In this document: one piece after another, positions 1-64,000 of the stretch
How the letters are laid out: every line of letters starts with the position of its first letter
How positions within the stretch are numbered: position 1 is the first letter of the stretch
Assembly: GCA_022072445.1 (NCBI GenBank)
Contig: JAJVHV010000002.1
Location: forward strand, 62,001-126,000
From: Phycisphaerae bacterium
GTDB taxonomy: Bacteria; Planctomycetota; Phycisphaerae; UBA1845; Fen-1342
Length of the DNA: 64,000 nucleotides
Reading direction: 5' to 3'
Notes under the pieces: model-generated
What the model was told of the DNA's origin: nothing
Database searches by the model: none
The model's input: the letters and a program-made list of their open reading frames with translations, nothing else
Program-made: the position numbers and the translations under genes

Positions 1-267
1 CACGTCGCACAGCACGAGGTCGGCGGCGGGCACGTCGATTTCGTGGGTATCGGGCGGATGGCGCTGAGCTATCCGGAGCTGCCGCTGGACGTGCTGCGGG
101 AGCGGCCGTTGCAGCACAAGCGCATCTGCCGCACACTGAGCGACTGCACCAGCGCGCCACGGGCCGGGCTTGTCAGCGGTTGCTACCCCCTCGATCCGCA
201 CTACCGCGCCGCGCCGAGTGCCACGATCATGCACACACTCAAAAAACAGGCCGCGGAGCGCCCGTGA
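1..267 (+). CDS. NADH:flavin oxidoreductase, C-terminal end (partial)
   Basis: The reading frame is open from the first base and ends at the TGA at 265-267, so only the last 88 codons are present. The visible part carries the family's tail: [15 protein letters not shown], then a Cys-rich stretch with [12 protein letters not shown] and SGCYPLD. These resemble the end of the old-yellow-enzyme TIM barrel, where the GxGR segment contacts the FMN phosphate. The protein is expected to be a soluble, FMN-dependent NAD(P)H oxidoreductase; the substrate cannot be deduced. The stop overlaps the GTG start of the next gene (GTGA), implying translational coupling to the membrane protein downstream. The family call is fairly safe; the specific reaction is unknown. 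Confidence 0.75.
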
Positions 268-1667
268 ACCGAGACTCGCACGACGCACAAGGCTCTCCCG
301 ACAAGTCGATCGCGCCGCGAAGCGCGGAGAACAGCGACCTCGAGCGCGAGCGCCGCTTTCTGGCTGACCTCGAAACTCGGCCCTTTGGCGAGCGCGTCGT
401 CGGCTATCTGAAGCTGATCGGCCCGGGCTACATGCAGAGCGCCCTGACGCTCGGGGCGGGCACCGCCGCCTCGACGCTCTTCGCCGGCGCAGTGTTCGGC
501 TACAAGCTGCTCTGGGTCGCGCCGGTCGGAATGCTGCTGGGCGTGATCATGTTCATGGCCATCGCGCACCAGACGCTCTCGACCGGCGTGCGCCCGTTCG
601 ACGCGGTGCGGCGGTTTGCCGGCGCGCCGTTTGCGTACGGCTGGGCCGCGGCCGCGCTGCTCAGTTCGGTCATCTGGCATTTTCCGCAGTATTCGCTGGC
701 GGGCGCGACGCTCTCAGACATCGGCACCGCCGCGGGCCTGAACCTGCCGCGCCCAGCGGCCGGCGCGCTGGTGCTCGTCTGGGCCATCATTCTGTCCATG
801 ATGTACGGCACGTCGAACGCACTCATCCGCTGGTACGAGCGGCTGCTCAAGTACTTGGTCTGGCTGATCATCGCCTGCTTTCTCGCCGTCGTCGTGCGCA
901 CCGGAATCAGCGACTGGGGAGCTCTGGTGCGCGGATTCCTCGCGTTCGAGGTGCCCGCCCCGCGCAACGGCGTCAGCGGCACCACGCTGGTGGTCAGCGG
1001 GCTGGCCGCGGCAGTGGGTGTGAACATGACGTTTCTCTACCCGTATAGCCTGCTGTCGCGCGGCTGGGGGCGCGAGCATCGCCGCCTGGCGCGATTCGAC
1101 TTGTGGTCGGGCATGTTCGTGCCCTATGTGCTGGCGACCAGCCTGATGCTGATCGCTACCGCCAACACGATCTACCTCGATCCGTCGTTCAAGGCTGCCA
1201 GCCTGTCACCGATCGAGGCCTCGCGCATCCTGGCGGCGGTGATCGGTCCGACACTTGGGCGTGTGATCTTCAACCTCGGGCTCCTGGCCATGGCGCTCAG
1301 CACCATCAGCCTGCACATGGTCGCCTGCGGTTTCGTGTGCAGCGAACTTTTCGGCTGGAAGATCGGCGACTGGCGCTACCGGCTGGCCATGCTGCTGCCG
1401 ACGCCGGGCGTGCTCGGCACGGTCTTCTGGGCGAAGATGGCCGTCTGGGTCGCCGTACCGACGAACATCATCTGCGGATTTCTGCTGCCGCTGGCATACT
1501 TGGCGTTCGTCAGGCTGCAAGTCAGCCGAAAGTACCTGGGCGACGATCGCCCGCGCGGCCTGCGCGGCGCCGCGGCACTGGCCGCGATGATCCTCAGCAC
1601 GGCGCTGCTGACGGGCTTTCTCGCGTGGCAGGCGTGGCAGGCGCTGCGGCCGCTGTGGAGCACCTGA
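264..1667 (+). CDS. Nramp-like divalent metal transporter family protein
   Basis: 467 codons from a GTG at 264 that overlaps the preceding stop. An upstream start at 180 would lie deep inside the previous gene, so the GTG is preferred. After a polar N-terminus of about 45 residues comes [17 protein letters not shown], resembling the first transmembrane helix of Nramp/MntH proteins, followed by roughly ten more hydrophobic helices to the C-terminus. It should be an inner-membrane secondary transporter. The classical DPGN and MPH metal-site motifs are not clearly present, so the substrate may differ from Mn/Fe; planctomycetes carry many such divergent Nramp-related proteins. Coupling to the flavin oxidoreductase suggests a shared process that cannot be named from sequence. 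Confidence 0.65.
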
Positions 1668-1721
1668 CGCCCCGGCCAAAGTTCTCGGGAACCGGGTCAT
1701 TGCCCATCCGCGGAGTACGGG

Positions 1722-2930
1722 ATGCTCGTCGCACCCAATGAGCTGATCGAGCGTGCCCGCGCGGAACTGACCGCGCTGCCCGCGGCTGCATCCGTGCGCT
1801 TGGCCTACGCCGCGGCACATGTCGTCATGCGCGACGAATACGCGAACTGTACCCACACTCCGGATCATCCCGCCGACGCGGCCACACTCGAGCCGTACAT
1901 CGACTGGGACGCGACGCTCGACATCCGCCGGCGTTTGGCGTTGCGCGGCTTCGGCATCGCCGAGGCGATGGACACCGCCCAGCGTTTCGCGATCGGTTGG
2001 GAGAATGCCGCGCGGCTCATCACTCAGACGGGCGACCTGTCGCCGCCGGTCCCATTCATCGCCGGGGCCGGTGCCGACGGCGTGGCGCCGCCCGCCGCCG
2101 CGCCGCCGGCGCGTCGCCGCTGGACTCCGCTGATCGACGAGGTCATCCGCCAGGCCCACTTCATACGGTCTGCCGGCGGACTGCCGATCATCCTGCCGCT
2201 TCCCACGCTGGTCCGCAGCGCCGCGACGCCGCCGGAATTCTTCGAAGTCTACGCCGCGATCATTCGAGCCGTGCCGGGCCCGCTCTTCGTGCATTGGCTC
2301 GGCGAAGCCTTCATGCCGGAACTGCGCGGCTATTTTCCCGCCGACAGCTTCGAACGAATCATGGAACTGGACCCCGCGAAGGTGCGCGGCGTCAAGCTCT
2401 CACTGCTCGACCCGGCTCGCGAAATCGACATTCGCCAGCGCCTGCTGGCGCGCGACCAGATCGTCCTGACCGGCGACGACCTTCACTTTCCGGAGCTGAT
2501 CGCCGGCGACGCGGGCGCCGACCTGCGTTGGAGTTCGATCGACGACGGCCGCGGCGCGCGGCCGCTGGCGCTGGGCGATTTCGGCCACGCGCTGCTCGGC
2601 ATCCTCGACGCCATTTCCGAGCCGGCCAGTCTGGCGCTTCAGTTTCTGGCACACGCCCGACACGACCGTTACCTCGACCTGATGGCGCCCTGCGCGCGCC
2701 TCGCCGCCGCGATCTTCGAGCCGCCCACCTGGCGCTATAAGGCCGGGCTGGCGCTGATCGCGTGGCTGAACGGCTGGCAAACGAATCGCATGCTCGTCAA
2801 TCATGAGGAACGCGTGCCCGGCATCGCGTATGATCGTCGCGTGGCGGAGCTGGCGCTTGCCGCCGGCTGCATCACGCCCAGCGACGTCGCCGTCGATCGG
2901 CTTGCGACACTGACGAGGGATTCGACATGA
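1722..2930 (+). CDS. DUF993 / dihydrodipicolinate synthase-like protein
   Basis: 402 codons; ATG preceded by a GGAG-like site. The N-terminal half contains YIDWDATLDIRRRLALRGFG and GIAEAMDTAQR, then a barrel-like region with GLPIILPLPTL, FVHWLGEAF and VRGVKLSLLD. This matches the DUF993 family, a DHDPS-like TIM-barrel group that often sits beside Gfo/Idh oxidoreductases in sugar-degradation clusters. An aldolase-type reaction on a sugar derivative is inferred only. Residues about 117-130 form an Ala/Pro-rich insertion (PPAAAPPARR) at a probable loop. The last codons overlap the ATG of the next gene (ATGA at 2927-2930), so the pair is one transcriptional and translational unit. Confidence 0.7.
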   Translation: MLVAPNELIERARAELTALPAAASVRLAYAAAHVVMRDEYANCTHTPDHPADAATLEPYIDWDATLDIRRRLALRGFGIAEAMDTAQRFAIGWENAARLITQTGDLSPPVPFIAGAGADGVAPPAAAPPARRRWTPLIDEVIRQAHFIRSAGGLPIILPLPTLVRSAATPPEFFEVYAAIIRAVPGPLFVHWLGEAFMPELRGYFPADSFERIMELDPAKVRGVKLSLLDPAREIDIRQRLLARDQIVLTGDDLHFPELIAGDAGADLRWSSIDDGRGARPLALGDFGHALLGILDAISEPASLALQFLAHARHDRYLDLMAPCARLAAAIFEPPTWRYKAGLALIAWLNGWQTNRMLVNHEERVPGIAYDRRVAELALAAGCITPSDVAVDRLATLTRDST

Positions 2931-4429
2931 GCGTCATTGATCGGCGCGGATTTCTGAAATCGTCGCTCGCCGCGGCCGCGACCACTGCATTCCCCATGCC
3001 GGCCCTTGGGCGCATTCGCGGCGCCAACGAAGACTTGCGCGTCGCCTGCGTCGGCGTCCACGGACAGGGACAGACGCACATCGCCGGTTTCTCGAACATC
3101 CCCGGCGTCCGCGTCGTCGCGCTGTGCGATGCCGATGCGCAGGTCCTCGACGAGCGCGCCAAGTTCTTCGCCGAGCGCAAGCGGCCGATCGACCTCGTCC
3201 GCGACGTGCGCAAGCTGCTGGAGCGCAAGGACGTCGACATCATCACCATCGCCACGCCGAACCATTGGCACGCGCTGATGACCGTCTGGGCCTGCCAGGC
3301 CGGCAAGGACGTGTATTGCGAGAAGCCAGTCTCGCACAACGTCTCCGAGGGCCGCCGAGCCGTCGAGGCCGCCGCCCGCCACAGCCGCATCGTGCAAACC
3401 GGCACACAGAGCCGCTCGGCGCCCGGCATCCGCGACGCGATCGCATTTGTTCACGCCGGCAAACTCGGCAAATCGCTCGTCTCGCGCGGCTTCTGCTACA
3501 AACCGCGCGGCTCGATCGGCCGCACCACCGGCGACCAGACGATCCCCGCCAGCGTCGACTACGACCTCTGGACCGGGCCCGCGGCGCTGCTTCCGCTCCG
3601 CCGCAAAAGTCTGCACTACGATTGGCACTGGGTGTGGAACACGGGCAACGGCGACGTGGGCAACCAGGGCATTCACCAGATGGACATCGCCCGCTGGGCG
3701 CTGGGCGTCGACCGCCTTTCGAGCCGCGTGCTGAGCGTCGGCGGGCGCTACGGCTACATCGACGATGCCGAGACGCCCAACACGCAAGTCGCGATTCACG
3801 AATTCGACGCGCCCGCTGCCGCGGCTCCGCTCGTTTTCGAGGTGCGCGGCCTGCCCACCGACGGCTACCGCGGGGCGAAGATCGGCAACGTGATCGAGTG
3901 CGAGAATGGATACGTCGTGCTGGACACGGATGGCGGAAAGGCATTGGACCGCGACGGCGGCGAAATCTGCAAGTTCGAGTCGCACGACGACGCCGGCGCG
4001 CTGCATCGCGCCAATTTCATCGACGCCGTACGCGCGCGCGACGCTTCGAAGTTGAACGCCAGCATCCTCGAAGGACACCTCTCCAGCGCGCTGTGCCACA
4101 CGGCGAACATTTCGTATCAGCTCGGCCGAACCGCGACGCTCGACGAGACCCGCGCGGCGGTCGCGTCGCATGGGCAGCATGCGGCACTGGCCGCGGAAGC
4201 GCTCGAGCGCCTGGCACAACACGTTGCGGCCCGCTTCACCGATCATGCCGGGCAGTTCGGCGCCGCCGTCGACCTGCCGCGCGTCGATCCGTCCGCCGTC
4301 AGAATCGCGCTGGGGGGAGCGCTGGCGATGGACCCGGCGTCCGAGCGCTTCCGCGACAACCCGGCGGCCGACGCCCTGTGCTCGCGCACCTACCGCGCGC
4401 CGTATCTGCTGCCGTCGGTCGCATCGTAG
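2927..4429 (+). CDS. Gfo/Idh/MocA family oxidoreductase with Tat signal
   Basis: 500 codons; starts inside the stop of the DUF993 gene (ATGA). The N-terminus RRGFLKSS (residues 6-13) followed by an Ala-rich stretch is a twin-arginine export signal, so the protein is probably folded with NAD(P) in the cytoplasm and exported. A Rossmann segment (VACVGVHGQGQTH, from about residue 39) and the EKP motif with Lys133 identify the Gfo/Idh/MocA family. The C-terminal half holds DWHWVWNTGNGDVGNQGIH and a GYRGAKIGN loop typical of planctomycete secreted members. Substrates are usually sugars or sugar derivatives; no specific one can be assigned. Confidence 0.8.
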   Translation: MSVIDRRGFLKSSLAAAATTAFPMPALGRIRGANEDLRVACVGVHGQGQTHIAGFSNIPGVRVVALCDADAQVLDERAKFFAERKRPIDLVRDVRKLLERKDVDIITIATPNHWHALMTVWACQAGKDVYCEKPVSHNVSEGRRAVEAAARHSRIVQTGTQSRSAPGIRDAIAFVHAGKLGKSLVSRGFCYKPRGSIGRTTGDQTIPASVDYDLWTGPAALLPLRRKSLHYDWHWVWNTGNGDVGNQGIHQMDIARWALGVDRLSSRVLSVGGRYGYIDDAETPNTQVAIHEFDAPAAAAPLVFEVRGLPTDGYRGAKIGNVIECENGYVVLDTDGGKALDRDGGEICKFESHDDAGALHRANFIDAVRARDASKLNASILEGHLSSALCHTANISYQLGRTATLDETRAAVASHGQHAALAAEALERLAQHVAARFTDHAGQFGAAVDLPRVDPSAVRIALGGALAMDPASERFRDNPAADALCSRTYRAPYLLPSVAS

Positions 4430-4480
4430 CCCGCGCCTCGAACTCGGCGGAGTTCTGCGTGCTCGTATGCTCCTGACGCT

Positions 4481-4540
4481 GCAGGGTGACGCAGGGTGAC
4501 GCAGGGTGACGCAGGGTGACGCAGGGTGACGTAGCGTGAC
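4481..4540. repeat. 10-bp tandem repeat (GCAGGGTGAC) beside REP palindromes
   Basis: Six head-to-tail 10-bp units fill 4481-4540: five are perfect GCAGGGTGAC and one reads GTAGCGTGAC. The array runs directly into the first REP-type hairpin, whose flank begins GCAGGGTG, so the units look like multiplied copies of the hairpin's 5' flank. No coding function is apparent. Confidence 0.85.
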
Positions 4541-4544
4541 GCAG

Positions 4545-4596
4545 GGTGGGCCGTGCCCACCTGCCTCGACGTGACGTAGGGTGGGCCGTGCCCACC
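4545..4596 (+). repeat. Two REP-type palindromes upstream of RAYT gene
   Basis: Two copies of a perfect 7-bp stem with a 3-base loop, GGTGGGC-CGT-GCCCACC, lie at 4545-4561 and 4580-4596 in the same orientation, each preceded by a GTAGG/CAGG flank. A third copy in inverted orientation lies after the transposase gene at 5173-5189. Such flanking REP hairpins are the expected substrate of the neighbouring REP-associated tyrosine transposase. Confidence 0.8.
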
Positions 4597-4616
4597 TTTC
4601 CCGATATCCTAAATCA

Positions 4617-5168
4617 ATGCCTGAATACCGCCGGCGCTACGAACCTGGCGCGGCATACTTCTTCACCGTCGTCACCGAACGGCGAATGCCGCTGTTCAAT
4701 AATGCGCGGGCGCGGGCGCTGCTCCACGAGGCATTCGTCCAAACGCGCCGACGAATGCCATTCGAGCTCTGGGCGACCGTCTTGCTCCCGGACCACCTAC
4801 ACTGCATCTGGGTCTTGCCGCCTGCAGATGCGGATTTCTCCACGCGCTGGTCAATGCTCAAGCGGCGATTCAGCCAAGACTGGCTGGCGGCGGAAGGGCG
4901 CCGGCGCCGCCTGACACCCAGCCAAGCGAAACACCGTGAGTCCGGAGTCTGGCAGCGGCGATTCTGGGAACACGTCATCCGTGACGAGCGTGAGTTGTTT
5001 GCCTATCGCGACTATGTTCACCTCAACTCGGTCAAGCATGGCCTGGTGAGCCACCCACACGATTGGAAATGGTCCAGCGTTCACCGCCATCTGCGCGACG
5101 GCTGGCTGACGCCGGATTGGACGGCTGCCCCGCCCGTCAGTGTTGACGTTCGCGGTGAAGTGAGATGA
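4617..5168 (+). CDS. REP-associated tyrosine transposase (RAYT), Y1_Tnp/IS200-like
   Basis: 183 codons from the ATG at 4617; an in-frame start at 4581 lies inside the second REP palindrome and is rejected. The protein starts PEYRRRYEPGAAYFFT, carries the HUH metal-binding pair His60-x-His62 in PDHLHCIW, and has YVHLNSVKHG near the C-terminus with Tyr133 as the likely nucleophile. The family cuts and joins single-stranded REP hairpins and is thought to spread REP/REPIN elements rather than to move like an insertion sequence. The inverted arrangement of REP copies around it fits this. It appears intact and single-copy in the window. Confidence 0.88.
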   Translation: MPEYRRRYEPGAAYFFTVVTERRMPLFNNARARALLHEAFVQTRRRMPFELWATVLLPDHLHCIWVLPPADADFSTRWSMLKRRFSQDWLAAEGRRRRLTPSQAKHRESGVWQRRFWEHVIRDERELFAYRDYVHLNSVKHGLVSHPHDWKWSSVHRHLRDGWLTPDWTAAPPVSVDVRGEVR

Positions 5169-5172
5169 CGGC

Positions 5173-5189
5173 GGTGGGCACGGCCCACC
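5173..5189 (-). repeat. REP-type palindrome, inverted copy downstream of RAYT
   Basis: GGTGGGC-ACG-GCCCACC followed by CTACCTGC. Its reverse complement reproduces the upstream copies including the GTAGG flank, so it faces the two hairpins at 4545-4596. Just beyond, 5206-5232 resembles 4453-4480 (both contain GCGTGCTC and TGCTCCTGACGCT), giving an imperfect direct repeat on either side of the unit. Confidence 0.75.
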
Positions 5190-5220
5190 CTACCTGCTTC
5201 GCGCGGTTCAGCGTGCTCTC

Positions 5221-6825
5221 GTGCTCCTGACGCTCACAACGACGCGCTCACCAGCAACCGACCTCGGTTGGCTGCTGCACAAGCACCCGGCCAAAGTCCA
5301 GTCGTTCGAGTTGGCGTTCGGACGCGCGCACGTGTTCTACGCCGAGGCGAACGCACAGCGCTGCACCGCGGCGCTCCTGCTGGATGTCGATCCGGTCGGG
5401 CTGGTGCGCCGCCGCGGCGGCCCGGCTGGCGAGGGGTTCTCGCTGCGGCAATACGTGAACGACCGCCCATACGTCGCCAGCAGCTTCATGAGCGTCGCCA
5501 TCGCGCAGGTGTTCGGCTCGGCGCTGGGCGGGCGATGCAAGGACCGGCCCGAATTGGCTGAGGAGGTCCTGCCGCTGGAGGCGCGCATCGCCGTTCTGCC
5601 GTGCCGTGGCGGCGACGCTTTTCTCCGCCGGCTGTTCGAGCCGCTCGGATACGCCGTTGAGGTTCAGCGCCATGCCCTCGACCCGAAGTTCGTCGATTGG
5701 GGCGAAAGCCCCTACTTCACCGTGACGCTGCGCGGCAACCAGCGGCTCTGCGACCTGCTCACGCATCTGTACGTGCTGATTCCTGTTCTCGACAACGACA
5801 AGCACTATTGGGTCGGCGACGACGAGGTGGACAAGCTGCTCCGCCGGGGCGCAGGCTGGCTGGCATCGCATCCCGAGCGCGACGCGATTACGCGGCGATA
5901 CCTCAAGCATCAATGGAGCCTGGCGCGCGAAGCGCTCACCCGCCTCGCCGAGGAAGATCATCCCGACCCTGACGAGGAGCTGCTGGAACACGCGCTGCAG
6001 GAGGCCGCCCTCGAAGCGTCGATTTGTTGCAGCGAGGCGCCGACGTCCAATGTAGCACAGCCGCCCTCGGCTGTGCCGCCCTCGGGTGTGACCCGCGATG
6101 GCGACGCGTCACCCGACTCGTTCACCGCCGAAGCGACGCTCAGCGACGGTGCCGAGAGCGCTCCGACGTTGAATTCCCAGCGCCTCGCAACCGTCCTCGC
6201 CGTGCTGCGCGGATGCGGCGCGACCTCCGTGCTCGACGTCGGCTGCGGCGAAGGCAGACTCCTTCGGCTGCTCCTGGAAGACATGGTGGACGAGCCGCGC
6301 GCCTCAGCCCGCGCGGCGGCGACACGCACCCCGCGCTTCCAGCGCATCGTCGGCATGGACGTATCTCTGCGATCGCTTAAGGCCGCGGCGGAACGGTTAC
6401 GGCTTGATCGTATGCCGCCGTTGAAGCGCGCGCGGATCGAACTGATCCACGGTTCGCTGATGTACCGCGACGGACGACTGCGGATCGATGCCGCGACCCC
6501 GTTTGACGCGGCGACGTGCGTCGAAGTGATCGAACACCTGGATCCGCCGCGCCTGGCCGCGTTTGAGCGCGTGATCTTCGAGTTTGCCCACCCGCGCGTG
6601 GTGATCGTCACCACGCCAAACCGCGAGTACAACGTGAAATGGGAATCACTGCCTGCGGGTCAGTTCCGGCACCGCGATCACCGCTTCGAGTGGACGCGGG
6701 CGGAGTGTGAGAACTGGGCGCGCCGTGTCGCCGGACGATTCGGCTACGCGGTGCGGTTTTTGCCGATCGGGCCTCAGGACGCGGTGGTGGGAGCGCCGAC
6801 GCAGATGGGGGTCTTCCAGCGTTGA
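5221..6825 (+). CDS. hen1: 3' terminal RNA ribose 2'-O-methyltransferase Hen1
   Basis: 534 codons from a GTG; the N-terminus LLTLTTTRSPATDLGWLLHK matches the usual beginning of bacterial Hen1. The N-terminal half is the Hen1-specific domain that activates the Pnkp ligase. The C-terminal half is a SAM methyltransferase: DVGCGEG (SAM site), then Glu435, Glu438 and His439 in EVIEHL and His484/His487 in RHRDH, the metal ligands needed to methylate the terminal 2'-OH of an RNA. It ends overlapping the TTG start of pnkp, the classical bacterial RNA-repair operon in which ends are healed, sealed and marked against re-cleavage. Residues about 272-322 form a low-complexity linker containing NVAQPPSAVPPS, encoded by a dispersed palindromic repeat inserted in frame. 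Confidence 0.93.
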   Translation: MLLTLTTTRSPATDLGWLLHKHPAKVQSFELAFGRAHVFYAEANAQRCTAALLLDVDPVGLVRRRGGPAGEGFSLRQYVNDRPYVASSFMSVAIAQVFGSALGGRCKDRPELAEEVLPLEARIAVLPCRGGDAFLRRLFEPLGYAVEVQRHALDPKFVDWGESPYFTVTLRGNQRLCDLLTHLYVLIPVLDNDKHYWVGDDEVDKLLRRGAGWLASHPERDAITRRYLKHQWSLAREALTRLAEEDHPDPDEELLEHALQEAALEASICCSEAPTSNVAQPPSAVPPSGVTRDGDASPDSFTAEATLSDGAESAPTLNSQRLATVLAVLRGCGATSVLDVGCGEGRLLRLLLEDMVDEPRASARAAATRTPRFQRIVGMDVSLRSLKAAAERLRLDRMPPLKRARIELIHGSLMYRDGRLRIDAATPFDAATCVEVIEHLDPPRLAAFERVIFEFAHPRVVIVTTPNREYNVKWESLPAGQFRHRDHRFEWTRAECENWARRVAGRFGYAVRFLPIGPQDAVVGAPTQMGVFQR

Positions 6826-9800
6826 CAATCGCAATCCCCGAACTCGCGCTCGTCGTCCTCGTCGGCCCCTCCGGCTCCGGCAAGTCGACCTTCGCGCGCA
6901 GGCACTTCAAGCCGACCGAGGTGCTCAGCAGCGACAACTGCCGGGCGCTGGTCAGCGATGACGAAAACGACCTGTCGGCCACCGGCGACGCCTTCGACAT
7001 CTTGCACTACGTCGCCGCCAAACGGCTCGCCGCCGGAAGGCTCACCGTCATCGACGCGACCAGCGTCAAGCCGGAGGACCGCAAGCCGCTGGTGCAGCTC
7101 GCACGCGACTATCACTGCCTGCCGGTCGCGATCGTGTTCGACGTCGGCGCTGGAATCTGCGCGGAGCGCAACGCCCAGCGGCAGGATCGGAGCAACCTGC
7201 GCAGCGAGTTGATTCGCAATCAGCAGAGCGCGATGCGGCGCGGACTTCGCTTCCTGCGTAAGGAGGGCTTTCGCCACGTCTACCGCCTTGAAACGCCAGA
7301 GGAGGTGGATGCGGCGATCATTCAGCGTGAGCCGCTGTGGAACAATCTCAGACATGACCACGGCCCGTTCGACATCATCGGCGACGTGCACGGCTGTTTT
7401 GACGAACTGGTGGAGCTGCTCGGGCGTTTGGGGTATGCGGTTGCAGAGAGACACGAAGCTGCGCAGCCACGCAGCCACGAAGAGAGCCACGAAGCCACGC
7501 AGCCACGAAGCCTCGGAGAGGGAGACGCGCCAACGGGAGCCGCAGTAGCGTCGGCCCTTCGTGGCCACGCGCCTTCGGCCCGCCCTGACGACGCACAAAC
7601 ACCGCCTGTAGCGTCGGCCCTCCGTGGCCACGCGCCTTCGGCCCGCCCTGACGACGCACAAACACCGCCTGTAGCGTCGGCCCTCCGTGGCCACGCCGGA
7701 TTTCACATCACGCCGCCGCCGGGACGCAAGGCGGTGTTTCTCGGCGATCTCGTCGACCGCGGCCCAGGAATTCCGCAGGTGCTGCGGCTTGTGATGAGCA
7801 TGGTCGCCGACGGCGTCGCGCTCTGCGTCCCGGGCAACCACGACGTCAAGCTGATGCGCAAGCTCCGCGGCAAGGACGTGCAGATCACGCACGGCCTGGC
7901 CGAGAGCCTCGCGCAGCTCGAGGCGGAGTCGCCCGAGTTCCGGCAGCAGGCGGCGGACTTCATCGACGAACTGGTCAGCCACTACGTCCTCGACGACGGC
8001 CGCCTCGTCGTCGCCCACGCCGGCATGAAAGCCGAGATGCAGGGCCGCGGCTCGGGAAAAGTGCGCGAGTTCGCGCTCTACGGCGAGACCACCGGCGAGA
8101 CCGACGAGTTCGGCCTGCCGGTCCGCTACAACTGGGCCGCCGAGTACCGCGGCCAGGCAACCGTTGTCTACGGCCACACGCCCGTGCCCGAGCCCGAATG
8201 GCTGAACCGTACAATCAACATCGACACGGGCTGCGTCTTCGGCGGACGGCTGACGGCGCTGCGCTATCCGGAGCTTGAGCGGGTGTCGGTCTCGGCGCGG
8301 CGCGTCTACGCCGAACCGCGGAAGCCGTTTCTTGGCCGCGAGTTCGGCACGCGCCGCGATGGAATCACGTATGCGCCCCGGACGGGTGCGTGTGCCGTGA
8401 TTCGCGCTGACGATGGGCGCGTCGCGATCATGCGGACGCCCATGGGGGATTTCCTGCCCGGCGGCGGCGCTGATCCCGGCGAGACGGCCGAACAGACGCT
8501 CCGCCGCGAAGTGCTCGAAGAGTGCGGCTGCGACGTGCGGATAGGGCGCGAGATAGGCCAGGCAGCGGAGTACGTCGATTCGCGCGACGCCGGTCCGGTC
8601 CGCAAGCAGATTGCGTTCTTTGAAGCCGCCCTGGGCGAGCGTATTCGGCAGCCATCCGAGCCCGATCATCAGCTCGTGTGGCTCGACGCGGTCGACGCCG
8701 CACGCGGCATGGCGCATGAATCTCACGCGTGGGCGATTCGCGAAGTGACGAATCCCGTCTCGCCCGTGCCGACCGGCGCATGCTCCAATGCCGGCCTCCC
8801 CGTCCAGCATGCCTACGACGACGTCTTGGACCTCGCCGACCTGCTTGGCAAGCGGATCATCTCCACGCGCCTGCACCGCAGCGTGATCATCAGTGCCGAG
8901 CGCGGCGCGGCGGCGCTCGAAGTCATGAGCCGCTTCGCCGCCAACCCCAAGTGGCTGATCTACCTCCCGCCCACGATGTCGCCGTGCGAGACCTCGCAGG
9001 AGCCCGATCGGCTGGAGCATCCGCGCGACGCGTTTGCCTACTACCGCGATCACGGCCAGCCGCGCGTCGTGTGCCAGGAGAAACACATGGGCTCGCGCGC
9101 CGTCGTGATCGTCTGCCGCCAGGCGAGCGTCGCGCGCCGCCGCTTCGGCGTCGTCGAAGACGGGCGCGGCATCGTCTACACGCGCACCGGCCGGCGCTTC
9201 TTCGACGACCCGGCGCATGAAACCGAGCTCCTGAACCGGGTCGACGCCGCGTTGATCGCGTCCGGACTTTGGGACGATTTGCAGACCGATTGGATCTGCC
9301 TCGACTGTGAGTTGATGCCCTGGTCGGCGAAAGCCAAAGCCCTCTTGCAGGAGCAGTACGCCGCCGTCGGTGCCGCGTCCCGCGCCGCGCTGGCCGACGC
9401 GGCGCTGCTGCTGGACCGCGCTCACGCAGGCGCCACCCCGCCAACCACCGAGCCGGTGCGCGGCCCGTGCCCCGACTCGGCGGGCCCCGCCGGCGCGAGT
9501 TCCGCTTGTCCCGGCCTGGCAGGTTCTGCGGGCGAAGCCCCGCCGGGCTCAGACCGGCCTGCCCCGTTGAGCGCTTTGAGGGATCGGATCCGCCAGCGCG
9601 CCCTGTTGGTCGACCGCTACGTCCTGGCTTACCAGCAGTACTGCTGGAGCGTCGCTTCGATCGCAGACCTGAAGGTCGCGCCATTTCACATCCTCGCGAC
9701 CGAGGGCCGCGTCTACGCCGACCGCGACCACGCCTGGCACATGAACACGCTCGCGCAGCTCTGTGCGGCGGGCGACGGCGTGCTGCTCGCGACGCCGTTC

Positions 9801-10187
9801 CGGGTCGTCGACGTAACCGACGCGCGCAGCGAAGGCGCCGGCGTCGAATGGTGGACCGAAGTGACCGCCCGCGGCGGCGAGGGCATGGTCGTCAAGCCGT
9901 ACGATTTCGTCGCCCGCGGCCCGCGCGGCCTGATTCAGCCGGCCATCAAGTGCCGCGGCCGCGAATACCTGCGCATCATCTACGGCCCCGAATACACGCT
10001 GCCCGAGCATCTCGAGCGGCTCCGCGCCCGCGCGCTCAACCGCAAGCGCGCTCTCGCCCTGTCCGAGTTCGCGCTGGGTATCGAGGCCCTGGATCGCTTC
10101 GTCCGACGCGAACCCCTCCGCCGCACGCACGAATGCGTCTTCGGCATCCTGGCGCTGGAGAGCGAGCCGGTCGATCCGCGGCTCTGA
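6822..10187 (+). CDS. pnkp: Polynucleotide kinase-phosphatase Pnkp with inserted Nudix domain
   Basis: 1121 codons from TTG at 6822 (TTGA overlap with hen1). Domain order: kinase with P-loop GPSGSGKST (residues 15-23); metallophosphatase with Asp188-x-His190, GDLVDRG (308-314) and GNHD (338-341); a complete Nudix box (GX5EX7REUXEEXGU, residues 548-570) in a 130-150-residue segment; then the ligase with VLGKR-like entry (LLGKRIISTRL), LPPTMSPCETS and the nucleotidyl lysine Lys754 in EKHMGSR. The protein heals broken RNA ends and, with Hen1, seals them. Ordinary bacterial Pnkp is about 850 residues; the excess here is the Nudix domain plus two low-complexity insertions, one of 63-bp tandem repeats after residue 206 inside the phosphatase, and one Pro/Ala/Gly-rich stretch near 870-915 in the ligase. 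Confidence 0.92.
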   Translation: MTIAIPELALVVLVGPSGSGKSTFARRHFKPTEVLSSDNCRALVSDDENDLSATGDAFDILHYVAAKRLAAGRLTVIDATSVKPEDRKPLVQLARDYHCLPVAIVFDVGAGICAERNAQRQDRSNLRSELIRNQQSAMRRGLRFLRKEGFRHVYRLETPEEVDAAIIQREPLWNNLRHDHGPFDIIGDVHGCFDELVELLGRLGYAVAERHEAAQPRSHEESHEATQPRSLGEGDAPTGAAVASALRGHAPSARPDDAQTPPVASALRGHAPSARPDDAQTPPVASALRGHAGFHITPPPGRKAVFLGDLVDRGPGIPQVLRLVMSMVADGVALCVPGNHDVKLMRKLRGKDVQITHGLAESLAQLEAESPEFRQQAADFIDELVSHYVLDDGRLVVAHAGMKAEMQGRGSGKVREFALYGETTGETDEFGLPVRYNWAAEYRGQATVVYGHTPVPEPEWLNRTINIDTGCVFGGRLTALRYPELERVSVSARRVYAEPRKPFLGREFGTRRDGITYAPRTGACAVIRADDGRVAIMRTPMGDFLPGGGADPGETAEQTLRREVLEECGCDVRIGREIGQAAEYVDSRDAGPVRKQIAFFEAALGERIRQPSEPDHQLVWLDAVDAARGMAHESHAWAIREVTNPVSPVPTGACSNAGLPVQHAYDDVLDLADLLGKRIISTRLHRSVIISAERGAAALEVMSRFAANPKWLIYLPPTMSPCETSQEPDRLEHPRDAFAYYRDHGQPRVVCQEKHMGSRAVVIVCRQASVARRRFGVVEDGRGIVYTRTGRRFFDDPAHETELLNRVDAALIASGLWDDLQTDWICLDCELMPWSAKAKALLQEQYAAVGAASRAALADAALLLDRAHAGATPPTTEPVRGPCPDSAGPAGASSACPGLAGSAGEAPPGSDRPAPLSALRDRIRQRALLVDRYVLAYQQYCWSVASIADLKVAPFHILATEGRVYADRDHAWHMNTLAQLCAAGDGVLLATPFRVVDVTDARSEGAGVEWWTEVTARGGEGMVVKPYDFVARGPRGLIQPAIKCRGREYLRIIYGPEYTLPEHLERLRARALNRKRALALSEFALGIEALDRFVRREPLRRTHECVFGILALESEPVDPRL
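7545..7697. repeat. 63-bp in-frame tandem repeat inside pnkp
   Basis: Units begin at 7545, 7608 and 7671 (the third is partial). Each encodes 21 residues beginning VASALRGHA and ending DDAQTPP, and the period is a multiple of three so the frame is kept. The preceding bases 7445-7515 are a further repetitive stretch built on CCACGAAG/CCACGCAG. The insertion falls between the first two phosphatase motifs (GDVHG and GDLVDRG), presumably in a surface loop. Confidence 0.85.
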
Positions 10188-10207
10188 AGCCGGTGATACT
10201 CCGATGT

Positions 10208-10239
10208 CGAGAGCCGCTCAGCTAATTCCGGGGCTCTCG
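10208..10239. terminator. Hairpin between convergent pnkp and PQQ gene
   Basis: An 8-bp perfect stem (CGAGAGCC / GGCTCTCG) with a 16-base loop lies between the ends of two convergent genes, where a bidirectional terminator would be expected. No T-run follows on either strand, so intrinsic termination is uncertain. Confidence 0.4.
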
Positions 10240-10254
10240 CAAGCTGACACGCGG

Positions 10255-11691
10255 CTATGGGGCCGCGATGCAATAGAGGTGTTCGCGGCCACGCAGATAC
10301 AGCTCGTGATCCACGATCGCCGGCGAGGCGTCGAAGCCGTCGTCCAGCGTGTTGACCGCCAGCACGCTGTAATCGCCTCCGTGCTTGAGAACCGCCGTCT
10401 TGCCGTCCCGTCCGACCACATAGACGCGGCCGGCCGCGGCGACGGGCGAGGCGTAGACGCCCTGAACGCCCTCGATGCGCTGCGGGCCAAAGCGTTTCTC
10501 GCCGCTGCGCGCGTTGAGGCACGTCAGCATGGCCCGGTTGTTCTCGAGGAAGTAGAGCCCGCCGTCGTAGAGCAGTGGCGAAGGCACATAGGGCGTGTCC
10601 TGATCGTACTTCCAGGCGATGGCGCCGCCGTCCTTGGATAGATCGCCGCGGGCCTCCGCCAGCCGGATGGCGCGCAGCGCCGCGCCGCGAAAGCCGCTCA
10701 TGACGACCAGCATGCCGTCCTGATAGACGGCCGACGGAATGACGTTCGCGGTCAGGCCGGCGTCTTCCCACACGACGTCGCCGCTGGCCAGGTCGTAGCT
10801 GATGACGCGGTTGGTGCCCGTGGTGATGACCTGCGGCTTGCCCTTCACGTCGACGATCAGCGGCGTAGACCACGTTGTCGGCTCATCGCGCGGTTTGCGC
10901 CAGCGCTCCCGCCCGGTACGGGCGTCGAGCGCGACGATGAAGTCGTCGCCTTCGTGGTCCCAGTTGACGACGAGCGTGTCGCCAAACAGCGCGGGCGAGC
11001 TCCCTTCGCCAAAGCTGCTGCGAGTCCGCATGTCGCCGAGATCCACGTTCCACGCTGGGTTGCCTTGCATGTCGACGCAGAACAGCCCAGCCGAGCCGAA
11101 CGAGGCGTAAACGCGGTCGCCGTCGGTGATCGGCGAAGCAGAGGCGAACGTGCCGTCGGGGTGGGTTCCGTCATGCGGCACGCCGCGGTACGCCGCCTTC
11201 TGCCAGATGGTCTTGCCGTCGGCGCGGTTCAGGCACAGCACAGCAAATTCGTGTACGTTCTTCGGCTTCTCGCCACCGCCGCGCCCGCCCCCACCGCCGC
11301 GCCGGCGACGCTCGGGCGGCGGGGCGTCCTGCTCCTGGGGCAGGCCGTTGAACGCCATCGCAGCAGCCGACGTGTCCGCCGGGCGCTCGGCCCAGCCGCC
11401 GGAGCGCTCCGTGTTGCCGGTCGTCGACGCGACCTGCTCGGTCTTGATCGCCGTCAGAAGATAAATGCGGTCTTTCCAGACGATCGGGCTGGAGTGACCC
11501 CGGCCGGGGATGGCGACTTTCCAGCGGACGTTCTTCGACTCGCTCCACTCCGTCGGCGGGTCGCCATGCAGTGCCGTGCCATTGGCCAGCGGGCCGCGCC
11601 ACTGGTGCCAGTATCGCTCGCCGCCCGGCGGGGTGCCGGCCGACTGCGAGAGACAGGCGCACAGAAGCGGAAGAAGTAGATCATGGGGCAT
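10255..11691 (-). CDS. Secreted PQQ-like beta-propeller repeat protein
   Basis: 478 codons. A short signal peptide (MPHDLLLPLLCACLSQSAG) is followed by WHQWRGP, then repeated blade-like units: SSPIVWKDRIYLLTA, LNRADGKTIWQ, DGDRVYASFGSAGLFCVD, LDARTGRERW, DLASGDVVWED. These are the PQQ/BamB-type propeller repeats very common in exported planctomycete proteins. A Gly/Arg-rich low-complexity stretch (RRRRGGGGGRGGGE) interrupts the early blades. It probably acts in the periplasm or on the cell surface; whether it binds a quinone cofactor cannot be told. It is convergent with pnkp and divergent from the sulfatase-like gene. Confidence 0.78.
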   Translation of the reverse strand: MPHDLLLPLLCACLSQSAGTPPGGERYWHQWRGPLANGTALHGDPPTEWSESKNVRWKVAIPGRGHSSPIVWKDRIYLLTAIKTEQVASTTGNTERSGGWAERPADTSAAAMAFNGLPQEQDAPPPERRRRGGGGGRGGGEKPKNVHEFAVLCLNRADGKTIWQKAAYRGVPHDGTHPDGTFASASPITDGDRVYASFGSAGLFCVDMQGNPAWNVDLGDMRTRSSFGEGSSPALFGDTLVVNWDHEGDDFIVALDARTGRERWRKPRDEPTTWSTPLIVDVKGKPQVITTGTNRVISYDLASGDVVWEDAGLTANVIPSAVYQDGMLVVMSGFRGAALRAIRLAEARGDLSKDGGAIAWKYDQDTPYVPSPLLYDGGLYFLENNRAMLTCLNARSGEKRFGPQRIEGVQGVYASPVAAAGRVYVVGRDGKTAVLKHGGDYSVLAVNTLDDGFDASPAIVDHELYLRGREHLYCIAAP

Positions 11692-11877
11692 GGCTGGCTC
11701 CGGTGAACTGGGTGGTTGGCGGCCGCCGGCATGTTAGGTGATTTCGGCGGTGCGTGCGAGGCGTCCGGGCTGCTGGTTCGAGGACCGCCGGTTCGATAGC
11801 ATGCTGCGCCGTTGGGACCGCATGGCTCGCGATTCGGACCGGTCCGCGATCGTCAGTCCACCCCCGGGAAATACCGC

Positions 11878-13347
11878 ATGCGCGTGCGAATCTGGCAGAT
11901 GGCGGCGGCGGTGATGGCGCTCACGGCCGCGATCACAAGCTGTCAATCCGGCGGGCCGCGTCTGGCGGCGCGGCACGTGATCATCATCTCGCTCGACACG
12001 ACGCGCGCGGATTTTTTCGGTTGCTATGGCAACAAGTGGATTCAGACGCCGCGGCTTGATCGCCTCGCGCGGCAGTCGATCCTGCTGTCGAATTACATGA
12101 CCGTCGTGCCGACGACCCTGCCGTCGCACGCGACGCTTTTCACCGGCACATATCCGCACACGCACGGCACGCCCAGCAACGGCTTCGTCGTCAATGCGGA
12201 CAACGTCATGCTGACCGAAATTCTCAAGGAGGCCGGTTTCCACACCGCGGGCTTTCTCGGTTCATTCGCACTCGACAGCCGGTTCGAGTTCGATCAGGGC
12301 TTCGATCACTACGATGAAAAGTTCGATCGGCTGTTCGGAACGCACGGCTACGAGCAGGACGAGCGTTCGGCCGAGTCGGTGACCAACGCGGCGATTGCGT
12401 ACCTCGATCAGCTCGGAACGCCGCGCAACCTGTTCCTCTTCGTGCACTACTTCGACCCGCACACACCCTACCAGCCGCCGCCGCCCTACGACCGGCTCTA
12501 CGATCGCACGGGCGGCGCGGGCTTGACGCCCATTGGCCAGGTTCGGCAGATGTGCGGCGCGTCGGGCGGGCGCGAATTCCCCGAGGCAACGCGCTGGGCG
12601 CAGCGCTACGCGGGCGAAGTCTCCTACATGGACGAGCACGTCGGGCGACTGCTCGACGACCTCGAGCACCGCGGCATCCTGGATGATGCGCTGCTGATCG
12701 TCGCCAGCGACCACGGCGAGAATCACTGGGAGCACGCCGACTACTTCGATCACGGCTCGGCCGTCTACGAGACGACGCTGCGCGGCGTCGGCATGATACG
12801 CCTGCCCAAGGGCCGGCATGGGGGAACGCGGCTCGACGCGCCGGTCGCCAGCATCGACATCCTGCCGACCATCCTTCGCTTCCTGGGACTGCCCTCACCC
12901 GCGCGGGTCGAAGGCGAGGCGCTCGATCTGGACGCACCGGCCGCGCCGCGCGGCGATCGGGCACTGTTGGCCGAAGCGACCGAGCCGTGGATTCCGCCGG
13001 GAGAGTCGCGCTGGGCCAACGCGCGAAAAATGCGCAGCGCTCGCGCCGGGCGTTACAAGCTCGTCCAATCGCCGATCAGCGAACGCGAGGCGCTTTACGA
13101 CGTCGCGGCCGATCCGCTTGAGCAGACCGATCTGCTGCCTGCTGCCACCGCCGAACTGACCGCGACAGCCGCGGCGCTGCGCTCGCAGCTCGCCGCCTGG
13201 GGTGCCGCGGCAAACCCGCTGCCGTCGCACTTCGACGCGAGTCTCCGCGACGACACCATGCGACGGCTGAAGGCCATGGGCTACCTGGGCGGGGATGACG
13301 CCGGACCGACGACGCGCGGCGCCGCCAGCGGACCGGAAGCGCCTTGA
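11878..13347 (+). CDS. Sulfatase-like hydrolase, predicted lipoprotein
   Basis: 489 codons from ATG 11878, chosen because it begins a lipoprotein signal with lipobox ITSC (Cys22). The mature part opens with HVIIISLDTTRADFFGCYG, the metal-binding start of the alkaline-phosphatase/sulfatase superfamily, followed by NYMTVVPTTLPSHATLFTG and later VASDHGENHWEH (metal ligands). In true sulfatases the position before x-P-S-R is a Cys or Ser converted to formylglycine; here it is Thr80 and the Arg is His84. The enzyme is therefore more likely a phospho- or phosphonate-ester hydrolase, or an unconverted relative, than a standard sulfatase. It would be anchored in a membrane facing the periplasm. Confidence 0.78.
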   Translation: MRVRIWQMAAAVMALTAAITSCQSGGPRLAARHVIIISLDTTRADFFGCYGNKWIQTPRLDRLARQSILLSNYMTVVPTTLPSHATLFTGTYPHTHGTPSNGFVVNADNVMLTEILKEAGFHTAGFLGSFALDSRFEFDQGFDHYDEKFDRLFGTHGYEQDERSAESVTNAAIAYLDQLGTPRNLFLFVHYFDPHTPYQPPPPYDRLYDRTGGAGLTPIGQVRQMCGASGGREFPEATRWAQRYAGEVSYMDEHVGRLLDDLEHRGILDDALLIVASDHGENHWEHADYFDHGSAVYETTLRGVGMIRLPKGRHGGTRLDAPVASIDILPTILRFLGLPSPARVEGEALDLDAPAAPRGDRALLAEATEPWIPPGESRWANARKMRSARAGRYKLVQSPISEREALYDVAADPLEQTDLLPAATAELTATAAALRSQLAAWGAAANPLPSHFDASLRDDTMRRLKAMGYLGGDDAGPTTRGAASGPEAP

Positions 13348-13474
13348 GCAGGCCGCACAAACCGGCCGATCAGGGCCGCCGGCGGCCGCCTGTTGACTCG
13401 GAGAGCGTTCGAGTAAGATCGGTACGCCGAAACATGTGGCTATCTCGCGCCCATCGAGGTCTCCGACCGCATCC

Positions 13475-16156
13475 ATGACCACGTTTGTTGCCGTGGGCCT
13501 GCTCATCGCCGGACAGGCCACCACGCCGCCGCCCAGCACCAGCACGACGCAGTCGACCAGCGCGCCGTCCATTTCCTACCACGCCGAGCCCGCATCCAAC
13601 GACTGGGCCACCGCGGGCGTCGAACACCTGCATTTCGCCTCTGCCGATTTGAACGGCGATCGAATGGACGACATCGTGACCATCGGCGGCGACCGCAAGC
13701 TGTATTGGACGCAGACCGTCGGCGGCTGGAAGGCGGCACCCTGGAAGCCGGCGCGCGACGAGCTGACGCCCGAGGGGGTGGTGGCGTTCGAGAGCGGTGG
13801 GGGGGCGGTGTTGTTGGCAACGGCGTCGCGCGTGCAGATCCTGCGCGGGCCGCAGCTCGCTGTCGAGCGCGAGATCGAAGCGCCCGGCGGCCGGCACATC
13901 CGCGCGCTGCGGCTGAGCGGGAGCGAGATTCGCGCCGAACTTGAAAATGGAGAAGTTACGACGATCGGCGAGTTCGCGCCGCACGCGCCATCGGCCAGCG
14001 CGAGCGCCGCTGCTTCGACATCCACGACTCAGCCGACCTCGGCGCCGGACGCCGCTGCATCGGCGGCCAGTGCTCCCGCGTGGACGCTTCCAGTCGTCGC
14101 GCCGCCGCCATACCAGCCGGATGCCCCGCTCGTGCGCCAGTTCGCCGGCGACATCTCGGGAGATGGAATTCCCGACGCGATCGGCGTGTTCCGCGCGTCG
14201 CGCTACGGCGACCAGCTCGAACTGCGCGTCGCCGTGACGCCGCACACGGGCTCGGGCGACTCGGACGGTGATGGATTGACCGACGAGCGCGAAATGGCGC
14301 TGCGGAGTAACCCGCTCGATCGCGACACCGACGACGACGGTCTTCCTGACGGATGGGAGGTGCTCGGCCTGCCGCGAAACGTCGACGCCGGCGCGACCAC
14401 GCAACTCAGCCCGATCCGTCAGGACGTGATCGTCGCGGTGGCGCTCTACGAGCAGGTCGATCGGGCTGCCTTCGAACGTGAATTGCCGCGTATCAAGGAC
14501 CTCTACCGCGGGCTGGCATGCTCCAACCCGGACGGCTCGCCGGGCGTCGAGGTCCACTTCCGATTCGACCCGCCCGTGCTCAAGGAGCAGCAGCTCAACG
14601 GCGGCTGGGCCGAGGTCGGCGCGGCCCGCTTTCCGCTGGCGCAGCGCGGCATGCTGCACTGGATGCAGGTGACACCCTGGGGCGGCGGACAGGCCATGCA
14701 AACCGGGGACATGGGCGGCTGCGGCGCCGGATACGCCGTCTTCGCACACGAGTTCGGACATCAGCTCGGCCTCTCGCATACCGGCGACTCGGCCCCGGCC
14801 TGGTGCCCGCTCTACCCGTCGCTGATGAGCTACGCGTTCAGCTACTCACTCAATGGCGACGCAAACGCCATCCGGTTCTCCGACGGGCGCTTCCGCGAAA
14901 CCGTACTGAACGAGGAGCAGCTCAGCGAAAAGCTGCCCTACCCGTTCGAAGCGCTGCGCTATCTCGCCGCGCCGCCTTTCCGATACAAGCTCGCCGACGA
15001 CGGCGCCGGCGGCACGCTGATCGACTGGAATCACAACGGCACGTTCGACAACGGACCGGTGTCGGCGGACATCAACTACGGCGGCTCGACCGATTGCGGC
15101 GAGCGCATCCCGCTGGAGCAGATCGGTGCGGGGCCGGCGCTCGCTTACGTTGGGGCGCGCTGCTGCCTGGTGACGCTCGACCAATCGCAGTCAATCTTGT
15201 CGATCCAGCAGTATCTGGGCGCGCAGAAGTGGACCGACAAAAAGGCGATTGCCGGCGCCGCCACGACGCACGAGCCGCTGCTGGTCGGGACCGCGACGCA
15301 TGGCTACGTATTTCACCGCGCGCCGCAGGGCTGGTTCGTGACGCGCTTCGCCGCCCCCGATCCGCCCGCGGAGGGAACCGGCAACGCCCACGTCACGATC
15401 GAGGCTCCATTCCACCTCGCCGACCTGCCGCGTGTGGAGCTGAGCGCCGGACGCGTGACGGTCGCGGGCGCCGACGGCGCAACCAGGGACCGTATCCTGC
15501 TCGTCGCCCGGCGCGACGACGACCGGCTCGAGACGTTCTGGCTGGAGTACAGCGACAAGTTCGTGCTGACACGCGGCCGCGAGCTGGAGCTGCGTTCACA
15601 GACGCCGGTCGGCATTGCCCAGAGTCCGGTTGACAAGCGGATCGTGCTGGCGAGCTCGTTCACCAACTCGCGCGGCGCGCCGCTCTGCATGCGCGTGTCA
15701 TACTTCGACCTCGCCGGAGAAATCCTCGTCGAGCGCGAGACGCTTTGGACGCGCGGCGAGCCCAGCGGGAACAGTTGCGTCACCCGGCCGGTCGTATTCT
15801 TCACCGACGGCGGCGAGCTGAACATCGTCCACACGGCCATGCCGTCCGCCAACGGCCTGATGACGGCCTGGCGCACGCGCCGCATCGGCAACCAGGAGCT
15901 CGACGAAGGCTGGCTGACGTGTCTGCTGTACGACGTGTGGACCGCGACGCGCTGCCCGGTCGCGTTCGCCAACGGCCCGCAAGGCGCGATCTACGCCTTT
16001 CGCTGGGACGCCGACGGCTGGACCAGGAACAACACGCTGCTGATGTGCTACCGCGGGCTGGGAATTTCCGGCGAGCCGATGCGCGACTTCAACGACGGCG
16101 AGAAAGTCAGCCGTTTTGGCCTGACGCACTCCATCCTCTGGATGCAGCCGGAGTGA
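13475..16156 (+). CDS. Secreted metzincin-type metalloprotease with Ca-binding repeats
   Basis: 893 codons from ATG 13475, which starts a signal peptide (MTTFVAVGLLIAGQA); the longer frame adds only 13 unlikely residues. A Ser/Thr/Pro-rich linker is followed by FG-GAP-like NGDRMDDIVTIGG, another linker, then thrombospondin type-3-like GDSDGDGLTDERE and DRDTDDDGLPDGWE calcium repeats. The zinc motif HEFGHQLGLSH (His425, Glu426, His429, His435) and a following SLMSYAFS Met-turn indicate a metzincin peptidase. The C-terminal 400 residues look like a beta-rich repeat domain. Probably a secreted protease; substrate unknown. It stands alone between a sulfatase-like gene and a convergent proline-catabolism gene. 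Confidence 0.72.
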   Translation: MTTFVAVGLLIAGQATTPPPSTSTTQSTSAPSISYHAEPASNDWATAGVEHLHFASADLNGDRMDDIVTIGGDRKLYWTQTVGGWKAAPWKPARDELTPEGVVAFESGGGAVLLATASRVQILRGPQLAVEREIEAPGGRHIRALRLSGSEIRAELENGEVTTIGEFAPHAPSASASAAASTSTTQPTSAPDAAASAASAPAWTLPVVAPPPYQPDAPLVRQFAGDISGDGIPDAIGVFRASRYGDQLELRVAVTPHTGSGDSDGDGLTDEREMALRSNPLDRDTDDDGLPDGWEVLGLPRNVDAGATTQLSPIRQDVIVAVALYEQVDRAAFERELPRIKDLYRGLACSNPDGSPGVEVHFRFDPPVLKEQQLNGGWAEVGAARFPLAQRGMLHWMQVTPWGGGQAMQTGDMGGCGAGYAVFAHEFGHQLGLSHTGDSAPAWCPLYPSLMSYAFSYSLNGDANAIRFSDGRFRETVLNEEQLSEKLPYPFEALRYLAAPPFRYKLADDGAGGTLIDWNHNGTFDNGPVSADINYGGSTDCGERIPLEQIGAGPALAYVGARCCLVTLDQSQSILSIQQYLGAQKWTDKKAIAGAATTHEPLLVGTATHGYVFHRAPQGWFVTRFAAPDPPAEGTGNAHVTIEAPFHLADLPRVELSAGRVTVAGADGATRDRILLVARRDDDRLETFWLEYSDKFVLTRGRELELRSQTPVGIAQSPVDKRIVLASSFTNSRGAPLCMRVSYFDLAGEILVERETLWTRGEPSGNSCVTRPVVFFTDGGELNIVHTAMPSANGLMTAWRTRRIGNQELDEGWLTCLLYDVWTATRCPVAFANGPQGAIYAFRWDADGWTRNNTLLMCYRGLGISGEPMRDFNDGEKVSRFGLTHSILWMQPE

Positions 16157-16177
16157 GCATCGCCAGCGAGCCGCCGA

Positions 16178-19100
16178 TCAGAGCGCCTCGACCACTTCCT
16201 CGCTCGGCGCGAAGCCGCGCCGCAGCGTGTTCTCCGTAATGCAGCGCGGCTCGCAGAACTGGATCAGATAGTCCGGTCCGCCAGCCTTGCTCCCGATACC
16301 CGACATCTTGAACCCGCCGAACGGCTGCACGTCGACCAGCGCGCCCGTGATCTTGCGGTTGATGTAGAAATTGCCGCACTCGCATTCGCGCCGCGCCAGC
16401 GCGATGTGCGCCGGGCTGCGGCTGAAGATCCCGCCGGTGAGCGCGAAATCCGTGCCGTTGAAGATCTCGATCGCCGCTTCGATGCTCGCCGCCCGGAGCA
16501 GTGCCAGCACCGGTCCGAAGATTTCCTCCCGTGCAATCCGCGCCGTCGGCGGCACGTCGGCGAAAACCGTCGGGCCGATGTAGTAGCCCCCAGCCGTCGC
16601 TCGAATCAACGCGTCGGTGTCCGACTCCAGCACACAGCGCGCCTCGCCCCGGCCGACCTCGACGTATTCGCGAATCGCGTTGAACGCCGCCTTGTCGATC
16701 ACCGGCGGAATCATCGTCCCCGGCTCGTCCGCCGGTCCGACGCGGATCGACCGGGCCGCGTCCACCAGCCGCTGCACAAAACGCTCGTAGAGCGGACCGA
16801 TGACGATCGCCCGCGAGCACGCCGAGCACTTCTGCCCCGCGTAGCCGAACGCGCTGGCCAGCACGCCCTTGATGGCCTCGTCCAGGTCGGCGTCCGAGTC
16901 GACGATGATCGCGTTCTTGCCGCCCATTTCGGCGATGACCTTCTTGAGCGCCGGCTGCGACGTCGCGGATTCAGCCGCCATCCGGTTGATGCGGCAGCCG
17001 ACCTCCCGCGAACCGGTGAACGCGACCATGGACACCTGCGGGTGCTTCACGAGCAACTCGCCGACCGTCGCGCCCGGACCGGGCAGGTAGTTCAGCACGC
17101 CTTTGGGCAGGCCGGCCGCCTCGAACATCTCCATCAGCCGATAGGCGATCACCATCGCCGGCGCCGCGGGCTTCATGATGACCGTGTTGCCGGTCACCAG
17201 CGCGGCGGCGGTCATGCCGGTCAGAATCGCCAGCGGAAAATTCCACGGACTGATCGCTGTCACCACGCCGCGCGGCGCGTAGAAATACTCGTTGGTCTCG
17301 CCCGCATTGTCGCGCCGGCGGACGTTCTCGGCCATGCGGATCATTTCGCGCCCGTAGAAGACGCAGAAGTCGATCGCTTCCGATACGTCCGCGTCGGCCT
17401 CGCGCCACGGCTTGCCGCACTCGATCGTCATGAGCGCCGCCAGGTCGAAACGCCGCTCCTTCATGATGTCGGCGACGCGGAACAGAAACTCGGCGCGTTC
17501 CTCCGGCGCCACCCCGCGCCAGGTGCGAAACGCCCGGGCCGCCGCCGCAACCGCCTTCTCGGCCAGGGCTGCGTCGGCCTGCGCCACGCGCCCGACGACT
17601 TCGGCCGGCCGCGACGGATTCAGCGAGTCGCGCAGCGCGTCCGTGCGGATCCGCTGCCCGTCGATCACCAGCGGGTATACTTCGTTGTAGCGCTTCCGCA
17701 CGCCCTCCAACGCCCCGATGATCCGGGCGCGGTTCGGATCCAGCGTAAAGTCCGTGTCGTTCACGTTTTCAAACGGCGGCATGATCACGTCCTCAAACTC
17801 AAACCGCAGCAGCGGCTCCTCCTCGGGCGGGGGCGTCTCGCGTCCGATCTCCTCCGGATCGCGCAGCAGCGCCTCCACCGGCACGTCGTGGCTCTCGGTG
17901 TGCGCCAAAAACGACTCGTTCGCCGTGTTCTCGAGCAAGCGCCGGATCAGGTACGCCATGCCCGGCAGCAGGTCGCCGTACGGCGTGTAGATTCGGCAGC
18001 GCTGGCCCATGTCGACCGCGGCGCGCTTGATCGGATCGCCCATGCCGTAAAGCATCTGCAATTCGAACGCTTCTCCGGGCACTTCCCACAGCTCGCGCAG
18101 CGCCATGGCGTGCGACAGGCTGCGCACGTTGTGGCTGCCGAAGGCCGTGTGCACCAGATCATGGTTGGCCAGCAGCGTCCGCGTGATACGCTCGTAGCAC
18201 GCGTCCGACTGCCACTTCTGCTCCCACACCGGGCACGCCCAGCCGCGCTGCCGCGAAAGCACCGTCTCGGTGTCCCAGTACGCGCCTTTCACCAGCCGCA
18301 CGCCGATCGGCGTCCCGCGTTGCCGCACCCACTCCAGCAGCTCGCCGACGTCGCGCTCGCAGTCTTTCAGATACGCCTGAAGCACCAGGCCGAAATGCGG
18401 GTAGTCGCGGAACTCCTCCTCCATGAAAAGCTCGCGGCAGATCGCCAGCGTCAGCCTCTTGATCGCCGAGTGCTCCATGTCGACGTGAACGTGACAGCCA
18501 GCGTCGCGGCCGCGCCGCAGCAGCGGCCGCAGCCGCTCCTTGACGGCCCGCTTGCACGTCTCGGGGTCGATCGGATCGAACTGCGAATAGAGCGACGTGA
18601 GCTTCACCGACACGTTGACGCGCGGCAGCTCGCGCCCATCCGCACGGTCGATCTGCGGCACCGCCGGCCAGGTGCGCGAGAGCCGCGACAGATTGTCGAT
18701 CAGCGACAGATACACCGCCTGATAATGCTCGGACTCCCTTTCCGACAGCGCCGTCTCGCCCAGCACGTCCACCGTGAACGCCATCCGCTGGTCGCGCAAT
18801 CGCCGGATCGTGCGGGCCGTCTCCTCCGGCGTCGAGCCGGCGATGAAACGCTGCGCCATGCCGTAAGACGACTTGCGCGCCACCCACGCGATCAGCCGCG
18901 GCCAGGCCGCATCCAGCCGCTCGAAGTCCATCGCACGCGAAACCCAGCGCACCAGCAGGTCGTCCCGATCCGGCTCCAGCTCCGCCAGCGCCGTCGACGA
19001 ACTCTCGTGTTCGTGGCCGCCCGTCGCATGCGCGGCGGGTGCGTGGTCGTTGCCGTCGTGGCCGCTGCCGCTGCGGCCGTTTCGAACGAAGTATTCCTTG

Positions 19101-19330
19101 AGGTGCCGCGCCACGTCCTGCGAATCGCCCATGGTCGGCAGCACGTCGATGAAGCGGAACGCCTGGACCTTGAGCCACTCGTTGCGCATGCACTGCTGCA
19201 TGAGCCGCTCATACCACCAGTCGGATTGGAAGATCCACGGTTGGGCGCCCCCCATCCGCTCGAACATCTCGCGGCCGAGCTGCTGCGTACGCTGCTCGAT
19301 CTGCTGCGCGCTGACTTGTATCGACTTCAT
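16178..19330 (-). CDS. putA: Bifunctional proline dehydrogenase / P5C dehydrogenase
   Basis: 1050 codons. The N-terminal part holds the FAD-dependent proline dehydrogenase barrel (ARKSSYGMAQRFI, NVSVKLTSLYSQFD, GVRLVKGAYWDTE, YTPYGDLLPGMAYLIRRL). From about residue 500 comes the NAD-dependent L-glutamate gamma-semialdehyde dehydrogenase, with SPWNFPLAI, EMGGKNAI (catalytic Glu) and GYAGQKCSA (catalytic Cys835). Together they oxidise proline to glutamate, with substrate channelling expected between the two sites. There is no N-terminal ribbon-helix-helix DNA-binding domain, so unlike enteric PutA it should not regulate its own gene. A His/Gly-rich insertion (about residues 82-110) is unusual. 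It is convergent with the metzincin gene. Confidence 0.92.
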   Translation of the reverse strand: MKSIQVSAQQIEQRTQQLGREMFERMGGAQPWIFQSDWWYERLMQQCMRNEWLKVQAFRFIDVLPTMGDSQDVARHLKEYFVRNGRSGSGHDGNDHAPAAHATGGHEHESSSTALAELEPDRDDLLVRWVSRAMDFERLDAAWPRLIAWVARKSSYGMAQRFIAGSTPEETARTIRRLRDQRMAFTVDVLGETALSERESEHYQAVYLSLIDNLSRLSRTWPAVPQIDRADGRELPRVNVSVKLTSLYSQFDPIDPETCKRAVKERLRPLLRRGRDAGCHVHVDMEHSAIKRLTLAICRELFMEEEFRDYPHFGLVLQAYLKDCERDVGELLEWVRQRGTPIGVRLVKGAYWDTETVLSRQRGWACPVWEQKWQSDACYERITRTLLANHDLVHTAFGSHNVRSLSHAMALRELWEVPGEAFELQMLYGMGDPIKRAAVDMGQRCRIYTPYGDLLPGMAYLIRRLLENTANESFLAHTESHDVPVEALLRDPEEIGRETPPPEEEPLLRFEFEDVIMPPFENVNDTDFTLDPNRARIIGALEGVRKRYNEVYPLVIDGQRIRTDALRDSLNPSRPAEVVGRVAQADAALAEKAVAAAARAFRTWRGVAPEERAEFLFRVADIMKERRFDLAALMTIECGKPWREADADVSEAIDFCVFYGREMIRMAENVRRRDNAGETNEYFYAPRGVVTAISPWNFPLAILTGMTAAALVTGNTVIMKPAAPAMVIAYRLMEMFEAAGLPKGVLNYLPGPGATVGELLVKHPQVSMVAFTGSREVGCRINRMAAESATSQPALKKVIAEMGGKNAIIVDSDADLDEAIKGVLASAFGYAGQKCSACSRAIVIGPLYERFVQRLVDAARSIRVGPADEPGTMIPPVIDKAAFNAIREYVEVGRGEARCVLESDTDALIRATAGGYYIGPTVFADVPPTARIAREEIFGPVLALLRAASIEAAIEIFNGTDFALTGGIFSRSPAHIALARRECECGNFYINRKITGALVDVQPFGGFKMSGIGSKAGGPDYLIQFCEPRCITENTLRRGFAPSEEVVEAL

Positions 19331-19761
19331 CCAGACTCACCCGACGGGGTTACACGGGTCCCACTCGCTCCAAGCGCACGTTGACGAAGCAATCGGCGTG
19401 CCGAACCGGCGTCGCGATTCTAGTGACGGGCCGACCCGCGGGCAAACGACCGTCCGAGCACCCGCCATGTAGCACAGCCGCCCCCGGCTGTGTAGAGCAG
19501 CCGCCCCGGCTGCACTCCGTCCGAGCCGGCGTGTCCTCACGCCAGTTGTGCAGCACGGCCTCCCCGGCTGCACTCCCCGAACACCACCATCAGCGCACGA
19601 AGCGCCAGCAGGTGCGCCCCACCAACGCACCCCGCGCCGTCCCAAACCGCCCACCGACCCAGAAGCAAGAAAGCCGGCGTGAGCTCACGCCGGCTTGGTT
19701 ACTCACTTCGCATCACAGCCGGGTCTCGGCTGTGCCGACACTTTCAGACGCGCCCGCCTCC
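19331..19761. repeat. Intergenic block of short palindromic repeats
   Basis: 431 bases without a gene. They hold several short palindromes: GTAGCACAGCCGCCCCC.. with GGCTGTG at 19468-19492, GAGCAGCCG..CGGCTGCA forms to about 19575, the perfect palindrome at 19671-19696, and CACAGCCG..CGGCTGTG at 19714-19733. The GCACAGCCG/CGGCTGTGC palindrome recurs at about 6055 inside hen1 and at about 41202-41223, so it is a dispersed family. The putA promoter must also lie at the left end, but I see no convincing boxes. Confidence 0.7.
19671..19696 (-). terminator. Intrinsic terminator after the SPFH gene
   Basis: A 26-base perfect palindrome (arms AAGCCGGCGTGAG / CTCACGCCGGCTT) is followed on the minus strand by TCTTGCTTCT. 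It lies 66 bases past the stop of the SPFH gene, the right place and orientation for its terminator. Confidence 0.65.
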
Positions 19762-20733
19762 TCAGGAGTGCGGTACCGGGCTGGGCGCCGGCCGCTTGGG
19801 TTGCGACGGCTTCGGCATCTCAGGCAGCGGGCCGGTCTCGAGTTCGTGCGTGGCCAGCAGCGCCTGCGTGATCTGGTCGCCGACCTGGTTCATGCCGGAA
19901 GGCGTGTAGGGCATCATGACGATCGTCGCACGGCTGTGCGAGCCGACGCTCGTCAGCATGTCGTAGTGCTGCGTGAGCAGCACCATGCGGCTGGCCTCTT
20001 CGGCTGAGATGCCGGCCTCGGCGCAGGCCGCCACCGATTCCTTGAGACCGTTGGCGATCGCGAGCCGCTGCCGCGCGATACCCACGCCCTGCAGCTCCTT
20101 GGCGCGGGCCTCGGCCTCGGCTTCGGCGATGACGCGAATCTTCTTGGCCTCGGCCTCGTTGCGGGCCGCGTCGCGCAGCCGGGCGCTCGCGTTGACCTGG
20201 TTCATCGCCTCCTTGACTTTGTGATCCGGCTGAATGTCATTCACCAGCGCATTCAGGATCGTGTACCCGAACTGCACCATGGTGTCCTGCAAACGCTCCT
20301 TCACCGCGTACGCGATCTTGTCCTTCTCGCTGAACACGTTGTCGACCGGCATCTCCGGCACCAGCGCCCGCACCGTGTCGAACACGTACGAGCTGATCTG
20401 CGCCTGCGGGTTCGTCAGCTTGTAGAACGCCGCGCGGACCGCTTCATCGTTCTCATCCACGTAAAACTGCACCGCCACCAGAAGGTCGACGAACACGTCG
20501 TCCTTGGTCTTGCTCTCGACCTTGATCTCCAACTCCCGGACGCGATGCGTCACCCGGCCGGCGATCGAGTCCACCACCGGCACCTTGAAGTTCAGCCCCG
20601 GCCCCGCGATCCGCACAAATTTGCCGAAGCGCTCGACAATCGCCCGCGTCTGCTGCTGGACGGTGAACGCTCCGCTCGCCAGGATGATGAGTCCCACGAC
20701 GCAGAGCACGCCGACGACGATGATCGGTCCCAT
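19762..20733 (-). CDS. SPFH/band 7 (stomatin-like) membrane protein
   Basis: 323 codons from ATG 20733, preferred over the ATG 30 bases upstream because a GGGAGAAAGGG Shine-Dalgarno region sits just before it. One N-terminal membrane helix (PIIVVGVLCVVGLIILASGAF) is followed by QQQTRAIVERFGKFVRIAGPG, the start of the band 7 domain, and by a long helical coiled-coil region rich in EAEAEARAKELQG. It ends in a Pro-rich tail. Such proteins form oligomeric scaffolds in the membrane and are linked to protein quality control. The next gene upstream, a zinc-ribbon protein, is on the same strand 45 bases away and may be co-transcribed. Confidence 0.85.
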   Translation of the reverse strand: MGPIIVVGVLCVVGLIILASGAFTVQQQTRAIVERFGKFVRIAGPGLNFKVPVVDSIAGRVTHRVRELEIKVESKTKDDVFVDLLVAVQFYVDENDEAVRAAFYKLTNPQAQISSYVFDTVRALVPEMPVDNVFSEKDKIAYAVKERLQDTMVQFGYTILNALVNDIQPDHKVKEAMNQVNASARLRDAARNEAEAKKIRVIAEAEAEARAKELQGVGIARQRLAIANGLKESVAACAEAGISAEEASRMVLLTQHYDMLTSVGSHSRATIVMMPYTPSGMNQVGDQITQALLATHELETGPLPEMPKPSQPKRPAPSPVPHS

Positions 20734-20778
20734 GGCACTGCCCTTTCTCCCGTTTTCATCCAACGGGCCATTCTCACC

Positions 20779-21237
20779 CTACGGTTTCACGAATTCCGCC
20801 GATATCAGATCCAGCTCGACTTCATGGACCGCGTCCGGAAGATCGTAGGAAGGAATCTCCTCGCGAACCTCCACGCCGCGGCCGAGCTCGCGCACCGTAT
20901 GCTCCAGGCGCGCCATCTCCGCGCCCCGGCTGTCCAGCAGCCGCAGACGCAGCACGACGTCGCACAGCGCGTAGCCGTCATTCCGCAGCACCAGCCCCAG
21001 ATTCTCCGTCCCCAGCACGCGCTGCCCGCCCCACGCACTCTCCAGCCGGTAGCTCAGATTCGCCGCGTCACCGACGGCCCGATAGCCGCTGGGCGCCGCC
21101 GCCGCCGTCGGATCACGCACCTGCCCCGCTTTCAGCAACGCCGCGTCGGCGCTCAGCGTCATCCCGCAGCGGGCGCAGAAACGCGCCGCCGGCACGTTCG
21201 ACGCTTCACAGCGCGGACAGCGCTTCGGACCAGCCAT
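20779..21237 (-). CDS. Zinc-ribbon protein of unknown function
   Basis: 152 codons. The N-terminus CPRCEASNVPAARFCARCG is a four-cysteine zinc ribbon of the double-zinc-ribbon style. The remainder (LSYRLESAWGGQRVLGTENLGLVLRN, VVLRLRLLDSRG) looks like a small beta-sandwich. No catalytic motif is visible. It precedes the SPFH gene on the same strand and is likely cytoplasmic. Confidence 0.6.
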   Translation of the reverse strand: MAGPKRCPRCEASNVPAARFCARCGMTLSADAALLKAGQVRDPTAAAAPSGYRAVGDAANLSYRLESAWGGQRVLGTENLGLVLRNDGYALCDVVLRLRLLDSRGAEMARLEHTVRELGRGVEVREEIPSYDLPDAVHEVELDLISAEFVKP

Positions 21238-21410
21238 CGCCTCACTCCTGCCGCGGCGGCGCGACTCCCGCGCATCGCCACACTAGAAGTGTAATCGCGC
21301 CAACCCCGTGGTGGGACTATAGATGCGACGATTGATTGTAAACCTCCGCAAACGGCCGCCGGCTGAGTGACTATCGGCGCCCGACGGCCACCACCGTGAA
21401 AAATCACACC

Positions 21411-21439
21411 TTGCAGTCGGTCACCCCCTCGGGTATCCT
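21411..21439 (+). promoter_or_regulatory. Probable sigma-70 promoter of rpmI-rplT
   Basis: TTGCAG, a 17-base spacer, then TATCCT, ending 36 bases before the rpmI start. A GAGG ribosome site lies at 21461-21464. The transcript leader would be only about 30 bases, and infC is not upstream, so the usual infC-rpmI-rplT leader control is not obvious. Confidence 0.5.
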
Positions 21440-21474
21440 ACGTGGCTTCGAATCTGACTTTGAGGATCGAATCG

Positions 21475-21675
21475 ATGCCTAAGCTCAAGCCGCACAAGGG
21501 TTTGCGAAAGCGCGTCCGCGTGAGCGCCAACGGCAAAATCAGCTACCGCCGTTCGCACACCGGCCACCTCATGAGTAACAAGTCCGGCCGCCGCAAGCAG
21601 CGCTTGCGGCGCCGCGGAACCGCCGGCGGACGCTTGGCTGAATCGATCCTGCTGGCACTGTGCAACAAATCGTAA
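21475..21675 (+). CDS. rpmI: 50S ribosomal protein L35
   Basis: 66 codons from ATG 21475. The sequence PKLKPHKGLRKRVRVSANGK and the Arg/Lys-rich C-terminal part match L35, and the length is that of the family; an upstream in-frame ATG would add 11 atypical residues. It lies 13 bases before rplT on the same strand. infC, usually upstream of rpmI, is missing here. Confidence 0.95.
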   Translation: MPKLKPHKGLRKRVRVSANGKISYRRSHTGHLMSNKSGRRKQRLRRRGTAGGRLAESILLALCNKS

Positions 21676-21688
21676 GGAGTCGTCGGCC

Positions 21689-22057
21689 ATGGCACGGGTC
21701 AAAGGCGGGTTTGCCACGCGGCATCGCCGCAAGCGCATTCTCAAGGACGCGAAAGGCTTTCGCGGCACCCACCGCACGCATTACAAGAACGCCAAGCAGA
21801 CCGTCTACAAGGCCGGCGTCTACGCCTTCCGCGACCGCCGCGCCAAGAAACGCAACTTCCGCTCGCTCTGGATCATCCGCGTCGCAGCGGCTTGCGAGGA
21901 GCGCGGCGTGAATTACAGCCGCTTTCTGGGCGCGCTGCGCAAGGCGAATGTCGTGCTCAATCGCAAGATGCTCAGCGAGATCGCGATTCACGATCCCAAG
22001 GCGTTCGACAAACTGCTCGAATCCGTCCGGAAGCACATCCCCGCAGAAGCCGCCTGA
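21689..22057 (+). CDS. rplT: 50S ribosomal protein L20
   Basis: 122 codons with a clear AAGGAG ribosome site. ARVKGGFATRHRRKRILKDAKG and FRSLWIIRVAAACEERGVNYSRF are diagnostic of L20, which binds 23S rRNA early in assembly of the large subunit. It forms a two-gene unit with rpmI. Confidence 0.96.
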   Translation: MARVKGGFATRHRRKRILKDAKGFRGTHRTHYKNAKQTVYKAGVYAFRDRRAKKRNFRSLWIIRVAAACEERGVNYSRFLGALRKANVVLNRKMLSEIAIHDPKAFDKLLESVRKHIPAEAA

Positions 22058-22144
22058 ACCGGTATGCCTGGTAGGGCAGGTCGCAGTTGGGCGACCTGCC
22101 GCCGCCGCGCGAGATGCCCGCTTCGCCCAGAGTCTCTCAGCCGC

Positions 22145-22606
22145 TCACGCCAGCTCAAACGTGACGTCAACCTCGACGGTCGCGTCGAGCGGCAGTTCGG
22201 CCACACCGACCGCGGCCCGCGCGTGTCGCCCGGCATCGCCGAACACCTCCACCATCAGTTGACTGGCCCCGTTGGCCGCCTTGTGCTGCTCGGTGAAACC
22301 GGCGGCCGACGCCACGTAGACCACCAGCTTCAAAACGCGCGCCACGCGGTCGATTCCGCCCGCCGTGTCCGCCGCGATCGCCAGCGCGTTGATCGCGCAC
22401 AGCCGTGCCGCGGCGATGGCGTCCTCGAGCGTTCGCGGCCCGCCCACCTTGCCCGTGTAGGCCACTTTTCCGTCCCGCAGCGGAATCTGCCCGCTCAGCA
22501 GCAGCAGTGACCCATGCCGCACCGCCGGCACATAGGCCCCGACCGGGCTCGTCACCGCCGGCAGCACGATGCCTGATTGCTTCAATCGCTCAGACGCCGT
22601 CGGCAT
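22145..22606 (-). CDS. RidA family protein (enamine/imine deaminase)
   Basis: 153 codons from ATG 22606; the longer frame would run far into scpA. It contains GSLLLLSGQIPLRDGK, AARLCAINALAIA, VVYVASAAGF and RAAVGVAELPLDATVEVD, the signature of the YjgF/YER057c/RidA fold. Homologues hydrolyse reactive enamines or imines from PLP enzymes; this one belongs to the longer LBP-like subgroup, where function is less certain. The start overlaps the end of scpA by 17 bases, so the two genes are co-transcribed. Confidence 0.85.
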   Translation of the reverse strand: MPTASERLKQSGIVLPAVTSPVGAYVPAVRHGSLLLLSGQIPLRDGKVAYTGKVGGPRTLEDAIAAARLCAINALAIAADTAGGIDRVARVLKLVVYVASAAGFTEQHKAANGASQLMVEVFGDAGRHARAAVGVAELPLDATVEVDVTFELA

Positions 22607-23681
22607 CGTCGCCCTCCTCGCTGGCTGGTGCCTCGCCCATGGGCGGCGGCTCAACGGTTTGATCGGCGACGCCTCGCTCGTCTCCACCATCAGCCAAGCT
22701 CGGCGCCGCCCCGGACGCATCCATCGTGCGTCTGCCCCTCTCCATCATCTCCGCGGCGCGCCCGGGGTGCAGCACGCGCGTCGTGAATTGCAGCGTCCCG
22801 CGCTCGGCGGCGTGCACGGCGCCGCGCGCCTCTTCGACCACGTGAATCCGAGCCGCATCGCCATCCGGGCTCGCGTCGGCGCGGTCAGCGAAGGGCGCAT
22901 CCGGGTCCACCTCTTGCAGCAGGAAGAGGTAAATCTCGCCGAACGAGCGCTCCTGCTCGGCGCGAATCTGCCGCTGCCGGATCAGCTCCAGGATCGCCAG
23001 AAACAACCCGACCACCTCGACACGCCGCGTCCGCCCATCGAAAAGCTTGCAAAACGTCGTCGGCCCGTCGCGCTCCAGAACCGCGATGATCTCCGCCGCG
23101 TGCAGCGCGATGGGCGTGTCGTCATACGTCACGTCGTGCGTCAGCGGACCGCGGCCGACTGCGCTCATCACGCGGTTGAACGCCACCAGCAGGTCCCAGA
23201 CCTGCACTTCCTCCAGCTCGACTCCCTGAAGCTCGGCCGGCAGGTCGCACGGCCGCCGCACGTAGCGCCGCGCCCGCTCGTCGGCGGCACTGCCCAGGCT
23301 GCGGGCGGCGTCCTTGAAACGCTTGTACTCCAGCAGTTGCCGCACCAGCACCGCACGCGGATCGTCGGGTGCGTCGACCGCTTCCAGCGGCGGCGTGGGC
23401 AGCAGTGCCCGCGATTTCAGCTCGATCAGCGTCGCCGCCATGACCAGAAACTCGCCGGCGACGTTCGGGTCGATTTGTTCGAGCAGCCGCACGTAGGCGA
23501 CGTATTGCTCGGTAACGCGCGAAATCGATATGTCCTGAATGTCGAGCTCGTCGCGCCGGATCAGAAAAAGAAGCAGGTCGAGCGGACCGGTGAACACGTC
23601 CAGCTCGACATTGTATTCCTGTGCCGGCCGATGATCGGCCGATCGCGACGCGGCGGCGCTCTCGCTCATACGCGCGGCCAT
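22590..23681 (-). CDS. scpA: Segregation and condensation protein A
   Basis: 363 codons. YNVELDVFTGPLDLLLFLIRRDELDIQDISISRVTEQY and FLVMAATLIELKSRALLP are the hallmarks of ScpA, the kleisin that closes the SMC condensin ring with ScpB. The C-terminal winged-helix region (ELIRQRQIRAEQERSFGEIYL) is present; beyond it is a 90-residue acidic tail not usual in ScpA. No scpB is visible in the window. The stop overlaps ridA. Confidence 0.93.
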   Translation of the reverse strand: MAARMSESAAASRSADHRPAQEYNVELDVFTGPLDLLLFLIRRDELDIQDISISRVTEQYVAYVRLLEQIDPNVAGEFLVMAATLIELKSRALLPTPPLEAVDAPDDPRAVLVRQLLEYKRFKDAARSLGSAADERARRYVRRPCDLPAELQGVELEEVQVWDLLVAFNRVMSAVGRGPLTHDVTYDDTPIALHAAEIIAVLERDGPTTFCKLFDGRTRRVEVVGLFLAILELIRQRQIRAEQERSFGEIYLFLLQEVDPDAPFADRADASPDGDAARIHVVEEARGAVHAAERGTLQFTTRVLHPGRAAEMMERGRRTMDASGAAPSLADGGDERGVADQTVEPPPMGEAPASEEGDDADGV

Positions 23682-23739
23682 CTTAGCGATTCGGTTGCGG
23701 CGATTACAGTGCGGGCGAGAGAGAATTCCCGGCTAGAGA

Positions 23740-24115
23740 GCATGGCGCCGGTTTCCAACCCGCCCGCACAGGCTCTTTAGCTTGTGTGGCACAGGCTCTT
23801 TGGCTTGTGTGGCACAGGCTATCAGCCTGTGTGGACGGGTTTCCAACCCGAGGGTGGGGCGGGTTTCCAACCCGCCCGCACAGGCTCTTTAGCTTGTGTG
23901 GCACAGGCTCTTTAGCTTGTGTGGCACAGGCTCTTTGGCTTGTGTGGCACAGGCTATCAGCCTGTGTGGACGGGTTTCCAACCCGAGGGTGGGGCGGGTT
24001 TCCAACCCGCCCGCACAGGCTCTTTAGCTTGTGTGGCACAGGCTATCAGCCTGTGTGGACGGGTTTCCAGCACGAGGGTGGTGGTCGCAGACTGGACCCC
24101 CGCTTTCGCGGGTGT
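23740..24115. repeat. Nested tandem block of short palindromic repeats
   Basis: About 370 bases built from two kinds of unit: GCACAGGCTCTTTRGCTTGTG or GGCACAGGCTATCAGCCTGTG palindromes, and CGGGTTTCCAACCCG palindromes. A higher-order unit starts near 23750, 23867 and 24000. The palindrome with the ATC centre occurs at 23811-23834, 23946-23969 and 24035-24058. The last part, CGTCACACCCGCGAAAGCGG at about 24098-24119, is another common dispersed repeat. Spacer 1 of the CRISPR array resembles the ATC palindrome. Confidence 0.85.
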
Positions 24116-25332
24116 GACGGTCCTCGGGATCGTCGCGGCGGCTGTCGATCGTCGCCGCCCGCGTTTGAAGCGTCATCGTTCACGCTGCCCGCAAGCCGCT
24201 TGAGATTGCGATCGTAATTCCACGTGTCCGGATCGCCGCCGCGCTGTCCTGTCTCAACCGCGAGCCGGTAGTTCGTCAGGGCCAACTCGCGTTGCCCGCG
24301 CTTCTCGTATGTTTTGGCCAGGCCGTCGTACGCATTGGCCGTCGCCGGGTAGAGCTCGACGGCGCGCTGATAGATACGCACCGCGTCGTCCAACCGACCG
24401 GCTGCGATCGCGTTGTCTCCCATCTGTTTGTACATCCGCTGCGGCAGCGTGATGTCGCGGCCGTACGCCTTGGCCACAGCGGTGACGTAGTGATCGAGAC
24501 CCGGGAGATCGGCCGCCTCCACAAACGCGTAGACCACGTCGGCGTCAAAGCGTACGTTCGGCGGCGGTCGATACCCGACCTGATCGGGCAGGCGCGCGAG
24601 GAAAATGTGCGGCTCGGCTGTCGCCGGGATTTCGAACAGTTCCGCGCCCGTGTCCCAGCGCAGCGTCATCGCGGTACGGCCAGTCTGGCACAACAAACTC
24701 TCGACGATCGCGCCGTGGACGGGCGCGCCCGGGTCGAGCGTGTCGCACATGACGCGCAGGACGTTGACCCAGCGGTCGGCGCGGTGGATCCAGACCGAAC
24801 GTTCGCTCGTGCTGGTCCATGGGCTGCCGACAATCGCGCCAACGAGCGACTGGCCATTGCGGCCGGTCAGCCGCAGCGCCCGAGGCGGCACATCGTCCTC
24901 CGAGCTGACCGGATAGGCAGCGAGCGGCGGACGCAGGCAGACGCCGCTCTCGTCCAGCCAGAGATAGGGGCCCCAGGGGTCTGAGGCGGGCAGCCGGGGT
25001 CGTTTCCCCGGCGCCGATACGCCGCGCGCCTCGGGTGTCCGTTCCACCAATTGAAGCCAGACCGGCGGGCGATAGTCCCGGGCATACCGCTTGAGCAGCC
25101 GAAAGCGCGCTGGATCGAAGTACCGATCTAACTCAAGCTCGATAAACAACGCATCAGCGGCGCGCTGCGATTCAAAGCGGATTTCCATCTGAGTGATCCG
25201 GCCGTTGAGCCGCGCGGAATGCGGATCAATCGCGAGCCGGTAAATAGTCGCGAGCAGCACCGCCCAAGTCGCACAACGCAGTGTCCACAAGACCACGAGG
25301 TGCGTCAGTGATATCCGCGGAACCATTGCCAC
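24046..25332 (-). CDS. Membrane-anchored TPR protein of unknown function
   Basis: 428 codons. One hydrophobic helix near the N-terminus (LVVLWTLRCATWAVLLATIY) anchors it; a 270-residue region without recognisable motifs follows, and then two to three tetratricopeptide repeats (GRLDDAVRIYQRAVELYPATANAYDGLAKTYEKRG) near residues 310-380. The last 30 or so residues (RKRGSSLRPPPSCWKPVHTG) are translated from the dispersed repeat block, so the original C-terminus has been replaced or extended. The start overlaps the end of the next gene upstream by 28 bases. Confidence 0.6.
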   Translation of the reverse strand: MAMVPRISLTHLVVLWTLRCATWAVLLATIYRLAIDPHSARLNGRITQMEIRFESQRAADALFIELELDRYFDPARFRLLKRYARDYRPPVWLQLVERTPEARGVSAPGKRPRLPASDPWGPYLWLDESGVCLRPPLAAYPVSSEDDVPPRALRLTGRNGQSLVGAIVGSPWTSTSERSVWIHRADRWVNVLRVMCDTLDPGAPVHGAIVESLLCQTGRTAMTLRWDTGAELFEIPATAEPHIFLARLPDQVGYRPPPNVRFDADVVYAFVEAADLPGLDHYVTAVAKAYGRDITLPQRMYKQMGDNAIAAGRLDDAVRIYQRAVELYPATANAYDGLAKTYEKRGQRELALTNYRLAVETGQRGGDPDTWNYDRNLKRLAGSVNDDASNAGGDDRQPPRRSRGPSHPRKRGSSLRPPPSCWKPVHTG

Positions 25333-26249
25333 GGTCGCAACTCCTGATTGCAGAAAAGCAGGTGAAACCGCAGATGAACGTGGTAATCACCTAACAGCAG
25401 ATACGCCGCAAGCAGCCACGTAGCAGCGATCAGCCCATAGGCGCACCCGACGGCGAAGTCCCCGGCTTCGCGATACGCGCACTTGGGCGAGCCGACGAAC
25501 CATGTGAGCGTCGCGCACTGCATCGTGACGACTGCCAGCGCTACCCAGCACACCCAAGGTAACGCGCCACCTCGGATCGAACGGCCGATCGGCGACCAGG
25601 CCCACTCCCTGTCGATCTGCTCGAGGATGGCGCGACCAAGCGTCGAGCAAATCGCGGCGGCAAGGCACGCCCAAGTCATGGAGTACAGCAGAGCCTTGGC
25701 AAAGAGCCGGAACGGTGCTCGATTGCGACGCAGCATCAGGTCCATGACCGCAAGCGCCGGGAGCCACACGGCGACGATCGTCCCCAGGAATGCGCCGCAG
25801 TGGAGCGCGACTCGCATTGCATTCGGCGCAAAATGGCTCAGCCTGAACCGTGGGCCGATCAGGTTGGCTTGCCACCAGTCGTAGTTAGGCACCAGGCTTC
25901 TGAACGGATACCCGACCGCGGCCGCCGTGATGGAAAGGATCACGGCGACGACGAACGCCGTCGGGATGAGCAGCACGAAAAACGCGCATGTTCGAAGCAG
26001 CCCCTCTTCTACCCGCAGCAGCCGCAGGAACCGCGCCGGTCGAAAGAGCATCATCAGCAGCGTCAGCCCGAACGCCGACAGAATGCGTACGTGCCCCAGA
26101 CACTCCCACGCCGGCATCGGGCGCAGCAGCATCGAGTCCGCCCACTCGACGGGTGAGTATGTTCGGCCGCATTCCGGGCAGCGCGGCTCGGTCAGCCCGG
26201 CAAGGTCATACCGGCAGGTCGGACAGACGCGCCTCAGTTCACGCCTCAT
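25305..26249 (-). CDS. Multi-pass membrane protein with N-terminal zinc ribbon
   Basis: 314 codons. It begins CPTCRYDLAGLTEPRCPECGRTY, the four-cysteine ribbon found in many planctomycete membrane proteins, followed by about six hydrophobic helices (LSAFGLTLLMMLF, CAFFVLLIPTAFVVAVILS, LPALAVMDLML and others). No enzymatic motif is visible. It overlaps the TPR gene downstream by 28 bases and is probably co-transcribed with it. A related ribbon sits at the C-terminus of the protein at 28068-28517. Confidence 0.6.
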   Translation of the reverse strand: MRRELRRVCPTCRYDLAGLTEPRCPECGRTYSPVEWADSMLLRPMPAWECLGHVRILSAFGLTLLMMLFRPARFLRLLRVEEGLLRTCAFFVLLIPTAFVVAVILSITAAAVGYPFRSLVPNYDWWQANLIGPRFRLSHFAPNAMRVALHCGAFLGTIVAVWLPALAVMDLMLRRNRAPFRLFAKALLYSMTWACLAAAICSTLGRAILEQIDREWAWSPIGRSIRGGALPWVCWVALAVVTMQCATLTWFVGSPKCAYREAGDFAVGCAYGLIAATWLLAAYLLLGDYHVHLRFHLLFCNQELRPWQWFRGYH

Positions 26250-26898
26250 CGCCGAAACCGACCTCCGCAGTCACCGATCGCCGGACGCGCAGAAATCAGA
26301 CGCTGACAATGGTACACGCAGGATCGGGTCTGGTTGCGCTCCGGCGCGTCCGCCAACCACAGCTCGCCCGAAGGGCGCACGTCCGTTGCCAGGGGTTCCA
26401 ATCGCTGGAGCCACTGATTTCAATCCCTGGATGCCAGCATTCACCGCCGCAACGCCCATCCGAACCCACCACGCCAGTGGTGGGTCTCCCCCGACCACGA
26501 CGAGCCTTCTCAACCGATCGGACAAGCGCCGCCAGAGATGCCCCCCCAGCCCGCGGCTCGCCCGGCGGGCGCACGTTGACCCACGACGACCCCCTCGCCA
26601 GATTCCGGCGCGCCGTGCTTGCTTTCCTAGTTTTTCATGCTACACTATGAGCATGAGAAACCTGAGCCAGATCGCCTGCCGTTACCATACCTGTCGCAGC
26701 ACCCTGCGCAGCCGTCTGCGTCCCGAAAAACCAGCCGCCCGCCACATGCCAGATCCCAGCGTCCGCGAAAACCCCGCCGCAGCGCCGGCCAACGGCGGCA
26801 AACCGGCGCTTCGCAGCAGCGGCCCACTTCGCACGGCGTCGCCCGCGCCATTACAATCCGCCTTCGATATCCGTCCCGTAACAGGAGCTTCGCCACGG
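26250..26898. other. Intergenic region upstream of topoisomerase VI A
   Basis: 649 bases between divergent genes with no convincing gene. It contains a perfect 8-bp hairpin CCCACCAC-GCCA-GTGGTGGG at 26465-26484 and a promoter-like pair at 26619-26646. Open frames crossing the region show no family resemblance. The leader from the candidate promoter to the ATG at 26899 would be about 245 bases. Confidence 0.6.
26619..26646 (+). promoter_or_regulatory. Candidate promoter for the topoisomerase VI A gene
   Basis: TTGCTT, a 16-base T-rich spacer and TACACT stand out from the GC-rich surroundings and face the gene at 26899. The long leader makes the assignment tentative. Confidence 0.4.
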
Positions 26899-28071
26899 AT
26901 GGCCCGAAAGAAATCAACCACCGCCGATTCAGCCCCGACCGCCGCGGGCGGTTCAAAGTCCGCCGCCCGCTCGGAACGCGACAGAACCACGGCCCGCAAG
27001 ATCGAAAACCTCGCCGACGGCGTTGTTTCCGCCGCGCGGAAGAAGGGCGATCCGTCGCTCGACATCCCCATCCGCTCATTATCGAACGTCAGCTTCAACG
27101 CCAAGCGGGCCATTCTCGAAATGGGCGACGCGCGGCAGACGCGCAACCTGTTCAACCTGAACATGGCCAAGAAATACATGCAGACGCTGCTGATCGCCTC
27201 GGCCAGCAAGCAGCTCATCGACGCCGGCAAGACCGCCAGCATCCGCCAGCTCTATTACATGAGCAAGCACACGATTAAGGGCAGCAAGAGCGAAAAAACA
27301 TTCGACGAGCAGGCCGAGAGCGACGGCATCATCGAAGACCTCGAAGTCGGCATCGACGCGCTGCGCGAAGAACTGCACGTCTTCGCCGACAGCCGCGGCG
27401 CCATGGTCGGCGAGATCACGCTCACCGACGCGGGCGACACCATCGACTGCACGCGCATGGGCACCGGCGGCTACGGAATCCCCAGCATCGTCGAGCCCGA
27501 TATCATCCAGTTCAAGAAGTGCACCGCGAAGTTCATCCTGCACGTCGAGAAGGGCACCGTCTGGCGGCGCTTCGTCGAAGACCGCTTCTGGGAAAAGCAC
27601 CGCTGCATCCTGATCCACGGCGGCGGCCAACCGCCGCGCGGCGTCCGGCGGCTGCTGCGGCGGATGCACGACGAGCTGAAGCTGCCGGTCTATTGCGTGC
27701 TCGATAACGACCCGTGGGGCTACTACATCTACAGCGTCGTCAAGCAGGGCTCGATCAACCTGGCCTACGAAAGCCGCCGCATGGCCGTGCCCGACGCGAA
27801 GTTCATCGGCGTATCGGCGTTCGACTACGAGCGCTGCGGGCTATCGGACGACGTGCAGATCGAGCTGGACGACCAGGACCGCAAACGCGCCAAGCAGATC
27901 CTCGAATACCCGTGGTTCGTGGGCAAGAAGCCGTGGGAGAAAGAAATCGGCAAGATGCTGAAGAACGGCTTCAAGATGGAAGTCGAAGCCATGATCAACA
28001 AGCGCCTGACGTATCTGACGGAAGAGTACGTGCCGATGAAGCTGAAGGACCAGAAGCAGTGGCTGGATTGA
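26899..28071 (+). CDS. top6A: DNA topoisomerase VI subunit A (Spo11-like)
   Basis: 390 codons from ATG 26899, with AGGAG 14 bases upstream. After a basic, Ala/Ser-rich N-terminus of about 35 residues comes the winged-helix with SIRQLYYMSKHT (catalytic Tyr119 or Tyr120), and then the Toprim domain: HVEKG (Glu217), LIHGGGQPPRGVRR and VLDNDPWGYY (Asp269, Asp271). All residues needed to make a double-strand break are present. In archaea and in bacteria that have it, subunit B (the ATPase) is normally adjacent; none is in this window. The neighbouring genes are a divergent membrane protein and a coupled small membrane protein. B may be elsewhere in the genome, or this may act alone. Confidence 0.92.
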   Translation: MARKKSTTADSAPTAAGGSKSAARSERDRTTARKIENLADGVVSAARKKGDPSLDIPIRSLSNVSFNAKRAILEMGDARQTRNLFNLNMAKKYMQTLLIASASKQLIDAGKTASIRQLYYMSKHTIKGSKSEKTFDEQAESDGIIEDLEVGIDALREELHVFADSRGAMVGEITLTDAGDTIDCTRMGTGGYGIPSIVEPDIIQFKKCTAKFILHVEKGTVWRRFVEDRFWEKHRCILIHGGGQPPRGVRRLLRRMHDELKLPVYCVLDNDPWGYYIYSVVKQGSINLAYESRRMAVPDAKFIGVSAFDYERCGLSDDVQIELDDQDRKRAKQILEYPWFVGKKPWEKEIGKMLKNGFKMEVEAMINKRLTYLTEEYVPMKLKDQKQWLD

Positions 28072-28517
28072 GTCGGCGGTCGCGCCGTTGCGCCAGCGCG
28101 GCGCTGTTTGTCCTCAGCAGCATGCTTCTGATCGCAACGGCTATTTCGCTGCGGTGGACGGTTGTGTCGCGCTATTCGGATCGGTGTAGCCTGCTGATCT
28201 CGGGGGCTTGCATCGAGTGGGTGATTTGGCCGGACGACTGGCGCGATCGATATTCAGCCTCCTTCCGAGAAGGTCTGGTTCACGCGTGGTTTCGCGCCGA
28301 CGAACCGTTGGTGCTCTCCTGGTGGCTCGAATTGGGCAACTACATGTGGGGCAGGGACTACTTTCGGCTGCCCCTGTGGATACCGCTGGTTTTTCTTACG
28401 ACACTGGCAGCACTGCTTCAATGCAATTCGCGTCCGTCCCCGGGGCATTGTGCGAACTGCCGCTACAACCTGACTGGTGATGTGAGCGGAATCTGTCCGG
28501 AATGCGGCCACGGTTGA
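28068..28517 (+). CDS. Small membrane protein with C-terminal zinc ribbon
   Basis: 149 codons from a TTG that overlaps the top6A stop (TTGA). Two hydrophobic helices (ASAALFVLSSMLLIATAI near the start and LPLWIPLVFLTTLAALLQ near residue 105) frame a 70-residue loop with many aromatic residues. It ends CANCRYNLTGDVSGICPECG, a four-cysteine ribbon of the same kind as the N-terminus of the protein at 25305-26249. Function unknown. The coupling is a physical fact; a role with topoisomerase is not implied. Confidence 0.5.
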   Translation: MSRRSRRCASAALFVLSSMLLIATAISLRWTVVSRYSDRCSLLISGACIEWVIWPDDWRDRYSASFREGLVHAWFRADEPLVLSWWLELGNYMWGRDYFRLPLWIPLVFLTTLAALLQCNSRPSPGHCANCRYNLTGDVSGICPECGHG

Positions 28518-28541
28518 CGGACGACGAGTTTATTATATAAT
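28514..28541 (+). promoter_or_regulatory. Strong sigma-70 promoter before the BrnT-like toxin
   Basis: TTGACG, a 16-base spacer and a perfect TATAAT, inside an AT-rich island (TTTATTATATAATTAA). The -35 box overlaps the previous stop codon. The expected start site is close to 28548, eleven bases before the GTG of the toxin gene. Toxin-antitoxin promoters are usually repressed by the complex. Confidence 0.65.
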
Positions 28542-28558
28542 TAAATCAGCGAGATCCC

Positions 28559-28825
28559 GTGGTTTTCCGATGGGACGATCGGAACCTCGAGCACGTTCCG
28601 AGTCATGGCGTGACGCCCGGTGAGGCCGAATACGTCGTATCGAATACGGGGCGTCTGTATCCGTTGCACCGAGCGGATGACAAGTGGCTCGCTTGGGGCC
28701 AGGCCGAGGGCGGCCGAATGGTGCAGGTCGTGTTTGTGCTGGATGCAGACGAGGCCGTGTACATCATTCACGCCCGGCCGCTGACAGAGCGCGAGAAGAT
28801 TCGGTTCCGGCGCAGGAGACGCTGA
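28559..28825 (+). CDS. brnT: BrnT-like ribonuclease toxin
   Basis: 88 codons from GTG. The start FRWDDRNLEHVPSHGVTPGEAEYVV matches the BrnT pattern (WDxxK/NxxH..HGVxxxEAE), and the centre GRMVQVVFVLDADEAVYIIHARPLTEREK matches its beta-sheet core and conserved RP..E segment. BrnT folds like RelE-type RNases and inhibits translation. The residues 'HVPSHGV' replace the commoner 'N..KHGV'. The gene is followed after two bases by an antitoxin-type gene, giving the usual toxin-first order of brnTA. Confidence 0.72.
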   Translation: MVFRWDDRNLEHVPSHGVTPGEAEYVVSNTGRLYPLHRADDKWLAWGQAEGGRMVQVVFVLDADEAVYIIHARPLTEREKIRFRRRRR

Positions 28826-28827
28826 TC

Positions 28828-29151
28828 ATGGCACGCAAGGCCGCGAAGCCGCGAGATTCATCAGACAACTCGACAGCCGATTCCCTCGACACAGCCGAAT
28901 TCGACCGCGAATTCGTCATCAACTCCTTCGCGGAGCCGGACCCCGCGGCGCGCCGCCGTTGGCAGCGGGCCCGGCGCAAGCGCGGCCGGCCGACGGTCGG
29001 CGAGGGCGCCAAGGTTGTGTCGGTCAGCATTGAGCGGCGGCTGCTGGCCCGGGCCGATCGCCTGGCGAAGAAGAAACGCGTCAGCCGAGCGGCATTGATC
29101 AGCCGCGGATTGCGCGCTGTATTGGCGGCGGAGGGGCGGGCGGCCCAGTGA
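28828..29151 (+). CDS. Ribbon-helix-helix antitoxin (BrnA-like)
   Basis: 107 codons with an AGGAG site inside the end of the toxin gene. The N-terminal half is charged and probably disordered (AEFDREFVINSFAEPDPAAR), as expected of a toxin-neutralising region; the C-terminal half VVSVSIERRLLARADRLAKK then RAALISRGLRAVLA is a ribbon-helix-helix DNA-binding fold. It should bind the toxin and repress the promoter at 28514. The arrangement differs from typical BrnA in having the neutralising region first. Confidence 0.65.
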   Translation: MARKAAKPRDSSDNSTADSLDTAEFDREFVINSFAEPDPAARRRWQRARRKRGRPTVGEGAKVVSVSIERRLLARADRLAKKKRVSRAALISRGLRAVLAAEGRAAQ

Positions 29152-29226
29152 ACGGAAGATTCGCCTGATGGGGGGCTCGCCATGCGTTTACGGACCAAGA
29201 GGATTGCGCACTGGTTCATGCTGGCC

Positions 29227-29366
29227 TTCGGCGCGGGAGCATAGGTGGACTCGGTCAGCATCGAGCGGTGGCTGCGCGCCCGGGCGGATCGCCTGGCGAA
29301 GAAGAAACGCGTCAGCCGCGCCGCCCTCATCAGCCGCGGACTTCGCGCCGTTCTGGCGGCAGGGGT
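29227..29366 (+). pseudogene. Broken duplicate of the antitoxin C-terminal half
   Basis: The frame reads DSVSIERWLRARADRLAKK and RAALISRGLRAVLAA, almost the same as residues 68-105 of the antitoxin just upstream. In front of it the similarity continues (GEGAK versus GAGA) but a TAG replaces the Lys codon at 29242-29244. No ribosome site or start precedes it. It is best read as a partial tandem duplication that has lost its start region. Confidence 0.7.
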
Positions 29367-29493
29367 GCAGCGAACCAGTCAGCGCCGTGAATGTCGGTCG
29401 GCCCGCGTTAGTTCAACCAGGACCCGCGCGCGGCGAGGCATGGGTCGCCAGTTCCCAGTAGACGCTCGCCCGCGCGGCAGCGACAATGGCGGC

Positions 29494-29880
29494 ATGAATA
29501 CGACGCCTTCCCCGCACTCGCCGGATACTCCCCGCCCCGACGCACCACGCGCACCCGGCGCCAGCCCGGCGGCTGGCGTGAGCCCCGCCGCGCCCGGCGA
29601 GAGCCCCGCCTCGGCCGGTACGAGCCCGACCGAGCCCGGCGCGTTCGACCCCGCCCGCCTCAAGGCCGCCATGAAGGCCTTCAAGAAACGGCTCAAGCTG
29701 GCGCGGCTCGACGACGAGTCACGCGTCGGACACGGCCCGATGAGCTCCGGCGGCCGATCCGACCTCGTCGCCATCACGCCGCCCGCCCAGTACCCGCGCG
29801 AAGTCTGGGAAGAGCTGGCCCGTATCGGCAAGCTCCGCCGCGCCGGACAAGGGCTCTACGAGCTTGGCGACGCGCCGTGA
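29494..29880 (+). CDS. Conserved hypothetical protein, Pro/Ala-rich N-terminus
   Basis: 128 codons from ATG 29494. The first 50 residues are Ala/Pro/Ser-rich low complexity. The rest, AAMKAFKKRLKLARLDDESR then VAITPPAQYPREVWEELARIGKLR and GQGLYEL, resembles a small conserved protein seen in planctomycetes. No catalytic motif. Its stop overlaps the GTG start of the YjbR-like fragment (GTGA). Confidence 0.55.
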   Translation: MNTTPSPHSPDTPRPDAPRAPGASPAAGVSPAAPGESPASAGTSPTEPGAFDPARLKAAMKAFKKRLKLARLDDESRVGHGPMSSGGRSDLVAITPPAQYPREVWEELARIGKLRRAGQGLYELGDAP

Positions 29881-30160
29881 AGCGCGGCAGCGGTCGCGTA
29901 GCAGGAAGCGAGCGGGTCGCTTCGACGAAGCACGGCGGCCGAGGCGGTACGGGAGGTTCTTCGCTGAAGCGCGCCACGTCGGCGCGCGGTCACGCATGGC
30001 CCGGCCGCACGCAGCGCGCCCGGCTCGACAAGCTCCTCAAGCTCGCCGCGACACTGCCGCACGTCGCCCACGAACCGGTCGGCGACGGCCATGTCGCGTT
30101 CCGCGTCGGCAAGAAGACGTTCGCCTGGTATCTCAACAGCCACCACGGCGGATCGCGATC
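29877..30160 (+). pseudogene. YjbR/MmcQ-like gene truncated by tandem repeats
   Basis: From a GTG overlapping the previous stop, about 92 codons are coding-like: after a basic leader come RARLDKLLKLAATLPHVAHE and VAFRVGKKTFAWYLNSHHGG, which resemble the MmcQ/YjbR family (HPAFRVxxKxFAxxxxxHHGDG). At about 30152 the sequence passes into GC-rich repeats. The expected DGRIA continuation appears in another frame (RIAIAALAGA), so a small deletion or frameshift coincides with the junction. The remaining third of the domain is not found downstream, so the gene is judged non-functional. Confidence 0.55.
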
Positions 30161-30915
30161 GCGGCGCTGGCCGGCGCGCGCGTTGGACGCGAGCGGCGCG
30201 CGTTGGACGCGAGCGGCGCGCGTTGGAACCGAGCGGCGCGCGTTGGAACGGAGCCGCGCGCGTTGGAACCGAGCTGCGGGCGTTGGAACCGAGCTGCGGG
30301 CGTTGGAACCGAGCTGCGGGCGTTGGAACCGAGCTGCGGGCGTTGGAACCGAGCCGCGGGCGTTGGAACCGAGCTGCGGGCGTTGGAACCGAGCCGCGCG
30401 CGTTGGAACCGAGCCGCGCGCGTCAGCAAGCGGTTTCCTGGCCAAGCCGGAGTGCGAGCGGCGGTCGAGGGATTCTCGCGCGGGGCTAAGAAACCGCTCC
30501 CTGACGGTCGCGGCTCGGATCGCGGTCGCGGCTCGGATCGCGGTCGCGGCGCTGGCCGGCGCGCGCGTTGGACGCGAGCGGCGCGCGTTGGAACCGAGCC
30601 GCGCGCGTCAGCAAGCGGATTCCTGGCCAAGCCGGAGTGCGAGCGGCGGTCGAGGGATTCTCGCGCGGGGCTAAGAAACCGCTCCCTTACGGTCGCGGCT
30701 CGGATCGCGGTCGCGGCTCGGATCGCGGTCGCGGCTCAGATCGCGGTCGCGGCGCTGGCCGGCGCGGGCGTTGGAACCGAGCTGCGGGCGTTGGAACCGA
30801 GCCGCGCGCGTCAGCAAGCGGTTTCCTGGCCAAGCGGGAGTGCGAGCGGCGGTCGAGGGTTCGCGCGCGGGGCTAAGAAACCGCTCCCTTACGGTCGCGG
30901 CTCTGGCAGGCGTCG
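30160..30915. repeat. GC-rich tandem repeats: 20-bp units and larger units
   Basis: Twelve 20-bp units of the type CGTTGGAACCGAGCTGCGGG fill 30181-30420. Because 20 is not a multiple of three, all frames stay open and give spurious long ORFs. From 30415 a larger unit of 155-200 bases (beginning CGTCAGCAAGCGGTTTCCTG, then GGCTAAGAAACCGCTCCCT and repeated TCGGATCGCGGTCGCGGC) occurs three times, the last ending near 30905. The CCGCTCCCTNACGGTCGCGG core also occurs in inverted orientation at about 39523-39545. The bases 30916-31038 hold nothing recognisable. Confidence 0.85.
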
Positions 30916-31038
30916 GCGCGGTTCGATCGGCTCGGCGGGAGCCTCGCCCTGCCGGCGCCCTCCCGGCGCCCTCCTGTTGGGGACACGGACGATCAAGCTT
31001 GCATTGCCGTCGCAGCCCCGCTTTCCCGCGCCGGGCCG

Positions 31039-31422
31039 CTACACCGCCAGTCGCCGCACCCGCGCCAGCAGGTCCATCTTGTTGACCGGCTTGCTGATGA
31101 AGTCATCGGCCCCCGACTCGCGTGCCCGCTCCACGTCGCCCGATTCGTTCAGCGCCGTCACCATGATGATCGGGATGTCGCGAAAACGCGGATCAGCCTT
31201 CAGCGTCCGGCACACCTCGAAGCCGCTCATCCGTGGCATCATCACGTCCAGCAGGATCATTCGCGGCGGGCGGCGCTCGACGGCGGCCAGCACCTCATGA
31301 CCGTCGCGGGCGCGCTCGACCGGGACGTCGAGCTCCTCCAGATAGGCCTCGAGTAGTTCGAGAATCTGTGGATTATCATCGGCCACCAGAATCGGGGCCG
31401 GGGCCTGATTCGACGTGTTCAT
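31039..31422 (-). CDS. Single-domain response regulator
   Basis: 127 codons from ATG 31422. A stand-alone receiver domain: acidic Asp15/Asp16 (ILVADDN), phosphoacceptor Asp59 (ILLDVMMP), Thr89 (VTAL) and Lys111 (SKPVNK). There is no output domain, so it probably acts through protein contacts. No histidine kinase is nearby. The longer frame adds 14 residues without a clear ribosome site. Confidence 0.88.
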   Translation of the reverse strand: MNTSNQAPAPILVADDNPQILELLEAYLEELDVPVERARDGHEVLAAVERRPPRMILLDVMMPRMSGFEVCRTLKADPRFRDIPIIMVTALNESGDVERARESGADDFISKPVNKMDLLARVRRLAV

Positions 31423-31482
31423 GGGCGAGGCAACTCCGGTTTCATCACGCGGAGTTTGACGCATGCCGCGCGACTTTGCAAT

Positions 31483-34400
31483 TCAACCGCCGCCGATGCA
31501 CGCCACGAACGCGTCAATGTCGAAGCCATCGACCACGCCGTCGCAGTTGGCGTCGCCCGTGCAGATCGGGTCGCAGCCCGGAAACGCGCTGGCGTAGGCC
31601 TGCGGATCGGTCAGCAGCAGCACGAACGGATCGATGTCGAATCCGTCGGCCTGCCCATCGCAATTCAGATCGCAGTGGATGAATCCAGCGCAGATCTGAT
31701 TCTCATACGCGCCGATGTCCACGACCGGCGCCGGGCCGACGCCCGTGTCCGGCCTGCACGGCGGATTGACCAGCCTCGGAAGCACGCTGAGGTCGAATGG
31801 CACGTGCTCGCCCACCGTCCCATCCCCGTCGACGTCGAAATCGTCATACGGCAGCATCGGGTTGTCGCCCGCGTCGATGCAGGGCGACGGATCGCTCAGG
31901 CGGTAGTCTCCGCCGCCCGCGTTGACGAACAGCGGATCGTCGCCGATGTTACCGGTTCCGCCCAGCCCGCCCGTCAGCCCCTGGATGCAGCAGTAGTTGA
32001 TGTCCAGCGTGCCGTTCACGTTGGAAATCTGCGCGTCCTCGTCGCTGCCGCCGGTGTCGGCGTTGCCCCACAGAATGCAATTGACCACGATCGGCCCGCT
32101 GTCGGTGCTCTCGAGGCCTCCCACGCTCGTCGCGCTGTTCCCGACAAACGTGCAACTGTAAATGGCGGGGTTGCTGTCGGACGCGTTGTTGATTGCCCCG
32201 CCGCTGTCGTCGGACAAGTTGTTCGCGAACAGGCAGTTGACGATCGTCGGATCGCCCCGGGTCTGATTCTGAATCGCCCCGCCGCGCGTCGTCGCCCCGC
32301 CGACGCTGCTGGCGGCGTTGGCGACGAAGGTGCAGTGCCAGATCACGGGCCGGGCGTCGAGCCGGTTGCGCATCGCGCCGCCCAGCGTGAACGCCGTGTT
32401 CTGCTCGAACGAGCATTGGACAAAAAGCGGGCTGCCGACGCCGACGTTGGCGCAGGCCCCGCCCTGGTCCGACTCGTTGTCGCTGAAGCTGCATGCGACG
32501 AAGGTCGCGTCGGAAGAGTTGCTGCTGATCGCGCCGCCGCGGCTGCTGGCGAAGTTCGCCTCAAACGTGCAGGCGCTGACGCTGCTGGCCGACGGGTTGT
32601 TGAACATCGCGCCGCCACTGACGACCGCGGTGTTGCCGGTGAAAGTGCAGGCGTCGATGGACGAGTCGGAGCTGATGTTCGCCAATCCGCCGCCGTTGTT
32701 GGCCTTGTTCTGGTCGAAGACGCACTGGGAGAACGTCGCGGCCGCTCCGTTCATGCACGCCGCGCCGCCTCCACTCGCGGCGCTGCACGCTTCGAAACGG
32801 CAGCCGGCGATCGTCGGCGCTCCGCCCAGCACCAGCAGACCGGCGCCCTCGTCGTCATCCGTCAGCGACGAGCTGGCATTGCCGCCGCGGATCGTGAATC
32901 CGTCGAGCCGCGCCGTGGGGCCGACGCCCTCGGCCAAGACTACGTGATACGAGTTCTCGCCGATATTCGTGAAGTTCGGGCCGTCGTTTGCGGCCAGGTC
33001 GCCGCTCAGAATCGTCACGTTGGTCTGCGGGTCGCGCTGCGAACGGCTGGTCTCGTTGCCCGCAAACCCGCCGTAAACTGCAATGTTGTTGATCAGCCGG
33101 TAGCTGATGTCGCGGTCGCCGCTGCCGCCGTCGGGACGATACGTCCCGGCCCGCACCCAGATTTCCGTGCCGCCCGTCTCGCACGAGGGGATCGCGACGG
33201 CCAATGCGTCGTGGATGTCGGTAAACGCGTCGGCCCAGCTCAGCCCGGTCGCCGCCCCGCTCGCCGCCGCGTCCACGTAGAGCACCGTCGGCTGCGCACG
33301 AATCGCGTCGTACGCGCTGGGCAGACCCCAGCCGAAGGTCGTGTCATACCCGGCCGATCCCAGATCGGCGCTGGTCAGTTGCAGTCGTCTTTCCGCGTCG
33401 GTCGCTTCGAGGCACGCCTGAGTCGAGATCAGCAGCGCCGCCACGCCCGCGGCGTACGGACACGACAACGACGTGCCCGACTGCGACGTGTAGTCGCCCG
33501 CCGCATAGCCGTCGCTGCCGGTTCGGTCAGTCGTGTAGATGTCCACGCCCGGCGCCGCAAAGGCCAGCCCTGTGCCGTAGTTGCTGAAGGCCGGCCGCGC
33601 GCCGCTGCGGTTCACCGCCCCCACCGCGTTCACCGTCGCGACGCTCGCCGGGTACGAAATCGTGCTGGAGCCGTCATTGCCCGATGCGGCAAAATGCACG
33701 ACGCCCAGTGCGTGCAGCTCGGCGTACTTGTCGTCGATCGCCGACGACGAGAAGCCGTACGAATTGCTGTTGTTCGTAACCCGCGCCCCAATCGACACGG
33801 CCCAATCCAGCGCCAGCACCGTCGCCGACGTGTCCGTGATCCAGCTTCCGTTACACGCCGGCTGGCTGATGAACACCCGCGCCGACGCCACCCGGCAGCC
33901 GGGCGCCACGCCCACCGTCCCCAGCGCGTTGTCGATCACCGCCGAAATGCAGCCCGCCACTACCGTTCCGTGGTTATCGCAACTGTTGACCGGCCCGCCG
34001 TCGCCCGGCCCCTCGCTCGTGAAGTCGGCGCCAGGCCCGAGATTCAGATCGGGATGATCCTGCTGCACACCCACGTCCAAGACCGCGACAATCACGTCGC
34101 TGTCGCCGACGCTGATGTCCCACGCCTCCGGCGCGTCCACGTCGATATCGGGCGTGCCGCCGTCCTGCCCGGTGTTGTGCAGCCCCCACAGCGAACCGTC
34201 CTGAAATCCGGGATCGTTGGGCATCAGACAGGCGCGGCCGGTGAAGATCATGTTCGGTTCGGCGAATCGGACCTCCGGCCGGACCGCCAGCGCGTTGGCG
34301 TCGCGCAGCACGTCGATGCCGTTCCGCCGCGCTGAGCGCACACGCAGCGCGTTGCTCATTCCGCCCCACGCGCGCTCCAGCACCGCGCCGGGCGCCAGCT

Positions 34401-34803
34401 CGCGCAGCAGCCGATCGATGTGATCGGACGGCACGCCCGGCTCGAATCGGACCAGAATGTCGCGCGTCACGATCACGTCATTGCCGCCCGGTCCGGTAAG
34501 CACCGGCGACGCAAACTCCGCGCCGCCCGAGCCCACCAGGTCCTTTAACAGCGCGCCGAGCGCGGCGCCGTCGGCCGGTGGCGCGGCGAGCGTCACGGTT
34601 GTCCAACCGCGCAGCGGCAACGCGGTACGGGGTCCGAGAGAATCAGCACCGGCGGGTCGGTACAGGCCGATGCGGCGCAGATCGAGCGCCAGCGTCTGCG
34701 GCCATTTGAAATATCGGTATTGCAGCACGTCGCTCGGCGCCGCTCCGATGGCGGCGCGAATGATGAGAATCGCGATGGCGGCGGCTGCGGCGCGACGGAC
34801 CAT
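31483..34803 (-). CDS. Secreted subtilisin-like protease with beta-helix and dockerin tail
   Basis: 1106 codons from ATG 34803, which has GGAGGGG upstream and starts a signal peptide (VRRAAAAAIAILIIRAAIG). A prodomain-like region is followed by an S8 peptidase with the triad Asp243 (AVLDVGVQ), His278 (DNHGTVVAG) and Ser445 (SGTSLSCPYAAG). From about 520 to 1000 lie repeats such as TFSQCVFDQNKANNGGGLAN, a right-handed parallel beta-helix. The last 60 residues contain two dockerin-like segments (CDLNCDGQADGFDIDPFV and CDGVVDGFDIDAFVACI), the planctomycete cell-surface or sorting tail. Likely an extracellular protease or adhesin-protease. Confidence 0.88.
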   Translation of the reverse strand: MVRRAAAAAIAILIIRAAIGAAPSDVLQYRYFKWPQTLALDLRRIGLYRPAGADSLGPRTALPLRGWTTVTLAAPPADGAALGALLKDLVGSGGAEFASPVLTGPGGNDVIVTRDILVRFEPGVPSDHIDRLLRELAPGAVLERAWGGMSNALRVRSARRNGIDVLRDANALAVRPEVRFAEPNMIFTGRACLMPNDPGFQDGSLWGLHNTGQDGGTPDIDVDAPEAWDISVGDSDVIVAVLDVGVQQDHPDLNLGPGADFTSEGPGDGGPVNSCDNHGTVVAGCISAVIDNALGTVGVAPGCRVASARVFISQPACNGSWITDTSATVLALDWAVSIGARVTNNSNSYGFSSSAIDDKYAELHALGVVHFAASGNDGSSTISYPASVATVNAVGAVNRSGARPAFSNYGTGLAFAAPGVDIYTTDRTGSDGYAAGDYTSQSGTSLSCPYAAGVAALLISTQACLEATDAERRLQLTSADLGSAGYDTTFGWGLPSAYDAIRAQPTVLYVDAAASGAATGLSWADAFTDIHDALAVAIPSCETGGTEIWVRAGTYRPDGGSGDRDISYRLINNIAVYGGFAGNETSRSQRDPQTNVTILSGDLAANDGPNFTNIGENSYHVVLAEGVGPTARLDGFTIRGGNASSSLTDDDEGAGLLVLGGAPTIAGCRFEACSAASGGGAACMNGAAATFSQCVFDQNKANNGGGLANISSDSSIDACTFTGNTAVVSGGAMFNNPSASSVSACTFEANFASSRGGAISSNSSDATFVACSFSDNESDQGGACANVGVGSPLFVQCSFEQNTAFTLGGAMRNRLDARPVIWHCTFVANAASSVGGATTRGGAIQNQTRGDPTIVNCLFANNLSDDSGGAINNASDSNPAIYSCTFVGNSATSVGGLESTDSGPIVVNCILWGNADTGGSDEDAQISNVNGTLDINYCCIQGLTGGLGGTGNIGDDPLFVNAGGGDYRLSDPSPCIDAGDNPMLPYDDFDVDGDGTVGEHVPFDLSVLPRLVNPPCRPDTGVGPAPVVDIGAYENQICAGFIHCDLNCDGQADGFDIDPFVLLLTDPQAYASAFPGCDPICTGDANCDGVVDGFDIDAFVACIGGG

Positions 34804-34896
34804 GTGACTGCCCCTCCGGTGGCAGTGCAACGGTAGCAGATAATTCCATTCTAGCCGCGGGCGGGGCTGATTTCCGCTGGAGGGCCGCCCGCTTCG

Positions 34897-36414
34897 CTAG
34901 CGGACGACAGCCGTCGCGGTGCTCGGCTGCGACACGGGCTGCGTGGTGGTCAGGAGTTGTTTCCGGACCTGGTCGAGCCAGGGCGCGAGGTCGAACGATT
35001 GCTCCGGCTCGGTGATCAGGGGCACGTCGCGTCCGAACAGCCGTGCGGTCAGGATGGTCTTTTCGCGCGGGCCGTGCGAGCCGAAGACGTGCAGGATTTC
35101 GTCCTGCACGTCGAGGCGGAAGCCGAGCCGGCTGAACTCGACGCTCTCGGGCAGGAAGGGCGGCAGATTGATCTTGAGGACGCGGCTGACCAGCTCGCGG
35201 ATGAGTTGCCCGGAGACGCGGTGGGGGCCGGCCGACTGGTCGTCGATGCGGATATCGGCCACAAACCGGGAGACGCGGTTATCGCGAATCTCCAGGTCGC
35301 TGATCACGACGCGCAGCATGCCGGTCATCTCGCCCCATCCCAACTGCCGCGTCAGGGCTTCGAGCGAGAGGTTGGTGCAGCGGCCGGCGGCGATCAGCCG
35401 CTCGATGCCGCTGGCGCGCGAAAACTCGAGCCAGCCGAGGTCGAGGGTCAGGTCGCCGCCCAGGTCGGCAAAACCGAGCGAGGCGAGCGGATCGGCCAGG
35501 CGCGCGTCGGCGAGGTTCCCGCGCAGCACGAGTCGGTCGAGGGTCTGGTCGCGAAAGCGGCACTCGACCACTTCCAAGGCGTTGCAGCGGCCGCTCCACG
35601 TCACGGGAGTAACACCCGCGGTCCAGTCAGCCAGGTTGACGCCATAGCACGAGCCGGCGATCCGCGTGACGCGCTGCTCGTCAAGCTCGCTGTAGGTGAT
35701 GCGGCCCTCGAATTCGCCGCTGGGCTCGGGGCCGTTGCTGGCGCGCAGCGAGGCGAGCGGCAGGCGCGGGACGATCAGTTCGGCCTGGTCGACGCGCACC
35801 GCGCCGGACCCGCGCGGCGAGAAGCGCGCGAAGAGCCGCACGTCGTCGCGGACCACGTGGCCGTTGAGATTGCGGCACAGGGCGGCGGCATGCGCGGTCG
35901 CGGCCGTTTCGAACGCGATGACACCGCCAGCGTCATACAGGGCCAGCCGCAGCGGCTCGCGCACCAGCGCGACGTCCATGTCGGCAAATTCGATCCGGCT
36001 GGGGCCGCCGGCGTCGAAGCTGGGCCGCAGACCGGATTCGAGAGCGCGGCGGTATTCGCGGCGGAACCAGGTCCGGGCCGAAAGCTCGCACCTGCCGCCC
36101 GACAGTGCGAGTTCGTACGCCTCGGGCGACTCGCGGGTCGGCGTCAGGCGGAGAACGGCGCGCCGGCATTCGAGCGCCAGCGTCTGCCCGTCGGGCAGGT
36201 AGACGACGATCTGGTCGTACTGCCGCGCGCGGAGCGAGCGCGGCGTGACGCCGCCGAGTCGGACGGGCAGGTCGAGATAGGCGGCGAGCTTGCGTTCGCT
36301 TTCGCGCAGGTACGCGCCGGAGCGCAGATATAGCGCGTAGCCGAGCGTGCCGGAGAGCGATCCGAAGAGAAGCAGCGCGAGTGAGCCGGCGGCGATCGTC
36401 GTTCTGGTCGGCAC
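34897..36414 (-). CDS. AsmA-like membrane-anchored protein of unknown function
   Basis: 505 codons from a GTG at 36414, chosen because it places a membrane helix (TTIAAGSLALLLFGSLSGTLGY) at the N-terminus; the longer frame reads through a basic, non-coding-like leader. The rest is a long beta-rich region with many short strands (GEFEGRITYSELDEQRVTRIAG, GDLTLDLGWLEFSRASG), reminiscent of AsmA/YhdP bridge-like proteins of the envelope. Homology is a guess from architecture only. It precedes the response-regulator/protease group on the same strand. Confidence 0.5.
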   Translation of the reverse strand: MPTRTTIAAGSLALLLFGSLSGTLGYALYLRSGAYLRESERKLAAYLDLPVRLGGVTPRSLRARQYDQIVVYLPDGQTLALECRRAVLRLTPTRESPEAYELALSGGRCELSARTWFRREYRRALESGLRPSFDAGGPSRIEFADMDVALVREPLRLALYDAGGVIAFETAATAHAAALCRNLNGHVVRDDVRLFARFSPRGSGAVRVDQAELIVPRLPLASLRASNGPEPSGEFEGRITYSELDEQRVTRIAGSCYGVNLADWTAGVTPVTWSGRCNALEVVECRFRDQTLDRLVLRGNLADARLADPLASLGFADLGGDLTLDLGWLEFSRASGIERLIAAGRCTNLSLEALTRQLGWGEMTGMLRVVISDLEIRDNRVSRFVADIRIDDQSAGPHRVSGQLIRELVSRVLKINLPPFLPESVEFSRLGFRLDVQDEILHVFGSHGPREKTILTARLFGRDVPLITEPEQSFDLAPWLDQVRKQLLTTTQPVSQPSTATAVVR

Positions 36415-36581
36415 GTCGAAGCCCTGAGGTTCGCGAACAGCCCGGCGCGGAATCCGGATGCATAGTTTAGAGCGCCTATCAGAACCCCGCACGCGAGTGC
36501 CGGGCGGCTGAACTCGGCACCCGGGTGGTGGGTTCTGTTTGCAGTTCTTAGGGATCCGCGGCGGCCGAGGGGCGGAGTTGC

Positions 36582-37163
36582 TTACACATCCTGGCGCGTG
36601 ATCCACTTTTCGACGCGGGGCGGCCGGTGCGTCGCAAGGAGGTCGACGAGGCGCTCGGCGTCGTCATCGACCAGCAGCATCTGCCGTGGCTCGGCCCGCA
36701 GAAAGCCCTGCCGCACGACCGAGTCGAGGAACTCCAGCAACGGGTCGTAATAGCCGGCGACATTCAGCAATCCAAACGGCTTGGTGTGCACGCCGAGCAG
36801 TCCCCAGGTCCAGGTTTCGAAGAGTTCGTCGAGCGTGCCGAGCGCGCCGGGCAGAGCGACGAAGGCATCAGAGAGGTCATGCATGAGCGCCTTGCGCTCG
36901 TGCATGGTCTCGACGACGTGATTCTCGGTCAGGCGGCTGTGCCCGACCTCGCGCACCCAGAGCGCGTGCGGAATGACGCCGACGGCCCGGCCGCCGGCCG
37001 CGAGGGTGGCGTCGGCGAGACGCCCCATCAGGCCGACGCTGCCTCCGCCGTAGACGAGCGTCAACTGTCGCCGCGCGAGCAGGGTCCCGAGCCGTGCCGC
37101 GTGTTCGGCGAAGCGCGGGTCGTTTCCGGTGCAGGAGCCGCAGAAGACGCAGATCGATTTCAT
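36582..37163 (-). CDS. LOG family protein (nucleotide 5'-phosphoribohydrolase-like)
   Basis: 193 codons. ICVFCGSCTGNDPRF, LVYGGGSVGLMG and HERKALMHDLSDAFVALPG are the Rossmann-like LOG signature. LOG enzymes cleave nucleoside 5'-monophosphates to the base and ribose 5-phosphate. The usual PGGxGTxxE catalytic motif reads PGALGTLDE, so one glycine is replaced by alanine; the Glu is kept. A stand-alone gene. Confidence 0.85.
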   Translation of the reverse strand: MKSICVFCGSCTGNDPRFAEHAARLGTLLARRQLTLVYGGGSVGLMGRLADATLAAGGRAVGVIPHALWVREVGHSRLTENHVVETMHERKALMHDLSDAFVALPGALGTLDELFETWTWGLLGVHTKPFGLLNVAGYYDPLLEFLDSVVRQGFLRAEPRQMLLVDDDAERLVDLLATHRPPRVEKWITRQDV

Positions 37164-37301
37164 TGGGGCAGTGTACCGTCGGCCGAGAGGCTGAGAGGTG
37201 GCGAGGGGTCGAGGGGGCCGAGGGGCCGAGGGGGCAAACGGGAAGGCAACTGCAACAAGAGGATGCCGGCTTCAACCGGAAGGGGCCAACCGGAGGCGGG
37301 C

Positions 37302-38360
37302 TCAACCCGTTCGTACGATCCCCTTGTACACCGGCGCGCGGAGCATGCCGATCTTGGTCTTCTCGAAATAACGCACCACGCAACGCAGCCCGCCGAGCCG
37401 CCAGACGCCGTCCTTGGGTCCGTCGCGCGGCGCTCGCTCAAGGACGGCGGCGGCACGCAGCAGTTTCATGAACTCGCGACGCTCCTGGTCGGTGAAACCG
37501 CTGCCCACCTTGCCCTTGTAGGACCAGCGCGCCCCGTGACGCTCGCCGATGATCAACGCGCCGATCGCGTCGCGATCCTTCTCGTGCGGCGTGTAGCCGA
37601 TGATCTCGTATTCGCCGGTCTGAGCGACCTTGATCTTGAGCCAATGCGGCGAGCGGGCGCCCAGGACATACGGGCTGCTCAGCCGCTTGGCCATGATGCC
37701 CTCGAGTCCGTGGCGTTCGGCGGCCTGGAAGTAGCGGACGCCGGCGGCAACGACGTAGTCGGAGGCGATGACGTGCGGGTTGGCCAACCGCCGGATGACG
37801 GCGGCGAGCCGCGCCTTGCGCTGCTCGAGCGGAAGACGGAGGAGGCACTCGCCCGCGTCGTACAACAGGTCAAACGCGATCAGCGTAGCCGGCAGGCGTC
37901 GCGCGACGATGGCGATGCGGTTGGGATCGACGAGGTGCTCGCGTTGCTGGAGCTTTGGAAAAGAGGGTTTACCGGCTTCGAGCACGACGATCTCGCCGTC
38001 GAGCACCGTGCCCGGGGGGAGTTGGCCCAGGCAGGCGAATTCGGGATAGCGCTCGCGCATCTCGATATAGCGGCGGTTCTGCAAACGGATGCGGTCGGCG
38101 TCGATCAGGGCGATGCAGCGCGTGCCATCCCATTTCACCTCGAAGAGAAACTCGGGCGAATCGAACGGCTCACCCATCTGGGCCAGCATCGGCTCGATCC
38201 GGTCCGGCAGCCGGGTGGTCGGGGGCCGGGCGGTCGCAGCGGGGACGCCCGGAGTGCCGCCCGGGGCGGCTGCTCTACATGGTCGCGGGCGGCGTGTGCG
38301 GCGCGAGGCTGGGACGGCGGGTCTTTTCTTTTTCGGGTTGCGCGAGCGCGGGCGGGGCAT
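37302..38360 (-). CDS. ATP-dependent DNA ligase (LigD-ligase type)
   Basis: 352 codons. After a basic 50-residue N-terminus come EPMLAQMGEPFDSPEFLFEV, the nucleotidyl lysine Lys76 in EVKWDGTR, VLDGEIVV, EGIMAKRLSSPY, WLKIKV and the OB-fold region GARWSYKGKVGSGFTD. This is the ligase domain of bacterial NHEJ without the polymerase and phosphoesterase domains of mycobacterial LigD. It starts 9 bases after the Ku stop, forming a two-gene NHEJ operon. Confidence 0.9.
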   Translation of the reverse strand: MPRPRSRNPKKKRPAVPASRRTRRPRPCRAAAPGGTPGVPAATARPPTTRLPDRIEPMLAQMGEPFDSPEFLFEVKWDGTRCIALIDADRIRLQNRRYIEMRERYPEFACLGQLPPGTVLDGEIVVLEAGKPSFPKLQQREHLVDPNRIAIVARRLPATLIAFDLLYDAGECLLRLPLEQRKARLAAVIRRLANPHVIASDYVVAAGVRYFQAAERHGLEGIMAKRLSSPYVLGARSPHWLKIKVAQTGEYEIIGYTPHEKDRDAIGALIIGERHGARWSYKGKVGSGFTDQERREFMKLLRAAAVLERAPRDGPKDGVWRLGGLRCVVRYFEKTKIGMLRAPVYKGIVRTG

Positions 38361-38369
38361 GGCGCGGCG

Positions 38370-39218
38370 CTACGCCCGCTTGCTCTTGCGCTCCTTGCGG
38401 GCGCCGACCGTTTTCACGCTTCGGGCCGCCGGCTTCTTGCGCAGCGGCGCGTCGGCCAGGCTCTGCTTGAGCGCTTCCATCAGGTTGATGACGCGGCCCG
38501 CTTCGGCCTCCTGCACGACCACCGGCGCGGAACCCTCGATCTTGGCCTTAATCATCGCCAGCAGCGCGTCCTGGTAGCGATCGCGGAGCTGCGACGGGTC
38601 GTAGGGCGCCTCGCGGCTCTCGATGAGCTGTTCAGCCAGCTTGAGCTGGTCCTTGTCGACCTCGCCGTCGCGGATGTCTTCCATATAGGGCGCGGCGTGC
38701 CGCACTTCGTCGGCGGCGCGCAGGGTCGTGAGCATGAAGCCGCGCTCGTGGACCTTCAGCGAAACGATGTTCTCGCGGCCGGCCATGACCACACGGCCGA
38801 TGCCGATCTTGCCGTTGCGGCGCATGGCCTCGCGAATGACGCGGAACGCGTCCTGTGCCATCGGTCCGTCGGGCGCGACAAAGTAGGGCGTCTCGGAATA
38901 GATCGGGTCGAGCTCGTCCTCGTCGATGAATTGCGTCATCTCGATGCACTTGGTCGTCTCGAGCTTGATGCTCTCCAGATCGGACTCTTCGACAATGACG
39001 TAGCGGTCCTTCTCGTACTCATACCCCTTGACGATGTCGGCCCGCTCGACCGGCCCATGCTCCGGACAGGTCATCTGCTGCTTGAGCCGCCGATGGCAGT
39101 CCCGATGAAGCTGGTTCATCGAAATCCGCGCCGCGCCGCTGGTTGCGTTGTAGAGGCAGACCGGAAACGACACCAGCGACAGGCGGATCTGACCCTTCCA
39201 GGAAGCGCGCGGCGGCAT
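38370..39218 (-). CDS. ku: Ku protein, non-homologous end joining
   Basis: 282 codons from ATG 39218 with GGAG upstream; the longer open frame is translated repeat DNA. PRASWKGQIRLSLVSFPVCLY, GYEYEKDRYVIVEESDLE and RGREN-like AGRENIVSLKVHERG identify the prokaryotic Ku. It forms a ring on broken DNA ends and recruits the ligase encoded immediately downstream. The tail is Lys/Arg-rich, as in other bacterial Ku proteins. Confidence 0.95.
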   Translation of the reverse strand: MPPRASWKGQIRLSLVSFPVCLYNATSGAARISMNQLHRDCHRRLKQQMTCPEHGPVERADIVKGYEYEKDRYVIVEESDLESIKLETTKCIEMTQFIDEDELDPIYSETPYFVAPDGPMAQDAFRVIREAMRRNGKIGIGRVVMAGRENIVSLKVHERGFMLTTLRAADEVRHAAPYMEDIRDGEVDKDQLKLAEQLIESREAPYDPSQLRDRYQDALLAMIKAKIEGSAPVVVQEAEAGRVINLMEALKQSLADAPLRKKPAARSVKTVGARKERKSKRA

Positions 39219-39695
39219 GGTTATTCTCCGTCGTCGGGACTTATCGGCCGTTGCACAGGGCGAGCTGAATGCTGAAATCGCTCTCGGGTCGGCATACCGA
39301 AGCACGGCAAGTCTAAGGACCCGCGCACGGCGCGGCAAGTCTTCGCTCGCACCGCCGATGCCCCCGGGGCACGAAACCGCTCGCCCCGCGCGAAACTGCC
39401 CCCGCGCGCGCGAAACTGCCTCCGCGCGCGAAACTGCCTCCGCGCGCGAAACTGCCTCCGCGCGCGCGAACTGCCCCCGCGCGCGCGAACTGCCCCCGCG
39501 CGCGAACTGCCCCCCAGCCGAGCCCCGACCGTGAGGGAGGGGTTCGCAAGGATATGGCCATCGGACTCGGTGCAATCGCGAACGGCGCGCCCTGCCAGTG
39601 CGACTCCAGGAAGCCGCCTGGCCATCGACACGACCCGCGCTCGTCCTTGCAGCGTCGCGGCCCGGCACGTATCTGTGTTGCCGAGGAGTCGCGAG
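39219..39695. repeat. Intergenic region with tandem GCGCGAAACTGCC repeats
   Basis: 477 bases between the divergent ku and acyl-CoA synthetase genes. About 39378-39510 consists of seven or eight degenerate 16-18-bp units, GCGCGCGAAACTGCCTCC or GCGCGAACTGCCCCC. Just beyond, CCCCGACCGTGAGGGAGGGG (about 39523-39542) is an inverted copy of the CCGCTCCCTNACGGTCGCGG element in 30.5-30.9 kb. Both promoters should lie here, but none is clear. Confidence 0.75.
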
Positions 39696-41144
39696 ATGCA
39701 CCCGTTGCTTGATGCATTCGAACGCGCGTGGGCCGAGAATTCGCGCGCCGGCATTGCAGCCGACGCGGCCGTGTCGTGGACCTGCGACGAGTTTCGCGGC
39801 CGAGCGTGTGGCCTGGCGGCGACGCTCGCCGCCGTCGACGCCTGCCCGCGAATCGGGATTCTCGCGCCGACGTCCGCCGCGACCGCCGCCGCGATCGTCG
39901 CCGCCTGGTACGCGGGCCGCATCCCCGTTCCGCTGAACTATCTGCTGCCGCCCGACGAGTTGCGCCGCGTCGTGGCCGATGCACAGCTAGAGACGATTCT
40001 GGCCGCCGACGTGTTCGCGCCCAGCGCCGCCGGCTTGCCGGTCCGCGTGATCCCGCTGCGGCCCGACCAGATTCGCCCGCGCGATGGCAGCGCGCCGGTT
40101 GCGCGGCCCGACGATCTCGCGGTGATTCTGTACACGTCGGGCACGTCGGGCGACCCGAAGGGCGTGTGCCTGACGTTTTCGAATCTGGTGAGCAACGCGC
40201 GGGCTTCGGTCGCGCACATCGGCCTGCGGCACGAGCACACGTTCGTCAGCGTGTTGCCGCAGTTTCACAGCTTCGGCCTTACGACGCTCACCGTGCTGCC
40301 GCTGCTGCTGGCGGCGCCGGTCCACTACCTGCCGCGCTTCAACGCGGCCGCGATCGCCGAGACCATCCGCCAGAACCGGGCGTCGGTGTTCCTCGCGGTC
40401 GCCAGCATGTTCGGCGCGCTGACGCAGCTCAAGTCCGCCAATGCCGCGGCGCTCGACTCGCTCGAGTTTGCGATCTCAGGCGGCGAGCCGCTGCCGGCGC
40501 AGGTCGCGGAGGGTTTTGCGCACCGCTTCGGCAAGAGAATCCTCGAAGGCTACGGTCTGACCGAGGCGTCGCCCGTCGTCTCGGTCAATACGCCAGCGGC
40601 GTTCAAGGCCGGGTCGGTCGGACGCCCGATTCCGGGCGTCGCCGTGCGTGTCGTCGGCGAAGACGGGACAAGGCTGCCCCCCGATGCCGAGGGCGAGCTG
40701 GTGGTCGAAGGCCACTGCGTGATGAAGGGCTATTATCAGCGGCCGGCCGAGACGGCCGCCGTCATGCTCGGCGAAGCGCTGCGGACCGGCGACGTGGGGC
40801 GCGTCGATGCGGACAGTTTCGTTCACATTACCGGCCGGGCGAAAGACCTGATCATCGTCGGCGGCGAGAACGTCTATCCGCGCGAGATCGAGCGCGTGCT
40901 CGACGCGCACCCGGCGGTCGCCGAGTCGGCGGTGGTCGGTGTGCGCGACGCGTTGCGCGGCGAGCTGCCCGTGGCGTTCGTGCGGCTGCGCGAGGGGCAG
41001 GCGGTCAGCGAGCGCGAGCTGCGCGCGCACTGCCGCACGGTGCTGGCCGGATTCAAGGTCCCGCGACGAATCAACTTCGTGAGCGAGTTTCCGCGCGGCC
41101 CGACGGGCAAGGTGCTGAAGCGCGCGCTGCGCGAGCAGCAATGA
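39696..41144 (+). CDS. AMP-dependent acyl-CoA synthetase / ligase
   Basis: 482 codons from ATG 39696 with GAGGAG upstream. The adenylate-forming motif VILYTSGTSGDPKGVCLT, LPQFHSFGL, EGYGLTEASPVVSVN, RTGDVGRVD and the C-terminal GRAKDLIIVGGENVYPREIE and PRGPTGKVLKRAL are all present, including the catalytic lysine near the end. It should activate a carboxylic acid, probably a fatty acid, with ATP and CoA. The N-terminus is short. It stands alone. Confidence 0.88.
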   Translation: MHPLLDAFERAWAENSRAGIAADAAVSWTCDEFRGRACGLAATLAAVDACPRIGILAPTSAATAAAIVAAWYAGRIPVPLNYLLPPDELRRVVADAQLETILAADVFAPSAAGLPVRVIPLRPDQIRPRDGSAPVARPDDLAVILYTSGTSGDPKGVCLTFSNLVSNARASVAHIGLRHEHTFVSVLPQFHSFGLTTLTVLPLLLAAPVHYLPRFNAAAIAETIRQNRASVFLAVASMFGALTQLKSANAAALDSLEFAISGGEPLPAQVAEGFAHRFGKRILEGYGLTEASPVVSVNTPAAFKAGSVGRPIPGVAVRVVGEDGTRLPPDAEGELVVEGHCVMKGYYQRPAETAAVMLGEALRTGDVGRVDADSFVHITGRAKDLIIVGGENVYPREIERVLDAHPAVAESAVVGVRDALRGELPVAFVRLREGQAVSERELRAHCRTVLAGFKVPRRINFVSEFPRGPTGKVLKRALREQQ

Positions 41145-41228
41145 ACAATGCAGAATGAAGAATGCAGAAGCGCGGTGCGCGATGGGGCGCGGGACGCGGA
41201 CGGCACAGCCGGGGCGGCTGTGCCACAT
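41145..41228. repeat. Short dispersed repeats between convergent genes
   Basis: Two elements lie here: AATGAACAATGCAGAATGAA followed by a second GAATGCAGAA, a common direct-repeat type, and the palindrome GGCACAGCCGGGGCGGCTGTGCC-like sequence at about 41201-41223 that could act as a bidirectional terminator hairpin. The palindrome belongs to the family seen in hen1 and at 19.47 kb. Confidence 0.6.
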
Positions 41229-41729
41229 TCACCGCAGAAAACTCTTCCCCAGCAATCGCCGGATCAGTGCAAGCTGCCCCGCGTGAAACGCCTCGTGCCG
41301 GAACGCGTGCGTCACCGCGCCGCGCTTGTCGTGATAATGCGGGTGCGGCGCGCCGTCCTTCCCCGTCGCCGGCTCGTTCAGCAGCGCGTCGCTCATTCGC
41401 CGCACTTCCGCCAGCGTGGTCGCGTGCACGTCGTCCATGACGCGGCGGACCTCAGCGACGTCGGGATAGGCGTGCTCGCGCGCCGATGGCACGGGTCCGC
41501 CGATCGCGAAGTGAGCGCAGAACGCGTCGTCGAGGATGCCGCGTCCCAGGCAGCGCACGTGCACGAGCACGTGCTGCGAGACCGCCAGGTGGCCGGCCAG
41601 CCACAACGCGTGCGCCAGCCCGGGCGCAGGCTGCCACGTCCAGTCGTTGCCGGCGACGTCGGCCAGCAGCCTGTTCGTCCAAAGCCGGGTCTCGTCCATC
41701 TGCTCGGCGAGTATCTCACCCGTCGTCAT
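41229..41729 (-). CDS. DinB superfamily protein
   Basis: 166 codons from ATG 41729, which has GGAG 9 bases upstream (itself inside an alternative ATG). It is a four-helix DinB-like protein: LAEQMDETRLWTNRLLADV, WLAGHLAVSQHVLVH and HAFRHEAFHAGQLALIRRLLG carry the three histidines expected to bind a metal. DinB-like proteins are mostly thiol transferases or of unknown role; none can be specified here. Confidence 0.75.
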   Translation of the reverse strand: MTTGEILAEQMDETRLWTNRLLADVAGNDWTWQPAPGLAHALWLAGHLAVSQHVLVHVRCLGRGILDDAFCAHFAIGGPVPSAREHAYPDVAEVRRVMDDVHATTLAEVRRMSDALLNEPATGKDGAPHPHYHDKRGAVTHAFRHEAFHAGQLALIRRLLGKSFLR

Positions 41730-41921
41730 TGTTACACGCTCCATGCCGGCGCCGCGGCGAATCGAGTCGACGTGTGGGCATCATAGCTTCGGAACGGCAC
41801 GACGCGCACCGGGCCGCGCACCGGTCGCGCGCCCGGACAAAACAAACGACCGGGCCAGGCGCCCTCCCGCGCCCGGCCCGGCCGATCCATCAATCGCTTG
41901 CGTCGCTTGGCCGCTTGGCGC

Positions 41922-42683
41922 CTACCAGCAGCCACCGGTCTTGAGCGCCTCGACAAACTGGTCGATGTCAAAACCGTTGATCGAGCCGTCGCCATTCATG
42001 TCGCCGGCGCACGGCGAGCACGGCGATCCGCCGCCGGAGAGCAGGTCCACGAGCGGGTCGATGTCGAAGCCGTTGACCGACCCGTCGCAGTTTGTGTCGC
42101 ACGCCAGGCAGTGTCCGTGGGCGCAGAAGTTGTCGATTTCGAGCTCCTGCCCGCCAACCCAGAAGGTTGAGATTGACGGAGCCGTCCGCGCGATGATCAC
42201 GGCGTGTCCGGCCACGATCTGGAACTCGATCCCGCCAATGACCGCCCCAAACGGAATCATGTCCAGGTCGTCGGGCGTCAGGAAGACGCCGTTCACGCGG
42301 ATGTTGGTGAAGCCGCCCCAGTCGCGAAAGTCGAATTCGATCACGTGCACCGGGCCGCCGAGCTTGCCCTCGATGTCGTTCATGTTCGGCTCGACGTTGA
42401 CGTTATTGGTCCAAAGCTGGTTCGGCGGCGACCCCCAGCCGGCGGCGACGGTCCGCGCCCAGCCTCCCGGGAACCAGATGCCGTTGGCGGGCCAGAAAAA
42501 CTCGTGCGTGTTCCAGCGGATGCCGTCGCTGGTGAAAACCGCCGGCGCGCAGCACGGATACGTGTCGCCGGTCGGCAGGTCGTCGAAATCGACGCAGTGC
42601 GTGTCAGCACGGGCGATGGAAGCGCCGGCCAGGACCCCGACTGCCAGCAAGGCGCCGAAGATGAAAGAACGTGTCGTTGCCAT
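41922..42683 (-). CDS. Secreted protein with dockerin-like C-terminal repeats
   Basis: 253 codons from ATG 42683 (GGGAG upstream), starting a signal peptide (FIFGALLAVGVLAGASIARA). The middle 160 residues form a beta-rich domain (DFDDLPTGDTYPCCAPAVF, VHVIEFDFRDWGGFTNIRV), perhaps a sugar-binding sandwich. The tail has two dockerin-like calcium repeats, NCDGSVNGFDIDPLVDLL and MNGDGSINGFDIDQFVEAL. It shares the tail type with the subtilase at 31483-34803. Probably extracellular; function unknown. Confidence 0.75.
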   Translation of the reverse strand: MATTRSFIFGALLAVGVLAGASIARADTHCVDFDDLPTGDTYPCCAPAVFTSDGIRWNTHEFFWPANGIWFPGGWARTVAAGWGSPPNQLWTNNVNVEPNMNDIEGKLGGPVHVIEFDFRDWGGFTNIRVNGVFLTPDDLDMIPFGAVIGGIEFQIVAGHAVIIARTAPSISTFWVGGQELEIDNFCAHGHCLACDTNCDGSVNGFDIDPLVDLLSGGGSPCSPCAGDMNGDGSINGFDIDQFVEALKTGGCW

Positions 42684-42897
42684 GTTCGAACTCCCGTTGA
42701 GCCCATCCCGATTCATCGTGCGGGGCGGCGGGCCGCCTCCGCGGGCAGCGCTCACGACGGCCGTGGCACCCTGCCCTCAATCTGCCTGCGGGCGCGGTGG
42801 CAGGCTTCTGACAGTTCGCGGATAATATTTTCCGCGGGATCCGCCGCCGGTTCGGGCGCCGGCGGCGCCGCCACCGTTATCCGACGCTTCGCCCACG

Positions 42898-43506
42898 ATG
42901 CCACCGTTCGACCACACGCAGACGACGACCGCGATGCTCGCCGGGTTGCACGATCCGGCCAACGAGCAGGCGTGGCGGGCATTCGACGACCGCTTCCGTC
43001 CGATCATCGTTGCGTTCGCGCGGCGGCTCGGCGCCCAGGCGGAAGATGCGGCGGACGTGGCGCAGGAGACACTCGCTCAATTCGTCCGCGACTTTCGGGC
43101 GGGGAAATACGACCGTTCGCGCGGCCGGCTGCACGCCTGGATCGTCGGCATCGCGCGGAACCGGCTGATCGACCTCCAGCGCCGCCGCGCTGCGCAGCGC
43201 GAGCGGCGGGGCGAGTCGGCGATCGTCGAGCTGCCCGCCGAGGGCGAGCTCAGCGCGCTCTGGGAGGCCGAGTGTCGCGAGGAGATCCTGCGGGCCGGCC
43301 TGCGGGAACTGCGTGAGACGCGCCTCGACCCAAACACGATTCGCGCGTTCGAGATGGTCGCCCTGGAGGAGGCCACGCCCGCCACCGCCGCCGCTGCCCT
43401 GGGTATCAGCGTCGACTCGGTCTACGCCGCCAAGAACCGCTGCCTGGCCCAACTTCGCACGATTCTCGCCCGGCTGCACGCCGCGTATGAGGTTTCGCCC
43501 GAGTGA
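42898..43506 (+). CDS. ECF-type RNA polymerase sigma factor
   Basis: 202 codons. Region 2 is seen in EQAWRAFDDRFRPIIVAFAR, DAADVAQETLAQFVRDF and RGRLHAWIVGIARNRLIDLQ; region 4 in EATPATAAAALGISVDSVYAAKNRCLAQLR. It matches the planctomycete ECF subgroup that is usually paired with a Ser/Thr kinase. The end overlaps the kinase start (GTGA), so both are made together and the kinase probably controls the sigma factor. Confidence 0.88.
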   Translation: MPPFDHTQTTTAMLAGLHDPANEQAWRAFDDRFRPIIVAFARRLGAQAEDAADVAQETLAQFVRDFRAGKYDRSRGRLHAWIVGIARNRLIDLQRRRAAQRERRGESAIVELPAEGELSALWEAECREEILRAGLRELRETRLDPNTIRAFEMVALEEATPATAAAALGISVDSVYAAKNRCLAQLRTILARLHAAYEVSPE

Positions 43507-46313
43507 CCAATCGCGCGGGGTCCTGTCTCAGTGACGTGGAAATGGAGGCGCTGCTGTCGGGCGACGCGCCGGAGCCGCTTCGCGCGCACGTTTCAAGTTG
43601 CGACGAGTGCAGCGCGCGTCTCACGGCGCTGCGGGCGAACGCACGACTCCTTGATGAACTGCAAACCGTCAGCCGCCGCTGGCGCCAAAGCGCTCACTCC
43701 GCCCACGACGGCTCGGCCGACCCGGCGCTGGCCATACCCGGGTACGAACGCGCGCGTGAAATCCATCGCGGCGGGCAGGGCGTCGTCTACGAAGCTGTGC
43801 AGAGCTCGACGCACCGCAAGGTTGCGATCAAGGTGCTGCTGGCCGGCGCGCTCGCGACTTCACGTCAGCGCATGCGCTTCGAGCGCGAAGTCGACCTGGT
43901 CGCGCGCCTGCGACATCCGCACATCGTCACCGTGCATGACAGCGGCGAGACCGCCGACGGCCGCCACTTCCTGGTCATGGAATTCATCGACGGCTGCCCG
44001 CTCGACCTGCGCGCCGCGGAGCTCCGAGCCCTCTCGACCGACGAAGCGACACGCGTCCGGCGGATCGTCATGCTGTTCGAGAAGGTGTGCAACGCGCTGA
44101 AGTTCGCGCATCAGAACGGCGTGATCCACCGCGATCTGAAGCCAGGAAACGTGCTGGTCGACGCTGGAGAAGAGCCCCACGTCGTCGATTTCGGCCTGGC
44201 CAAGGCAGTCTCCGAACCCACGCAGACCGCCGGCGCGCTGACCCAGACGGGTGACTTCGTCGGCACGCTGGCCTATGCATCGCCCGAGCAGGTCGGCGGC
44301 GATCCGGAGATGATCGACATACGAACCGACGTGTACGCCCTGGGCGTGATGCTCTACGAAGCGCTCAGCGGCCGCCGGCCCTACGCGGTTCATGGACCCG
44401 TGGCCGAGGTCGTGCGCAACATTCTCGAAGCGGTTCCGCCGCCGCCGGGAGGTGGGCCCGACGGGCTGCGCGTCGATCACGAGCTGGCGACCATCGTGCT
44501 CACCGCCCTGGCCAAGGATCGCGCCCGGCGATATGAGTCCGTCGCCGCATTGGGCCGCGACCTGCTCAACTATCTCGGCGGCGCGCCGATCGACGCGAAG
44601 CGCGACAGCACCTGGTACGTACTACGCAAGGCGCTCCGCCGATATCGCGCACTGGCGACGGCCGGCGCCGCCGTCCTGCTGCTGACGGTCGGCTACGCCG
44701 TGACGGTCTCGTTCCTCTACCAGCGCGCCCTGCGGGCCGAGGCGTCCGCCGCCGCGTCGCGCGACGCCGAGAGCCTGGCGCGCCGATCGGCGGAGCAGGA
44801 GGCCCGCAAGGCGCTGGATACGCAGGAGCTGTTGCAGGAGATGCTCGCGTCGGCGAACCCGATGCAGACGCAGCGCGCCGACGTCACCGTCCGCGAGTTG
44901 CTCGACCTCGCGTCGCAACGCGTCGCGCACGAGCTGAACGAGCACCCGCAGGTGCTGGCGTCGATCCGTCACACGATCGGCAACGCGTATCGCAGTCTGG
45001 GCCTCTACGACCAGGCCGAGCCGCATCTGCGCGCCGCGCTGAAGCTCCGCCGCGCGGAACTCGGGAGCTGGCACGTCCGGACGGCGGAGAGCGTCAACAG
45101 CCTGGCCATGCTGCTGTTGCTGCGCGGCCGAACCGACCAGGCCGCGCCGCTCTTCGAGGAAGCACTGCAGATCTGCCGCCGGTTGCCCGACCCCGACGCC
45201 GAGCTGCTCGTCGCCCGCGGCCTGCACAACCTCGCCGACCTGGAGCGGACGCGCGGCGACTTTCCGCGTGCCGAAGCGCTCTTCACCGAGGCCCTCGCCG
45301 CCTATCGGCGGATTCCGGGCGACCAGCGCCGTGAGCTGGCAACGGTTCTGAACAACTGGGCCGACCTGCTGAACGCGCTCGGGCGCCTCGACGCCGCGGC
45401 CGAGGCCTTGGACGAAGCACTGGCGATCCGGCGCGAACTGTTCGGCGAAGACAGCCTGGAATTCGCTCATGGACTCGCGTCGCTTTCCATGGTCCTGAAG
45501 GCTCAACGCCGCTTTGACGAGGCCGAGCGGATGATGAAGCGTGTCATCGGGCTCTATTCGGCCGTGCTCGATCCGGCCCATCCGCACCTCGTCGCCGTGC
45601 AGAACAACCTCGGCATTCTCTACTACGCGCGGCAGCAATACGCCGAGGCGGCACCGCTGATGCGGCAGGCGTACGAGGCCGCTCGTGCCCAGTTCGGCGC
45701 CGCCGATCCCAGCGTGGCCAACTACGGCAACAACCTCGCCGCCTGCCTGGCGGCGCTCGGACAGTTCGACGAGGCCGCACGGCTCTACGAAGCCGGGCTC
45801 GAAACCATTCGCGCGGCGTTGGGCCCGGCGCACCCGCTCGCCGGCACAACGTTGAACAATTTCGCCGCCATGTTGATGCACACCGACCAGCCGCAGCGGG
45901 CGGAGACCTGCTTCCTCGAGTCCATCGCCATCCGTCGGCGTCTCGGCCCGGGGCACGAAGGCGATCTCGCCCTGCCGCTCTACAACCTCGGCGAGCTGCT
46001 GCGCAGCCGGGGCGAGTTCCTCCGTGCCGCCGGCTACCTGCACGAGGCGCTCGGCCTGCAATCGCGCGCCGCGCCCCTCGACCCGCGCGCCATCGCCACG
46101 ACGCGCGCCGCGCTGGGAATCTGCCTGGCACGCGCGGGCTGCCGCGACGAGGCCGAGGAGCCGCTGCTGCGCGGACTGGACGAGCTGGAGGCGCTCTTCG
46201 GCGGTTGGCATTCGCGCACGCTCGAGGCCCGGCGTGCGGCGGCGGCGCTCTACGAAGACTGGACTCGCCCCGAGATCGCTGCCACGTTTCGCTCGACGCA
46301 GGACGACGAGTGA
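43503..46313 (+). CDS. Ser/Thr protein kinase with TPR repeats
   Basis: 936 codons from a GTG overlapping the sigma-factor stop. Residues 1-60 resemble an anti-sigma-type zinc-finger start (VSSCDECSARL). The kinase domain has a glycine loop (HRGGQGVVYEA), Lys110 in VAIKVL, HRDLKPGN with Asp211 and VDFGLA. One membrane helix lies near 381-403, and residues about 430-920 form tetratricopeptide repeats outside the membrane. It probably senses an external or periplasmic state through the TPR part and passes it to the coupled sigma factor. Confidence 0.9.
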   Translation: MTNRAGSCLSDVEMEALLSGDAPEPLRAHVSSCDECSARLTALRANARLLDELQTVSRRWRQSAHSAHDGSADPALAIPGYERAREIHRGGQGVVYEAVQSSTHRKVAIKVLLAGALATSRQRMRFEREVDLVARLRHPHIVTVHDSGETADGRHFLVMEFIDGCPLDLRAAELRALSTDEATRVRRIVMLFEKVCNALKFAHQNGVIHRDLKPGNVLVDAGEEPHVVDFGLAKAVSEPTQTAGALTQTGDFVGTLAYASPEQVGGDPEMIDIRTDVYALGVMLYEALSGRRPYAVHGPVAEVVRNILEAVPPPPGGGPDGLRVDHELATIVLTALAKDRARRYESVAALGRDLLNYLGGAPIDAKRDSTWYVLRKALRRYRALATAGAAVLLLTVGYAVTVSFLYQRALRAEASAAASRDAESLARRSAEQEARKALDTQELLQEMLASANPMQTQRADVTVRELLDLASQRVAHELNEHPQVLASIRHTIGNAYRSLGLYDQAEPHLRAALKLRRAELGSWHVRTAESVNSLAMLLLLRGRTDQAAPLFEEALQICRRLPDPDAELLVARGLHNLADLERTRGDFPRAEALFTEALAAYRRIPGDQRRELATVLNNWADLLNALGRLDAAAEALDEALAIRRELFGEDSLEFAHGLASLSMVLKAQRRFDEAERMMKRVIGLYSAVLDPAHPHLVAVQNNLGILYYARQQYAEAAPLMRQAYEAARAQFGAADPSVANYGNNLAACLAALGQFDEAARLYEAGLETIRAALGPAHPLAGTTLNNFAAMLMHTDQPQRAETCFLESIAIRRRLGPGHEGDLALPLYNLGELLRSRGEFLRAAGYLHEALGLQSRAAPLDPRAIATTRAALGICLARAGCRDEAEEPLLRGLDELEALFGGWHSRTLEARRAAAALYEDWTRPEIAATFRSTQDDE

Positions 46314-46415
46314 GCTCGCTCGGTCGGCGGCACCGTGGCCCAGTCGCGCCGCAAGGCTGCCGCGCACCGGGACCCGTGACACTGTGAATCCGTGGCACGC
46401 GTGGATCGGACGCGC

Positions 46416-46565
46416 CGGGTGCCATGGCGACGGCAGTCTGCGTCGCCATGCTGCGAGGCGCCTGCGGGTATGAGCCACGGGTGGCACCGCCGGGTGCCAT
46501 GGCGACGGCAGTCTGCGTCGCCATGCTGCCGGGCGCCCGCGGGTATGAGCCACGGGTGGCACCGC
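46416..46565. repeat. Two tandem copies of a 75-bp repeat
   Basis: Units at 46416-46490 and 46491-46565 begin CGGGTGCCATGGCGACGGCA and differ at few positions. Within each is an inverted pair GGCGACGGCAG / CTGCGTCGCC. No gene is visible from 46314 to 46663 apart from this block. A possible tRNA promoter (TAGAAT near 46606) lies to its right. Confidence 0.8.
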
Positions 46566-46663
46566 ACCCAGGCCACGGCGCGTTCGCACAAGCGCGCCGC
46601 TCGCGATAGAATACGGCGTTCCGCGGCGTGGCGTCGCCAGGCCGCGGCCGGCGGCGACGCCGC

Positions 46664-46736
46664 GAGGGTGTAGCTCAGCAGGTAGAGCAACGGCCTTTTA
46701 AGCCGTTGGTCGTGGGTTCGAGTCCCACCGCCCTCA
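46664..46736 (+). tRNA. tRNA-Lys (anticodon TTT)
   Basis: A 73-base cloverleaf. The acceptor stem GAGGGTG pairs with CGCCCTC (one G-T pair), the anticodon loop is CTTTTAA with TTT at its centre, and the T arm contains GGTTCGAGTCC. The CCA end is not encoded. It lies next to a broken integrase, as expected for a tRNA used as an integration site. Confidence 0.95.
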
Positions 46737-46855
46737 TCGAGCCTCGTGTTGACAGTCGTGTGCAAGAGCTGCCATGCGAGACGGTTGCGCGCGTCTGACG
46801 CGACTCCTGTTGTATCTCCCGTGTGCCGGGAATCGTCTGGCGGTGGCTGTGTGAG

Positions 46856-47467
46856 TCAGGCGCCGAGTAAACTGGAGCATAAACCGACGCGGGGGCTGTC
46901 AGTGCTTCTGCACGTCGCGGTAGGCTTCAGTGTTGCGTACGGCGCGAGCCCGCTGAGCTCGACCTGCCCGATGCTGAGCGAGCGTAGCTCACCCAACCTC
47001 AGCCCCGTCAATGTCAGGCATTTGTAGACAAGCGCCCGCAGCCGGCCGGCGGCTTCTGCGGCAGCGACGCGCTCGGGGTGCGTCCGCGCAAGCCGTGACT
47101 TCCCGCGCTGGTAGCACTCCGCAATGTTCGCCGGAGTCACCGGCTCGTACGTCCAGTGGCATCGTTTGCCTCTGCTCGGCTCGCCGTCGCGGGGGACCGC
47201 AATCCGCCCGAGTTCTGCAAGCGGTCGGCAACGCGCTGCAACGAGCAGCCGGCTGAGCTGGTCGGCGCTGAGCGTACGTCGCGGGCGCACTGCACCGGCC
47301 AGTTCGTTTGCCCGGTGCATGCGAGCAAACGGGTTCGCCGTCAACCGCCCCGCGTTGATTGCCCAGTTGCAGACGCTCGTTAGCGCCGACACGTAGCCAT
47401 TTCGCGTTCGCGCCGCCCGAGTCGCACCTGGCCCCGCCAGCCAACTCTCGAGCTTGGTCCGCTCCAA
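46856..47467 (-). pseudogene. Tyrosine recombinase (integrase) remnant
   Basis: The frame from TTG 47467 gives about 200 residues: LESWLAGPGATRAARTRNGYVSAL belongs to the core-binding domain, and LTGLRLGELRSLSIGQVELSG holds the first catalytic Arg. The HxxR and catalytic Tyr regions are missing; after YATLKPTAT the frame runs into unrelated residues. Upstream the frame soon meets a stop, so the N-terminus is also incomplete. It lies 119 bases from tRNA-Lys and points towards it. No longer functional on this reading. Confidence 0.7.
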
Positions 47468-47644
47468 ATCGGCCAGCGTGGCGAACCCACAGTCCGCAGC
47501 GAGTCTCCGTCTGGGCTGCAGCGATCAGGGATTGTCCGGGGGTCGAAAGCTGTCGAACAAACTCCAGGCACTTGACATGCTGATTTCGCGCCCGACGCGC
47601 GACGCGCAATCAAGGCGCAGGATGACGTGTACGTTAATTTGAAG

Positions 47645-50600
47645 GTTTCAATCCGCGCCCCCGGACGGGGGGCGATCCAAGTGTGGCGCAGGCTATCAGC
47701 CTGTGCGCGAGTTTCAATCCGCGCCCCCGGGCGGGGGGCGATAGCGGGGCCACACCAGCGCGTGCCGCACGGCCGGAGGTTTCAATCCGCGCCCCCGGGC
47801 GGGGGGCGATCTTGAACAGGGCGGCGACACCGACGTAGCCGAACTGTTTCAATCCGCGCCCCCGGGCGGGGGGCGATGCCGCACCATCCGCTACAGCCGG
47901 CGTGGAACTGAGGTTTCAATCCGCGCCCCCGGGCGGTGGGCGATCGCGCGTCTCGGCGGCGTTGACGGCCTGCAGCGAGTTTCAATCCGCGCCCCCGGGC
48001 GGGGGGCGATGCCTGTGTGTCACACGGGGTGCCGCCATGTTCCTGTTTCAATCCGCGCCCCCGGGCGGGGGGCGATGCGGCCGACGAGCTGCACGCCGTT
48101 GGCGCAATCGGCGTTTCAATCCGCGCCCCCGGGCGGGGGGCGATGTGCCGGGCCGGTCCTTTCTTCGCTGGTTTTTCTAGTTTCAATCCGCGCCCCCGGG
48201 CGGGGGGCGATTTTTGCCACACGCGTGCGGGCTGCCGTCGGCACTGTTTCAATCCGCGCCCCCGGGCGGGGGGCGATAGCCAGCGCGAGCAAGGGCGGCT
48301 CTATGCGCGGCTGTTTCAATCCGCGCCCCCGGGCGGGGGGCGATGGGACGCATGGGCGATATCTGCGAAAACGGCAGCGGTTTCAATCCGCGCCCCCGGG
48401 CGGGGGGCGATCATTCGTACATGCGAATTGCCGCAATGCATCGTTCGTTTCAATCCGCGCCCCCGGGCGGGGGGCGATGACGCGGATCGCGCGCCAGGCG
48501 GGCGTGCCGCTCGTTTCAATCCGCGCCCCCGGGCGGGGGGCGATCACCTGACTCGACACGACTCGACCCGACGCGACGTGTTTCAATCCGCGCCCCCGGG
48601 CGGGGGGCGATATGTTGTGGATGAATCCTGCACGCCCGCGGTCGGTGTTTCAATCCGCGCCCCCGGGCGGGGGGCGATGGAGCAGCAACAGCGCCGCTTG
48701 ATTGCGAAATGGTTTCAATCCGCGCCCCCGGGCGGGGGGCGATCGCGATATGCGATTGAGTGGCACACGAACAAGCTGTTTCAATCCGCGCCCCCGGGCG
48801 GGGGGCGATGGTTCCGGGTTTGATGGGCAATGCAGGAGCGGGAAGGTTTCAATCCGCGCCCCCGGGCGGGGGGCGATGTCGAGGCCCGGCGGCACGTGCA
48901 GGCCCTGTTCGCGTTTCAATCCGCGCCCCCGGGCGGGGGGCGATCGGTTGACCCGGACTACGACGCCCAACTGGTGAGCGTTTCAATCCGCGCCCCCGGG
49001 CGGGGGGCGATATCCCTGAGCACAAGGACAAGAACATGAGCAGGGCAGTTTCAATCCGCGCCCCCGGGCGGGGGGCGATGACAATTCAGCCATCGTTGCC
49101 GCAATCTCGCAGAGTTTCAATCCGCGCCCCCGGGCGGGGGGCGATGCTCAGGCTCTGGGTTTGACGGATACGCGCTCTAGTTTCAATCCGCGCCCCCGGG
49201 CGGGGGGCGATGCTGCTGCGCGGCCTGACGCGCGAGACGCGCATCCAGTTTCAATCCGCGCCCCCGGGCGGGGGGCGATCTCGCTACTCAGGCTGGGTAT
49301 CTGTATCAGTTACGGTTTCAATCCGCGCCCCCGGGCGGGGGGCGATGCCGATCGCAATCATGGTCTCGCGCGGCACGCCGAAGTTTCAATCCGCGCCCCC
49401 GGGCGGGGGGCGATGCCGCGCCCGCTTCACGCGCAGTGATCCATAATGTTTCAATCCGCGCCCCCGGGCGGGGGGCGATGCGAGAATCCGCCGGCGTTGA
49501 CCGGAATGACGGCGTTTCAATCCGCGCCCCCGGGCGGGGGGCGATCTTAACTACATAGATCAAAACCCACAGCAAACAGTGTTTCAATCCGCGCCCCCGG
49601 GCGGGGGGCGATGAATGGCTGCGGGACACGGCCCTCTAAAACCACAGTTTCAATCCGCGCCCCCGGGCGGGGGGCGATCCTAACTAGGTGCGGGGATTTC
49701 TTTTTGTCGGTGTTTCAATCCGCGCCCCCGGGCGGGGGGCGATCTACCCGCTGAAGATCGCGAGCATAGGGCGGGTCCAGTTTCAATCCGCGCCCCCGGG
49801 CGGGGGGCGATACGAGGGCGAGCACGACATGCCGGCGGATTGGGTTTCAATCCGCGCCCCCGGGCGGGGGGCGATTACGAGGGCGAGCACGACATGCCGG
49901 CGGATTGGGTTTCAATCCGCGCCCCCGGGCGGGGGGCGGTATAGCGACGTGTTCGCGAATCCCTTGGCCAGCGGGAGTTTCAATCCGCGCCCCCGGGCGG
50001 GGGGCGATGCAGACGCCGCCGCGCATGAGGACAGTTGGAGTCCGTTTCAATCCGCGCCCCCGGGCGGGGGGCGATGTGGTGAGCGCGTCGGCCGAGCCGG
50101 ACCAGCCGCGGTTTCAATCCGCGCCCCCGGGCGGGGGGCGATTGTGGAGCCAAGTGCAGGATGGCGACGTGTTCGCGTTTCAATCCGCGCCCCCGGGCGG
50201 GGGGCGATGTGGTGAGCGCGTCGGCCGAGCCGGACCAGCCGCGGTTTCAATCCGCGCCCCCGGGCGGGGGGCGATTGTGGAGCCAAGTGCAGGATGGCGA
50301 CGTGTTCGCGTTTCAATCCGCGCCCCCGGGCGGGGGGCGATCCCGGTACGTTCATCGCCGCCGCGAGCGTCACGCGTTTCAATCCGCGCCCCCGGGCGGG
50401 GGGCGATGGCAACCCCTTCTTCGCCGCGCCGCCATCGGCCCCGTTTCAATCCGCGCCCCCGGGCGGGGGGCGATCGCGGTCATGCGGCTCAGAACTCACG
50501 GACGCGGTGTTTCAATCCGCGCCCCCGGGCGGGGGGCGATGTGATGCAATCTGTTTGGGCGATGAACGGGAGGGAGTTTCAATCCGCGCCCCCGGGCGGG

Positions 50601-53600
50601 GGGCGATGCCGTGCGTCGACGTTGAGTTCCTCTTGAGATTGGGTTTCAATCCGCGCCCCCGGGCGGGGGGCGATGAGAAATCACGGATTCCATGCTCGTA
50701 GGCGATTTCGTTTCAATCCGCGCCCCCGGGCGGGGGGCGATGCCAAGCCCCAGCGCAGCGCGTCCTCGCGCGTGCTGTTTCAATCCGCGCCCCCGGGCGG
50801 GGGGCGATCAGGAACTCGTCGCCGTAGCGCTCGCGGACCAGCTCGTTTCAATCCGCGCCCCCGGGCGGGGGGCGATGTCGTAGACCGTCTCCTGCCGCGT
50901 CGCATAATTGTTTCAATCCGCGCCCCCGGGCGGGGGGCGATGCTGAGGTGGTGGAGGCCCGCGCGCGTCTGATCGTTTCAATCCGCGCCCCCGGGCGGGG
51001 GGCGATGTGGTGATCGGATTTGCCGAGCCCTCCCACCGCCTGTTTCAATCCGCGCCCCCGGGCGGGGGGCGATGTCGCGGGCCTGATCCAGCCCGCGGCG
51101 CTGCAAACCGTTTCAATCCGCGCCCCCGGGTGGGGGGCGATGGCGCGGCTGGGCGCTGCCCAGGAGCCGGGCAACGTTTCAATCCGCGCCCCCGGGCGGG
51201 GGGCGATGTTCAGCTCACCAAAGCGAGGGGTTTGTGGGCATGTTTCAATCCGCGCCCCCGGGCGGGGGGCGATACGGCCTATGCGAGCAACACGCGCGAG
51301 CGCGGTCTGTTTCAATCCGCGCCCCCGGGCGGGGGGCGATGCTTCGACGCGCTGGTCTTCCCCGAGCCGGCGATGTTTCAATCCGCGCCCCCGGGCGGGG
51401 GGCGATCTCTTTCATCTGCTCTAGTGCCAGGTGATATTCGTTTCAATCCGCGCCCCCGGGCGGGGGGCGATCGCATCAATTGCTGCTGGGACAAATCACC
51501 CACTTCGTTTCAATCCGCGCCCCCGGGCGGGGGGCGATTTCGTCCTCCTCCGCCCAAAGGTCCGTGTTGGTGTTTCAATCCGCGCCCCCGGGCGGGGGGC
51601 GATGCCAGCACGACCTTGCACTGTGCAGGGTACAGGTTGTTTCAATCCGCGCCCCCGGGCGGGGGGCGATTGCGGGCGAGATCGGGCGTGACACAAGCCT
51701 AACTGTTTCAATCCGCGCCCCCGGGCGGGGGGCGATCCAGCACGACCTTGCACTGTGCAGGATACAAATTGTTTCAATCCGCGCCCCCGGGCGGGGGGCG
51801 ATAGCGCTGCCCGAGATGTAATCACCCGTGCCAATGTTTCAATCCGCGCCCCCGGGCGGGGGGCGATAGCAGCGGGGACATGAGAGCCGCTTTACCAAGG
51901 CGTTTCAATCCGCGCCCCCGGGCGGGGGGCGATGCCCGTGCTGATGTTCGGATAGCCAAGCATCTCTAGTTTCAATCCGCGCCCCCGGGCGGGGGGCGAT
52001 CCTCAAGGCGTGCGTCAACGCGGTCCTCACCCTCATGTTTCAATCCGCGCCCCCGGACGGGGGGCGATCCGACAGCGCTACTCGGCCTGTCGGGATCATT
52101 CCGAGTTTCAATCCGCGCCCCCGGGCGGGGGGCGATGCCGCGGTCTCGTAAATTCCGGCTGGCATCATCGGTTTCAATCCGCGCCCCCGGGCGGGGGGCG
52201 ATGATCCGCGTGATCGACGAGGGCGTGATTCCGGGCCTGTTTCAATCCGCGCCCCCGGGCGGGGGGCGATCTGGGCAGGCCGTGCCACACCTGGGGCGGG
52301 TCCAGTTTCAATCCGCGCCCCCGGGCGGGGGGCGATCAACTTCGACCCGACCGCCAGCGGCGTCGACTAGTTTCAATCCGCGCCCCCGGGCGGGGGGCGA
52401 TGATACCGTCACGGTGAGCATCGGCAGGCCCGGATAGTTTCAATCCGCGCCCCCGGGCGGGGGGCGATTCGGGGAATGGGGTGGGGGTGGAGTGCGCGCG
52501 AGAGTTTCAATCCGCGCCCCCGGGCGGGGGGCGATCCTCCCCACGCCACGTATGAAACCGGCTCGTTCGTTTCAATCCGCGCCCCCGGGCGGGGGGCGAT
52601 GCGGCGGCTGTTCGCGCTGCTCTACCCGAAGGCGGTTTCAATCCGCGCCCCCGGGCGGGGGGCGATCGCTGCTGCGCGCTGCCACGGTCGTCATGTACAC
52701 GTTTCAATCCGCGCCCCCGGGCGGGGGGCGATGGATTACCTGGGGCCGGTCGAATCCGGCTGGATCGTTTCAATCCGCGCCCCCGGGCGGGGGGCGATAG
52801 TCTGACCACGCTCGTGACGCACTCGGCGGCGTGGTTTCAATCTGCGCCCCCGGGCGGGGGGCGATAGCGGAGCTCGTGCGCTCTCAGGCGGCAGTCCCTG
52901 TTTCAATCCGCGCCCCCGGGCGGGGGGCGATGGAGCCGCTTGCCTCGCCGATGATGGTGCCTTTGTTTCAATCCGCGCCCCCGGGCGGGGGGCGATGTGG
53001 GAGTCGAGTAAAGAAGACTCTTCGTACGGAGTTTCAATCCGCGCCCCCGGGCGGGGGGCGATCAAGGCCAAGGTGGAGGCGGGAATAGCGATTCTCGTTT
53101 CAATCCGCGCCCCCGGGCGGGGGGCGATACCTGGCATTCGACGCCGACGTGCCGGCCGAGCAGTTTCAATCCGCGCCCCCGGGCGGGGGGCGATGGGCGC
53201 GACACGGATCGTCGCGCCGCCCCCGTCAAGGTTTCAATCCGCGCCCCCGGGCGGGGGGCGATCGTGGTGATCGCCGACCCATTGCTGATTGGCGCGTTTC
53301 AATCCGCGCCCCCGGGCGGGGGGCGATTTTGGCCGCGATCTGGCCGAGATCATTGCCGCTCGCGTTTCAATCCGCGCCCCCGGGCGGGGGGCGATTACCC
53401 GTGCCGCCGTACAATCCATCGATCGTCTGCGTTTCAATCCGCGCCCCCGGGCGGGGGGCGATCGTCCGCGAGGCCCAGGCTGACGGCATCGGAACCGTTT
53501 CAATCCGCGCCCCCGGGCGGGGGGCGATCGGCGTCGCCCTGGGCGGTGTGACCGTTGCCGTTCGTTTCAATCCGCGCCCCCGGGCGGGGGGCGATGATCG

Positions 53601-56600
53601 CCGACCGTGGCGCGCTCACACGCGTCGAGTTTCAATCCGCGCCCCCGGGCGGGGGGCGATGGTATGGCAGCCTCAAGACCATCACGCTGCCCCTGTTTCA
53701 ATCCGCGCCCCCGGGCGGGGGGCGATGGCCGGCGATGACGCACGATGATCTGGCGACTTGGTTTCAATCCGCGCCCCCGGGCGGGGGGCGATGATTGCGG
53801 CGTTCATTGTCCACGGCCGCTTTCGACGTTTCAATCCGCGCCCCCGGGCGGGGGGCGATGCCGGATCGTTTGCAACCGGCGGCAAGGGAAAGGGTTTCAA
53901 TCCGCGCCCCCGGGCGGGGGGCGATCCTGACGGCGGGGGATTGGGGATCGGGGATTCGGGTTTCAATCCGCGCCCCCGGGCGGGGGGCGATATGAGGCTC
54001 GCCGGAATCCGCCGGCGGTAAACTCGTTTCAATCCGCGCCCCCGGGCGGGGGGCGATGTCCATTGCATCATCGTCGGCGGGCTCGTCAACTGTTTCAATC
54101 CGCGCCCCCGGGCGGGGGGCGATCGGCTGGCAGCCGCGAATCTCGTTTGTGGATCAGGTTTCAATCCGCGCCCCCGGGCGGGGGGCGATGACGCCGCGAA
54201 TCCCGTCCGTCGGCGTGTACGCGTTTCAATCCGCGCCCCCGGGCGGGGGGCGATCGCGGCTGCTTCCGCCGCAGTGAGGCGATGATCGGTTTCAATCCGC
54301 GCCCCCGGGCGGGGGGCGATCGAGCGGTCGCATAGGTCGGCGGACTCTCAAACTGTTTCAATCCGCGCCCCCGGGCGGGGGGCGATGGTCCGGTCCGTCG
54401 GACAAGTCGGAGTACTCGTAGTTTCAATCCGCGCCCCCGGGCGGGGGGCGATGCGATCCACAAATTCATCCGAGCACCAGTCATCTTGTTTCAATCCGCG
54501 CCCCCGGGCGGGGGGCGATCATCGACGATCCCGACGGATTCATCACCGCCTTTGTTTCAATCCGCGCCCCCGGGCGGGGGGCGATCTGCTCCGTCAGCAA
54601 GCCGGCGTGCTTGAGCCAGTTTCAATCCGCGCCCCCGGGCGGGGGGCGATACGCGTGGCCGCCAATCGTGGCGAGCGCATTGGCGTTTCAATCCGCGCCC
54701 CCGGGCGGGGGGCGATTTCCGGGTTTGATGGGCAATGCAGGTGGGTGAAGGTTTCAATCCGCGCCCCCGGGCGGGGGGCGATCCACCACGTCGCGCCGCA
54801 CCAGCAGCCCGACGCGTTTCAATCCGCGCCCCCGGGCGGGGGGCGATGGGGCCGGCCGAGTTTTCCTCGAGACGGTGAACGCGTTTCAATCCGCGCCCCC
54901 GGGCGGGGGGCGATCGCGCTGGACGTGCATCGGCTGCGGGCGATCGAGTTTCAATCCGCGCCCCCGGGCGGGGGGCGATCCGTCCACGTTCGATGACGTA
55001 AGGATCCCGTGCAGTTTCAATCCGCGCCCCCGGGCGGGGGGCGATACCGCGCAGGCAGTGCTCGCGACGAATACGGCGCTGTTTCAATCCGCGCCCCCGG
55101 GCGGGGGGCGATTTTTCCACGTTGCAGGCGCAACTGTTGCTCGGCGGGTTTCAATCCGCGCCCCCGGGCGGGGGGCGATCGGATTGGGAATGCCTGCGAT
55201 GGAAGGCTCATGGCGGTTTCAATCCGCGCCCCCGGGCGGGGGGCGATGGGCGGCGGCGTGTGCCAGTGCCACGCCGCGCTAGGTTTCAATCCGCGCCCCC
55301 GGGCGGGGGGCGATACACGCCGCAATAGCCGTCCAGCGTCAAGCCGATGTTTCAATCCGCGCCCCCGGGCGGGGGGCGATGCCCTTGGTTCCGACCCGAT
55401 CGACAAGCGCCGCGAGTTTCAATCCGCGCCCCCGGGCGGGGGGCGATGCGGGCAACGTCGTCTACATTTTCCTCGATCAGTGGTTTCAATCCGCGCCCCC
55501 GGGCGGGGGGCGATCTGTGCCCCACGCCTCCGCGGCGTAGCACCGAGAGTTTCAATCCGCGCCCCCGGGCGGGGGGCGATGTCAAAAGCGGCCGTGGACA
55601 ATGAACGCCGCAACCGTTTCAATCCGCGCCCCCGGGCGGGGGGCGATCATTCCCATCCTCGTCCGCGCATCCGCAAGCGATAGTTTCAATCCGCGCCCCC
55701 GGGCGGGGGGCGATCCGCTCTGCATCGCCACTCGGCAGGACCCGGATAGTTTCAATCCGCGCCCCCGGGCGGGGGGCGATGTCGAGTTCCGTTTGAGGTT
55801 TGGTACGTCCCTCACGTTTCAATCCGCGCCCCCGGGCGGGGGGCGATCGCGACACAGCCTCTCGTCCGATTGCAGCAGCGTGTTTCAATCCGCGCCCCCG
55901 GGCGGGGGGCGATGCCCGTGCGCTGTCAGGATGCAGTGCCGAGAAATCGTTTCAATCCGCGCCCCCGGGCGGGGGGCGATCTCTGATGCCATGAACATCC
56001 CAACCAACATACCGTTTCAATCCGCGCCCCCGGGCGGGGGGCGATGGCGCTGCGCCCCCCCCTCCCCGCGGTCACTCTAGTTTCAATCCGCGCCCCCGGG
56101 CGGGGGGCGATCTTCTACCGCTTCAACGACGGAGCGGCTGAAGCGTTTCAATCCGCGCCCCCGGGCGGGGGGCGATGGCAGTCGCCGGCCCGCACGACCA
56201 CGCGGGTTTCACTGTTTCAATCCGCGCCCCCGGGCGGGGGGCGATGCTGCAAGTCGATCCTGTCCGCGTGCTGCTCGAGTTTCAATCCGCGCCCCCGGGC
56301 GGGGGGCGATGGCCGGTACCGAAGATCACGACGCACTCGCCCTTGTTTCAATCCGCGCCCCCGGGCGGGGGGCGATTCGGCTGCATCTCCTCGGCCTGCT
56401 GCCGCGTGCTGTTTCAATCCGCGCCCCCGGGCGGGGGGCGATCGACCAACGCCGAGGACGCGGCGCTGGAGTGGGACGTTTCAATCCGCGCCCCCGGGCG
56501 GGGGGCGATGGCACAGTGCAGCGTGTTGTCGCTGAGGCGGATGTTTCAATCCGCGCCCCCGGGCGGGGGGCGATGGAGCGCATCTTGAATGCCTGGCTGG

Positions 56601-57497
56601 TCCGGCTTGTTTCAATCCGCGCCCCCGGGCGGGGGGCGATAGCGACCCCTGACGCGCGTCCACGTCGTTCGTACTGTTTCAATCCGCGCCCCCGGGCGGG
56701 GGGCGATGCGGGCTCGCCGTGTTGCCGAGGATGACTCCGGCGTTTCAATCCGCGCCCCCGGGCGGGGGGCGATAACAGAGGTTGTGTTTTCAAATCACAG
56801 GGCACTCGTTTCAATCCGCGCCCCCGGGCGGGGGGCGATAAGGCTTCCTGGCTCTCTACACGTCGCGTCCGATGTTTCAATCCGCGCCCCCGGGCGGGGG
56901 GCGATGTTGGGGCGTCGGGCAGGGCGTCGAGCCCGACCTGTTTCAATCCGCGCCCCCGGGCGGGGGGCGATCCACCCACTCGCTCAGCGGATAGGCGTCG
57001 GCTTGTTTCAATCCGCGCCCCCGGGCGGGGGGCGATGGAGCGGCGTTACGGCGAACATGAATTCAGCGGAGTTTCAATCCGCGCCCCCGGGCGGGGGGCG
57101 ATGTACTGCTCGGTCACCATCTGCTTTTCCTTTCAGTTTCAATCCGCGCCCCCGGGCGGGGGGCGATGGTGCGGGCGGCCGGCCGATGCGGTGCGCGTTC
57201 AGTTTCAATCCGCGCCCCCGGGCGGGGGGCGATGTGGCATATGGGCGGCATTCAGCGGCAAGTAGAGGTTTCAATCCGCGCCCCCGGGCGGGGGGCGATG
57301 CCGCATAGAGCGCATATGCCCTTGTCGCGCCGCCGTTTCAATCCGCGCCCCCGGGCGGGGGGCGATCGATGACCTTCGAAATCGGCACTATCTGCGACGC
57401 GTTTCAATCCGCGCCCCCGGGCGGGGGGCGATCCCGACGGGGCGAGCATCCATTGCTGCAAGTGTGTTTCAATCCGCGCCCCCGGGCGGGGGGCGAT
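47645..57497 (-). CRISPR. Type I-C CRISPR array, 149 repeats and 148 spacers
   Basis: Repeats of 32 bases (plus strand GTTTCAATCC... ending GGGGGGCGAT) recur every 64-69 bases. My hand count gives 149 repeats; spacers are mostly 33-36 bases. On the minus strand each repeat ends GGATTGAAAC, the type I-C form, and contains a GC hairpin; the array is transcribed leftwards, away from cas2. Leader-distal repeat 1 (47645-47676) carries an A in the GC core. Other variants: 47913 (T in the G-run), 49909 (GCGGT end), 51110 (GGGTGGGG), 52037 (same A as repeat 1) and 52834 (TCTGCG). No gene or insertion sequence interrupts it. Spacer duplications and diverged pairs are given as findings. Confidence 0.98.
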
Positions 57498-57683
57498 GGT
57501 GTTTACATAACGTCTGCCGCTACCTTCGTCGAGAACAGTGAATCCGCGAACCACGGCGTGGGTGTGGCCGCGGTTCGCGGTCGCAACAACAGCAAATCCT
57601 CTATCCGATTGTCAAAGAACCAGTTACGAGAATCGCGGACCGAGCCGGGTTTCGCCCCTCGCTCACGGTTCGCGATACTCCGC
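57498..57683 (-). promoter_or_regulatory. CRISPR leader between cas2 and the first repeat
   Basis: 186 bases, read leftwards into the array. On the minus strand there is TTGACA (57615-57610), a possible -35 box, without a strong -10 box at 16-18 bases. GGTTCGCG or its complement occurs three times: an inverted pair at 57545-57552 and 57572-57579, and a third copy at 57667-57674. The leader ends GTAAACACC against the first repeat. Such inverted motifs near the leader end of type I arrays help direct spacer insertion; that role here is inference. Confidence 0.7.
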
Positions 57684-57974
57684 TCAGACAATGAGCGGCT
57701 CATCCAAGCCGGTGCTGGTTTCGATCCCGTAGTGCTCGACTCGCCGCTGCCAGTTCTTTCCCAGAAAATAAAAGCGAAGGCTGTCCTGAGCGGGCTCGAT
57801 GAGCGCAAGCAGCCGGTGCCTGAGTTCGGCGAAGCGCGCCGGATCGACCTGACACTCGAAGACCGAGTTCTGCGCGCGCTGACCATAGTCGAGACAAGCC
57901 TTCGCAACCAAGTGCAGCCGCCGCCGGCCGGCTTTGGTCGTGGTGGAAACGTCATAGGTGACCAGTACCATCAT
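57684..57974 (-). CDS. cas2: CRISPR-associated protein Cas2
   Basis: 96 codons. MVLVTYDVSTT at the start (Asp8) and the compact ferredoxin-like pattern with QNSVFECQVDPARFAELR match Cas2, the structural partner of Cas1 in spacer integration. It lies 32 bases after cas1 and 186 bases before the array, the usual last cas gene of a type I-C locus. Confidence 0.95.
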   Translation of the reverse strand: MMVLVTYDVSTTTKAGRRRLHLVAKACLDYGQRAQNSVFECQVDPARFAELRHRLLALIEPAQDSLRFYFLGKNWQRRVEHYGIETSTGLDEPLIV

Positions 57975-58006
57975 ATCGCAGCCTCGTCAGCTTGTCTCAA
58001 CTGCTT

Positions 58007-59038
58007 CTATTTCATGATGAATGCGGGATAGGCATCCAAGTCACCGCGCAGATAGCGCGCCAGCAGCCGCGCCTGTAGGTGGATCAACAGCCCAATCGTG
58101 GTCGTCTCGCCGAGAAACGGATGCTCGACGGTGTCCTGCTTGCGCTTCTGATATGCGACTAGGACCGCCTTTCGCGTAGCTTCATCCATCGCGACGCCGC
58201 CGGCCTCCTCGACGCGAAAGCCGGGCGCCTGAACCTGTCGTCGATTGATCAAGGACAAAACGAGCCGATCCACAAGAAACGCACGAAGCTCTTCCATGAG
58301 GTCGAGGGCGAGTCCGGGCCGACCCGGGCGATCCTCGTGAAGGAACCCGACCGCCGCGTCGAGCCCCGCCGCTTCGCATGCTGCGCGGGCGTCGTGCGCC
58401 AGAATGGCATAGAGAAACGAGAGCAGCGCGTTTACCCGGTCCATCGGCGGCCGGCGCGTGCGTCCGTTCAAGACGAACTCCTTGCTCTGAGCCGTGATCA
58501 TGGCGTTGAACGCGGCAAAGTACGACTTGGCCGCGTCACCCTCGAATCCGCGGAGCACTTCGAGATTCTCGCACCGCCGCACATCATCGAGCGTCGCCAG
58601 CAGGCGGGCCGAGGCGCGGTCGAGCAGCTCCCGGCCAGGAACATCCGGATGGTCGCGGGCGGCGCGGAGCATCACCGTCCGCGCGTTGGCGATCTTGGCC
58701 AGCACAATCGGCCTGGCAATCCGCAGTGCCTGCGCCACACTGTCGGCGCGGCGGTACTGCTCGCGGCGGAGGACCACATTTCCGGGAGTGAAGCCGGTTG
58801 TTGCGGCGATGAAACGGCCCTGCTCGGTCAGAAACGAAACCGCGACGCCGGCCTGCGCGCAGGCGCCGAGCAGGGCCGGGCTGAAGCCGATGGCGCCGAA
58901 AGTGACGACGCCGCCAAGATTGTGCAACGGAACGCGGAGCTTGGTCTGGTTCTGGACACGCACGGCGATCGTCTGTCCGTCCTTGCGCAGGAAGGCCCGC
59001 GGCGTCGTGACAAAGAGGGTGTTGAGGTGTTGCTTCAT
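58007..59038 (-). CDS. cas1: CRISPR-associated endonuclease Cas1 (subtype I-C)
   Basis: 343 codons from ATG 59038; its first bases overlap the cas4 stop (ATGA). TPRAFLRKDGQTIAV starts the beta-strand domain, and the helical domain has the metal ligands Glu166 (RGFEGDAA), His234 (GFLHEDRPGRPGLALDL) and an acid at Asp246 or Glu249. It is the integrase that inserts spacers at the leader-repeat junction. All expected residues are present. Confidence 0.96.
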   Translation of the reverse strand: MKQHLNTLFVTTPRAFLRKDGQTIAVRVQNQTKLRVPLHNLGGVVTFGAIGFSPALLGACAQAGVAVSFLTEQGRFIAATTGFTPGNVVLRREQYRRADSVAQALRIARPIVLAKIANARTVMLRAARDHPDVPGRELLDRASARLLATLDDVRRCENLEVLRGFEGDAAKSYFAAFNAMITAQSKEFVLNGRTRRPPMDRVNALLSFLYAILAHDARAACEAAGLDAAVGFLHEDRPGRPGLALDLMEELRAFLVDRLVLSLINRRQVQAPGFRVEEAGGVAMDEATRKAVLVAYQKRKQDTVEHPFLGETTTIGLLIHLQARLLARYLRGDLDAYPAFIMK

Positions 59039-59778
59039 CGATTGGGCTTCCCTGAAGCGGAGTCGGCCGCCGCATCCGCCAGCGCGCGGTCGAGATAGCG
59101 CGAGGCGGCTCGCGGCGAGGCGGGTACGTCCGGCAGGCAGAGGTGTATGAGCGAGCAGCGCTCGCACTTCGCCTTGTCGTAAACTGCCCGTGGCGAGCGA
59201 CGGCTGGCGATGAGCTCGTGCAGCCGCGACGCGGCCTGTTCAGTCGACTGCCGCAACGCCGTATCGAACACGACGCTCTCCCTGTGGCGCGTGCGGCCGT
59301 AGAAGAGCGCCCCGGCCGGCACCGCGACGTGCAGCGATTCCTCCAGGCAAAGCGCTTGCGCACAGAGCTGTACGCGGTCGGCGTCATGTTTCTTCGGCCG
59401 ACCACGTTTGTATTCGACCGGGAATGGCAGCGCGACGCTGTTCGTGCGATCGGCACCCGCGGCGGCGTTTCCGACGACAGCTTGCTCGTGGAATTCAACC
59501 ACATCCGCGACGCCGAATAGCCCCAACGTGAGGCTGCGCAGATGCATGCCGCGCACGATGTGCACTTCCGTGCCATGGCTGTTGCGGCGAGCCCCGTCCA
59601 AGCCGCCGCCGCGCGGGCCGGCGCGCTGGCCGTGGGCTTTCTCGTGCAGATGGCGTCCTTCGATGGTCAGGCGATTCTCGACCCAGAGGCGCTCGATGTG
59701 AATGAGCGCGCATTGCCGCTCGCAGAAGAGCAGGTGTTGCAGGGCGGAGATGGGCAATAGGTCGGATTCGGAGTACAT
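59035..59778 (-). CDS. cas4: CRISPR-associated exonuclease Cas4
   Basis: 247 codons from the second ATG (59778), which has GAGGG seven bases upstream. It carries one N-terminal iron-sulfur Cys (LLFCERQC), RecB-type nuclease motifs GVADVVEF and PVEYKRGRPKKHDADRVQL (Asp, Glu, Lys) and three C-terminal cysteines in KCERCSLIHLC. Cas4 trims prespacers and selects those with the correct PAM and orientation. It is coupled to cas1 by overlap. Confidence 0.94.
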   Translation of the reverse strand: MYSESDLLPISALQHLLFCERQCALIHIERLWVENRLTIEGRHLHEKAHGQRAGPRGGGLDGARRNSHGTEVHIVRGMHLRSLTLGLFGVADVVEFHEQAVVGNAAAGADRTNSVALPFPVEYKRGRPKKHDADRVQLCAQALCLEESLHVAVPAGALFYGRTRHRESVVFDTALRQSTEQAASRLHELIASRRSPRAVYDKAKCERCSLIHLCLPDVPASPRAASRYLDRALADAAADSASGKPNR

Positions 59779-59855
59779 GGCCATCCCTCAACCCAGTCGG
59801 CCTTCCTCACAGCACTCTCGGGCAGAAGGCCGACGATTCGACCGCCGAAGTGCAA

Positions 59856-60836
59856 CTACAGCTTGCCCATGTCGCGCGGCAATTCCAGCAACTCGACGCC
59901 GTTGGGGACGTTGTCGCGCACAATCTCGATGCGGCCAGGCCAATAGTCGGACCAGCGGCGTGGCGCGCCGTCGGTGCCGAACTGCGTGATCTTCACGACA
60001 TCCTCGAACAGCACCTGTGCCGGGCAGCAGCCGAGCATGGCCTGTCGCGTGCGCTGTTCGGGATCGCTGTCGGTGCCGACGTGCTTGAAGACGTAGATCG
60101 GCTGGCGCACCGTCATGACGCCCTTGCTGGCCGAGCGATCGTGCTCGTACATGTTGAGGACGGCCTCGAAGAGCAGCTTGAGGTCGTCCTTCGAGAAGCC
60201 AGTCTGCTGTGCCAAGTGGGCGCTGATGAAGCCCTTGCCGACGAAGAGGCCGTACGGGATGAGCGACTTGCGGCCCATCGTGCGGAGCTTGTCCTCGGGT
60301 TGCTCGGCTTCCCACTTTTCGTAGTCTGCCGCGCCCTTCGCGCCCTTGATCTCCTCGGCCACCGCCATGCGAGTGATCGACAGGTCCAGCGGAAGGATGG
60401 CATCGATTGAGCGCGCAAAGGCGATCTGCACCGGTCCGCGCACCTGCCCCGCATTCGGTCCGGTGGACATCACGGCCCCGAACGTGCGGACGTCGTAGAA
60501 GTTCTCGCACATCCAACGACGGGCCTTCTCAACCTGGTCCTTGTTGGCGCCCTTGTCTCCCTGCGGGACGCCGCCGGTCTTCTCATGCGCCCGTGTGATC
60601 TCCGTGTTCAGATTCGAGGCGTGCTCGACGAAGATCGCGTTCGGCATCTTGTTCCCGCGCGCTGCCTGTACGTAGTTGCGAATGCGGCGCTTGATCGCGA
60701 CATCCGAGACCAGTCCGCGCATGTCCTGCGGATCGATGCGTGGCGAGTTGCCGGCGTCGGGATCGCCGTTGGGGTTGCCGTTTTCGCAGTCGAACAGAAA
60801 GAGGAATTCGTAACGATTACTGATGACCGTTGACAT
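59856..60836 (-). CDS. cas7c: Type I-C Cascade backbone protein Cas7c (Csd2)
   Basis: 326 codons from ATG 60836 (AAAGGA upstream). [20 protein letters not shown] and [20 protein letters not shown] are diagnostic of Csd2. Several copies coat the crRNA in the type I-C interference complex. It follows cas8c after 40 bases and precedes cas4 by 77 bases. Confidence 0.95.
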
Positions 60837-60876
60837 GATTGCGTTCGTCCTTTCCACATCGATGTTTGGTTTCGTT

Positions 60877-61263
60877 TCAAGCTGACATCGAGTTGTCGTC
60901 GGCGGAGCCGCCCCGCGCCGCCAATTGGTGGTAGTAGCCCATCGCGAAGAGCGTCTGCTCTTCGAGCGTAAGCGTCTTGGGCGGCGCCGCGCGCATCTGC
61001 TGCCACACTCCGGCGAGCTGCTGCTGGAACCAGTGCGCGAGTCCGGGCCTGTCCTTTCGGATCGTGGGTATGTGCGCGATTTCGGACAGTCGGACGAGGC
61101 GACCCAGATGCAGCGCGGGACAAATGCTGGTCGCGGCGTAGCAACGTTCGACCACTCCCGCGTCGACATTCGGGAGCGCCGTACGCTGGATGCGCGCGAC
61201 GAGCGCCATGACTCGACCCGAGAGATAGGCCGGGTGGGCGAGTGAATCTAGCTTCTCGGACAC
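60877..61263 (-). CDS. cas11c: Small subunit Cas11c from internal start within cas8c
   Basis: In frame with cas8c, a GTG at 61263-61261 (codon 467) is preceded six bases upstream by AAAGGAG at 61276-61270, a strong ribosome site inside a coding region. The product would be 128 residues, [20 protein letters not shown] onward, all helical. Internal translation of Cas11c from cas8c is established for type I-C systems; this site is the obvious candidate here. Confidence 0.75.
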
Positions 61264-62661
61264 GTGAATCTCCTTTCGACCCAGGTATGCGCGCAACAGG
61301 CCATACTGCGCGTGGCGGGGCGTTTGACCGGTAGTTACGTCCAGGCGCGCCCGCGCGAGCGCGCGGGCCGCAATGTCTGCGGGGATTGGCGTTCCTGTCA
61401 GCGCCGCGTGCCAAAGCGCGTTCACGGCAGGAGGGGTGAGCTCGTCCAGGTCACGCACGGTCGCCGCCAGAACCGCCAGGAACTTGGGATCCGGCGCCGT
61501 CCCGTCGCCGCCACGAGCGACGATGCGTAGATCGCTGAACCACTGATCCACAGTTCGCGCCAACTGCTCGAACGATCCTTCCATCCAGTCTCGCACGACG
61601 ACGCGCGCCGAGTTGCCGGACATCGTCATCGCGTTGAAGCGCAGGGTAGCAAGATCAGCGCGCTGGCCGGTCCGGATTGCCTCCAGCAGGTCGCGAGCGA
61701 GGTGGAGCGCCTGCGTCTCTCCCCGTCGGTCGGTTGTGGACCCGTGCTGCTCATCGTCGTCTCGCGACGACGTCACTCCGGCGCCGCGAAGCAGAAGCTG
61801 GACCGGATCCTCTTCCGGGCTCACCTCATGCTTCCGGCCGATGAACCAGTAGATCACCTTCGTTCCGGCCAGTGTGACGCTCCGGTGCTCGATCAGGTCG
61901 TTCAGCGCCGCCGCGTACTGCTCGGCCGGCTCCTTACCGACCGCCGCATTGCGCGACTGCTCAAGTCCGTACGAACAGAAGGCGTCCTGATTGAACCCGA
62001 TCAGCGTTGTCTCCACCTTGCCGCCGACGCCGCCCAGTCCCTTGATCTTCGGGTGTGTCCGCGCCGGTTCGAGCAACTCGCCCGTCAGCAGGCAGGGAGT
62101 CGGCTCGGCGGGCTCGTCATCGCTCTTGAAGAGCGTCGGGAAGTAGCCGCGCCACCACTCGTGCCAGCCATCGTCCTCGACCAGGATTTGCGGCTCGCCC
62201 TCGTCAATCACCGCGAAGGTCACGTTTTCTGACGGCTTGGCCGGCTTCGAATGCGATGCCAGATCAGCGCACACCTTCTCACGCGTTTCGGTGTCCGAGA
62301 GCGCATTGAAGAGCATTCGAAACCGGCGATCCGCCTCGCCGGCCTCGTTCAGCAACCGGAGGAAGTACTCGTGCTTGGCGCGCAGCTTCTTATCCGACTT
62401 GTCGGCCTCGTACAGCAGCGCATACTCCGCGGTGTCGATCAAGAATTGCCGCATCGGCGTATCACCGGAGAATTTCAGGTGCGGCGCCTTGGCGAACGTC
62501 CGGCCCTTGCTGCCTCTCGTGTTGGGGTCGGTCAGGTCCAGCACGTTCAGGAAGCGCCCCTTGGCGTTGAACACGACCAGCCAGCGGACCGTCTTGCGGG
62601 TGAAGCCGGCTTCGGCGTCCAGACCCTTGCGCCGCGCATATTGAACCAATGCGTGCAACAT
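60877..62661 (-). CDS. cas8c: Type I-C large subunit Cas8c (Csd1)
   Basis: 594 codons. The start [40 protein letters not shown], the [10 protein letters not shown] region and the C-terminal helical part agree with Csd1. It recognises the PAM and opens the target in the interference complex. Its ATG shares one base with the cas5c stop (TGATG). The last 128 codons also encode the small subunit from an internal start. Confidence 0.95.
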
Positions 62662-63371
62662 CAGCCGGCCCTCCGCGCGGGTTTGCGCACTTCCTTGCTC
62701 TCGTACGCCGGAAAATTCAGCACACCGCTGCGGATCACCGCGTGAAACAGGCTGATAGACGGCTGGTCGTTGCTGCCGCCCGGCCGCGACAGGTCGAACA
62801 CGTCGTAGACCATGAAGCCGACATCCTGATCCAGCGGCACAGGCGGCTTCTCCCGCTGTTCGCGTTCGACGTCTTCGACCAGGCGAAAGAACGCGACGAA
62901 CTCGCGGCAGCCCAGGTACGGCTGCTGGAAGCACTTCCCCTGCGATGCGCGCCGGCGAAACTGTTCGTCGAACGCCGTCTGCTGGCGCTCGAAGCCAGGC
63001 CAGGGTACGATGCGGGCGTGAATGCGATAGCGCGGATTGCGGATCGCCATCGTCTGCCGCTGCTGGCGTGTGCCGCTGTCGTCGGCCATCAGGGCGACCG
63101 CCTGGGCGCCCTTGATCCACTTGCCGATGTTGGTCACGCTGGCCACGTCGCCCACCTCGTTGCGGCGCAGCGCGATGTACGTCGGCATCGCCAGCAATTC
63201 GACCCGCGTGACCTGCCAGCGGAATTCGGGCGGATGACAGTAGATTGCGTCGAGCAGGCCGCGGGCGCCGCTGTGCGGCGGAATTTGGAAGGACCAGCGC
63301 TCGACCTTGAGCTCCGGTCGGCTATAGCACGCGAAATCGCCCCATACCTCGATGACGTGTGTCGTGCTCAT
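62661..63371 (-). CDS. cas5c: Type I-C crRNA endonuclease Cas5c
   Basis: 236 codons from ATG 63371 with AAGGAGA upstream. HVIEVWGDFACYSRPELKVE and HPPEFRWQVTRVELL are typical of Cas5 of subtype I-C (Cas5d). In this subtype Cas5 replaces Cas6 and cuts the repeat hairpin, leaving an 11-base 5' handle ending TTGAAAC. The start overlaps the stop of a small upstream ORF (ATGA). Confidence 0.95.
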   Translation of the reverse strand: MSTTHVIEVWGDFACYSRPELKVERWSFQIPPHSGARGLLDAIYCHPPEFRWQVTRVELLAMPTYIALRRNEVGDVASVTNIGKWIKGAQAVALMADDSGTRQQRQTMAIRNPRYRIHARIVPWPGFERQQTAFDEQFRRRASQGKCFQQPYLGCREFVAFFRLVEDVEREQREKPPVPLDQDVGFMVYDVFDLSRPGGSNDQPSISLFHAVIRSGVLNFPAYESKEVRKPARRAG

Positions 63372-63592
63372 GGCTTGCTCTCCTTGTGTCGCGCTCCGAC
63401 CCAGCCGCGCTTGCGCGCGCTGAGGAAGCAGTGCCAACTCTGATCCTTGCGCAGCGGGCCGACCGTGGCGCTGAGTTGCTCGTGCAAGAGGTCGAACGCG
63501 GGCGTGTACGGGAGCCGATCGAGCGGAGGTGCGGTTCTCGCCAGTTCGGCGGCGGTCCTGAGCTGCCGGGCGGTGGGCTTCCAGTTCTTCAC
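63368..63592 (-). CDS. Small unknown protein coupled to cas5c
   Basis: 74 codons from a GTG at 63592, chosen because AGGAG lies nine bases upstream; an ATG at 63661 would overlap the promoter. The sequence KNWKPTARQLRTAAELARTA then LDRLPYTPAFDLLHEQLSA and WHCFLSARKRGWVG is mostly helical and basic. It does not match any Cas protein I know. The stop overlaps the cas5c start (ATGA), so it is translated first in the cas operon. It could be a regulator, a structural accessory of the complex, or an unrelated passenger. Confidence 0.6.
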   Translation of the reverse strand: MKNWKPTARQLRTAAELARTAPPLDRLPYTPAFDLLHEQLSATVGPLRKDQSWHCFLSARKRGWVGARHKESKP

Positions 63593-63614
63593 TGCGGCTT
63601 TCTCCTGATCGGTT

Positions 63615-63748
63615 TGACAGCCACAGTACCAAATGATAAAGTATGACGATGCCGCAGTCAAGGCTCTCCACCGCTTTCGCGTGTGTTTTTTGCGTCAATG
63701 TCGCCTTCGCTCCAGAAGGCGGGGCTTGAAACGGTACTGTGGCTGTCA
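63615..63748. promoter_or_regulatory. 16-bp inverted repeat flanking the cas operon promoter
   Basis: TGACAGCCACAGTACC at 63615-63630 recurs as its exact reverse complement at 63733-63748. Centres are 118 bases apart. The proximal arm covers the expected transcription start; the distal arm lies about 110 bases upstream. This may be an operator pair, or the arms of an RNA hairpin in transcripts reading through from cas3. Confidence 0.6.
63633..63661 (-). promoter_or_regulatory. Sigma-70 promoter of the cas5-cas8-cas7-cas4-cas1-cas2 operon
   Basis: On the minus strand TTGACT (63661-63656), a 17-base spacer and TATCAT (63638-63633). The expected start lies near 63626, 34 bases before the GTG of the small ORF. 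It separates transcription of the later cas genes from cas3. One arm of a 16-bp inverted repeat covers the start site. Confidence 0.65.
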
Positions 63749-63769
63749 CTTAACGCGTGCGGAGCACCG

Positions 63770-63797
63770 GCGGGCGGGTCCGAAAGGGCCCGCCCGC
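63770..63797 (-). terminator. 12-bp hairpin with GAAA loop just after cas3
   Basis: Left arm GCGGGCGGGTCC and right arm GGGCCCGCCCGC pair fully (one G-T pair) around a four-base loop. It begins 6 bases after the cas3 stop on the minus strand. No T-run follows, so it may be a transcript-stabilising end or a Rho-assisted terminator. Confidence 0.5.
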
Positions 63798-63803
63798 TCT
63801 TCA

Positions 63804-64000
63804 TCAAACGACCCATTGTTCTTCCCCCTCGCACAACCCGAGAAGCCCGCTGTCGTAGCGCGTCTTATCCAACAGCACGAACCACTCCGCTTCATCGTTG
63901 TCAACTCGCTCACGTCGGCTGAATTGCACCGGCGCCAAGTGGCTCCAAATCGCCGCGTCGCGCTGCGGGCGATACGGGCTGACCGCGTGCGGCCGGGCTC
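63804..64000 (-). CDS. cas3: Cas3, C-terminal end (partial)
   Basis: An open frame enters from the right edge and stops at 63804-63806, giving 64 complete codons plus the stop. It reads SPYRPQRDAAIWSHL, then DNDEAEWFVLLDKTRYDSGL, which resembles the end of type I-C Cas3 proteins (WFVLLDxxxYDxxxGL). Its place, upstream of cas5c, is where the helicase-nuclease belongs. The HD and helicase parts are outside the window. Confidence 0.75.
   Translation of the reverse strand, partial: ARPHAVSPYRPQRDAAIWSHLAPVQFSRRERVDNDEAEWFVLLDKTRYDSGLLGLCEGEEQWVV

Follow-up and report, generated by a model that had tools for sequence, protein, structure and literature searches.

A spacer pair in a planctomycete type I-C CRISPR array points to repeated sampling of one altered target site

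Two spacers of a type I-C CRISPR array from a Phycisphaerae bacterium, spacers 18 and 107, agree at 31 of 34 aligned bases although they stand 89 spacers apart, and we consider it probable that one type I-C system acquired them independently from a single PAM-anchored site, on two encounters with a target whose sequence there differed by three bases between the two. Spacer pairs in other arrays beside I-C-type Cas1 genes also differ chiefly in the PAM-proximal half, as would be predicted if the older spacer matched the seed of a returning element poorly. The window analyzed is a 64,000-nt stretch of contig JAJVHV010000002.1 (assembly GCA_022072445.1, positions 62,001 to 126,000).

Results

A type I-C array of 148 spacers with its leader at the high-coordinate end

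The array lies at 47645-57497 on the minus strand; its 149 repeats are 32 nt long, six of them with one base altered, and its 148 spacers measure 32-37 nt. Upstream of it on the same strand we found, in this order, cas5c (62661-63749, TIGR01876), cas8c/csd1 (60877-63120, TIGR01863), type I-C cas7/csd2 (59856-61169, TIGR02589), cas4 (59035-59784, TIGR00372), type I-C cas1 (58007-59167, TIGR03640) and cas2 (57684-57974, TIGR01573, E 9.7e-17); for cas5c, cas8c and cas7 the coordinates are those of the listed open reading frames, and the real starts are probably more internal. All four subtype-specific type I-C models (TIGR03640, TIGR01876, TIGR02589 and TIGR01863) exceeded their cut-offs. Two further traits of type I-C are present: cas4 and cas2 adjoin cas1 and the leader, and the minus-strand repeat terminates in ATTGAAAC, with the array downstream of cas1. 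The putative leader region, placed by position and gene order, runs on the minus strand from cas2 to the first, newest repeat (57498-57683). In related loci fetched by Cas1, arrays with such a repeat end start about 500 bases past Cas1; this repeat end and the array-after-Cas1 layout indicate that the 57.5-kb end is the site of new spacer addition. The closest Cas1 relatives were in the majority Phycisphaerae and other Planctomycetota records, which makes a planctomycete host probable.

Spacers 18 and 107 share one PAM-side end and differ within the first nine positions

Numbered in plus-strand order, spacer 18 (48810-48845, minus strand, 36 nt) is the 131st from the leader and spacer 107 (54717-54750, minus strand, 34 nt) the 42nd, and with the leader at the high-coordinate end 107 is the newer member and 18 the older. 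Parsing of the array returned exactly the two spacer numbers and the distance of 89 given in an earlier note on this DNA. The same note had described a shared stretch followed by a few differing bases near the end, which is what we saw on the plus strand: a run of 25 identical bases that opens with TTCCGGG and closes with GCAGG, and then nine last bases of which three differ, both spacers finishing in AAG. Since the cas genes lie on the minus strand and the array is read there, this end corresponds to the PAM-proximal beginning of each spacer. In the reading direction the two spacers have their PAM-side first base in common and mismatch at positions 5, 7 and 9, two of which fall inside the type I seed given as positions 1-5, 7 and 8 (PMC5071653).

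Comparison of all spacer pairs on both strands gave six related pairs with scores of 25-35, every other pair scoring at most 13. Three are local duplications (33/34, 37/39 and 38/40) without a single base difference, the lengths of 33 and 34 being unequal by 1 nt. The other three are variant pairs, namely 18/107; 60/62, whose older member 60 (51604-51638) and newer member 62 (51737-51770) differ at positions 3, 4 and 9; and 93/120, in which the older spacer 93 (53793-53827) and the newer spacer 120 (55581-55615) match on opposite strands over their full overlap with two differences (all four coordinates on the minus strand). The neighbours of 18 and of 107 are not among the related spacers. 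Given the base composition of the spacers, 2.4e-9 chance pairs as similar as 18/107 are expected, and a chance origin of the similarity is excluded.

Copies made within arrays stay identical

Unit duplication does happen in arrays, as shown by the exact copies 33/34, 37/39 and 38/40 and by 15 exact pairs that, counted across every array studied, belong to multi-unit blocks, and one spacer of the 18/107 pair might be a recombination copy of the other that mutated afterwards. We regard this as very improbable. In the whole collection of arrays, all 25 adjacent same-end pairs were exact and none of 37 variant pairs had a similar neighbour in register, and therefore in-array copies stay identical and the variant pairs differ from them in kind. 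Spacers 18 and 107 differ in length by 2 nt and have unlike neighbours, and at the divergence of the repeats (6 changes per 149 x 32 bases) the probability of at least three changes in 2 x 34 bases is 9.8e-5. Mutation in the array would also not favour the PAM-proximal half. On these observations, in-array copying followed by mutation is an unlikely source of the pair.

The part of the earlier claim that one locus was sampled twice at different times is thus favoured over the alternatives by the common PAM-side end, the unlike lengths, the unrelated neighbours and the low mutation rate of the array. Same-end pairs at distances of more than 10 spacers can also be exact duplicates (19 pairs, nine of them unequal in length), so resampling needs no mismatch.

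Differences between variant spacers concentrate in the PAM-proximal half

The earlier note proposed to see whether the later phage was mutated against the older spacer; we approached this indirectly, through where the differences lie. For the 18/107 pair taken alone, the chance that all three differences fall within the first nine of 34 positions is 84/5984 = 0.014, which is weak evidence. Moreover, the 19 exact pairs show that long-distance resampling takes place without any change, and the resampling could be real yet neutral, a PAM hot spot being visited repeatedly in a target of pre-existing diversity and the position of the differences meaning nothing. We hold this to be an improbable alternative, and the evidence against it is a PAM-proximal bias found in a survey of arrays, which appears in the full set of 37 pairs and again when the replication set is taken by itself.

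The discovery set held 80 loci from a Cas1 profile search with 960 spacers, in which variant pairs already looked proximal; both the direction of the bias and position 9 had drawn attention there before the replication loci were fetched. For replication, 120 further regions were taken from Cas1 matches with E <= 1e-80 in 34, 297, 394 and 393 genomes, which used 120 of 158 Cas1 places, those omitted being mostly near a contig end or already sampled. The surveyed arrays were matched by Cas1 only, so that not all are shown to be I-C by their effector, and a few have 37-nt repeats. After deduplication the sets comprised 148 spacers in the window, 809 spacers in 49 discovery arrays and 3915 spacers in 96 replication arrays. 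Counted pairs lay on the same strand, shared the same end, had 1-7 differences and overlapped by at least 32; this exact cut was written after the pair list had been seen, and other cuts gave the same direction. Before the count we dropped pairs containing N, those that were offset or on opposite strands, those differing at eight or more positions, additional pairs in which one member already belonged to a counted pair, and mutually duplicate arrays (8). The second array of L080 and that of L087, both small and with no clear I-C repeat end, were skipped, the arrays of L124 and L138 were entered by hand, and for L094 the longer version L147 was used, the pair 121/131 of L094 staying in discovery.

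The survey yielded 37 same-end variant pairs from 18 arrays, with 74 of 105 differences in positions 1-17 (35 in positions 1-8, 39 in 9-17, 17 in 18-26 and 14 in 27-36). The bias thus reaches to about position 17, past the 8-nt seed. Discovery, the window included, contributed seven pairs with 28 differences at a mean relative position of 0.316 (two-sided permutation p = 0.00075). In replication, 30 pairs from 14 arrays gave 77 differences, 53 of them in positions 1-17, at a mean of 0.342 (p = 5e-5), and 23 pairs were proximal vs seven distal (sign test p = 0.0052). Leaving out positions 1-2 weakened the replication result (p = 0.012; sign test 17 vs 8, p = 0.11). When each array contributed a single value, the counts were 11 vs 3 in replication (p = 0.057) and 14 vs 4 over all arrays (p = 0.031). 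Without L147, L128 and L184, 21 pairs remained with a mean of 0.371 (p = 0.0024). Resampling of arrays placed the 95% interval of the mean at 0.29-0.41 for all 18 arrays and at 0.30-0.41 for the 14 replication arrays. As a control of detection, randomly planted changes were kept in 2996 of 3000 cases with a mean of 0.4994, indicating that there was no detection bias. The 10 offset or opposite-strand pairs had means of 0.463 by the older spacer and 0.427 by the newer, a weak contrast at n = 10.

Position 9 held 13 differences where 3.1 were expected, and seven where 2.28 were expected in replication alone (p = 0.009). A cross-array comparison was meant to tell a property of the site from a property of the memory; among 4857 spacers it found no near-duplicate same-end pair between arrays that could serve as such a control.

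As a separate observation, position 6 was low, with one difference, and multiples of six carried nine differences against 15.6 expected.

Coding constraint lends no support

All changes in the pairs 60/62, 93/120 and L062 15/44 are silent in one frame, with six frames to choose from, and the three changes between 18 and 107 are non-silent in all six. Over nine pairs, silent changes were not above chance (Fisher p = 0.55); coding constraint therefore lends no support, and we abandoned the silent-change argument for a drifting target. The codon phase of all differences was flat (34, 35 and 36).

Search for the target

Scans of IMG/VR that used the 23-mer core as an exact query, three patterns allowing wobble, three 18-mers and a motif pattern revealed no protospacer of 18/107, nor was one found in the genome of the bacterium itself or in 392 genomes of the phylum, among which a single match with three mismatches in one other genome was set aside as chance. 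With blastn against GenBank phages (spacer 18 and the first 7996 array bases as queries), the matches consisted only of segments of Pseudomonas phages that resemble repeats, and of weak fragments. Because neither spacer has a protospacer in these collections, the divergence of the target is not directly seen, and the related phages from which the earlier note derived the two spacers are something that we infer; the target was presumably a virus or other element.

An 18-base core of the pair matched one IMG/VR contig, L242, which we judged by eye to be a phage from its tape-measure-like, protease-like and capsid-like genes. The match extends over 22 bases only, and we rejected L242 as the protospacer. 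It falls in a glycosyltransferase-like gene (Pfam matches below cut-off), in whose frame the two spacers translate as FPLLHCPSNPE and FTHLHCPSNPE and the contig as WKFLHCPSNPK. Motifs of this kind may be frequent in glycosyltransferase-like enzymes; among the collected loci, the motif occurred in one long frame only, in L242. The protein had no PHROG and no PDB relative below E 0.1, and no relatives of it were found in phages, plasmids or 114 genomes of the order. Across the order genomes the motif pattern matched nothing besides this array itself. The 18-mer scan of another spacer yielded a comparable 20-nt match, so the L242 match is a lead that may be due to chance.

Spacers 18 and 107 could also derive from two paralogous sites in one element, or from two elements with a common conserved motif: in the frame of the glycosyltransferase-like gene the shared part encodes LHCPSNP, and the residues that differ directly flank it. 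We think this unlikely, given that the 25 consecutive identical bases cover silent positions, beyond what a protein motif requires, and that the 22-nt match may itself be fortuitous.

Discussion

How two samplings of one changed site could come about is suggested by the way in which a type I effector works, reading the PAM-proximal bases first. The older spacer, 18, would have matched the seed of a returning element poorly, and the element may have survived. It could then have been sampled again at the same PAM, perhaps through primed acquisition, and spacer 107 would have been an addition worth keeping, leaving in the array a before-and-after record of the altered target. An escape mutation and a related element that merely differed at these bases both fit the pair.

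We are evenly divided on a wider claim, namely that escape is recorded in long arrays in a form that can be read without the target: wherever a type I-C system resamples one PAM site from a changed target, the differences would fall mainly in the PAM-proximal half, notably at position 9, and arrays alone could reveal how strong natural seed escape is and how far it reaches, even where the viruses of the host are unknown. In the 18/107 pair nature offers a clean case of a target that changed and an immune memory that was renewed against it, and comparing spacer with spacer shows where mismatches matter without any known virus. Natural escape can thereby be put to the test in bacteria that have not been cultured, this planctomycete lineage among them, and in any CRISPR subtype with long arrays, and array comparison could gauge the reach of the effective seed in nature.

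The phenomenon itself has been published. In Legionella pneumophila Toronto-2005, whose system is of the same subtype, two type I-C spacer pairs lie on overlapping sites of the element LME-1; in each pair the older spacer is mismatched in PAM or seed while its newer partner matches perfectly, which the authors read as natural priming by escape mutants (PMC5071653). There, two pairs were set against a known target element, whereas our evidence comes from the array and a survey of 37 pairs. The same account is the simplest one for 18/107, which we see as a probable new example of what was described in Legionella, to which a broader, target-free statistic is added. We found no within-array, spacer-to-spacer statistic over many arrays in the open-access literature, the accessible text of the review PMC8047081 included, with subscription papers mostly outside this scope, and we do not claim priority.

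A similar excess of mismatches beside the PAM has been reported for the SIRV viruses of Sulfolobus islandicus, where spacer-protospacer mismatches are enriched in the first five bases, though not for SSV, and were read as virus escape (PMC6452263). That work compared spacers with virus genomes, whereas the present comparison is between spacers and needs no virus sequence. In Pseudomonas aeruginosa, where the type I-C PAM is TTC, escape mutants obtained by laboratory selection carried changes beside the PAM, at +2 and +3 (PMC7913775), whereas the bias in the natural arrays surveyed here extends out to about position 17.

Repeated sequences in and around the array

The oldest spacer of the type I-C array in the window (spacer 1, 47677-47710) is similar to a dispersed palindrome, GCACAGGCTATCAGCCTGTG, that also occurs in the window region 23766-24058, and the palindrome copy at 23803 is identical to spacer 1 at 26 of 34 bases. 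Across the organism's genome, 35 sites match with one mismatch or none, a count that includes spacer 1 itself. Spacer 1 is possibly an old spacer of self origin. Nested tandem repeats with units of 18, 20, 185 and 203 bases were also observed at 30176-30903.

Within the array, spacers 33 and 34 are one sequence in two consecutive copies whose lengths are 1 nt apart, followed by a variant repeat (49909-49940; whole stretch 49812-49940), and a two-unit block was copied exactly at 50076-50309, where spacers 37-38 equal spacers 39-40. Very long arrays were parsed at four other loci, L147, L128, L193 and L199, with 288, 290, 260 and 218 spacers, respectively; at L147 an eight-unit block is duplicated exactly (219-226 equal to 227-234).

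Spacer pairs and the place of their differences

Opposite-strand spacer pairs were found in the window (53793-53827 and 55581-55615), at L193 (spacers 52/59 and 111/227) and at locus L122 (spacers 29/36). Their overlap is full or almost full, with an offset of 0 or 1, as if a single site had been stored in both orientations. On a 3.1-kb planctomycete contig (L060), just 16 spacers contain three variant pairs (4/12, 8/14 and 9/16), which is resampling at unusual density.

Among the 37 same-strand, same-end variant pairs, the most frequent site of difference was position 9 from the PAM side (13 observed, 3.1 expected), and the replication set of 30 pairs alone gave 7 observed against 2.28 expected. 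Even so, position 9 falls just beyond the textbook seed.

Follow-up and report, generated by a model that had tools for sequence, protein, structure and literature searches.

How does a CRISPR array served by Cas4 come to hold two spacers that are reverse complements of each other? The question is raised by a type I-C locus of a Phycisphaerae bacterium, contained in a window of 64,000 nucleotides (GenBank assembly GCA_022072445.1, contig JAJVHV010000002.1, positions 62,001 to 126,000), in which spacers 93 and 120 form such a pair. In our view they are very probably two independent captures of one short stretch, made from variants of an invader that was itself probably a virus.

The locus and the polarity of its array

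The coordinates of the array, of the spacers discussed below and of the cas genes are given in Table 1. An earlier note on this DNA had assigned the system to type I-C with Cas4, and both the profile matches and the alignments of the cas genes bear this out. NCBIfam I-C models score above cut-off for Csd1, Csd2, Cas5c and Cas1c, Cas4 is recognized by TIGR00372, cas2 adjoins the array, and the repeat is of the I-C type, close to the repeats of D. vulgaris I-C. The helicase-nuclease Cas3 would be expected on the far side of cas5c, where the window ends or further on. When aligned with four I-C Cas4 proteins, Cas4 is seen to retain C21, C207, C210 and C216 as well as D94, E124 and K126. With the cluster cysteines and the D...ExK residues kept, the device that sets orientation shows no sign of breakage and, judged by their sequences, Cas4, Cas1 and Cas2 all look intact. 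Cas4 also carries an insertion of about 14 residues (around residues 64-78) that is absent from the four other I-C proteins.

Table 1. Position of the CRISPR array, selected spacers and cas genes in the window.
Feature	Position	Strand	Remarks
CRISPR array	47645..57497	-	149 repeats of 32 nt, 148 spacers; + strand repeat GTTTCAATCCGCGCCCCCGGGCGGGGGGCGAT
Spacer 18	48810..48845	-	older of pair 18/107; same orientation
Spacers 33 and 34	49812-49908		adjacent; identical save one extra PAM-distal base
Spacer 35	49941..49976	-	16-nt overlap with spacer 38; TTC directly 5' of overlap
Spacer 38	50143..50176	-	identical copy is spacer 40 (50276-50309)
Spacer 60	51604..51638	-	older of pair 60/62; same orientation
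Spacer 62	51737..51770	-	newer; flush with 60 at PAM end, other end 1 nt shorter
Spacer 93	53793..53827	-	older of pair 93/120; crRNA sense GTCGAAAGCGGCCGTGGACAATGAACGCCGCAATC
Spacer 107	54717..54750	-	newer; flush with 18 at PAM end, other end 2 nt shorter
Spacer 120	55581..55615	-	newer of pair 93/120; crRNA sense GGTTGCGGCGTTCATTGTCCACGGCCGCTTTTGAC
Putative leader region	57498..57683	-	between cas2 and newest repeat; assigned by position
cas2	57684..57974	-	96 aa; 53-59% identity to four annotated I-C Cas2
cas1c	58007..59038	-	TIGR03640, 480 bits, above cut-off; aligned to I-C Cas1
cas4	59035..59784	-	TIGR00372 above cut-off
cas7/csd2	59856..61169	-	TIGR02589 above cut-off; start probably inside ORF
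cas8c/csd1	60877..63120	-	TIGR01863 above cut-off; start probably inside ORF
cas5c	62661..63749	-	TIGR01876 above cut-off; start probably inside ORF

Spacer lengths range from 32 to 37 nt, 34 and 35 being the commonest among the 148. In this genome the repeats, which carry a palindromic core, keep one orientation throughout the array, and their 4768 nt contain six substitutions, all of them single-base variants located in the left half. Plasmid-borne I-C loci annotated in Nitratidesulfovibrio, Zymomonas and a Geminicoccaceae bacterium are laid out in the same way. Taken together, the repeat variants at the left (the old end) and the layout of the annotated loci place the leader at the right end and make the minus strand the crRNA sense. 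It follows that spacer 93 is the older member of the pair and spacer 120 the newer. A block of two spacers is duplicated exactly within the array, 37-38 recurring as 39-40 (50076-50309). The PAM-distal last base is a C in 70 of the 148 spacers, compared with about 32% expected from base composition. Immediately to the left of the array lies a 75-nt tandem duplication, 96% identical (46413-46562).

Spacers 93 and 120 match in opposite orientation

Re-parsing the array by script gave GATTGCGGCGTTCATTGTCCACGGCCGCTTTCGAC for spacer 93 and GGTTGCGGCGTTCATTGTCCACGGCCGCTTTTGAC for the reverse complement of spacer 120. The two sequences differ at positions 2 and 32 only, which makes 33 matches in 35, and they are equal in length and flush at both ends of the alignment. 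A comparison of the same two spacers in direct orientation yielded no match. The earlier note, which described them as reverse complements of each other, was thus right, its numbering and coordinates being exact, and the flush match supports its further claim that one target was captured in both orientations. Chance can be rejected as the source of the match, since only about 4e-12 pairs as good as this one are expected; the local score of the pair is 30, against a best of 12-13 in shuffled spacer sets. Palindromy is rejected as well, as either spacer is identical to its own reverse complement at just 14 of 35 positions. Among the 148 spacers compared, 93/120 is the sole significant pair in opposite orientation.

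Read as codons, the two differences occupy the same phase, and there is one frame in each direction in which both are synonymous. Agreement in phase has a chance of 1/3 and is weak evidence; for what it is worth, the pattern would fit two viral variants better than decay inside the array, whose repeats have changed at only the six positions mentioned above.

Recaptures in the same orientation, PAM and seed

Two further pairs, 60/62 and 18/107, consist of near-identical sequences in the same orientation. In both of them, and in the neighbours 33/34, the crRNA 5′ (PAM-side) ends coincide and the other ends differ, by 1, 2 and 1 nt, respectively. This is what a PAM-fixed end combined with a loose ruler predicts. 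Sharing of PAM-side ends, with far ends off by 1-2 nt, indicates that recapture from one site is usual in this array. Spacers 33/34 may represent either a recapture into the neighbouring position or a 1-nt slip.

A PAM can be read inside the array itself. Spacers 35 and 38 are identical at 15 of the 16 nt of their overlap, and the sequence preceding spacer 38 is TTC, a single event with a background of about 1%. This triplet agrees with the PAM established for type I-C, which reads GAA on the opposite strand; as far as one dovetailed spacer pair goes, the earlier note is supported in taking TTC as the PAM. Newly acquired spacers of Legionella pneumophila I-C showed the GAA equivalent in 20 of 22 cases (PMC5071653).

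Relative to the older crRNA, the newer sequence differs at positions 3, 4 and 9 in pair 60/62, at 5, 7 and 9 in pair 18/107, and at 4 and 34 when spacer 93 is set against the reverse complement of spacer 120. The first nine positions of the older crRNA thereby hold seven of the eight differences. The seed alone (positions 1-5, 7 and 8, as defined in PMC5071653) holds five of the eight (binomial p ~0.011), or four of six if the 93/120 pair is left out (p ~0.018), in a test that deals with small numbers and with a pattern spotted prior to testing. To the extent that sequence can tell, the concentration of differences in the seed suggests escape followed by (primed) recapture. PMC5071653 describes a comparable behaviour in L. 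pneumophila I-C, where newer spacers resample regions whose older spacers bear seed or PAM mismatches.

Two PAMs or a backward insertion

The earlier note offered two explanations for the opposite orientations, a PAM at each end of the target or one backward insertion, and these are indeed the two that matter. We favour the former, in its form with TTC on both strands 35 nt apart, and give it about an even chance. An ordinary type I-C/Cas4 adaptation machine would take the same stretch on two occasions, each time from a different variant of the invader. On either strand the stretch would begin with a 5′ TTC (TTC-N35-GAA), making each strand a correctly oriented protospacer with the identical two boundaries. 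Spacer 93 would be acquired first; an invader variant with a mismatch at seed position 4 of this spacer would then be sampled anew, this time from the opposite strand's PAM and plausibly by priming, to give spacer 120. The pair, its register, the polarity of the array, the I-C/Cas4 setting and one internal TTC PAM are all direct observations; the virus, the PAM at both ends and the priming are inferred. In favour of two PAMs is that no flip error is needed and that the Cas4 cysteines and nuclease residues are kept. The cost is a coincidence since, going by triplet frequency, a given spacer would have GAA directly abutting its far end in only about 1% of cases; moreover, if two-sided targets were usual, opposite pairs in shifted register should outnumber flush ones, and none was seen.

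The rival explanation is that the prespacer went in backwards at one of the captures, the target having TTC on one side only and both captures having begun there; we put its chances somewhat short of even. If a single site had been flipped, the two spacers should share both boundaries exactly and have equal length (for which the chance is 30%), as they do. Such events are on record: flipped spacers were estimated at <0.5% in the I-F system of Pectobacterium atrosepticum (PMC5059440), and PMC4117759 cites "oppositely oriented spacers" in the I-E system of E. coli. The two explanations can be compared by simple arithmetic, which assumes that both sites are resampled equally. For two PAMs, a GAA must lie flush with the far end (~0.011) and the second spacer must also measure 35 nt (0.30); a flip requires that either spacer be flipped (2f, f being the flip rate) and, again, equal length (0.30). 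The resulting odds of two PAMs to flip are ~0.0055/f, with break-even at a flip rate of about 0.5%, and an f of 1-2% favours the flip. The I-F estimate lies close to break-even, and it is the intact Cas4, together with the lack of any benefit from a flip, that tips the balance towards two PAMs. Cas4 is apparently intact from its sequence, and I-C Cas4-Cas1-Cas2 cuts precisely at the PAM (PMC6519985). The crRNA of a reversed spacer would have no PAM at its target and could not support efficient interference, so that selection would not favour its retention. No other reversed pair occurs among the 148 spacers of this array, nor among 340 spacers of other I-C arrays, a set with one same-orientation recapture and too small to give a flip rate. 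Repeat scans of the class and phylum, run with a pattern too short by one base to pick up the array studied here, yielded small I-C arrays whose repeat is shorter. Were the flip correct, and we regard what follows as a possibility on the doubtful side, a natural I-C system with an intact-looking Cas4 would have integrated a prespacer backwards, its control of orientation would leak in nature, and the two crRNAs, complementary at 33 of 35 positions, could pair. The earlier note had singled out the pair on the ground that Cas4 normally fixes orientation; this was overstated, as two PAMs on opposite strands break no orientation rule and flips are documented in other type I systems as an error of low frequency.

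Rearrangement accounts for the pair far less well. Copying and inversion of spacer 93 inside the array (by inversion or gene conversion), giving spacer 120, is the least probable of the explanations considered, even though the array does rearrange, as the 37-38/39-40 block shows, and its repeats have a palindromic core. Had a lone spacer been inverted by recombination at the repeat palindromes, the repeats beside it should be broken hybrids, whereas all 149 repeats face the same way and those flanking spacers 93 and 120 are perfect; this excludes the array inversion that the earlier note had also entertained. Furthermore, the internal duplicate is free of differences, compared with two in 35 for the 93/120 pair. 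It is also highly improbable that the invader carried the target twice, as an inverted repeat or an invertible segment, and that both copies were captured. Inverted copies would account for two slightly different sequences. However, a spacer takes its orientation from the PAM carried along with the protospacer and not from the genome strand, so that an inverted copy with its own PAM would give the same orientation, and either a flip or PAMs on both sides are still required. An invertible target is rejected on this ground.

Relation to known systems

Oppositely oriented spacers were reportedly described in E. coli type I-E by Shmakov et al. in 2014. To our knowledge, Cas4 is absent from this system and from the I-F system of P. 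atrosepticum; it is present with the array studied here. The 93/120 pair resembles the flipped spacers of P. atrosepticum (PMC5059440) and the oppositely oriented ones of E. coli in showing one protospacer in reverse orientation with matching boundaries. Those cases are short-term laboratory acquisitions from known targets, whereas 93/120 sits in a natural I-C array. A second parallel is the I-C system of L. pneumophila Toronto-2005 facing LME-1, in which the older spacer is mismatched in seed or PAM and the newer one samples the same region of a variant, and for which primed recapture was proposed (PMC5071653). There the target, LME-1, is known, and the pairs are described as overlapping, with no mention of exact reverse complements in the text consulted. 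The Cas4-Cas1-Cas2 complex of Bacillus halodurans I-C (PMC6519985) is the same adaptation module and explains the PAM-anchored end of the recaptured pairs; that work was done in vitro, as opposed to the natural array analysed here, and states that the fixing of orientation is not fully known.

Opposite orientation and flipping are thus already known, and 93/120 is a neat natural example. As an exact-register opposite pair in a natural Cas4 system, it provides a test of how strictly Cas4 sets orientation outside the laboratory. The three same-orientation recaptures, each with one end fixed and one variable, form together with the seed differences a condensed history of escape followed by recapture. 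Neither the pair nor the recaptures change the accepted model of I-C adaptation.

Searches for protospacers

The shared target of spacers 93 and 120, which may be written AAAGCGGCCGTGGACAATGAACGCCGCAA, gave no convincing match in IMG/VR with a degenerate coding pattern, with its 17-nt core (best 23/35) or with a third-position-free pattern (best 25/35). The protospacer, and with it the flanks that would show a PAM on either side, was likewise not found in GTDB genome contigs, in GenBank phages, in the bacterium's own genome and family, or in 114 genomes of the order that were scanned with all spacers. IMG/VR patterns for 60/62, for 18/107 and for the 35/38 overlap returned no protospacer either. 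As the IMG/VR and GTDB scans were pattern-exact and the collections are finite, a missing protospacer says little. When most of the array was compared with phages by BLAST, weak repeat-like matches appeared to dominate.

Two other spacers resemble sequences of the host or of its relatives. Spacer 56 (51341-51374) matches the host chromosome at 33 of 34 positions (contig C1:237957-237989), with the mismatch at position 1 and TTG in place of TTC alongside; homologous sites exist in several relatives. From its sequence, this could be a case of tolerated self-targeting. Spacer 1, the oldest (47677-47710), resembles a partly palindromic sequence, GCACAGGCTGATAGCCTG, present in the relatives L103 and L102 (28/34 and 26/34, respectively).
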